A DNA stretch of 30,164 bases, from the IMG/VR virus record IMGVR_UViG_3300046792_000077, positions 1 through 30,164 of that record. One strand, written 5' to 3'. The DNA is from a virus. The notes under the pieces are model-generated. The model was not told the DNA's origin. It was given only the letters and a program-made list of their open reading frames with translations, and ran no database searches. The position numbers and the translations under genes are program-made. Below are positions 1-30,164 of the stretch, piece by piece (the first letter of the stretch is position 1; each line of letters begins with the position of its first letter).

Positions 1-2410
1 ATCCAAGATAAATACCAGCTACGTTACTTGCACCAGAGTTTTGACCCATTCTTCCATTTTCACCTGTAGGAGTGAAATCACCAGTACCAGCAATACCACC
101 AGCACCGCCTGCGCCTGGATTTGTTCCATCACAACCCGATCCTCCAGTACCACCTTTTCCGATACAAATCGTACCGACACTAACATCATTACCATTATTG
201 CCAGCATTGTTACCTGCTGAACCTCCTGTACCAGCAGCACCGACTGTAACCGTTTGAGAACCGCCAATCGTAGCGGCAGCTACAGTTTTCCTTGCATAAG
301 AACCAGCGCCACCACCACCTGCTTGAGCTGAGTTCGTACTTGTTGATCCTGCTGTTCCCCCTCCACCTGCCCCCGACCCGAGGCACTCAATTGTACAATA
401 TTTCATCCCACTGGTTGGACTATAGGTACCAGATGAAGTAAAAGTTTGTACAATAACTTGAGTTATAGCGCTTGCTGGAATGCCAGTAGCCGCTATTGTA
501 ATAGAACCCGCAGCGTTGGTAATAGATATACCAGTACCAGCCGTTAACGTTGCAGCCGTAGGTGTTGCACCAGTACTACCTATAATTAACTGACCATTGG
601 TCATTGTTCCAGACCAAGCCGGTACACCCGTAGAACTTGTGACTAAGACAGCACTGTTTGCAGTAGCGAGTCCAGTGACGGTATTAGCACCGTTAGAATA
701 AAGAAGATTGCTAGCACTATAAATATCAGCAAAAGTAGAAGTTGTATATGCATTAGTCGTGCCATCCGAACGAATGATTTTACCGGCTGTGCCGACTGTA
801 TTAGGCCAGAGTGAAGTCGATGCTACAAAATTTGTCCCGTTAGCATAAATAAAACTACCTGTTGAGGTAGCAACCGTTGGAAATGTAGGAGTTGAAGCGA
901 CCCAATTTGTTCCATCCGATTGAATGATTTTGCCGCTTGTAGCGCTTGCATTTGGGAATGTTGGCGTACTTAAAACGTAATTCGTTCCATCACTCAGTAA
1001 TACCTTATTGGCAGTAGCGCCGGCGCTTGATGGAATGGTTGAAGTAGACCAAGTAGGTGCGGCTGAAGAGCCAGAAAGTAGCATTTTACTCGCGGTCGCG
1101 GTACCTGAGAGAATTGCACCAGCACTTCCTGTTGAATAGAAAATACCACCGTTTGAGGCTGTTAAACTTGCGCCCGTACCACCCTGTGCCAATGTGACAG
1201 GAAATATAATGTTTCCGAATTGGCTATAACTAAATGCCGTCGTATCGACCGTGACAATTGTAGCTGCGTTATACCAAGCTGTACCGGCTAATGTTGAGCC
1301 ATTTTGAACAAGTATTAAACCCGTATTATTAATTTCTGTGGCTGTATCGTAATCTGTAGCTCTGGTGAGTACCCAATTTGTAATTATTGAACCCACATTT
1401 GTGACGGTATAAATACCCTCATTGGCTGATGTCATACCTGTAGCAGTGTTCTTAATCAGAACATTTGATCCGGCTGGCGGATTAACACCATCTAAAGCAA
1501 AGGTTGCTTGCGCACCCGCATTTGTAAGTGTGGCACCAACACCTGCACCGGATTGTGTAACTGTACCTAAACTGGCTGCGGAGGCCGCATAAACGCTTGT
1601 GCCATTGAGCGAAGTTTGATCAACGTACTGTTTATTTGCAGCGTCTAAATTTGATACAGGATCTAACACATTGTTTATTAAGTGAGAATTCATATTTAAA
1701 GCTTGAGACTGCGCGCCCAAAGCTGTGATATTCGTTTGTACTGCACTTGGCAAAGTCGAGCTTATGCTAGGAACACCACCGGCACTCGTAATTAGCACGC
1801 CATTATTGCCAGTCGTAATACCACCGACCACATTTGCAGACGATGAATATAATATTTGATTAATATTTGTACTAGCTGGCCATGTTGCCGTAGACCAGGC
1901 AGGTGCCCCACTAGCGCCGGATTGCAGCATTTGTCTTGCTGTTGCAGTACCCGCAAGAATAGCGCCAGCCGTTGCTGTCGAGTAAAAAATACCGCCATTG
2001 CTCGCTGTTAAATTAGCATTAGTACCGCCGCGAGCTAAACTAAGTTGACCTGTCCATCCTAACGTCATCGATACTGCATGTAATAAGGCTGTCGCAGGTG
2101 TCCCGCCAAGCGTCAGGGTCACGTTAGTATCGTCAACTTCAGTAAGAGCCGCACCGCCTGTGATAGCGTCAACGTAAGATTTTGGCACAACGTCAGAGCT
2201 GTTACTGGGCACCGGCACGTTGGTAATCGTGTTACCAGCCATGTTGATATCACCGGCCATGGTTCCACCGGTTAAAGGTAGAAACTGACCGATAATATTC
2301 GTCACGGTAAACCGAGTATTTAAACCATTACGCAAACCCACCACTTCATCGTTCGTTTGTATATCACCACCATCTACAAACGTTCCGAACGTTGCATTCG
2401 ATGCAGGCAT
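1..2410 (-). CDS. Tail fibre protein, partial (runs off the left edge)
   Basis: An open frame runs from an ATG at 2410 to the window edge, about 803 codons without a stop, preceded by AAAGGA about 6 nt before the ATG. The N-terminus (about 1-45) probably binds the virion. Next comes the fibre motif LTGGTMAGDINMAGNTI (about residues 45-65). Two long homologous segments start near residues 125 (LARGGTNANLTASNGGIFYS) and 407 (LAQGGTGASLTASNGGIFYS). Around 460-570 there are roughly 20-residue repeats of the type GKIIQSDGTNWVASTPTFP. From about 651 (VIVQTFTSSGTYSP) the protein becomes a glycine-rich domain with many GGxGG runs, as in C-terminal receptor-binding or adhesin-like domains of phage fibres. 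The C-terminal end lies outside the window. Role as the distal host-binding fibre is inferred from these motifs and its place at the end of the virion block. Confidence 0.88.
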   Translation of the reverse strand, partial: MPASNATFGTFVDGGDIQTNDEVVGLRNGLNTRFTVTNIIGQFLPLTGGTMAGDINMAGNTITNVPVPSNSSDVVPKSYVDAITGGAALTEVDDTNVTLTLGGTPATALLHAVSMTLGWTGQLSLARGGTNANLTASNGGIFYSTATAGAILAGTATARQMLQSGASGAPAWSTATWPASTNINQILYSSSANVVGGITTGNNGVLITSAGGVPSISSTLPSAVQTNITALGAQSQALNMNSHLINNVLDPVSNLDAANKQYVDQTSLNGTSVYAASAASLGTVTQSGAGVGATLTNAGAQATFALDGVNPPAGSNVLIKNTATGMTSANEGIYTVTNVGSIITNWVLTRATDYDTATEINNTGLILVQNGSTLAGTAWYNAATIVTVDTTAFSYSQFGNIIFPVTLAQGGTGASLTASNGGIFYSTGSAGAILSGTATASKMLLSGSSAAPTWSTSTIPSSAGATANKVLLSDGTNYVLSTPTFPNASATSGKIIQSDGTNWVASTPTFPTVATSTGSFIYANGTNFVASTSLWPNTVGTAGKIIRSDGTTNAYTTSTFADIYSASNLLYSNGANTVTGLATANSAVLVTSSTGVPAWSGTMTNGQLIIGSTGATPTAATLTAGTGISITNAAGSITIAATGIPASAITQVIVQTFTSSGTYSPTSGMKYCTIECLGSGAGGGGTAGSTSTNSAQAGGGGAGSYARKTVAAATIGGSQTVTVGAAGTGGSAGNNAGNNGNDVSVGTICIGKGGTGGSGCDGTNPGAGGAGGIAGTGDFTPTGENGRMGQNSGASNVAGIYLG

Positions 2411-2437
2411 AAAAAATCCTTTTATTAAAAAATATCC

Positions 2438-2836
2438 TTAACTTGGCATTGCGTAAAATGCGACACTCACACTAGGAGTCGTTGCAGTTTTACTGAAAAA
2501 ATTCAATACATCACCCACATTCACGAGATACGCTTTCATCTCTGCATTCGTTACAAGTTCGGATGTATCTTTAGCAAATGTGGCACCTGCTGGAACTGCT
2601 GCGGTTTTGTTAACTGCGACCCAAACGTCCCCTGTCGTTCTAATGACAGCCATCACTTTATTAGCAGTCGATGAAGTAGCATAGGAAGTTAGAGCACCCA
2701 TGATGCCGCCGCCTGGCACAGTCAAAGTTGTATTAGTGGCTGCTGTTAACGTCGCATTATAGATTTGATCGGAATATTGTTGTCCAAAATCAGTTGAACC
2801 TTTTATTTCCTGAATCGTCCTAAATTGAACTGTCAT
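2438..2836 (-). CDS. Small virion-associated protein, unknown function
   Basis: A 132-residue protein between two tail genes, with short gaps on both sides, so probably co-transcribed with them. It is rich in Ala, Thr and Val and contains the stretch TLTVPGGGIMGALTSYA, which looks like a beta-rich structural protein. There is no signal peptide, membrane segment or catalytic motif. The segment TFAKDTSELVTNAEMKAYLVNVGD (positions about 86-109) suggests a compact C-terminal fold. A decoration, hinge or fibre-accessory protein is possible from position alone; I do not recognise the family. Confidence 0.7.
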   Translation of the reverse strand: MTVQFRTIQEIKGSTDFGQQYSDQIYNATLTAATNTTLTVPGGGIMGALTSYATSSTANKVMAVIRTTGDVWVAVNKTAAVPAGATFAKDTSELVTNAEMKAYLVNVGDVLNFFSKTATTPSVSVAFYAMPS

Positions 2837-2853
2837 TGTTAAATTCCTTTTAA

Positions 2854-5001
2854 TTAAACACCTAATAAAGCTTGTGCTGTATATTGAAAAAATATGCTAC
2901 ATGATAAATTTACGCCTGCACCCAATGCGGCCACTATGGCGCCTGGGGCTGGAACAGTTGGAACATAGGTAATCGATCTTGTTCCTGTTTGATAAGCATT
3001 CCAAAAACTCGCAATGATAGTATCAGATACTCCTTCTAATACGCCCGCACGATATATTTGTGCTAAAACATTATTCACTGTGCCATCAATGGCATAGAAT
3101 GTCACCGTTGGAACTGCACGTTTTACAGTTTTATATTCAAATTCCCACGGTGCTGCATAACCTACACCCGCACCTTGATCTACAGTCATGGGTCGTGCTA
3201 GTGAACTGAAAACAGAATTGGTAGCTGGCAGTACTGAAGGTTCATAAGACTTTTCAAAATAAAACTGGCATTTACGCAATGCTTCATCGGCGGTTTCCGG
3301 TGCCGCTTTAACTGCAAAATCACTATGACAGAGTGAAACTTCATCAAATAACAATTGATCCGGTGTTCCGGTTGAATCAAGATTATTCATCATGACAAAC
3401 ATAATGCCTAATGTCATGGTGGATGCACTTGAAGCGGGCAACACAAATCCATTGAATGCAAAATTCTGCGCAGTAGAAGTAAGCGTATAAGTTGGATCAT
3501 TAACAGAAGTTATATAAGTCCAACCTGCTAAACCAGGAATGCTATTATCTATATTCGTCCAGGAAGAAATCGGAACGGCTTGAGCTGTTGCAGCAGGCAA
3601 AGTAGTTCGATACATCAAGCGCACTTTAAATTGTGGCGTAGTCGTGTGACCCGCGCCCAAAACTACTGATCCCCTTAACATGACTGATAAGGTACGACCC
3701 CAATAGGGTGCGACAGTTGAAGGATCGATGTATTGAATAAGGGCAAATTTGTTGTTTGCTGTCACTGCACGCACATTAAAAGCTAAGTTTTGCGCGGGTG
3801 TGCCTTGAGCTACAGAAACATTGTTTCCTGTCGCACTATCTACATAGGCTTGTTGCACTACAATAGTTTGATCAGCCGTATATTGATTAGCTGCGACATT
3901 ACTGTTTGCAGTAGATCTAAACTGCCATGGATTTTGCCCAAATACCCATCCGGTAAGCAGGTTTGATTTTGGCTGATGAACCGCCGCATCTTCATAATAA
4001 TGAAAGAGATGGTCTTTTTGTCTGTCGGCAGATTGTTCATTGAAAGGAATATTTTCACTGAACGAGACACCTGCAATCTGTAAACTTGTGATAGCCAAGT
4101 TACGTGATGTAGGAATGATCAATTGGATATCGACATAACCGGTACTCGCCGCCGTATTACCTTGTTGTGGGGTTTGAGCGTTTCCAGAATAGGTGTGGTA
4201 AGAACCATCGGTTGATACATTGGTGCTAGGAATAAGCGTAGTTGATGTACCGGTTGAAGGTGCATAAACCAAGCTCAAAGCAGAACTTCCACCACCTAAA
4301 ACAGCAATCGTAAATGTCGCACTGACAAATTGCCCACGATTCAAACTTGGGGAATTATTAAGCCTTTGTCTTAAGGTGACACTTGAACCCAAACCTGAAT
4401 CGGCAGATATGCGCATTGCATAGGGCGGATTGGTTGGAGTGTTTGCTGCCGTTGGTTCTAGCCTTTCAAGTGTTACTGTGCCGTTACCTGATGTGATTAA
4501 ATCCCATCCTGGCGCAATAGATGTAACCGTATTCGTTCCTGTTAACGTCAGGGTTGTGATGCCTGGTGGGATATTCACTTCAACGAATTGAGGATTCGAT
4601 AATTCATTTTCGGTGCTTGTCAATTCAGAAGGTGGAATATCCGATTGAGGAATGTATGGCACAGCTTGGCGGGTAAATTGAGGCACGCCACCTTCGCTCA
4701 CGACCGTAACATAATAACGATCTTCATCCCCTGCATCGTCATAAGGATAAGCGTAAGGCACAAAAGGATTGCCATTAATATCAACAAAGGTTCCTGAAAT
4801 TCCTAATGTAAATACCGCACCGACATCGGTAAAGGTATAGAAAGGATAGGTACCGGAAATTTGAAAAATCTCTTTGGGTGTTGCACGTTGCGCATCTCTA
4901 AAGAAGCTAACGACACCACCGGATAAGGGTAAACCCGTATCTTTATCAAGAATGACTTCTTCAAGATTCCATAATGGTATAAATAATGGGCTAATAGGCA
5001 T
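2854..5001 (-). CDS. Tail fibre / tail protein with carbohydrate-binding-like module
   Basis: A 715-residue protein. The first 120 residues (PLFIPLWNLEEVILDKDTG, then SGGVVSFFRD, RYYVTVVSEGG) resemble N-terminal virion-anchoring domains seen in podovirus tail proteins of uncharacterised phages. Residues about 135-310 look like a CBM4_9-type jelly roll: an NPQF start, a W-D pair (GWDLITSGNGTVTLERL), a Q-rich strand with RQRLNN, and a closing LAITSLQIAGVSF. A second such module may span about 340-560, ending FDEVSLCHSDF. Sugar binding at the host surface is inferred. There is no visible hydrolase motif. It sits between the ejection-protein genes and the terminal fibre gene. C-terminal residues 570-715 may form the trimer end. 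Confidence 0.78.
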   Translation of the reverse strand: MPISPLFIPLWNLEEVILDKDTGLPLSGGVVSFFRDAQRATPKEIFQISGTYPFYTFTDVGAVFTLGISGTFVDINGNPFVPYAYPYDDAGDEDRYYVTVVSEGGVPQFTRQAVPYIPQSDIPPSELTSTENELSNPQFVEVNIPPGITTLTLTGTNTVTSIAPGWDLITSGNGTVTLERLEPTAANTPTNPPYAMRISADSGLGSSVTLRQRLNNSPSLNRGQFVSATFTIAVLGGGSSALSLVYAPSTGTSTTLIPSTNVSTDGSYHTYSGNAQTPQQGNTAASTGYVDIQLIIPTSRNLAITSLQIAGVSFSENIPFNEQSADRQKDHLFHYYEDAAVHQPKSNLLTGWVFGQNPWQFRSTANSNVAANQYTADQTIVVQQAYVDSATGNNVSVAQGTPAQNLAFNVRAVTANNKFALIQYIDPSTVAPYWGRTLSVMLRGSVVLGAGHTTTPQFKVRLMYRTTLPAATAQAVPISSWTNIDNSIPGLAGWTYITSVNDPTYTLTSTAQNFAFNGFVLPASSASTMTLGIMFVMMNNLDSTGTPDQLLFDEVSLCHSDFAVKAAPETADEALRKCQFYFEKSYEPSVLPATNSVFSSLARPMTVDQGAGVGYAAPWEFEYKTVKRAVPTVTFYAIDGTVNNVLAQIYRAGVLEGVSDTIIASFWNAYQTGTRSITYVPTVPAPGAIVAALGAGVNLSCSIFFQYTAQALLGV

Positions 5002-5006
5002 TGTAA

Positions 5007-6878
5007 CTATCCTTGTTTATTTTTTAAATACTCAGCAATAAGCCTAGGCAGATCGGGGTGAGTCATCAAATCAACCGCCGCTACATCGTGAGCTTGTCCA
5101 TATAATTCATCGAGCATCATTTTTTCAGCATCGAGTTTGTTTCGAGCTTCCGACATGCTTGTTCTTTTCAAAGCTGCCGATGATTTCAATGACAATTTAT
5201 TAGGGATTAAATCTTCAAATAATAAATGCATGTCCTTTAAATTTTGTTGAGCTTTAGGAAAAGGTTCAAGTCTTTGCATTAATCTATTGAAGTTTTCCTT
5301 GCTCTTAATGTATTTAAAAAACTCATTACCTGTCATCTTTCGCTTATCAAAGAACCTTTCAATGTCTTTGCGTATGAAATTTCTCTCAGATATTTTTCTG
5401 GCATTTTCATATTCAGGAACAATCTTATCCATTTCATCCACCATTTGATTACGCGTTTTGGTGACTGATGCAAGCTTGAATTGCTTTGTGCCTTTTCCTG
5501 GTTTCATGTGTCCCTTTTCAATATCTGCTAGAACACGCTTTACATGATCCCAATATTCAAAACTATCCTTAGCAACGCTGCCGAGTTCCTGTTTATATTC
5601 GGGTTCCGTTTCAAGTTCATGAACTGCTTTTTTTACATTTTCATTCTTCAACCATTTCTCAACAAATTCAGGAGGAACAGAATTTTGCATCGTAGCATCA
5701 TAGGCTGCTTGTTTTTCAGGCGCTAACTTATCACTGTTGTAAATGTTATCTAGTAACGTATTGATAGCGGTTTCTTCACTCGCAAATCGTTCACCACCTT
5801 TTTCTTGAAGAAGTTTTGAACCTGCGGAGGTTCGACCAATAGTTCCCTGCTTAGCTGCTTCAAAAGGCGATAACAATAATTCAGCTGGTGTTAAATAGCT
5901 TAATCCTAAACGTCTAGCTGCATTTCCACGCTCTTCAATCTTTGGCAAATCTTCTTCCGTAATATGTTCAAACAATTTTTGTTGCGCGAGTGTTTCAGGC
6001 TTAATATCAGCGTAACGCAAACGGTAAGCAGGTCTAATAAGCTTTTCAGAATAAGGAATATATGAAGCGGGTTTTGATTCCGCTACTTTTTCCAAAACAT
6101 CGGCCATAGCTTTTTTAGCTTTGCCGCCTAAAGCAGAAGTTAACGCACCGGTGAAATCGCCTATGCTGTTCATGCCATAACCAACGGCATTTGGCAGACC
6201 TTCTGCCATATTAGCTTTCAATTCAGGAATAGCTTGTACCATATCTTTAACGGCATTGGGTGCTTTCCTGAATGGAATACGTCCGGCACTTTCACCTAGC
6301 ATCGATAGTAATGCGCCATGTAAAGGATCACCACCACGACCACCAGCTTCAGCACCTATCGTGCCAGCACGTGATAGCATATTAGGAAGATTCTTTAATA
6401 GACCTCCTCCAAACATTAAGCCACCTGCATTTCTTACAGAGGCTTCTTCTTCATTTTGAGGTGCTAACCCATGTTGTTTTTCAAAATCCATGAGTCCTTC
6501 AAATAAGGTTGGATCATTAACGCCTTGGCCTTGAAACCTCCCACTTTCCATTGCGTCACCCATGCCAGGGAATTTGTCTGCCAAATAGCGCATAAGCTTT
6601 TGAGGTGAACTTAATAAAGCTGCGCCCGATTCAACACCGCCAGCACCTAAATTTGCTAATGTCGAGACAGGATTATTCGTAGTCGCATAATGGCCTACTT
6701 TATTGATGCCGCCTGGAATAGATTTCAGCAAATCAATTAATGCTGAAGGTGAAGATGCTAATGAGCTTTCAATGTCCGATTGAATGCCTCCAAAACCTTC
6801 AGATGGCTTTTCTTCAACGAATTGAGAACGAGGCACAGTTTTAACTTCACCTGTCCTCTTATTCCTTATGGTAATCAT
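5007..6878 (-). CDS. Internal virion / DNA ejection protein, P22 gp16-like by position
   Basis: The open frame extends upstream to an ATG at 6947 (646 residues). I prefer the ATG at 6878, just after the TAG of the preceding gene, giving MITIRNKRTGEVKTVP as the N-terminus; an ATG at 6893 is also possible. None of the starts has a strong ribosome site. The protein has Gly/Ala-rich, partly hydrophobic stretches in its first third (LANLGAGGVESGAALLSSP; GGRGGDPLHGALLSMLG) and a long charged helical second half. Length and order after two other candidate ejection genes match P22 gp16 (609 residues), which enters the host with the DNA. This rests on synteny and composition, not on a recognised motif. 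Confidence 0.7.
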   Translation of the reverse strand: MITIRNKRTGEVKTVPRSQFVEEKPSEGFGGIQSDIESSLASSPSALIDLLKSIPGGINKVGHYATTNNPVSTLANLGAGGVESGAALLSSPQKLMRYLADKFPGMGDAMESGRFQGQGVNDPTLFEGLMDFEKQHGLAPQNEEEASVRNAGGLMFGGGLLKNLPNMLSRAGTIGAEAGGRGGDPLHGALLSMLGESAGRIPFRKAPNAVKDMVQAIPELKANMAEGLPNAVGYGMNSIGDFTGALTSALGGKAKKAMADVLEKVAESKPASYIPYSEKLIRPAYRLRYADIKPETLAQQKLFEHITEEDLPKIEERGNAARRLGLSYLTPAELLLSPFEAAKQGTIGRTSAGSKLLQEKGGERFASEETAINTLLDNIYNSDKLAPEKQAAYDATMQNSVPPEFVEKWLKNENVKKAVHELETEPEYKQELGSVAKDSFEYWDHVKRVLADIEKGHMKPGKGTKQFKLASVTKTRNQMVDEMDKIVPEYENARKISERNFIRKDIERFFDKRKMTGNEFFKYIKSKENFNRLMQRLEPFPKAQQNLKDMHLLFEDLIPNKLSLKSSAALKRTSMSEARNKLDAEKMMLDELYGQAHDVAAVDLMTHPDLPRLIAEYLKNKQG

Positions 6879-6882
6879 GTCT

Positions 6883-8208
6883 CTATCTTTCATTGGTCTG
6901 TTCCCATTCATCCGATGAATAAGATTGGTTCGATCCATTTGAAGCATTTATCTCTGCGTTACCAAACTTACTTAATCCTTTATCAATCATTTTTATGTTT
7001 TGGGCGCGTTCTTTAATTTTAGCTTGTTTCAATTCTTTTAGACGTTTGAGGTAATTTTTATCACTTTCACCTTTTCCACGTTCTAATATATGTTTGACAG
7101 TTTGAATGCTTTGGTCAGTCACATTTAATCCGGTCGCAGTCAAATATTTGTCGGCTGCTTCATTCATAATACCTTCATAATTGGCACCGGCATTCGTTGG
7201 ATGCCACCAAAAATAAGGCAATTCGGATTCATTGACTACACCACCAGCGCTCTTTTTAGGAGTAGCCATATCGATCAATTTATCAATATAGGGTATAACT
7301 GCATCGGTACCACGTACTTGCATTACGGCTTTATTTAAGACCGGCTTAGTCAATGGGATTTCGCCACTTTCTTCTTGCTGCATTGGCATAATGGTTTTAA
7401 CAGTAATACGTTGACTTGGCCATGTAGTCTCAATACGAGTAGCACCCGTTGCCTTGTCATAGATTTTTTTGACTTCTTTTTTACCAAATCGCTTTTCAAT
7501 CGCAGGACGAGCATATGGGTTTGAATCCCATAATTGATCTATTCCATAGAGTGAAGTGTTTCCTGGTTCTAATTCCTGAAAACGTTGATTCGGTTTAGTT
7601 TGAAGCGGCTGCATCCCTTCTGGATGTTCATTCATCAAGGGCGATTGTGTAGGTACTGGCTGATTTTTCATCATTGGATTTTTCATGATGTCGGCTATGG
7701 CCTGACTCAATTCAGGTTTAAACATCCCTTGAGGATTAACAATGCCTTGATTCATGCCATTAGCAGAATTAGCAACATTAGCATCTTCAGTCGGCGCTTC
7801 TTGCATACTAGAGACGCCACCATAACCACCGCCTCCCTGCATCCCACCACCTTGACCGCCTTGTTGTTGACGCAATGCTTGTTTAATCGCATTATCAACG
7901 GATGCTTGTTCAGCAATTTGCTTTTTCAATTGCTGAATCTGTAAAGCGGCTTGTTGAATACCGAGATTTGAGCTTTGATTGCCTAACTTTGCACCTTGCA
8001 ATGCAACTTCAGCATTAGGACGCGCAAACTCTGATTGAATTTGTTTCATGAGATAATCAAGGGGCGCACCCTTCGCGGCGTATTCATTGATAATATCGCG
8101 CCTTGGCAAATCCTTGCCCGAATAGTAATTTTCAAAGATATCACTTAAACCTGAATAGTCAGGCTTAACTAATTGAGCCGCCAGAAAATTAGGGAATTGT
8201 ACAGCCAT
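6883..8208 (-). CDS. Internal virion / DNA ejection protein, P22 gp20-like by position
   Basis: A 441-residue protein. The N-terminal 100 residues are helical (NFLAAQLVKPDYSGLSDIFENYYSG). Residues about 70-115 are Gln-rich and coiled-coil-like (GIQQAALQIQQLKKQIAEQ, ALRQQQ), followed by a Gly-rich linker (GGQGGGMQGGGGYGG). The C-terminal half is charged and lysine-rich (YLKRLKELKQAKIKERAQNI). P22 gp20 (471 residues) occupies the same place between gp7 and gp16 and is also Gln-rich. The gene starts 10 nt after the preceding stop. The role in delivering DNA across the envelope is an inference from gene order. Confidence 0.7.
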   Translation of the reverse strand: MAVQFPNFLAAQLVKPDYSGLSDIFENYYSGKDLPRRDIINEYAAKGAPLDYLMKQIQSEFARPNAEVALQGAKLGNQSSNLGIQQAALQIQQLKKQIAEQASVDNAIKQALRQQQGGQGGGMQGGGGYGGVSSMQEAPTEDANVANSANGMNQGIVNPQGMFKPELSQAIADIMKNPMMKNQPVPTQSPLMNEHPEGMQPLQTKPNQRFQELEPGNTSLYGIDQLWDSNPYARPAIEKRFGKKEVKKIYDKATGATRIETTWPSQRITVKTIMPMQQEESGEIPLTKPVLNKAVMQVRGTDAVIPYIDKLIDMATPKKSAGGVVNESELPYFWWHPTNAGANYEGIMNEAADKYLTATGLNVTDQSIQTVKHILERGKGESDKNYLKRLKELKQAKIKERAQNIKMIDKGLSKFGNAEINASNGSNQSYSSDEWEQTNER

Positions 8209-8218
8209 GTATCACCCC

Positions 8219-8884
8219 TTAACCAAATATGTTTCGACCGATTGCGGAACCCGCCATAGCACCAGGCGCACCGCCCATCATTGCACCACCGCCAGTCGCT
8301 AGAGCTTTCATAAGGGCACTCATAAGAGCATTATTATTCATGTTCTTTTGTTGCGCACCTTGATAAGCTAGACCGGCTTTAGACCCCATCGCACCGGCTA
8401 TCATATCAGCTAAACTACCTGACGCTTGAAAGCCTTTGTCATAAAATCCTTCTTCACCGCCGAGGCCACGATTGTATATACCTAATGCATTTTGTAGGTA
8501 TGATTGCATGTCATCCGACATAATTTGATTGGCCATTTCACCGTATTCACGCTGATGTTCCGGTGTTCCAGCAATACCACCTGCGGCTGCCGTAGCACCT
8601 ATGCCTTTGCCAAGCTGATCACGCTTGTAAGTCGCACCGGCCGAAGTCTGGTATCCCTTCATGATCTCATCCATAAACTTAGATGGATCAAGTAAACGGC
8701 CATATTGATCACGCATAATATTGCCAGCTTCACGCCCTTGATTGATGAAAGGATTGTAATATTTTTCACCGATCCCTGGTATTTTATCAAGATACTTATT
8801 CGCGCCTTTAGTGGGGTCTTGTCCTCCACCGAGCCAGTCCAGAGGCATTTTGGCAACTTTTCCAATCGAATCGAATATTCCCAT
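8219..8884 (-). CDS. DNA ejection protein, P22 gp7-like
   Basis: A 221-residue protein close in length to P22 gp7 (229). The layout is similar: a short N-terminal head, a segment with YNPFINQGREAG, a Gly/Ala-rich region (GKGIGATAAAGGIAGTPEH), a helical middle with LQNALGIYNRGL, and a C-terminal Gly/Ala/Met-rich hydrophobic tail (GGGAMMGGAPGAMAGSAIG). That tail could insert into a membrane or line a channel. In P22 the gp7, gp20 and gp16 proteins leave the capsid ahead of the DNA. The call rests on composition plus order. The gene is followed after 10 nt by the gp20-like gene. Confidence 0.75.
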   Translation of the reverse strand: MGIFDSIGKVAKMPLDWLGGGQDPTKGANKYLDKIPGIGEKYYNPFINQGREAGNIMRDQYGRLLDPSKFMDEIMKGYQTSAGATYKRDQLGKGIGATAAAGGIAGTPEHQREYGEMANQIMSDDMQSYLQNALGIYNRGLGGEEGFYDKGFQASGSLADMIAGAMGSKAGLAYQGAQQKNMNNNALMSALMKALATGGGAMMGGAPGAMAGSAIGRNIFG

Positions 8885-8901
8885 AAAATCATCCTTGTTA
8901 T

Positions 8902-9174
8902 TTACGGATACGCTGCCGTCGTGACCTTACGCAAAGCGCCGCTAATTTTAACTACAAATTCATTGTTATCGGTTTCATACCACATGGTACCATCGGGCAT
9001 CTTTGGCGAAATTGTAGCAAGATTCGCAGCCGTAATTTGTGGCAATGTCCATCCATTATCTGATAATCCATTTTGCAATGCTTGATTCAATTCATCCATA
9101 AAAAGCTGCATTGGATCGGTTAAATATCCTTCTTTATTGACGAATTGTATATAAATAAAAGTAGGTATATTCAT
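8902..9174 (-). CDS. Small virion protein in the P22 gp26/gp14 position
   Basis: A 90-residue protein. N-terminal half MNIPTFIYIQFVNKEGYLTD then MQLFMDELNQALQNGLSDNGW; C-terminal half has MPDGTMWYETDNNEFVVKIS, a compact beta motif often seen in small phage virion proteins that display on fibres or connectors. It lies two bases from the end of the DNA stabilisation gene (stop of the upstream gene 9176, ATG at 9174), so translation is probably coupled. It is too short for a tail needle such as gp26 (233 residues). Function unknown; structural role inferred from location. Confidence 0.72.
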   Translation of the reverse strand: MNIPTFIYIQFVNKEGYLTDPMQLFMDELNQALQNGLSDNGWTLPQITAANLATISPKMPDGTMWYETDNNEFVVKISGALRKVTTAAYP

Positions 9175-9175
9175 G

Positions 9176-10798
9176 TTATTGCCCGACTTCCATCATACCA
9201 TTTTTAATCACTTTGCGACCAGATGACCAGATGCGTAATTCATAAGTAATCTGTTGCGCATAACCCAAATTAATAAAGCGTGGTTGATTTTGGAATTGTC
9301 CAGTCGCTTTAAGTGTATATGAAACGGTGTTACTAAATGTAAGACCGCCATTTTTAGAAATGGTTAAATCAACACGTGGCTTATTCGTATAACAATAACC
9401 ACCTTCAACTAAAATCGGCAATCCATCTTCTGTATAAATGGGCACATGTGTATCTTCAGTTAAGATGTAACCAAAGCAAACCTGGCTATCATAAGCTTGT
9501 AGAGTCGTGCCACTTTCAATAATAAATGTGAATAAATTCACTTTAAATTTTTCAGGGCGTTGCAATCGATAAGTGTTAGTGACTCGAACACAAGGAATCT
9601 GATAAGTCTTATTTACCATGCTTCCATCTTGATTGACCGTCAAATCATATTCAGTGAAATCACTACTTATTTGATAGATTTGACCATCTTTATAACTCAA
9701 AAAATAACTATTATTTTTGAAGTACACAATCTTTCGAGGTGGAAACGCTGAAAAATCCCAATCGGTTAAATCGTAGAATTTCTGTTTAGTGAAATCATAC
9801 ATGATTGAGAAATTATCTTTTGGATCGATAAAACTTAAGACATAAAATAAATGTCCTCCTTGTCTATACAAGAAAGCTGTAGACGCTGAAGGAACCTTCA
9901 CCGTCTCCAGTAAGTAATCGAATCCATCCGTGGAAATTCGTGAGGCTCCGCCCCCCGTCATGACCATTAAAGCCGGTGAGGAGTTTTCATTCACACCTAA
10001 CCAGCATACGACTTCATCATTCGCGGCAATCGTTGATACTGAAATTGCACCATAATCGATATTGATAGAGGATTGTCGTTGATAAATCTGTAAACCGCCT
10101 ACATTAGTCCATAATTCGGCAACGGTTGAACCGAATACGATAATATTGTTGCCCTTACCAGGTATACGAAGTACGGCCTTTGCAAAGTCAGGCTTAGTTT
10201 GCAACGTAAGCGTTTGCACCCATTTTAAAGAATAAGCTGTACTTGCTGTATTTTGTTCATAGATAACCCACTGTGAGCCTGCATTAGTTGTGAGCGCATT
10301 GCCAAATATGAAGTAAGTATTTTGATAGGTCACATAATTGGGCTGAAAATCTGAACCATGTGAATCATATACTGCGGGGCCGATAGTTGTGGCCGCTAAT
10401 TCGTAATTATAAATATAGGCTGTTTGACCATCTACAAAGCAAATTTGTGATGATAAGTTTTCATCAAAGAATACTTCACCGGTATCTGTTCCGATGGTGC
10501 CCAGTTGTGTCGGGATTTCATTGAAAGAGTTAATGCGAAAGACCACAGCACCGACTACAACTAGAACAAAGTCACCTCTGACAGAATGATAAAAGCCTCT
10601 TCCTTCATGGATCGTATCAAATAGAGCCATGATAGCCGAATAGCCAGAAAAGTTAGCTAACCATTCTTCCTCACCATCACCTGACGATGTAATGAACAAA
10701 TTATAAGTACGTTCGACAGAAATAGTAGGATAACGACCGAAAACCGAGCTTCCGACAATACGAACGGGTATTTCTTGTGAGGCTGAGGTGATACCCAT
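9176..10798 (-). CDS. Packaged DNA stabilisation protein, P22 gp10-like
   Basis: A 540-residue protein whose N-terminus (PVRIVGSSVFGRYPTISVERTYNLFIT) and beta-rich body (RGFYHSVRGDFVLVVVGAVV; FVDGQTAYIYNY; NNIIVFGSTVAELWTNVG) are typical of the P22 gp10 family (packaged DNA stabilisation, tail hub). P22 gp10 is 472 residues, so this one is somewhat longer. In P22 it joins the gp4 ring and closes the portal after packaging. The location directly after the gp4-like gene and before the ejection genes supports the call. No frameshift is seen. Confidence 0.88.
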   Translation of the reverse strand: MGITSASQEIPVRIVGSSVFGRYPTISVERTYNLFITSSGDGEEEWLANFSGYSAIMALFDTIHEGRGFYHSVRGDFVLVVVGAVVFRINSFNEIPTQLGTIGTDTGEVFFDENLSSQICFVDGQTAYIYNYELAATTIGPAVYDSHGSDFQPNYVTYQNTYFIFGNALTTNAGSQWVIYEQNTASTAYSLKWVQTLTLQTKPDFAKAVLRIPGKGNNIIVFGSTVAELWTNVGGLQIYQRQSSINIDYGAISVSTIAANDEVVCWLGVNENSSPALMVMTGGGASRISTDGFDYLLETVKVPSASTAFLYRQGGHLFYVLSFIDPKDNFSIMYDFTKQKFYDLTDWDFSAFPPRKIVYFKNNSYFLSYKDGQIYQISSDFTEYDLTVNQDGSMVNKTYQIPCVRVTNTYRLQRPEKFKVNLFTFIIESGTTLQAYDSQVCFGYILTEDTHVPIYTEDGLPILVEGGYCYTNKPRVDLTISKNGGLTFSNTVSYTLKATGQFQNQPRFINLGYAQQITYELRIWSSGRKVIKNGMMEVGQ

Positions 10799-10815
10799 TT
10801 ATGAATTATCCTGTA

Positions 10816-11523
10816 TTAAACTGGCACCCATCCGCCAGATAAATTCACAATCGCATAATTAATTGCAGTGCCATTGTTCAATGTGCTGAATTTTTGTTGT
10901 CTCAAATCCATTACATTTGTACTTTTATTTATCCATTGATAGTATTTCTTCAATTGCATTTGGATATCTTGCGGCACCATAAATGAATTGAATTGACATA
11001 ATCTTTCAGCTAATAAATACATCAAAAAATTGATGTAAAATTGATCTAACGTCAATGATAGATCTTGAAATTCAGTAACCGATGTGAGTCGGAAAGTGCC
11101 CCACATTTCTAAGGGGTAATTGATGTCCGGTACAAAGTAGAGATAAAGCGTACCACCGCCTAAATTACGCTCAAAATGCCATGTGAAAGGCAAGCTTTGA
11201 ATATTCACCACTCGAAAAGAGCCAAAGAATTCCTGTCTTTGCTGGTTCGTGGTTTGATATCGAACGCTATTAATATAGAACACAAACACATCTAAATTAA
11301 TCATGTTCGGGATAATATAGGTAGAGACGCCAGGGGATGCCGTTGTGGTGAAACGACTTGTATACGGTATCGTTCCATTATCAATTGTGCGATCCGCTAA
11401 CAATTCATTTAACAGGCGAAGGCCATCACTCATTTGTGAGCCTGTGGGTGTTTCAAATTCACGGCTTACTATACTTGATAGATAGTAAGCCTCAGAAATT
11501 GCAGCACTGGTCAAAAAAGCCAT
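10816..11523 (-). CDS. Tail accessory factor / head completion protein, P22 gp4-like
   Basis: A 235-residue protein starting MAFLTSAAISEAYYLSSIVS with SDGLRLLNELLADRTIDNG soon after, a hallmark of gp4-type head-completion proteins. These bind under the portal to begin tail assembly. Later segments (FRVVNIQSLPFTWHFERNL, GGTLYLYFVPDINYPLEMWG) are beta-rich and match this family's layout. P22 gp4 is 166 residues, so this protein has a C-terminal extension (about 165-235, INKSTNVMDLRQQ). It lies immediately before the gp10-like gene, as in P22. Confidence 0.85.
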   Translation of the reverse strand: MAFLTSAAISEAYYLSSIVSREFETPTGSQMSDGLRLLNELLADRTIDNGTIPYTSRFTTTASPGVSTYIIPNMINLDVFVFYINSVRYQTTNQQRQEFFGSFRVVNIQSLPFTWHFERNLGGGTLYLYFVPDINYPLEMWGTFRLTSVTEFQDLSLTLDQFYINFLMYLLAERLCQFNSFMVPQDIQMQLKKYYQWINKSTNVMDLRQQKFSTLNNGTAINYAIVNLSGGWVPV

Positions 11524-11539
11524 GGCCTTTTTCCTTTAA

Positions 11540-12286
11540 TTAAATACTAAGCATGTAACCTGCGACATTGATTGCCACAGTACCGGCAGATACTTTGTAG
11601 TTAATTTTTGGTGCGCCTGTTCCTAGCTGCGCATTCACATAATCCCTTGTGAGGCTATGTGCTGTAGCACCTGCTACACCTGCAATGTATTTAACGGTGT
11701 CACCAACAGCGTTAAAACCTTGCAATGCCAACGTGTCGGCTGCGGCATTAGCTGTCCAGTTAGTTTCAACTAAGACAGGTAATTGATCGATAGCTGGTAC
11801 TAAGCCAGTCAAATCGACAGGTGCATAGGTTGCTGACGCACCTGCGGTAACTGCTGATGCGAGTGGGACATCATATGTCCAATAACGCCAGTTAGCAGAA
11901 CCGTACCAATAACCTACGAGGAAGTGCGTAGAACCGTCTGTTCGTGCATAACCGATAAGACGATACATGTCATAGCCGACAGGTAAAGTAGGTGCTGAAG
12001 AGGATGCTAAAGACATGACAGCACCGGAAGGATTATTAGCGCTTGAATCCCCTACTGCATAAATTGCATATAGAGTTGAAGCCGCAAATGTTCCCGTATC
12101 AAGTGCATTAAGGCCATGAGTTGCAGCATTGATTGTGACACTGGAACTCAGGATGATGTCATTTTCATCGGTTGAATTACGTGCCCGACCGGATGCCATC
12201 GTTAAAGTTGTGGTGCTGGCTACTGCTAGTTCTAACCCACTTACGGTGAGGTAAGGGGCGTTTACTACTGGTAAATTGACGCTCAT
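11540..12286 (-). CDS. Virion structural or decoration protein, unknown family
   Basis: A 248-residue protein between coat and the gp4-like gene, where classical P22 has no gene. It starts MSVNLPVVNAPYLTVSGLEL and is rich in Ala, Thr, Ser and aromatic residues (DMYRLIGYARTDGSTHFLVG; WYGSANWRYWTYD). This suggests a beta-sandwich that may decorate the capsid or tail. There is no signal peptide. Its place just after the coat gene, under the same promoter, predicts high expression, which fits a decoration role. The family is not recognised with confidence. Confidence 0.72.
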   Translation of the reverse strand: MSVNLPVVNAPYLTVSGLELAVASTTTLTMASGRARNSTDENDIILSSSVTINAATHGLNALDTGTFAASTLYAIYAVGDSSANNPSGAVMSLASSSAPTLPVGYDMYRLIGYARTDGSTHFLVGYWYGSANWRYWTYDVPLASAVTAGASATYAPVDLTGLVPAIDQLPVLVETNWTANAAADTLALQGFNAVGDTVKYIAGVAGATAHSLTRDYVNAQLGTGAPKINYKVSAGTVAINVAGYMLSI

Positions 12287-12306
12287 ATTAATCGCTCCTT
12301 AAAAAA

Positions 12307-13422
12307 TTACAGTGGGAAAATCACAGCCATTGCGTTATCAGATACCTGTGTTTTACCCCAGATCACATCGTGCACTGTACCGTAGAGGTTTTGGCCGAAT
12401 TGCGCACCGGTGTACATGCGTAAGCTGCAACCTGTTTCCATATCGGTTTCAACAGCACTCATGAACGGATCGGTATCGGGTAAAGGTGGGATCGCAGCGT
12501 AGAATTGGTTACCGCTTTGGATCATACCCACTCTGTGAGAAGGTAAAACCTTAACTTGCATACCAGCAACAATTTGTTGAGTTATGTTTTGGTTTTTTCC
12601 CGTGGTAGCTTGCAATACTGGATCGATAGATACAGTTACTTGTGAACCGCCGGTACTTGCTGCGTCTGCGGTTGCTTTGAATTGCACTGGGCAAGCAGAT
12701 GGTTTGTGACCGACGAAAGTACGGAATCTAATGTTCGGTTGACCCGATACGTTATCCTGGAATTGGAAACGATCGTAGAGTTTAACCGAGTTCGCATCGT
12801 TAGCTGCATTAGTTCCACTGAATGTGATAGCAATGACGCCACCATCGGAATTTAATGTCGTGCTGACGACAGTAAGTGTACTACCTTGCTGACCTTCAGT
12901 ACCGGAAGTATGTTCTGGTAAAAGGTTAGAGGTGTACCATTCGCACTTACTAAATGCGCCGAGTTCCCATGAGTTACGTAACTCTTCATTACCTTGCGGT
13001 ACGAATTGATTTAACCCGCTACCAACAATGTCAGGAATCACAATATCGGATAAATAACCCTTAGTCATGTCCTTAGCCGCCCCGAAATTCCTGAAGAAGG
13101 CCAGTGCACTTGCTAATTGATTGAACGAATTAATTGGACTGACTCCATTACCATAGAAACGGTATGGTGAAGATTCGCAAATTCCAGCGATATCAGATTC
13201 AACGACAGCACCCAATTCTTCAATGGATGCGCGACCGAATCGTTCCATATATTCTTCTAAATTGAATATTAACTGTTGCGCAGATACATCGATACCGACG
13301 TTCTTTGCTTTATCAACAGTAAGCGTTTGAACTCTTTGTTCGACGCCTTGAAAGTTTACGACTAAACCATCGGCAGCAATAAAGCGTGGTGGCTTGTCGA
13401 ATGTAATTGTGTCGCCTAAGTT
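12307..13422 (-). CDS. Major coat protein, 3' exon (P22 coat-like)
   Basis: The 3' exon encodes 371 residues starting NLGDTITFDKPPRF and ending NAMAVIFPL. The fold family is the P22-type HK97 coat: a typical N-terminal stretch follows (VQTLTVDKAKNVGIDVSAQQ; FNLEEYMERFGRASIEELG), then an insertion-domain-like beta region about 170-290. Joined in frame to the 45 residues of 13668..13802 it gives a 416-residue protein, near P22 coat (430). The ATG at 13425 that would open a 372-residue frame has no ribosome site; its G is the predicted last intron base. I therefore treat it as intronic, not as the start. The junction reads SNPA-NLGDTITFD, an unbroken coat-like sequence. Confidence 0.87.
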   Translation of the reverse strand, partial: NLGDTITFDKPPRFIAADGLVVNFQGVEQRVQTLTVDKAKNVGIDVSAQQLIFNLEEYMERFGRASIEELGAVVESDIAGICESSPYRFYGNGVSPINSFNQLASALAFFRNFGAAKDMTKGYLSDIVIPDIVGSGLNQFVPQGNEELRNSWELGAFSKCEWYTSNLLPEHTSGTEGQQGSTLTVVSTTLNSDGGVIAITFSGTNAANDANSVKLYDRFQFQDNVSGQPNIRFRTFVGHKPSACPVQFKATADAASTGGSQVTVSIDPVLQATTGKNQNITQQIVAGMQVKVLPSHRVGMIQSGNQFYAAIPPLPDTDPFMSAVETDMETGCSLRMYTGAQFGQNLYGTVHDVIWGKTQVSDNAMAVIFPL

Positions 13423-13667
13423 CATGTATGTTCAATTAGGTTCGTTATTCCTAACCCTGCTTTCGCAGCTAGTAGTCACCTACTAGATCAGACTATATCT
13501 TCACCCTTTCGGGGCTGGGCGCTTCCACTCACTTGAGTGTACGAGCTTTCGCTCTAGTCGTTGCACCTTGCTCTTTCGAGCCTTGGCTCATGATTATCTC
13601 TTTCGAGACTTTCCATGAGTTCACCCAGTTACAACCGTCAATTTCTCAACGGCGAGCCTAACAATTA
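13423..13667 (-). ncRNA. Group I self-splicing intron in the coat gene
   Basis: A 245-nt insertion between coat residues 45 and 46. Intron numbering (1 = 13667). P1: exon AGCU pairs with intron GGCU (10-13), giving the U.G wobble at the 5' splice site. P2: 16-22 with 27-33, GAAA loop. P3: CUGGGUG 40-46 with CGCCCAG 147-153. P4: CUCAUG 49-54 with CAUGAG 76-81. P5: 59-63/68-72, GAAA. P6a: 87-90/95-98, GAAA. P7: GACUA 109-113 with UAGUC 173-177, inside the conserved contexts GUGCAACGACUAGA and AAGAUAUAGUC. P7.1 (114-125) and P7.2 (130-141), as in subgroup IA. P8: 155-157/162-164, GAAA. P9: 182-188/193-199, GUGA loop. P9.1: 200-211. P9.2: 214-218/228-232. It ends in G before AAC, which can pair with GUU (6-8) as P10. 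It holds no endonuclease frame. Confidence 0.95.
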
Positions 13668-13802
13668 AGCTGGATTCGATTTTTGAAAATCGCGATACTT
13701 CTTGTTCGCGGTATGAATAAAACAGTTGTTGTTTTGTAAGAACGCCAAGTCCGCTTTGTTGTAGGTTTGGACGTTCTGCAAAATGTTATTTGGCAATGGC
13801 AT
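13668..13802 (-). CDS. Major coat protein, 5' exon (N-terminal 45 residues)
   Basis: Starts at an ATG at 13802 with a clear ribosome site, GGAGAG at 13809..13814, six bases upstream. It reads MPLPNNILQNVQTYNKADLA, continues through CFIHTANKKYRDFQ and ends SNPA. The next codon in the unspliced RNA is TAA (13667..13665), so unspliced message gives only a 45-residue peptide. Composition and position match the N-arm of P22-type coat proteins, which is needed for capsid assembly. The gene follows the scaffold stop by about 58 nt. Too short for usual gene callers, this exon is likely to be missed in automatic annotation. Confidence 0.9.
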
Positions 13803-13860
13803 GTCATTCTCTCCATGTAATTAAACATAGAGCAAGATGTTATGGCATTAGTGAATAGCA

Positions 13861-14574
13861 CTAACCTCTGAAACGACGCTTCATATCCTGAAGTGTCAAT
13901 TTGCCACTATCTTGCCCTGCGGTAGAAGATGACAAACGATTTAGGGGTGGCTGAACTTCACGTTCGGCGGCTTTAGCCTGTTCATTGGCTTTTATCGATG
14001 CGCTTATACGATTCAACATCGTTTTAGCGGCATTCGGATCACGTTCGGATAACACAGCGACAGTAGCCCATTTTGACGGATTTTTAATAATCTCGTACAT
14101 GACTTCACGCGTATTATCTAAAGTGTTCGCCAAATAAACGAGGTTCGGAAAGGCTTGAGGATTAAAATCTGCCATGACATCTTCAAAATCTTCATAGACT
14201 TCCTTACCGGAAGCCATTTTAGATTTATATTCGTCGGCAATCCTTGTTGCCTCACGTTGCAATTCTTCTTGCGCTTTAGCTTCATTCGCTTGTTGAAACC
14301 TCTCTGTGAGACTGGCCATCACCTTCTCGGCAATCGCGTTCTCATCCACAGGTAGAGCCATTCCGCCCATTGATCCTGCTTGTTGTTTCAAGTTTTCGTT
14401 TTCAGCTTTGAGTGCGTCAAGTTCCTGTTGCACGTGATCTCTCCCTTTGAGCTTAGCTTTTTTGATAAGTTCTTCAACGCGAGAGACAGGTATCATCTTC
14501 TCAGCTTGGGCTTCTTCTTGAAGTCCAGCGCTTTCAGGAGATGGCATTTCCGTATCTAAAACTTCCTCAGTCAT
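13861..14574 (-). CDS. Capsid scaffolding protein
   Basis: A 237-residue, highly charged, helical protein just upstream of coat, where P22 has scaffold gp8 (303 residues). It has an acidic N-terminus (MTEEVLDTEMPSPE), coiled-coil segments (DHVQQELDALKAENENLKQQ; about residues 45-65) and an Ala/Glu/Gln-rich middle. The basic C-terminus (LQDMKRRFRG) resembles the coat-binding helix-turn-helix end of P22 scaffold, which is also rich in Lys and Arg. It directs procapsid assembly and leaves before DNA fills the shell. The first gene of any length downstream of the promoter at 14706..14734. Confidence 0.85.
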   Translation of the reverse strand: MTEEVLDTEMPSPESAGLQEEAQAEKMIPVSRVEELIKKAKLKGRDHVQQELDALKAENENLKQQAGSMGGMALPVDENAIAEKVMASLTERFQQANEAKAQEELQREATRIADEYKSKMASGKEVYEDFEDVMADFNPQAFPNLVYLANTLDNTREVMYEIIKNPSKWATVAVLSERDPNAAKTMLNRISASIKANEQAKAAEREVQPPLNRLSSSTAGQDSGKLTLQDMKRRFRG

Positions 14575-14638
14575 TCGTCAATCTCACTGTTTCCGTTGTG
14601 AACGTGTCCGCATGATTGTAAGTGTCATGAACTACCAT
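14567..14638 (-). CDS. Possible 23-residue leader peptide ahead of scaffold
   Basis: ATG at 14638 preceded by AAGGAAAA. It encodes MVVHDTYNHADTFTTETVRL plus three residues and stops with TGA at 14569..14567. The stop overlaps the first codons of scaffold (ATG at 14574), so ribosomes finishing it could restart on scaffold. No function is known. Evidence is only the ribosome site and the overlap, so it may be a chance frame. Confidence 0.3.
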   Translation of the reverse strand: MVVHDTYNHADTFTTETVRLTND

Positions 14639-14657
14639 TTTTCCTTATGGCCGCATT

Positions 14658-14694
14658 GGTTGCGTGATCGCCGGATTATCAGGTATCCGTAACC
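14658..14694 (-). promoter_or_regulatory. Structured 5' leader of the capsid operon
   Basis: In the transcript, an outer pair GGUU/AACC encloses two adjacent hairpins: CGGAU with AUCCG (8-base loop) and GCG-AUCA-CGC. The unit lies between the promoter (start near 14699) and the first ribosome site (about 14643). It could be a stability or translation element. It is not a terminator, because there is no U-run after it. Confidence 0.35.
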
Positions 14695-14705
14695 TATTAA
14701 TTTGA

Positions 14706-14734
14706 ATATTACATAAACAAAAGGTTAAATGCAA
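14706..14734 (-). promoter_or_regulatory. Sigma70-like promoter for scaffold, coat and downstream genes
   Basis: On the minus strand, -35 TTGCAT (14734..14729), 17-base spacer, -10 TAATAT (14711..14706). Predicted start about 14699. It lies between the 65-residue gene and scaffold, so it could drive scaffold, coat and the tail genes separately from the terminase/portal message. Confidence 0.55.
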
Positions 14735-14743
14735 TACAATAAT

Positions 14744-14941
14744 TTATTCCTTTTTCGCTAAAACAACTTCCATCATTTGCCTACAAGCTTGCAATACATT
14801 TTCATTATCCATAGCAAACTCATACTCTAAGCCACAATAGTGTTGTTTACCATCAACGCTCATAATAATGACATAAGATTTATCACCATTAATAAATTCT
14901 CTGACTTCAGAATGGATCATAAACTGTACTGGTTTGTTCAT
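14744..14941 (-). CDS. Small hypothetical protein (65 residues)
   Basis: Has a good ribosome site (AAGGA, 6 nt before the ATG). It reads MNKPVQFMIHSEVREFINGD, then SYVIIMSVDGKQHYCGLEYE, and a helical C-terminus with MMEVVLAKKE. It appears to be a small alpha/beta protein without cysteine pairs or membrane segment. It starts 9 bases below the stop of the HNH gene and ends just above the capsid promoter. Function unknown. Confidence 0.65.
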   Translation of the reverse strand: MNKPVQFMIHSEVREFINGDKSYVIIMSVDGKQHYCGLEYEFAMDNENVLQACRQMMEVVLAKKE

Positions 14942-14950
14942 AAATATTCC

Positions 14951-15565
14951 TTATTTAGTTGATAAAAATTCTTCAAATCCTTCATTTCTTTCATAATCAC
15001 GATAGTTAATACTGGTTTTTTCTTCCATAATATATGTTTTAATGGCATGACAATTAGCACAATAGACTTGTAACTTTTGTTTGGCCTCTTCAAGATTATT
15101 TACATAATATCTGCAAATTCTGCTTCCTAATCTTTTTCTATCTTCTTTTCCATCACCTTTAATATGATCTAATTGAAGTGCCCTAATATCTATATCATAT
15201 CCACATCTGATGCATTTTCCACCAAGATATTGAATAACAACTATTCTTTTCATAGAATCTCTATGTAAATAATATAAATTTTTTTCTGGATTAAATTTTC
15301 TATAAATCTGTAATCGATTCAATCCTTCAATTTTAGGATATTTTCTTTTTGCTTCATGTATTTTTGTTAAGTGTTCCATTCTATTTTTTGCTGAACATGA
15401 ACCAGTACAATATTTCTGTGTTTTTCTAGCTTTAAATTGTTTTTTACAAAAATTACATAACTTAGAATGAATTTTTAATATCATGCTAGATTGGCATTTT
15501 CTTGAACAATACTTTTTGTTTTTATGACAATTAATTAAATCATTGTTACATGTTTTACATTTCAT
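14951..15565 (-). CDS. Free-standing HNH endonuclease (putative homing endonuclease)
   Basis: A 204-residue protein. The N-terminus has two zinc-binding units: CKTCNN with YCSRKC (about 3-24) and CNFCKKQF with YCTGSC (about 37-56). Residues about 120-175 carry the HNH domain: CIRCG, then LQLDHI (the first His), then CANCHAIKT (Asn and final His). This matches HNH homing endonucleases of phages. It sits between portal and scaffold genes, a site with no such gene in P22, and its very AT-rich codons differ from the surrounding virion genes, which supports recent insertion. Its own promoter and start-codon hairpin lie just upstream. It may cut intron-less coat genes, but its target is unknown. 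Confidence 0.88.
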   Translation of the reverse strand: MKCKTCNNDLINCHKNKKYCSRKCQSSMILKIHSKLCNFCKKQFKARKTQKYCTGSCSAKNRMEHLTKIHEAKRKYPKIEGLNRLQIYRKFNPEKNLYYLHRDSMKRIVVIQYLGGKCIRCGYDIDIRALQLDHIKGDGKEDRKRLGSRICRYYVNNLEEAKQKLQVYCANCHAIKTYIMEEKTSINYRDYERNEGFEEFLSTK

Positions 15566-15594
15566 ATAATTATCCTTTAAAAAGAATAATTATA
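15563..15594 (-). promoter_or_regulatory. RNA hairpin covering the HNH start codon and flanking its ribosome site
   Basis: Arms UAUAAUUAU (15594..15586) and AUAAUUAUA (15573..15565) pair perfectly over 9 bp. The loop holds AAAGG of the ribosome site, and the second arm takes in the A of the AUG. This could keep translation low on long read-through messages. A comparable arrangement limits early translation of some T4 intron endonucleases (established for I-TevI); here it is inferred from sequence only. Confidence 0.5.
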
Positions 15595-15617
15595 CATTAT
15601 TTTCACTTACTTCTTAA
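15589..15617 (-). promoter_or_regulatory. Predicted promoter for the HNH gene
   Basis: Minus strand: -35-like TTAAGA (15617..15612), 17-base spacer, perfect -10 TATAAT (15594..15589). Predicted start about 15582. Transcripts from here would lack the first arm of the start-codon hairpin and so could be translated freely, unlike long operon messages. Confidence 0.45.
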
Positions 15618-15800
15618 GCGTTTCAGCGTATTTGCTAAAACAGCGCGCTTCTTAAGCGTTGGGTTCTTACTATGCGCCGCTTTTGCTAACTTCTTAGCCG
15701 GTATCTTCTTACCTTCTGGCACATGTAGCTCTTCACGCAAAGCGCCTTTCTTCATATGCATTGCCTGAATAAACTTTTTAGGTTTCTCTTTCTTCTTCAT
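15603..15800 (-). CDS. Small basic phage protein (65 residues)
   Basis: A lysine-rich protein: MKKKEKPKKFIQAMHMKKGA, then PEGKKIPAKKLAKAAHSKNP, ending NTLKRLRSK. The core (KKGALxxxLxVPxGKKIPxxKLxKAAHSKNPTLxKRA) recurs in small proteins of many tailed phages near portal or capsid genes. Role unknown; DNA or RNA binding is possible from charge. It overlaps the last 23 bases of portal in another frame, so translation is probably coupled. Confidence 0.75.
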   Translation of the reverse strand: MKKKEKPKKFIQAMHMKKGALREELHVPEGKKIPAKKLAKAAHSKNPTLKKRAVLANTLKRLRSK

Positions 15801-17904
15801 GATGGCTCATTCCTTCCGATAGTTTGTGGGATAATTCAGTAACCATTTTCGCCGCATCAAGTGCTGTTTCGTTATCGACTCTTTCCTGTTCCAGTGCGCG
15901 ATCTAAGTCAGCATTTTGTATCTTGCTCATAATCTCTAGGAACTTGACATCGGTTTCTTTGTTTCGAGTCGCCGTTTCGGCTGATATCTTCGCCATGTTT
16001 ACTTCAGCGCGTAGTTGCGAATCTTCACGTTCGACTTGTACCTGGTCGGCAGCAACTTTAATTTGATCTTGTGCAATCGATTCAGGTGTCGGTTGATTTT
16101 GTTTAGCTTGAGCTTCTTCAGCCGCTTGTTTCTTTTGTTGCTCCATCCATTCTTGACACATTGATTTCAGTTTATCAATACCACGAATATCAATGTTATC
16201 TAAGAGAACCTCTAAACCGTTTTGTTCCATAAATGCTTTGAAGCTTTCACTGACAGCCATAAGGTTTTCGATGGTCTTAAGTGCAATTTGTTTTTGAACC
16301 GCAAAGTTAACACCTGGCTCTATCTCAACTTCAAGTGCTGAGATGTCATAATCAAATTTGAGATTATCACCTTTGTTAATTTCATAGTAATCACGCTTAC
16401 CGTCTGGATGAACAATCGGAATACTACGAGGTGTCACATAATACTTTGGCAATAGATCAAGATAGATTTCTGCAAGTCTAGACCATCCCATGATAAAGCC
16501 CATCGTGTATGGCATTGCGGCTGCATTGGAATGCATAGCGCCTTGCATGATAGCAATACCAGACAAATCGGAATCGTTGATATTCCCTTGTGCTGCATCA
16601 TAGGAACCTAAAATCACTTGAACAGTTTGATCGGCTAGAGTGAAAGTATTTGTAATCTCTGGCGGTATCGGTGTTCGGTTAATAACTTGAGGTGGGTTCA
16701 ATGGAATATCAGGGTTGCCATCTTTGAATTGATTGTAGAGCACCACACTTGCCTTTTGAGGAGTGGTATAAGCAAGCTGATAATCTTTATTATCCGGTAT
16801 GCCTTCAACCGGTGCTGTCCATTTGTGCTGGACTAAGTTTTCTATTTCATTACAAAGTGATTGACCCGCAAAGTTTTTCATCTTCTGCGTATCTTTGGCT
16901 TGATACACATAAGGACGAACAATTTGTTCTGCCTGGGAATTATTAGTATCTCTCAATATGACCGAGTTACCATCAAAGAACACCAAAGGCAACATAGAAA
17001 AGTTTGTTTCTTTATGCTCGACAATCTTTGTGCCGGTCAGAATGTATTTATCAATCGTTACGATATTTGTCATACGTGATTTCAATACAATCGGTGCCTG
17101 CTCCATGATGCCTGCATCGTTCCACTTCTGAAGGAATTCTTCATAGCGCTTTTCACTGATGACATGCCCATTCGCAAGCTTCAATATCTTTGTTTTCTTC
17201 ATCTTCTTTTTGAAGTGTTCGGCAAACAAAATGATATCTTCTTTCTGATTTTTGTAAGACCAGTTAAATTCTTCAAGGTCGCTGCTGCGTGAGAAGCTAA
17301 CCCCTTTTAAAATATCAGAGCCATAGAGTTCGACTGCTTCATCGGCGCTCTTTGGGAATAGTTCAGTACAGAAACGTCCATCACCTTTATGACTTTTGCG
17401 TGCTAACGGATCGAACACGGTTAAAGTTGGATCAAAGACACGCTCAACAAAAATACGCTGGTCAAATGACATTTCACTCGCGTAATCGGTAAAGACTTTG
17501 CCGACTGAATAACCGCCGCTTAGGATGTCACGATATAAATGATAGCTCAAAGCATCCTTATCACCACCGACAAAACATGCCTTAAGATGCGCTTCGACTA
17601 ATGCAATGATATCAGGGTCAATGAGATGGACGCCCTCTTTCGCACGCACCGTGAATGCCGGATCCATTTTGCTAAACTCACCGCATAAACGGCTAATGAA
17701 GCTTTCAAGGATATTAAACTCTAAATTGTTCTTGTCGATTTCCTGGTTGACTGATTTGTCAGCCGGTAGCATCGATGATTTGAACACGAAACGAATGAAA
17801 TCATTGTACATGATGTAGTTATTCTTAAAATACATACATCCTTTTTCAATTTCATCTTTGCACTTATCGAATTCATTTAATGCTGATTGTTTAATTATTG
17901 CCAT
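15778..17904 (-). CDS. Portal protein, P22-like
   Basis: A 708-residue protein, close to P22 portal gp1 (725). It begins with helical segments (MAIIKQSALNEFDKCKDEIE), and has the portal core with ERVFDPTLTVFDPLARKSHK and later NQFKDGNPDIPLNPPQVINR, then the motif GSYDAAQGNINDSDLSGIAI, typical of P22-type portals. The last 120 residues are a Gln/Glu/Ala-rich helix (about 590-708), corresponding to the long C-terminal barrel of the P22 portal. Twelve copies form the vertex through which DNA enters and leaves. It overlaps the terminase gene end by 14 nt. Confidence 0.92.
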   Translation of the reverse strand: MAIIKQSALNEFDKCKDEIEKGCMYFKNNYIMYNDFIRFVFKSSMLPADKSVNQEIDKNNLEFNILESFISRLCGEFSKMDPAFTVRAKEGVHLIDPDIIALVEAHLKACFVGGDKDALSYHLYRDILSGGYSVGKVFTDYASEMSFDQRIFVERVFDPTLTVFDPLARKSHKGDGRFCTELFPKSADEAVELYGSDILKGVSFSRSSDLEEFNWSYKNQKEDIILFAEHFKKKMKKTKILKLANGHVISEKRYEEFLQKWNDAGIMEQAPIVLKSRMTNIVTIDKYILTGTKIVEHKETNFSMLPLVFFDGNSVILRDTNNSQAEQIVRPYVYQAKDTQKMKNFAGQSLCNEIENLVQHKWTAPVEGIPDNKDYQLAYTTPQKASVVLYNQFKDGNPDIPLNPPQVINRTPIPPEITNTFTLADQTVQVILGSYDAAQGNINDSDLSGIAIMQGAMHSNAAAMPYTMGFIMGWSRLAEIYLDLLPKYYVTPRSIPIVHPDGKRDYYEINKGDNLKFDYDISALEVEIEPGVNFAVQKQIALKTIENLMAVSESFKAFMEQNGLEVLLDNIDIRGIDKLKSMCQEWMEQQKKQAAEEAQAKQNQPTPESIAQDQIKVAADQVQVEREDSQLRAEVNMAKISAETATRNKETDVKFLEIMSKIQNADLDRALEQERVDNETALDAAKMVTELSHKLSEGMSHHEEERET

Positions 17905-19468
17905 TTCTCTGCATCCTTGCGTATTGTTGTCGGCGCATTTGTTGACCTAATGCCGTTAAGACCTCATTCCCTGCGGTACTTTTTTTAATCTGAGTTTGAC
18001 TTAATGATTTATCAATTAAGGCTATTTTGACACCATCGTAGAGTGTATCGCAAATATCATCGTGTCTGTGACTATCATTTGCAGTAATTTTTTCCATATG
18101 AGTTTTGCACATGTTTACATGGCGAGCACCTCTAGTGAATGTGACTTTTTTCGATGCAATAAAAGGTTGCATTTCAAGATAACGGGATGCTTTGCTGCCA
18201 GAAGCTGCGGTACGTTGAATGTCTCGCACCTCAATACCTTGAACGCTATTCAATACGCTAATAAGAGTAACGCCCGTAGATTTTTTCTCAATGCCAGCAA
18301 TCAAAGGCGGCACTTTATGTCGGCTGCATTCCTGCCAGAAATCCAGAATGAAACCCTTCAGATGCAAAGGTTCAACCCAATCTTGAATACAGTCAATCCA
18401 ATGAAGCGCATATTCACCTGTCTTACGCCCGAACAATTCAATTTCATAAAGACCGAAGAAACTAGCCACGCTTGGGTCATTGTGCGTCTTTCCGGTTTCA
18501 GCCGTATCAACAGTAACGAAGGTGAATAATATTTTCGGCTCTTCATCAAATTCGAGAAACCATTCAGGACGGAATAGACCACCACCGGCAGGCGAAGGAT
18601 TCTGTTGATACTGTCCCGCATAAACGTAGGGTGACTTTTCTTGTAATGCTAATAGCTTTTCGACAGGATCGATTTCAGGATATAAAGCATTACCAGCTTC
18701 ATCAAGCGCTTTTAATACAATAGAATACCAAGCAGAAATATCAGAACCGCCGATAAAATAATCTGACAGGTCTGCTTCATGGACACGCTGACCAATATTA
18801 ATGATAGGCACGTTAATGCCCCTAACACGTTGGCGGATCGTTTCTTCATAGTTGGTAATAACCTTTTGTCGTTGTGTATCTGAATGGGCTTCATCGATCT
18901 TGTGTGCGTCATCGATGACAACAGCGCCACTAAAGTGATCGAGTCCTGGTAGTCCCGCATCTTGTCCGACGATTGCACCACCAGAACCGAAAGCTTTTAT
19001 CTTGCCACCTGCCATGGTTTCAAAAGAATCTTTCGCCCTGCTTTCTCTTTTCAATTCCACATCAAAGAGATATTTATATAATCGGCTTTCCATAATCGTA
19101 CGAACAAACGTGGTATGTTTCACGGCAAGATCGAACGAATAGCTTATGTATAGGAAGTTTGAATCAGGATAATCAGCCAAGCACCATGCAATCCACATGC
19201 TTAATATGGTTGATTTACCGTAACCAGGAGGCACGTTAATGTTAAGCCTATGCTCTGGTATTCGTAATCGCTTTGCGTCCGTCAGTGCTCTACAAAGCGT
19301 TATATGATGTGACTCACGGCCAATCGGCTGACTGATAATAAAATCACGGCCAGTAATATGCTTAAAAAAGTATTGGATAAAATACAATAGCGAGCCTTTT
19401 AATTCTGCTGCTAGTGATTCTTTCTCCATGAGTTCAAGGCGATCACGCATGCTACGTCCATGTATCAA
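17891..19468 (-). CDS. terL: Terminase large subunit
   Basis: A 525-residue packaging ATPase and nuclease. Walker A is NVPPGYGKST (about residues 78-87), Walker B is GAVVIDDAHK (about 180-190), and a coupling-type motif follows (INIGQRVHEADLSD). The C-terminal RNase H-like nuclease has acidic residues in FVTVDTAETGKT, GIEKKSTG and HRHDDICDTLYDGV. It cuts the concatemer and drives DNA through the portal. Length fits P22 gp2 (499). The start overlaps the small-subunit stop by four bases (ATGA). Confidence 0.95.
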   Translation of the reverse strand: MIHGRSMRDRLELMEKESLAAELKGSLLYFIQYFFKHITGRDFIISQPIGRESHHITLCRALTDAKRLRIPEHRLNINVPPGYGKSTILSMWIAWCLADYPDSNFLYISYSFDLAVKHTTFVRTIMESRLYKYLFDVELKRESRAKDSFETMAGGKIKAFGSGGAIVGQDAGLPGLDHFSGAVVIDDAHKIDEAHSDTQRQKVITNYEETIRQRVRGINVPIINIGQRVHEADLSDYFIGGSDISAWYSIVLKALDEAGNALYPEIDPVEKLLALQEKSPYVYAGQYQQNPSPAGGGLFRPEWFLEFDEEPKILFTFVTVDTAETGKTHNDPSVASFFGLYEIELFGRKTGEYALHWIDCIQDWVEPLHLKGFILDFWQECSRHKVPPLIAGIEKKSTGVTLISVLNSVQGIEVRDIQRTAASGSKASRYLEMQPFIASKKVTFTRGARHVNMCKTHMEKITANDSHRHDDICDTLYDGVKIALIDKSLSQTQIKKSTAGNEVLTALGQQMRRQQYARMQRNGNN

Positions 19469-19968
19469 TATTCTTTCTCATGTTTCGCCGCGAGTTGCTC
19501 TCGTAGCTCTCTCATTTCTTCTCTGAGAGCACTGTTTTGCCCTTCAAGATCTTGAACACGCTTAGCTTCACCGTAGAGCGTGGGCAATAGTTTAGCTGCA
19601 AGCCATTTGCGAGTATCCACACGTAGACGAGAACGATTAATCCATTCGTTGTTAGCGACTTCATATTCATCACCATCTTTGTCTGTGCGATAAAGCGTAT
19701 CATTGCTGATATCGTCTGCGATATCTAGTGTATCTTCTGCTAAAAGATCGGCTTGAATCATCTTAGCTTGTGCGTAGGAGGCGGAAAACTCTTTGTGAAG
19801 TAAGCGCCAAGAATTAATAGTCGAATGATCTGGCAAATCTTCATACGTAGAGCATAAACGTTTAAGTCCCCACGGATGCGTAGAGACTAAATGACAAATT
19901 CTCTCTGCCAATTTTTGATTAAACTTTGTTGGCCTTCCGCCAGGATGTTTTGGTTTTTCTTCAGCCAT
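19465..19968 (-). CDS. terS: Terminase small subunit (Sf6 gp1/P22-type)
   Basis: A 167-residue protein. GGRPTKFNQKLAERICHLVS and DLPDHSTINSWRLLHKEFSA form the N-terminal DNA-binding helix-turn-helix. The central ADLLAEDTLDIADDISN and RLRVDTRKWLAAKLLPTLYG are the family signature of Sf6 gp1-like small subunits. The C-terminus is a coiled coil (about 137-165, LREEMRELREQLAA). It recognises the pac site and stimulates the large subunit. The predicted pac site was not located. Confidence 0.9.
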   Translation of the reverse strand: MAEEKPKHPGGRPTKFNQKLAERICHLVSTHPWGLKRLCSTYEDLPDHSTINSWRLLHKEFSASYAQAKMIQADLLAEDTLDIADDISNDTLYRTDKDGDEYEVANNEWINRSRLRVDTRKWLAAKLLPTLYGEAKRVQDLEGQNSALREEMRELREQLAAKHEKEY

Positions 19969-19970
19969 AA

Positions 19971-20132
19971 CTATTCCTTATCTTTTGGCTTCTCAGATTT
20001 TTTTGATTCCGGTTTAGCTTTCTTTGGCGTTTCTGTGATGCTACCCACACCTTTGCAAGCAGGACACTTTTCTTTCATACTGCCCATACCTAAAATCGTT
20101 TTATTTCCATTACATTTATTGCAGACAGCCAT
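19971..20132 (-). CDS. DnaJ-type zinc-finger mini-protein
   Basis: I start at the ATG at 20132, preceded by AAGGA with good spacing; a longer frame from 20159 has no ribosome site. The 53-residue protein has CNKCNGNKTI and CPACKG, the pair of CxxC motifs of a DnaJ-like zinc knuckle, then a Lys/Pro/Glu-rich tail. It likely binds zinc; partner unknown. It lies immediately upstream of the small terminase gene. Confidence 0.72.
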   Translation of the reverse strand: MAVCNKCNGNKTILGMGSMKEKCPACKGVGSITETPKKAKPESKKSEKPKDKE

Positions 20133-20149
20133 TAAATATTCCTTAATTT

Positions 20150-20575
20150 TTAAAACCATTTTTCTTTAAATTGTTTTGACCAATCTGTATTTCTAGCGTT
20201 AGGGTGTGGATTTTCATCAAAATAAAAAGTAGCGCTACGCCTATCTTTTACCAAATCTATTGGAAATACATAACATGCATTATGAATTGGACAAGCACCA
20301 ACAATATAATCACAATCTTTATGACTATATTTTTCAATTCTATGTGTCATTCCTCTAGGTTTAAGAAAGTCCATCATCCAACGTTGTCCATTATCAGTTT
20401 TACCATAATAGATAGTTTTAACCTGAATTCTTACTAACTTATTACCGGTATCAGCAATAAGATCATAAGAAGCTTTAGCAAAAAATGGAAACGATACAAC
20501 ATAACCTAATTCCACTAATCTCTGCGCAGTTAACAATTCTGCTGGCGCTCCAGAATTTATGTGTCGTCTAATCAT
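20150..20575 (-). CDS. PD-(D/E)XK endonuclease, I-Ssp6803I-like homing endonuclease candidate
   Basis: The open frame reaches a TTG at 20602 (150 residues), but the ATG at 20575 is the likelier start (141 residues, MIRRHINSGAPAELLTAQRL). Counting from the TTG, the catalytic set is E22, D47 and Q60-V-K62 in RIQVKT. I-Ssp6803I, a group I intron endonuclease of 150 residues, uses E11, D36, Q49 and K51, as I recall: the same spacing of 25, 13 and 2 with a Gln in place of the usual acid. A YDLIAD strand and YVVSFPFFAKASYDL precede it. The family (PDDEXK_5) also occurs as free-standing genes. The proposed role is cutting an intron-less target, perhaps coat, or another site in related phages. Confidence 0.78.
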   Translation of the reverse strand: MIRRHINSGAPAELLTAQRLVELGYVVSFPFFAKASYDLIADTGNKLVRIQVKTIYYGKTDNGQRWMMDFLKPRGMTHRIEKYSHKDCDYIVGACPIHNACYVFPIDLVKDRRSATFYFDENPHPNARNTDWSKQFKEKWF

Positions 20576-20582
20576 GCGGTGT

Positions 20583-20610
20583 AGTATACAGTCATGCCGC
20601 AATTAAGCAA
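20583..20610 (-). promoter_or_regulatory. Possible promoter for the PD-(D/E)XK gene
   Basis: Minus strand -10 TATACT at 20588..20583 with a weak -35-like TTGCTT 16 bases upstream. The -10 lies only 8 nt from the ATG, so the start would be near or inside the first codons and the message almost leaderless. This is a weak call. Confidence 0.25.
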
Positions 20611-20652
20611 CTGTCAACACCGCGACTGCCATTTCATGTTCCACGTATAACA

Positions 20653-20772
20653 TTATGACAAAAAATATGTCACAGTGCATTTTTGCATAATGTAGCACAG
20701 AATTGAATCAGATGTTAATAGTTGATTGATGATTTGTAACACGACATGGGAACCTAGAATGATATCGATCAT
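20653..20772 (-). CDS. Possible 39-residue small protein
   Basis: ATG at 20772 with a strong ribosome site GGAGG five bases away. It encodes MIDIILGSHVVLQIINQLLT, then DSILCYIMQKCTVTYFLS: hydrophobic, perhaps membrane-active or amphipathic. A TATAAT-like -10 lies about 30 bases upstream on this strand. No homology is recognised. The strong ribosome site is the main support. Confidence 0.42.
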   Translation of the reverse strand: MIDIILGSHVVLQIINQLLTSDSILCYIMQKCTVTYFLS

Positions 20773-20915
20773 ACTAACCTCCACTTTTATTGCACAATTG
20801 ATTATAAATTGACAGATCGTTTAAAGATATTGGTTAAAACCCTTACGAGGAGTAGCGCTAACATATGGAAGGATGCTAGCGCTTGGGAGTGGTATTTTGC
20901 ATGAAAGACAAAATA
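20773..20915. other. Intergenic leader with inverted repeat
   Basis: The stretch between the small frame and the VRR-NUC gene has a 7-bp inverted repeat, AGCGCTA at 20854..20860 and TAGCGCT at 20877..20883. It has no U-run, so it is not an obvious terminator. It also holds TTGACA and TATAAT boxes in either orientation without ideal spacing. Confidence 0.35.
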
Positions 20916-21248
20916 TTATAAATCAATATTCGTGCCTTGTCTTATGGAATTAAATAGATTGATAGCCTCTTCTTGGCTTCTTATGATACAAACATATCCT
21001 TTCCAGTTATCAAAGAACTTAGACTCAAATTGGGTAAGCTTTTGCTGACTGGGCATTTTATTACCGTCTTTTATTTCAATGAGTATGTTATGTCGCTCTC
21101 CTACTGCATCTTGCATACCGATTAAAATATCAGGACAACCTTTGCCCACTTCTGATAAAATAAGCACACTTGCTCCTAATTTTCTAAATGTTTTAACTAT
21201 ATTTTGTTGATTTTCATCTACTCTGTGCGAATAAGCACCTCTGCTCAT
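20916..21248 (-). CDS. VRR-NUC-type nuclease
   Basis: A 110-residue protein. The catalytic set of VRR-NUC/PD-(D/E)XK enzymes is seen: GKGCPDILIG (Asp), then ILIEIKDGNKMPSQQ (Glu-x-Lys), followed by LTQFESKFFDNWKGYVCIIRS, the usual C-terminal helix and strand. Phage VRR-NUC proteins cleave branched or Holliday DNA or act in replication and repair. It is downstream of the replication gene on the same strand, in keeping with that role. Confidence 0.85.
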   Translation of the reverse strand: MSRGAYSHRVDENQQNIVKTFRKLGASVLILSEVGKGCPDILIGMQDAVGERHNILIEIKDGNKMPSQQKLTQFESKFFDNWKGYVCIIRSQEEAINLFNSIRQGTNIDL

Positions 21249-21269
21249 GTATAAAACTCCATTTAATGT

Positions 21270-21292
21270 TTATCCACAAATTCTGTGGACAA
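21270..21292. promoter_or_regulatory. Paired inverted DnaA-box-like sites
   Basis: A perfect DnaA consensus TTATCCACA (21270..21278) and its near-mirror TGTGGACAA (21284..21292), separated by five bases. They lie upstream of the VRR-NUC gene. They could bind host DnaA, or form a hairpin with 6-bp TCCACA/TGTGGA arms in RNA. Confidence 0.4.
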
Positions 21293-21365
21293 GTCTGTCT
21301 ATAAGCAACAAAAATTCCAGTTAAAGCTTGAGCTTACTGAAGTTTATCTATTGAGTATGAATTTA

Positions 21366-21569
21366 TCACTTAATACTTTTTAATATCTCAGGATTGTTTT
21401 CTTTCAACCATTCCTCTAATAACGGGCTTACATTTTTAGCTCTAGGACGTTTTTCTATTTGATCCAAGATCTGGGTTGAATCTGGTATAGATCGTTTAAC
21501 CACGGCTTCCTGCTTAGCTTGAGCGGCGTTTTTTTTGGTAGGCCAATATGGTTCATCATCAAAAGTCAT
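21366..21569 (-). CDS. Hypothetical protein, 67 residues
   Basis: Begins MTFDDEPYWPTKKNAAQAKQ, ending SPLLEEWLKENNPEILKSIK. Charged and probably partly disordered, with a C-terminal helix. It lies between the 114-residue gene and the VRR-NUC gene, in the replication block. No recognised family. The gap of 10 bases to the next gene upstream supports an operon. Confidence 0.55.
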   Translation of the reverse strand: MTFDDEPYWPTKKNAAQAKQEAVVKRSIPDSTQILDQIEKRPRAKNVSPLLEEWLKENNPEILKSIK

Positions 21570-21579
21570 AGATTATCCC

Positions 21580-21924
21580 TTAATCATATGAATATTGTTC
21601 CCAATGCTCGTCTGGTTTAAACAAAAACGTATCAATAGCCTTTCTTAACTCATATGAAAACATACCTGTTAAATATGTACAATCTTTGTATGTTTTGAAG
21701 TAACAAAAAGAAGTATTTTTGCCATTGTTGTCATAAATTGGTTCAATTGTATTGATGGAGCTTAATTTAAGCCATATGAAACTCTGCGCTTCACCTCTTT
21801 TTATGGGTTGAGCCGCAACAAAAGCACCTTGAATTAAATCATGAACTTTCTGATCATAATCTTGATCTGTTTCATCGGGACATTCATAAGGGCTTTCATT
21901 AGGCATGTCGTGATTGTCCATCAT
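21580..21924 (-). CDS. Hypothetical protein, 114 residues
   Basis: Acidic N-terminus (NESPYECPDETDQDYDQKVH) followed by a small alpha/beta domain (SFIWLKLSSINTIEPIYDNN; YFKTYKDCTYLTGMFSYELR). AGGAGG lies about 12 bases before the ATG, and the gene overlaps the end of the replication gene by 26 bases. A helicase-loader role could be guessed from the lambda O-P arrangement, but no motif supports it, so I leave it unnamed. Confidence 0.6.
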   Translation of the reverse strand: MMDNHDMPNESPYECPDETDQDYDQKVHDLIQGAFVAAQPIKRGEAQSFIWLKLSSINTIEPIYDNNGKNTSFCYFKTYKDCTYLTGMFSYELRKAIDTFLFKPDEHWEQYSYD

Positions 21925-22741
21925 ATCTACTCGTTCCTCCTGTATGATTTGTATAAACTCTCTTCAATTTTTCATTAATTAAATAATCTTCAAATGTTTT
22001 CTGCCAATCTTTTGATCTGGTTTTGTATTTTATGCTCACTTCTCCAAACTTTTCTAGTAAATAATGCTCAGAATTGTTTGTTCTCTGTGCATGGTGAGTT
22101 AAAAGCTGCCTACGCTTTTCGTCTGGAAAAAATTCATTTGAATAATAAGTTAAAGAAACAGAGCCTTTCTTTTTGGTGCTTGTAGCTCTGTTTCTTTGTT
22201 TATACATGGTAGTTTCCTCTGGAGCTTTAGGAGAATTTTCATTTCCAGCTAGCCCTTGCGGGACGTGGGTTTCGGGGGATTTTTCATTTAAAAGTTGTTC
22301 TGGTTTTCCAGAACTATATAGTTCTGGTTTTCCAGAACTATCTAGACTAGATTGTTCTGGTTTTCCAGAACTACTTTTGCTTTTACAAATAGGCGGTGCA
22401 TAAATATCATCAAAATATTCATGTACTTTTATTTTATCTTTATCGGTCATTTGATGATAATTTTTGATCATGCTATTAAAAGCATAAAGAGATTTACGTT
22501 TATCTTTTAAATTCTTTTTTGATTTAAGAATATTTGTAAGTAATATCTTTTTTATTGGATCGGTCAAATTTTGTTTATGCAAACCGCATTCCAAAGCAAG
22601 GGCATTATGTGATACCCATGTATTTGGCCTACTACCTATACGGAATGCTAAAGTATAAATTATAGCTCTGGCTGATAATGAAAGACCTAATTTAGTTTTT
22701 GAATTGCGCATAAATAAAGCGAAATCTAAGGAGACAGACAT
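21899..22741 (-). CDS. Replication initiator (lambda O-like)
   Basis: I start at the ATG at 22741, with AGGA about 8 bases upstream; a longer frame starts at 22762 without a ribosome site. The 280-residue protein has an N-terminal winged helix-turn-helix (SLSARAIIYTLAFRIG; WVSHNALALECGLHKQNLTD), a central low-complexity part with three SSGKPE repeats, and a C-terminal SKDWQKTFEDYLINEKLKRV, which resembles the C-terminal end of phage replication proteins. Three iteron-like repeats lie within its own gene, as in lambda O. It most likely binds the phage origin and recruits the helicase. It is divergent from the early rightward block. Confidence 0.8.
   Translation of the reverse strand: MSVSLDFALFMRNSKTKLGLSLSARAIIYTLAFRIGSRPNTWVSHNALALECGLHKQNLTDPIKKILLTNILKSKKNLKDKRKSLYAFNSMIKNYHQMTDKDKIKVHEYFDDIYAPPICKSKSSSGKPEQSSLDSSGKPELYSSGKPEQLLNEKSPETHVPQGLAGNENSPKAPEETTMYKQRNRATSTKKKGSVSLTYYSNEFFPDEKRRQLLTHHAQRTNNSEHYLLEKFGEVSIKYKTRSKDWQKTFEDYLINEKLKRVYTNHTGGTSRYDGQSRHA
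22297..22371. repeat. Three iteron-like repeats inside the initiator gene (candidate origin)
   Basis: The 18-bp sequence GTTCTGGTTTTCCAGAAC occurs three times: 22297..22314, 22321..22338 and 22354..22371. Each copy is itself an inverted repeat (GTTCTGG-TTTT-CCAGAAC). Spacings of 24 and 33 bases keep the reading frame, so the protein reads three SSGKPE units. Lambda O also binds four such repeats inside its own gene. An AT-rich stretch lies to the right (22388..22470), as expected beside an origin. Confidence 0.72.
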
Positions 22742-22772
22742 AAATCTTTTCCTAAAGGCCATTATTTTTTAT

Positions 22773-22800
22773 TTGACTTATATCGATATGTAGATAGAAT
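22773..22800 (+). promoter_or_regulatory. Rightward promoter-like sequence
   Basis: Plus strand -35 TTGACT (22773..22778), 16-base spacer, -10 TAGAAT (22795..22800). It overlaps the region just upstream of the leftward initiator gene and would give a transcript opposing the leftward leader, or an antisense or early RNA. Confidence 0.4.
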
Positions 22801-22835
22801 AATGGCCAAGGTTTGGCGACCTACAAAGGATATCC

Positions 22836-22866
22836 GCTAGCTTGAGCTTCAGACACTCAGGCTAGC
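22836..22866. promoter_or_regulatory. Leader hairpin in the divergent control region
   Basis: 11-bp arms GCTAGCTTGAG (22836..22846) and CTCAGGCTAGC (22856..22866) with a 9-base loop. Pairing is complete with one G.U if read rightward, or one A/C mismatch if read leftward. It has no U-run. It lies in the leader of both predicted transcripts, so control at the RNA level is possible. Confidence 0.45.
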
Positions 22867-22877
22867 ACAGGGACACC

Positions 22878-22906
22878 ATCTTATTTTAAAACTTCTTACT
22901 AAACAA
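22878..22906 (-). promoter_or_regulatory. Predicted leftward promoter for the initiator gene
   Basis: Minus strand -35 TTGTTT (22906..22901), 17-base spacer, -10 TAAGAT (22883..22878). Start about 22871, giving a leader of about 130 bases containing the hairpin before the initiator ATG at 22741. Confidence 0.45.
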
Positions 22907-22969
22907 TCCATTACTACCTAATTGATATAAAATAATCCAAAATATTTTTGTTGCATTGAAAAATAATGC

Positions 22970-22997
22970 TTGCATGCGCGCATTGTTGGCGTATACT
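22970..22997 (+). promoter_or_regulatory. Predicted rightward early promoter
   Basis: Plus strand -35 TTGCAT (22970..22975), 16-base spacer, -10 TATACT (22992..22997). Start about 23004. An inverted repeat (AATGC...GCGCATT, 22965..22984) overlaps the -35 and could be an operator. This is the best candidate for the promoter of the rightward early block. Confidence 0.55.
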
Positions 22998-23018
22998 ATG
23001 CGCTTTAACGAGCATTGA

Positions 23019-23043
23019 TTGTGTTCACTTTAAGAGGGCGTGA
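23019..23043 (+). repeat. Repeat R1 (copy 1 of a 25-bp element)
   Basis: A 25-bp element with TTCACTTTAAGAGGGCG at its core, directly before the 53-residue gene. It differs by one base from R2 (23266..23290). Its role is unknown: operator, processing site or phage-specific promoter are possible. Confidence 0.75.
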
Positions 23044-23050
23044 GTGGGAA

Positions 23051-23212
23051 ATGAATGAGACCAACAAAATGGGATATGCAGTTTACCATCAAGATTTTGG
23101 AACAGCTTTTTTTCAGAATGAAAAGATAGCATATGATTTATATGAGAAATTAGACGATAAAAAGGAATTATTTAAAGTGTTAGAAAACGGCAATATGATT
23201 TTAATTAAATAA
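23051..23212 (+). CDS. Small hypothetical protein, 53 residues
   Basis: ATG at 23051 after GTGGGAA, a weak ribosome site. An in-frame extension from a TTG at 23015 would read through repeat R1. The protein (MNETNKMGYAVYHQDFGTAF, then QNEKIAYDLYEKLDDKKELF, ending NGNMILIK) looks like a compact alpha/beta fold with no catalytic motif. First gene after the predicted rightward promoter; early host-takeover proteins are often of this kind. Function unknown. Confidence 0.6.
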   Translation: MNETNKMGYAVYHQDFGTAFFQNEKIAYDLYEKLDDKKELFKVLENGNMILIK

Positions 23213-23265
23213 AACCCACAGGGGCGAAAGATCCTAACTGAACGAGTAGCAATACCATGAAATTG

Positions 23266-23290
23266 TTGTGTTTACTTTAAGAGGGCGTGA
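23266..23290 (+). repeat. Repeat R2
   Basis: TTGTGTTTACTTTAAGAGGGCG then TGA, one base different from R1. It forms the 5' arm of a long stem with the inverted copy R3 at 23417..23433. The frame through it would read VFTLRGR, as in R1, but no good gene follows. Confidence 0.75.
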
Positions 23291-23413
23291 CGCAGGGTTA
23301 GTCTCCTGCGAAAATCTAAAAACCATAGCCGTACCGTGGCGTCATCGGTGTCTAAACAAAGCGGCTAGGACGATTACAGAGTGCCTTGGATTGACTACCA
23401 TACATGGCTGTAG

Positions 23414-23439
23414 TCGCCCGCTTAAAGTGAATACGACAA
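23414..23439 (-). repeat. Repeat R3 (inverted copy)
   Basis: Read on the minus strand it gives TTCACTTTAAGCGGGCG, one base from the core of R1, with ATTGT a few bases before it as in the other copies. It faces R1 and R2. Confidence 0.7.
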
Positions 23440-23460
23440 TATATTATTAGAGGTAAAGAA

Positions 23461-23772
23461 ATGGGCGAAATAGCCGATATGATGTTAGACGGCACAATGT
23501 GTGAATGCTGCGGCGAGTTTATGGGAAGTGAAGGCGAAGGATTCCCGCGTTACTGTTCAGAAGAATGCGCCAAAAATCGAGGCGTTGATTTTCAGGAACA
23601 GGATGAAGAAGAACCCTGTATAGAAGATATTTATAATTATTTACAAATTGCTTTATCTAGTATTGGTTTAGCTCTCGATACCGCAAAAGATTTAAAACTA
23701 AAACATAGAATAAAAGAATTAAAATACATAATGATGAAAGTCCAACTTTATATGCATAACTTTGAGGGGTGA
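23461..23772 (+). CDS. Zinc-ribbon / treble-clef protein, 103 residues
   Basis: Ribosome site AGAGG about 7 nt before the ATG. The N-terminal half has CECCGEF (residues 14-20) and YCSEEC (about 31-36), a zinc-binding pair as in treble-clef fingers. The C-terminal half (about 50-100) is helical (IYNYLQIALSSIGLALDTAK; HRIKELKYIMMKVQLYM). A DNA or protein binding role fits. First gene of a tight early cluster whose next member starts 4 bases later. Confidence 0.72.
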   Translation: MGEIADMMLDGTMCECCGEFMGSEGEGFPRYCSEECAKNRGVDFQEQDEEEPCIEDIYNYLQIALSSIGLALDTAKDLKLKHRIKELKYIMMKVQLYMHNFEG

Positions 23773-23776
23773 AACC

Positions 23777-23938
23777 ATGAAAAAAATAGTTTTATTAGTA
23801 GCGTTATTAGTGACTTCAAGCACATTTGCAATGCCGACTATGCCAACGATAGGTTCAGGCACCGATTATACTTGTATGCGTGATTGTCAGGGCATGAATT
23901 ATCAATATGGATACTGTCAAAAGATTTGCTCCTACTAA
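23777..23938 (+). CDS. Small secreted cysteine-rich peptide (53 residues)
   Basis: ATG at 23777 with GAGGGG 7 bases upstream. A clear signal peptide, MKKIVLLVALLVTSSTFA, is cut after residue 18. The mature part has four cysteines as CMRDC and CQKIC, that is CxxxC-x8-CxxxC, which can form an alpha-hairpin held by two disulfides. The pattern is shared by alpha-hairpinin peptides, but homology is not claimed. It is likely exported to the periplasm. Envelope or receptor modification, or superinfection exclusion, are guesses. Confidence 0.72.
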   Translation: MKKIVLLVALLVTSSTFAMPTMPTIGSGTDYTCMRDCQGMNYQYGYCQKICSY

Positions 23939-23947
23939 GGTAATAAA

Positions 23948-24040
23948 ATGTTTTTAATTTTATTTATTTTAAGCTTAGTGTTTGGGTGGGGATTCGGTGT
24001 AAGCATGACTTTTTTAGTGCTACATCTAGTATTTAGGTAA
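23948..24040 (+). CDS. Very small membrane protein (30 residues)
   Basis: ATG at 23948 with AAGG 7 bases upstream. The sequence MFLILFILSLVFGWGFGVSM and TFLVLHLVFR is one hydrophobic helix or two short ones, with an FGWGFG break in the middle. Below length cut-offs. It lies 9 bases after the secreted peptide and 10 bases before the next gene, in one operon. Function unknown. Confidence 0.6.
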   Translation: MFLILFILSLVFGWGFGVSMTFLVLHLVFR

Positions 24041-24050
24041 GGAATTTCAA

Positions 24051-24245
24051 ATGCCGCATTTTAGCAAAGAAGATGATATTAGATTATCAGAAAGAGCAAC
24101 GATTTTAATGTTCTGCTTAGATGGAATTGAAGAAATCATAAGTAGCAATATGGATCAAGAACTTTATGGTTATATAAACAGAATTTATGCCTTATTAGCA
24201 AAATTTTCAGGCAGAATGGAAGTTTTACAAGGAACGAAAGAATGA
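24051..24245 (+). CDS. Small helical protein, 64 residues
   Basis: Ribosome site AAGGA 7 nt upstream. The sequence (EDDIRLSERATILMFCLDGI; ELYGYINRIYALLAKFSGRM) is predicted to be all alpha-helical. The stop overlaps the next ATG by four bases (ATGA). Function unknown. Confidence 0.65.
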   Translation: MPHFSKEDDIRLSERATILMFCLDGIEEIISSNMDQELYGYINRIYALLAKFSGRMEVLQGTKE

Positions 24246-24565
24246 GCAAACATTTTGTAGATAGAGAAATGGAAGCAAGGATTAAAAATTGTTCTAAAAT
24301 TGCAAATAAAGTTGCACGTTACATTCAAAAAGAAGTCAAAGTTTTATCAGCCCAAGGCGAAAGCGATCCCTTTCTAGTTCAGGATATGAGCATAGCTTAC
24401 ACTTTTGCTATCATAAAAGTTATGTTCTATCGTGCCATGAAAGAGAATGAGCATGCTTGTGAATGGAATGATTTAAAAGACGGCGCGCACAAAGCTATCG
24501 ATATAGCTTTTCAACATGCAGAAGATCAATTTATAAAAAATGTTAAGATTGAGGTATCCGCATGA
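24242..24565 (+). CDS. Small helical protein, 107 residues
   Basis: Helical and charged (EMEARIKNCSKIANKVARYI; DMSIAYTFAIIKVMFYRAMK). The stop overlaps the exonuclease start (ATGA). In layout it resembles the 28019..28312, 29344..29736 and 29865..30161 products, which have a similar central helix. A partner of the recombination enzymes is possible from location. No family recognised. Confidence 0.66.
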   Translation: MSKHFVDREMEARIKNCSKIANKVARYIQKEVKVLSAQGESDPFLVQDMSIAYTFAIIKVMFYRAMKENEHACEWNDLKDGAHKAIDIAFQHAEDQFIKNVKIEVSA

Positions 24566-25413
24566 TAATTGAAATCCCAGGCTTATATTCAAATCTTGTT
24601 GTAAGTAATGAGGATTACCATAAGTCCAAAGGCTTAAGTAATTCTAAAATGAGCCTGCTTCTACCTCCTAGCTGTCCTAAAAACTTTTTATATCAGGAAA
24701 AACATGGAGTACATAAAGATACTGATGCTTTTAATTTGGGTTCTGCTGTTCATACGCTTTGTTTTGAACCTGAAGAATTTAGTAAGCGCTATTATCCAGT
24801 GCAAGAAGTACCGAAGAGAAATACAAATCTCGGCAAAGCGGCTTATGAGTCCATGATTAAGCAATGCGGCGGTCGCATGATTCTTGACAAAGAAGAATGT
24901 GATATTGTTCAAGCCATGGCGCGAAGCGTGAAATCTCACACAGTTTGGCGAAATCTTCATAAGACCATTACAGAGCCACCTTGCATCGAATATTCCGTTG
25001 CTTGGGAAGATGAAGAACATGGCGTGCTTTTACGTAGTCGTCCTGATTTTTTTTCAGGTGATATTATCATCGATCTTAAGACTACCAAAGATAGCTCACC
25101 CGCTTCTTTCTCTAGAGCTATTGCTGAATATTCTTACCATAGACAAGCTGCACTAGCTTGTGATGGTCTAACTAAAATGACAGGTAAACTATTTAATAAT
25201 GTCATATTGTTTGTAGTCGATAAAACCCCACCCTACTTCACTCGCTGTTATGTACTGCCTCAATCAGCGATCAATCAAGGGCGTTATGAATACAAAGAAG
25301 CTGCTCGCATTTATGCTGAATGCATACGCACACAAGAATGGCCTGGTTACCCTGAAATTATTGAAGATTTAGATATTCCCGCTTGGGCTTATAGGACGTT
25401 TAACAATGAATAA
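24562..25413 (+). CDS. RecE-like PD-(D/E)XK exonuclease (exodeoxyribonuclease VIII type)
   Basis: A 283-residue protein with GAGG before the start. GLSNSKMSLLLPPSCPKNFL and AFNLGSAVHTLCFEPEEF are family hallmarks (helix, then FxxGxAxHxLLLEP). The catalytic set is in RSRPDFFSGDIIIDLKTTKD: Asp of RPD, Asp and Lys of IDLKT. SYHRQAALACDG follows, the usual Q-A motif. It degrades one strand of a duplex end so the annealing protein can load. Together with RecT downstream it forms a recombination module. Length is close to the C-terminal nuclease domain of RecE, with no long N-terminal part. Confidence 0.9.
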   Translation: MIIEIPGLYSNLVVSNEDYHKSKGLSNSKMSLLLPPSCPKNFLYQEKHGVHKDTDAFNLGSAVHTLCFEPEEFSKRYYPVQEVPKRNTNLGKAAYESMIKQCGGRMILDKEECDIVQAMARSVKSHTVWRNLHKTITEPPCIEYSVAWEDEEHGVLLRSRPDFFSGDIIIDLKTTKDSSPASFSRAIAEYSYHRQAALACDGLTKMTGKLFNNVILFVVDKTPPYFTRCYVLPQSAINQGRYEYKEAARIYAECIRTQEWPGYPEIIEDLDIPAWAYRTFNNE

Positions 25414-25582
25414 CGAAGTAAAAAAAGATTTATTAATCGGTATATTATTCGGTTTTATTTCAACACTAGAATATGAAAAAACTGAACGCTCATTAAAGAT
25501 ATATGAAAAGATAATGAATATGATTGAACAAATTTATTATCCTAAAAAAGATTTGAGCCAGCCAACAGTAAGGGGTGAATAA
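25406..25582 (+). CDS. Small protein between the RecE-like gene and recT (58 residues)
   Basis: ATG at 25406 overlaps the exonuclease end by 8 bases, and the stop overlaps the recT start by one base (TAATG). The protein reads MNNEVKKDLLIGILFGFIST, then EKTERSLKIYEKIMNMIEQI. It has a short hydrophobic stretch and a helix. Tight coupling on both sides argues it is real. It could assist the pair or only link translation. Not recognised. Confidence 0.62.
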   Translation: MNNEVKKDLLIGILFGFISTLEYEKTERSLKIYEKIMNMIEQIYYPKKDLSQPTVRGE

Positions 25583-26457
25583 TGACGAACGAACTAGCAA
25601 TTAACGAAAACAAAGTTTTAAGCATGTGGAAAGATCAAGCACAGCTTGAGACTATCAAAGGAATGTTTGCTAAAAAGGCTACAAATGAAGAATTTGAAAT
25701 TTTCGTGCAACTAGGCATTAATACCGGATTAAATCCCTTTTTGAAGGAGATATGGCTTGTTAAGTATGGCGATAATCCTGCACAGATATTTGTGGCTAGA
25801 GATGGTTACAGAAAAATTATTTCAAAGAATCCTCAGTATGAAGGGCACATTGTCGATGCTGTCTTTTCAAATGATGAATTTAATGTCGATTTAATTCAAG
25901 GCTATGTTAAACACATTCCTAACTTTAAAAATCGAGGCAGCCTCATAGGTGCTTATTGCATAGTTTACATGAAAGGCTCACGCATACCTCATTACGTATT
26001 TGTCGAATTAAGCGAATATGATACGGGTCAATCCGTATGGAAAGGCAAAAAGGCTACAATGATTAAAAAGGTCGCAGAAGCGCAAGCGATCCGTATGGCG
26101 GATCAAACATGCTCAAGCACCTATTCACCTGAAGAAATGCCAGACGAAATGACAGGCGACCATTCCCCCAAGTCAAAAAAACTCAATGAACATTTAAGCA
26201 TCATTGAGGGCGAAAAAGTTGATATGGAAACTGGTGAAGTCATAATCGAACCCGAAAAGCCTCTCATTGAAAATACTCCTATGTTTACGTTTGATGAAAT
26301 CAAAACAAAAATGGAAAAAGCACCTAATTTAGATACATTGCATGAAGCCGCTTCTGTCATATCAAGTATGAGCATTAGCAAAGAACAACATAGCGAGTTA
26401 TCAAAAATATACAGAGAACGTGTAAAAGAAATTAAAAAGGCCGAAAACGCAGAGTAA
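25582..26457 (+). CDS. recT: RecT/Bet-family single-strand annealing protein
   Basis: A 291-residue protein. The N-terminal core NEEFEIFVQLGINTGLNPFL and KEIWLVKYGDNPAQIFVARD then GYRKIISKNPQYEG matches the RecT/Redbeta core (GLNP and the following K-E-I motif). GAYCIVYMKGSRIPHYVFVE and TMIKKVAEAQAIRMA follow. The C-terminal part (about 200-291) is charged and probably binds partners. With the exonuclease just upstream it should repair and concatemerise phage DNA. Preceded by AGGGG 5 nt upstream. Confidence 0.92.
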   Translation: MTNELAINENKVLSMWKDQAQLETIKGMFAKKATNEEFEIFVQLGINTGLNPFLKEIWLVKYGDNPAQIFVARDGYRKIISKNPQYEGHIVDAVFSNDEFNVDLIQGYVKHIPNFKNRGSLIGAYCIVYMKGSRIPHYVFVELSEYDTGQSVWKGKKATMIKKVAEAQAIRMADQTCSSTYSPEEMPDEMTGDHSPKSKKLNEHLSIIEGEKVDMETGEVIIEPEKPLIENTPMFTFDEIKTKMEKAPNLDTLHEAASVISSMSISKEQHSELSKIYRERVKEIKKAENAE

Positions 26458-26463
26458 ATGGAT

Positions 26464-26492
26464 AAACCCCGATTGGTATAGGATCGGGGTTT
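26464..26492 (+). terminator. Strong hairpin after recT
   Basis: Perfect 10-bp arms AAACCCCGAT (26464..26473) and ATCGGGGTTT (26483..26492) with a 9-base loop. The following bases (GCATCTCTTTG) are only partly U-rich, so termination may be partial. It lies 6 bases after the recT stop. Confidence 0.6.
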
Positions 26493-26554
26493 GCATCTCT
26501 TTGACTTACTTCTAACCGAAAGGGAGAACACCTTAATTTAATCATACTTTATTG

Positions 26555-26584
26555 ATTGATTCCATCAATAAATTACGTTATCTT
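26555..26584 (+). promoter_or_regulatory. Predicted promoter with overlapping operator-like repeat
   Basis: -35 TTGATT (26556..26561), 17-base spacer, -10 TATCTT (26579..26584). The inverted repeat ATTGAT-TCC-ATCAAT (26555..26569) covers the -35, so the downstream HTH protein could bind its own promoter. Confidence 0.4.
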
Positions 26585-26605
26585 ATGCGCGTTGAGGAGA
26601 ATAAA

Positions 26606-26785
26606 ATGGCGTTACTTAGTCCCAAAGAAGTCGCAAAAAAATATGGTTTTTCAGCTTCACAAATAAGAAGATTAATAAAAGACGGGTTCATTAAAGCTGA
26701 GAAGATAGGTAGAGTATATATCATTAATGAAAAGAGCATCAAATCATTGAAACGTAGACGAGTTTTATTACAGAAGGATAAATAA
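26606..26785 (+). CDS. Excisionase/MerR-like helix-turn-helix protein
   Basis: I choose the ATG at 26606, with GAGGAG 6 nt upstream; a longer frame from 26552 has no ribosome site. The 59-residue protein starts MALLSPKEVAKKYGFSASQI and continues RRLIKDGFIKAEKIGRVYII. This is the compact winged HTH of the excisionase/MerR-like type, followed by a basic tail (KSLKRRRVLLQKDK). It may regulate the early block. No integrase or attachment site is visible, so an excision role cannot be supported. Confidence 0.75.
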   Translation: MALLSPKEVAKKYGFSASQIRRLIKDGFIKAEKIGRVYIINEKSIKSLKRRRVLLQKDK

Positions 26786-26786
26786 A

Positions 26787-26960
26787 ATGTCATCACATGA
26801 AGGAATGAATGAAGGATCTAAATTAATAGCACAGGCGAAAGAATTGATCATGAAGTTTTTAGATGATTATTCATCAATGCATGATGATGATAATCATAAA
26901 CGTTTAGATGAAGCTTTGGTGTTATTGAACAATGCTATAGATAAACTTACATCTTATTAA
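26787..26960 (+). CDS. Small acidic helical protein, 57 residues
   Basis: ATG at 26787 with AAGGA about 8 bases upstream, one base after the preceding stop. Reads MSSHEGMNEGSKLIAQAKEL, then IMKFLDDYSSMHDDDNHKRL and ends IDKLTSY. Two helices around an Asp-rich linker. Function unknown; missed by a 60-residue cut-off. Confidence 0.55.
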   Translation: MSSHEGMNEGSKLIAQAKELIMKFLDDYSSMHDDDNHKRLDEALVLLNNAIDKLTSY

Positions 26961-26968
26961 GGATAATA

Positions 26969-27550
26969 ATGAATAAACACAGAATAGATGACTTTCTTGA
27001 TTATGCTTCAGTGGTTATATATAAAGAATTTACTGAACAATTAGAAAAAAATGGCATTCTTCTAGCCGAGTATAAACCGACTTTTCCACCTATCGTAGAA
27101 ATGAATAAAAATAGAAGCTTTATACAAGGCATTGATTATCCATACATGAAAGATTTTTTTTGTGGACGAATGGTGTTCGAACATATAACTGATTTCGGTT
27201 TGGATTTTTTAACAGAGGAATTTAAAGAAGAAATAAAAAATCATGCTAATGAATTTTCATGCATACTAAAACATCGACCTAACATTGACTTAATATTTTC
27301 AATAATGCCAGAAGTCCAGCCTTTTCCGACAATTTTACATAATGATACTGAAATGAATTTTAAAGGAAGGGCATATATAGGGTCTAATTGGGCGTCAAAT
27401 GATTACACGATGTGTTTTGATTACAATTGTCTATTTGTCGAAAGAATTAGAGAAACGTTTAAAGATGTTTTTGTGCCAACTTCTTTAATGAATGAAGAAG
27501 AGCTTAAATTATATGATAAACAACCTTCAAGGAATGAATATGTTGCATAG
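26969..27550 (+). CDS. Hypothetical protein, 193 residues
   Basis: AAGGA 6-7 nt before the ATG. Reads MNKHRIDDFLDYASVVIYKE and later HRPNIDLIFSIMPEVQPFPT, GRAYIGSNWASNDYTMCFDY, NCLFVERIRETFKDVF. It appears soluble with no catalytic motif recognised. A 44-residue membrane gene starts within its last codons. Function unknown. Confidence 0.65.
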   Translation: MNKHRIDDFLDYASVVIYKEFTEQLEKNGILLAEYKPTFPPIVEMNKNRSFIQGIDYPYMKDFFCGRMVFEHITDFGLDFLTEEFKEEIKNHANEFSCILKHRPNIDLIFSIMPEVQPFPTILHNDTEMNFKGRAYIGSNWASNDYTMCFDYNCLFVERIRETFKDVFVPTSLMNEEELKLYDKQPSRNEYVA

Positions 27551-27674
27551 AGCTATAAGCGTTATAACCGCTATTATGATGGTAATTTTGTTATGTGCTG
27601 TAATGTCAATTTATGAAGAAATAGACAAATTAAAATTAAGCTATGAAGATAAAGCAGTTTGTTGTGAAAATTAA
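27540..27674 (+). CDS. Small single-helix membrane protein, 44 residues
   Basis: The frame starts earlier (27492), but the ATG at 27540 has AAGGA six bases upstream. Reads MLHRAISVITAIMMVILLCA, then SIYEEIDKLKLSYEDKAVCC. One transmembrane segment (about 6-22) then an acidic/basic helix. It overlaps the previous stop by 11 bases. It might be a holin- or spanin-like piece, but its early location argues against this. Unknown. Confidence 0.55.
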   Translation: MLHRAISVITAIMMVILLCAVMSIYEEIDKLKLSYEDKAVCCEN

Positions 27675-27683
27675 AGGAATAGT

Positions 27684-28022
27684 ATGAATAAAGACGGCGA
27701 AAGATTATTAGATGAATTACATTGTCGATTATCAGAGCTTAAAGTTCGTGTTGCGAAGTTAGAGCAATATGCACGACTTCAGGATGATATTAATCGATGT
27801 AGTGTGCATTATATTAATGATAGGAAACCTGATTTAGCGGTGCTCAAAAATAGTATGTTAGGCATGTCATTTGAAGAAGCTATGGCGTGGTTTAAGCGGC
27901 ATAAAAGTATCAGAAGAAAAGCATGGGAAAGAGGCGTGTTCATGACATTAAGACTTTGCGGAGATATTTATCAATTTAATCGGGATGATATTACATCTAT
28001 GGATTGGGAAATTCTTCCATGA
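27684..28022 (+). CDS. Coiled coil plus Tad2/DUF2829-like domain protein
   Basis: A 112-residue protein. Residues 1-45 are a coiled coil (GERLLDELHCRLSELKVRVA). Residues about 59-112 have SFEEAMAWFKRHKSIRRKAW then ERGVFMTLR and a C-terminal DDITSMDWEI. The pattern F-EA, R-x-x-W, and DW near the end is that of the DUF2829 family, which includes Tad2, a phage protein that traps Thoeris signal molecules. The domain is shorter than usual and carries an N-terminal coiled coil. Anti-Thoeris activity is therefore an inference. Stop overlaps the next start (ATGA). Confidence 0.68.
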   Translation: MNKDGERLLDELHCRLSELKVRVAKLEQYARLQDDINRCSVHYINDRKPDLAVLKNSMLGMSFEEAMAWFKRHKSIRRKAWERGVFMTLRLCGDIYQFNRDDITSMDWEILP

Positions 28023-28312
28023 CAATGTATATAACTAAAGATGTTTCAGATAGACATAAAAAATTAGTAAGGCATTTCGTGAATCGTCTTAGAGATACAT
28101 CGAAAAAATTCATGTTAGAAAAATTCGATGATAATGTAACTACCGAATCATTTAATGTAATGCTCAATGCAAATCTTCAATACTTAGCAGATGTAATTTA
28201 TCTTTTAGCATCAAATGTTGAAAGTCAGGAGATGTCGCACAAAGTATTAGAAAAAGTACAGATTTTATTTGATACATATATGTTAGATATAAAACAAAGG
28301 CTTTTTAATTAA
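28019..28312 (+). CDS. Small helical protein, 97 residues
   Basis: I start at 28019, where ATGA overlaps the previous stop. Reads MTMYITKDVSDRHKKLVRHF, VNRLRDTSKKFMLEKF, then FNVMLNANLQYLADVIYLLA. All helical; its central helix resembles those in three other small genes of this block. Function unknown. Confidence 0.62.
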   Translation: MTMYITKDVSDRHKKLVRHFVNRLRDTSKKFMLEKFDDNVTTESFNVMLNANLQYLADVIYLLASNVESQEMSHKVLEKVQILFDTYMLDIKQRLFN

Positions 28313-28327
28313 AATAAAAATAATTTT

Positions 28328-29110
28328 ATGATGAAAAAGAACTGCAAAATACATGGCGAGTTAGAAGAGAAATTTATTGCCAAAAACACAAAAGGCATTT
28401 TACTTTGCAAGATATGCCGCAATGAATATGCTGATAAGTGGCGTAATGAGCATAAAGAACAAACTAGATTAAAAAGTTTAGAATTAAAGAAACTGGCCAA
28501 GGAAAATAAAATCTCTTTAGCCTGCGAAAAACATGGTGAAGTAACCGGTAATGATTTATATATCAATATTAGATGCTGCAAATCTTGTGCAATATGCACT
28601 AGAGAAAGGCTTAATAAAAGACATAAAGAAAAGAAGGCAAAAGAACCTTTGACCGAATATCAAATACTCAGAATAGAAAAACAAAAAGGTCATTGTAAAA
28701 TTCACGGTGAAAATGCTCGTACAAAAACAGGTCAGCAAGCTTGTAAATATTGTAGGCAAGAATCATCGGAAAGATGGCGTCAAAAACATCCTGAAAAAGT
28801 CGCAATTATAAATGAAAAACGTAGGTTAATAGCAAACGGATATCGTTATAAAGAACATCAAAGAAAAACACGTGAATTCAGGAAAGAAAAAGATCCAGAA
28901 GCCTATAATAAAATGATGGCTGATAAGGCCAGAAAATATCGTGAAACTTTACCTGATGCCTATATTAAACAACAAATTAAAAATCAAAGAATGTTTCGTC
29001 AGGAAGGAATTAAGATACCGGTTGAATCTATCCCAAAAGAATTAATAGACATAAAAAGACTTCACATCAAACTGAAAAAAACCCTAAAGGAAAGAAAGAA
29101 TGACAATTAA
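28328..29110 (+). CDS. Triple zinc-knuckle protein, possible nucleic-acid binder
   Basis: A 260-residue basic protein. Three units of the form C-x2-HG...C-x2-C: CKIHGELEEKF with CKICRNEY; CEKHGEVTG with CKSCAICT; CKIHGENARTK with CKYCRQES. The rest is very basic and helical (RRLIANGYRYKEHQRKTREF; MMADKARKYRETLPDAYI). Similar zinc units occur in phage HNH-like and intron-endonuclease-like proteins, but no HNH catalytic set is visible here. It may be a decayed or unusual DNA-binding protein. Its ribosome site is weak (ATGATG after an A/T run). Confidence 0.65.
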   Translation: MMKKNCKIHGELEEKFIAKNTKGILLCKICRNEYADKWRNEHKEQTRLKSLELKKLAKENKISLACEKHGEVTGNDLYINIRCCKSCAICTRERLNKRHKEKKAKEPLTEYQILRIEKQKGHCKIHGENARTKTGQQACKYCRQESSERWRQKHPEKVAIINEKRRLIANGYRYKEHQRKTREFRKEKDPEAYNKMMADKARKYRETLPDAYIKQQIKNQRMFRQEGIKIPVESIPKELIDIKRLHIKLKKTLKERKNDN

Positions 29111-29363
29111 AAATAGTGACGATTTACGAGAGTTGTTGAGCAATGTAATAGAAAAAGCTATTGAGGGAACTATTGCACCTAACCAGGCAAATGCTGTATC
29201 GAATCTTGTAGGTAAGTTTGTTCAAACCGTACAATTAGACATGAAATATCATCAAATGAAAGACTCAATGCCGACATTAAAGTTTTTACAGAATAGTACA
29301 GCCGTTAAAGAAATCTCACATGACAAAGAAACTGGGGAAATAAATGAAAGTAGTTCCAGATGA
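29100..29363 (+). CDS. Small phage protein, 87 residues
   Basis: Overlaps the zinc-knuckle gene end by 11 bases, with AAGGAAAG ahead. Reads SDDLRELLSNVIEKAIEGTI, APNQANAVSNLVGKFVQTVQ. A similar helical pattern (LRELL...I...A..I..L.G....) is common among small phage proteins of unknown role. Helical; possible DNA or protein binding. Confidence 0.6.
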   Translation: MTIKNSDDLRELLSNVIEKAIEGTIAPNQANAVSNLVGKFVQTVQLDMKYHQMKDSMPTLKFLQNSTAVKEISHDKETGEINESSSR

Positions 29364-29736
29364 AGATTTATCAGTTGTTCATGCTCACACACAGAAAATA
29401 GCTAAAAGTATTGCAAAAAGGGAAGCCAAAAAAATAATAGATATCATGATAAAACATTTTAAAAATGATAAAAAGTTTGGTGAACTTGGCTATATGGGTA
29501 TTATGACCTTTATTAATACAGTAGGGACGCATCTATTCTGTCAAATGTTTGAATATAGCTGTTATATAGGCACTCAATTCAAAGATGCTGATCATAGCAG
29601 GAGGGATCTTTTTGAGGAAGTTCACGCCGGATTACGTATATTATTAGATCTCCCTGAAATAAGCAAAACTGAGTATACGGGCGGTATCAAGAAAATCATG
29701 ATTCCAGGTTCAGTACAAAAAAATCTGGTTGAGTAA
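29344..29736 (+). CDS. Hypothetical protein, 130 residues
   Basis: GGGGAA before the ATG, overlapping the previous gene by 20 bases. Reads DLSVVHAHTQKIAKSIAKRE, MGIMTFINTVGTHLFCQMFE, then a charged C-terminus with RDLFEEVHAGLRILLDLPEI. Helical; shares the layout of other small proteins in this block. Function unknown. Confidence 0.62.
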   Translation: MKVVPDEDLSVVHAHTQKIAKSIAKREAKKIIDIMIKHFKNDKKFGELGYMGIMTFINTVGTHLFCQMFEYSCYIGTQFKDADHSRRDLFEEVHAGLRILLDLPEISKTEYTGGIKKIMIPGSVQKNLVE

Positions 29737-29773
29737 AATTTGTTACTCAGCATAATGGATATTATGAAGAGTT

Positions 29774-29805
29774 ATAATTGCATATTTTATCGAAAGTGCA
29801 ATTAT
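29774..29805. promoter_or_regulatory. Hairpin in the 128-base gap
   Basis: 9-bp arms ATAATTGCA (29774..29782) and TGCAATTAT (29797..29805). TTGCAT (29778..29783) inside it could act as a -35, but no good -10 follows at 17 bases. Confidence 0.45.
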
Positions 29806-29813
29806 GAATATAT

Positions 29814-29835
29814 CGTAATATTACGTATTACGTAA
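29814..29835. promoter_or_regulatory. Operator-like overlapping palindromes
   Basis: CGTAATATTACG (29814..29825) is a perfect 12-bp palindrome. It overlaps TTACGTA-T-TACGTAA (29821..29835), also perfect around one central base. They lie about 30 bases before the next gene, a typical place for a repressor site. Confidence 0.5.
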
Positions 29836-29864
29836 TTTAATATGAAATAAATAAGGCAGTAAAA

Positions 29865-30161
29865 ATGAGTGAATTATCAGAATCTTTTATGTTTGGCCAA
29901 GGTAAGACCGATGAAGATAAATTAATGGAGAATTTAGTTAGATCATATGTTGATATGGATTTGGTTTTTATCAGTGCAATAGAGGATAAATATGATCAAG
30001 CAGATATCAACGGCATGATATGCAATGCAACCATGGCGCACGTTGGATTTAGATTAAAATTGTTGTATGAAAATTTAGATGATAAAAAAGATATATACGA
30101 AGTTGCTAATATGATGAAAAATCATATAGAAGAATATATTAAAAGCTTCAAGGAATATTAA
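29865..30161 (+). CDS. Hypothetical protein, 98 residues
   Basis: AAGG about 8 nt before the ATG; first gene after the palindromes, so perhaps separately regulated. Reads MSELSESFMFGQGKTDEDKL, then NGMICNATMAHVGFRLKLLY and ends HIEEYIKSFKEY. Helical, with the same central-helix layout as 24242..24565. The gene is complete, ending three bases before the window edge. Function unknown. Confidence 0.62.
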   Translation: MSELSESFMFGQGKTDEDKLMENLVRSYVDMDLVFISAIEDKYDQADINGMICNATMAHVGFRLKLLYENLDDKKDIYEVANMMKNHIEEYIKSFKEY

Positions 30162-30164
30162 AAA

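Follow-up and report, generated by a model that had tools for sequence, protein, structure and literature searches.

A putative self-splicing, ORF-less group I intron, apparently acquired sideways, in the coat gene of a P22-like phage

The coat gene of an uncultured P22-like phage is interrupted by a 245-nt, IA-like group I intron without an open reading frame, which is very probably a functional, self-splicing element that was acquired sideways; I put the probability of this reading at roughly 93%. The window, by which I mean the whole stretch of DNA that was analysed (30,164 bases), is an incomplete IMG/VR virus record, IMGVR_UViG_3300046792_000077. The reading draws on the structure of the intron, the exon junction, a P1 helix that is co-adapted with its exon, the selection on the first exon and a conflict between intron and coat trees, all of them read from the sequence. 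The features concerned are collected in Table 1.

Table 1. Features of the window in and around the interrupted coat gene
Feature	Position	Strand	Support or remark
Coat exon 2, 371 codons and stop, starts NLGDTITFD	12307..13422	minus	phrog_283, 1.2e-20
Group I intron, 245 nt, without endonuclease ORF, subgroup IA-like	13423..13667	minus	RF00028 and ten-sequence covariation
AUG in the frame of exon 2, last base omega-G	13423..13425	minus	yields a mechanical 372-aa 'coat' ORF
P9 (GUGA loop), P9.1 (GAAA loop), P9.2	13436..13486	minus	pairing in ten-intron alignment
P7 catalytic helix, GACUA (13555-13559) / UAGUC (13491-13495)	13491..13559	minus	invariant in ten introns
P3, 13622-13628 / 13515-13521	13515..13628	minus	100% of cells paired, 3 compensated pairs
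P1, exon AGCU and intron U1 (13667-13671) / guide AGGCU (13655-13659)	13655..13671	minus	50/50 cells paired
In-frame UAA, intron bases 1-3	13665..13667	minus	unspliced reading stops after 45 aa
Coat exon 1, ATG at 13802, 45 codons, ends ...SNPA	13668..13802	minus	N-terminus kept in 17 relatives
Scaffold-like gene, upstream of coat	13861..14574	minus	portal-coat position; kept in relatives
HNH endonuclease gene, free-standing, 204 aa, portal-scaffold interval	14951..15565	minus	phrog_1271 HNH, 5.7e-14
P22-like portal gene	15778..17904	minus	PF16510, 6.4e-73
Terminase		minus	phrog_38 match

The minus strand carries the genes for the terminase small and large subunits, the portal, an HNH protein, a scaffold-like protein and the coat protein, with the terminase small subunit and the scaffold named by their position. 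The gene order terminase-portal-scaffold-coat and the matches to phrog_283, PF16510 and phrog_38 identify the coat gene as P22-like. Searches with Pfam- and PHROG-type profiles gave no family match for the scaffold-like gene. A search for the host via genome contigs placed eight relatives in unrelated metagenome bins, without a common host.

The interruption had been proposed to be a group I intron of 245 nt in a sequence-only reading, and an Rfam covariance search bears this out: Intron_gpI (RF00028) matches positions 13677-13469 of the minus strand over the full model (1-253) with 82.2 bits and an E value of 1.1e-19, where the gathering score is 50, and it is the sole Rfam family matched in the whole record. 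The boundaries that had been given, 13423 and 13667, are exact, as the 5' splice site lies between U13668 and U13667, where P1 has its U.G pair, and the omega-G is 13423; an omega-G ends all ten introns compared. Helices P1, P2, P3, P4, P5, P6, P6a, P7, P7.1, P7.2, P8, P9, P9.1 and P9.2 can be drawn, with P3 enclosing P4, P5, P6, P6a, the 5' strand of P7, P7.1 and P7.2, and with P7 forming a pseudoknot with P3. On reading the sequence again, GAAA can close six hairpins (P2, P5, P6a, P7.1, P8 and P9.1) and GUGA closes P9, in agreement with the loops described earlier. The 245 nt hold no endonuclease ORF, and thus no internal homing endonuclease. Introns of subgroup IA carry P7.1 and P7.2 between P7 and P3. 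Both hairpins are present there, with compensatory changes in each, and the intron fits subgroup IA, near which it had been placed before, by this general rule rather than by a subgroup model. An assembly artefact is ruled out, since related introns recur in many independent samples; the allele in the window is known from one contig only.

The structure was examined in an alignment of the window intron with nine distinct relatives, with 500 shuffles as control. In the named structure 94.4% of 648 cells are paired, and sliding the partners by one column lowers the pairing to 37-45%. Double compensatory changes are found in 31 of 65 base pairs, against 14.0 in the shuffles. The score for covariation reaches 0.372, against 0.129, and none of the 500 shuffles is as high. 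P3, P4, P6, P7 and P8, the core of RF00028, are paired in nearly all ten introns, P9 is 100% paired with five compensated pairs and P9.2 is 96% paired; all core helices that had been named from the single sequence (P1, P3, P4, P7, P8 and P9) are present and pair across the ten introns. In P1, the helix between exon and intron, three of the five pairs are compensated and the splice-site U.G is found in 10/10 introns. The exon targets of P1 vary by site (AGCU, GGCU, AGGU and GCUU), and the pairing is nonetheless full. As the pairing is kept despite these site-to-site differences, guide and target have changed together, which I consider the strongest sequence evidence that these introns would splice.

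That the intron splits the major coat gene, as first proposed, is confirmed by the coat profile. The match of exon 2 alone to phrog_283, the profile of a major head protein, begins at column 42; about 41 residues at the start are thus lacking from it, and exon 1 supplies 45. Joining the exons restores SNPA-NLGDTITFD in frame and yields a coat protein of 416 aa; comparison with intronless coat genes gives exactly the junction that had been predicted. All 17 close relatives with a full 5' end are intronless and continuous across the junction, and the nearest intronless relatives are 79-89% identical to exon 2. A wider set contains 92 uninterrupted loci, with some redundancy, and every one with an intact 5' end is continuous at the junction; two phages (four loci) alone are split, nine bases downstream of the window site. 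A Shine-Dalgarno-like box, GGAGAG, lies at 13809-13814 before the ATG of exon 1. Compared with 14 relatives, exon 1 has a pN of about 0.09 and a pS of about 0.9, which indicates strong purifying selection and argues that it is still translated as part of the coat protein.

I infer that splicing takes place in vivo. The guide AGGCU would pair with the end of exon 1 (AGCU, followed by U) as P1, a guanosine would attack after U13668, the freed exon 1 would attack after omega-G 13423, and the exons would be ligated in frame into the message for the 416-aa protein, while the UAA at the start of the intron would halt ribosomes at the boundary of exon 1. Because the intron opens with this in-frame UAA, a full-length coat protein needs splicing. 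In this sense alone, and not as a regulation of capsid output, the earlier statement that the intron couples capsid production to splicing can be kept.

Alternatively, the intron could be dead and the coat protein made from an internal AUG, as the 372-aa ORF (MNLGD...) that lacks the first 45 residues. An in-frame AUG does lie exactly at the 3' end of the intron. However, no Shine-Dalgarno-like or other ribosome-binding site precedes this AUG, and in the introns of site D, one of four insertion sites in this gene family, the equivalent codon at the end of the intron does not lie in frame. Moreover, exon 1 is strongly purified by selection, the uninterrupted relatives with a full 5' end all keep the 45 residues and P1 covaries with the exon, and I regard a dead intron as highly improbable. 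The same AUG can cause gene callers to miss the intron, as the terminal ATG in frame gives a plausible, N-terminally truncated coat ORF, with exon 1 lost.

The relatives of the intron come from a scan of viral contigs with the core pattern GGTGCAACGACTA N25-55 GAAGATATAGTC, which gave 92 stretches. Nine distinct introns match the window intron over about its whole length with 76-86% identity, and all nine sit in P22-like coat genes. The ten introns occupy four sites, in two phases, given here in columns of the coat profile: after column 45 (the window and L074), after column 48 (L090, L066, L051, L050 and L062, the last with a very distant coat), after column 144 in phase 1 (L054 and L095) and after column 148 (L079). 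Removal of each of the ten leaves an open coat frame. Scans for the junction patterns found no coat introns at site A or site B beyond these. Three further candidates (L328-L330) were discarded, as they are without intron and look like chance matches.

The nearest kin of the window intron is the one in L074, 86% identical and at the same site, whereas the two coats share 48% amino acid identity over exon 2. The intron tree unites both introns with a support of 95/92. In the coat tree L074 groups with L054 and L039 (100/99), and a pairing of the window with L074 is rejected (AU p 6.8e-59). As the introns are united and the coats are not, the intron appears to have moved horizontally, at the same site, between deeply diverged phages. 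Sites A, B and D are each confined to one side of a branch in the intron tree; this tree stems from a short alignment, in which holding together the five introns of the window's coat clade is not rejected (AU p 0.139), while holding together those of L074, L054 and L095 gives an AU p of 0.053. The main grounds for the proposed transfer are the coat tree and the 86% identity at one site. In the preferred reading the intron would have entered the window phage sideways, its closest kin being the L074 intron, and relatives with altered guides sit elsewhere in the same coat gene family. The recurrence at four sites of one coat gene in very different phages points to repeated sideways spread. A possible co-conversion tract was set aside: AACTTAGG stands at the junction of 6/6 alleles with the intron and of 24/60 alleles without it (p 0.0065), but the comparison is post hoc and among kin sequences.

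Introns in capsid genes have been described before. The mycobacteriophage LittleE (Cluster J) carries an intron, most likely group I, in its major capsid gene, and its splicing was proven by RT-PCR and N-terminal sequencing, with precise in-frame removal (PMC3706429). It resembles the window in the split major capsid gene and in the precise in-frame removal, deduced here from sequence alone, but it is 819 bp long, holds an HNH gene and interrupts an HK97-type capsid gene, whereas the window intron is 245 nt, ORF-less and in a P22-like coat gene. The lactococcal phage Tuc2009, as cited in PMC3706429, likewise has a group I intron in a capsid gene, and belongs to another phage group. The closest intron in a cultured phage lies in a DNA polymerase gene, for example of Acinetobacter phage vB_Ab_1137_KEN_02 (72% identity over 83%); its core is similar, but its host gene differs and HNH genes lie around it. 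A literature search, which covered few subscription journals, found no description of introns in P22-like coat genes, or of introns that occupy several positions within a single coat family. Group I introns in capsid genes are thus known already, while their recurrence at several sites of one coat family looks undescribed in the literature searched, and what the present observations add is that one coat-gene family is occupied repeatedly, at several sites, by introns that move horizontally. As a virion contains hundreds of copies of the coat protein, an intron in its gene has to be spliced out efficiently when expression is at its height. With ten natural introns at four sites, guides that covary and numerous alleles free of the intron, the set offers a ready system to study the change of target sites and the spread in uncultured phages.

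As to how the intron moves, I infer that an endonuclease supplied in trans breaks the DNA. Both the intron and the HNH gene are present in the window and absent from the nearest intronless phages; in L012, an intronless phage, the two small genes on either side of the HNH slot lie next to each other, and 13 bases separate the matching segments, against about 670 in the window. In collaborative homing, which is compatible with the reading preferred here, the HNH protein would cleave coat genes that lack the intron, close to where it inserts, and the intron and the HNH gene would be copied in together during repair. T7-like phages, cyanophage psbA and the ICP1 terminase provide known cases of introns that lack an ORF and have a free-standing homing endonuclease close by (PMC10448857, PMC3984707), and such an enzyme beside an ORF-less intron is a known arrangement (PMC10448857). 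The window is similar in its small ORF-less intron and in the free-standing nuclease gene near the host gene; unlike these systems, it has a scaffold gene between nuclease and coat gene, and its HNH gene is a candidate partner only. However, this is a single case. Relatives of the HNH protein were found at none of the other coat-intron loci, in the stretches examined of partial genomes; elsewhere in viral contigs they reach only about 29-37% identity, and 50,697 phage records contain none. As a partner common to all coat introns the HNH protein was thus rejected. Its target could also be the portal-scaffold gap itself, and the slot may simply attract such genes, as the intronless L008 has an unrelated nuclease in it (1900-2385, Endo VII-like, named from sequence). 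I consider collaborative homing possible but doubtful.

A tentative alternative, which again concerns mobility alone, is that no dedicated endonuclease takes part and the introns spread through reverse splicing or general recombination. The guide pairing of only 4-5 bp, which differs between the sites as retargeting would need, is consistent with this, as is the lack of a nearby nuclease related to the window HNH at the other coat-intron loci. However, these genomes are partial and an enzyme could be encoded elsewhere, and in the phage systems known so far reverse splicing is regarded as a rare event. The portal-scaffold gap is possibly a hot spot for free-standing nucleases; in other relatives it contains only small ORFs, many of them lysine-rich.

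After removal of near-copies, the family defined by the core pattern comprises 40 distinct introns, with host genes assigned from PHROG matches of cluster representatives. About 25 of the 40 interrupt a gene for a major head protein (phrog_283 nine, phrog_371-like eight, phrog_1328 seven, phrog_9953 one); the others lie in genes for DNA polymerase, terminase, portal or RNA polymerase, or in genes that could not be assigned. A first control pattern gave only three stretches. A second, GAAGATATAGTCCA, gave 113 non-redundant sites, not all of them verified as introns; among its top 25 families this set is much more mixed, with psbA and nuclease ORFs in the lead, and some head proteins are also present, phrog_283 among them. 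The preference of the lineage for head genes is no more than suggestive, since the pattern was derived from an intron of a coat gene and part of the control sites are unverified. Among the assigned rows, 15 changes of host gene are required on the core tree, which shows that the lineage switches host genes. It is conceivable, though rather speculative, that a small ORF-less group I lineage has specialised on phage head genes, crossing between unrelated families and sites by changes of the guide, while nucleases in trans come and go.

Some minor observations concern these loci. Near position 4138 of L324 (minus strand), an intron-like core of another group I sublineage (GAAGATATAGTCCA) lies beside a distant phrog_283-like coat ORF, and the P22-like coat family may thus host more than one intron lineage. 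In L041, L057, L089 and L097 a cluster of related introns accompanies an upstream protein that matches no PHROG family, possibly another head protein absent from PHROGs; in L057 this is near a tail sheath gene. An apparent hybrid histidine kinase and a coiled-coil/ankyrin-like protein adjoin the terminase genes in L066 (8046-12019), an unusual cargo. The window itself further encodes a PD-(D/E)XK endonuclease (20150-20602, minus strand; PF11645, 2.5e-19), an ORF resembling endonucleases and Holliday junction resolvases (20916-21248) and a 260-aa protein (28328-29110, plus strand; without Pfam or PHROG match) with repeated Cys/His zinc-finger-like motifs, which may be the DNA-binding part of a degraded endonuclease.
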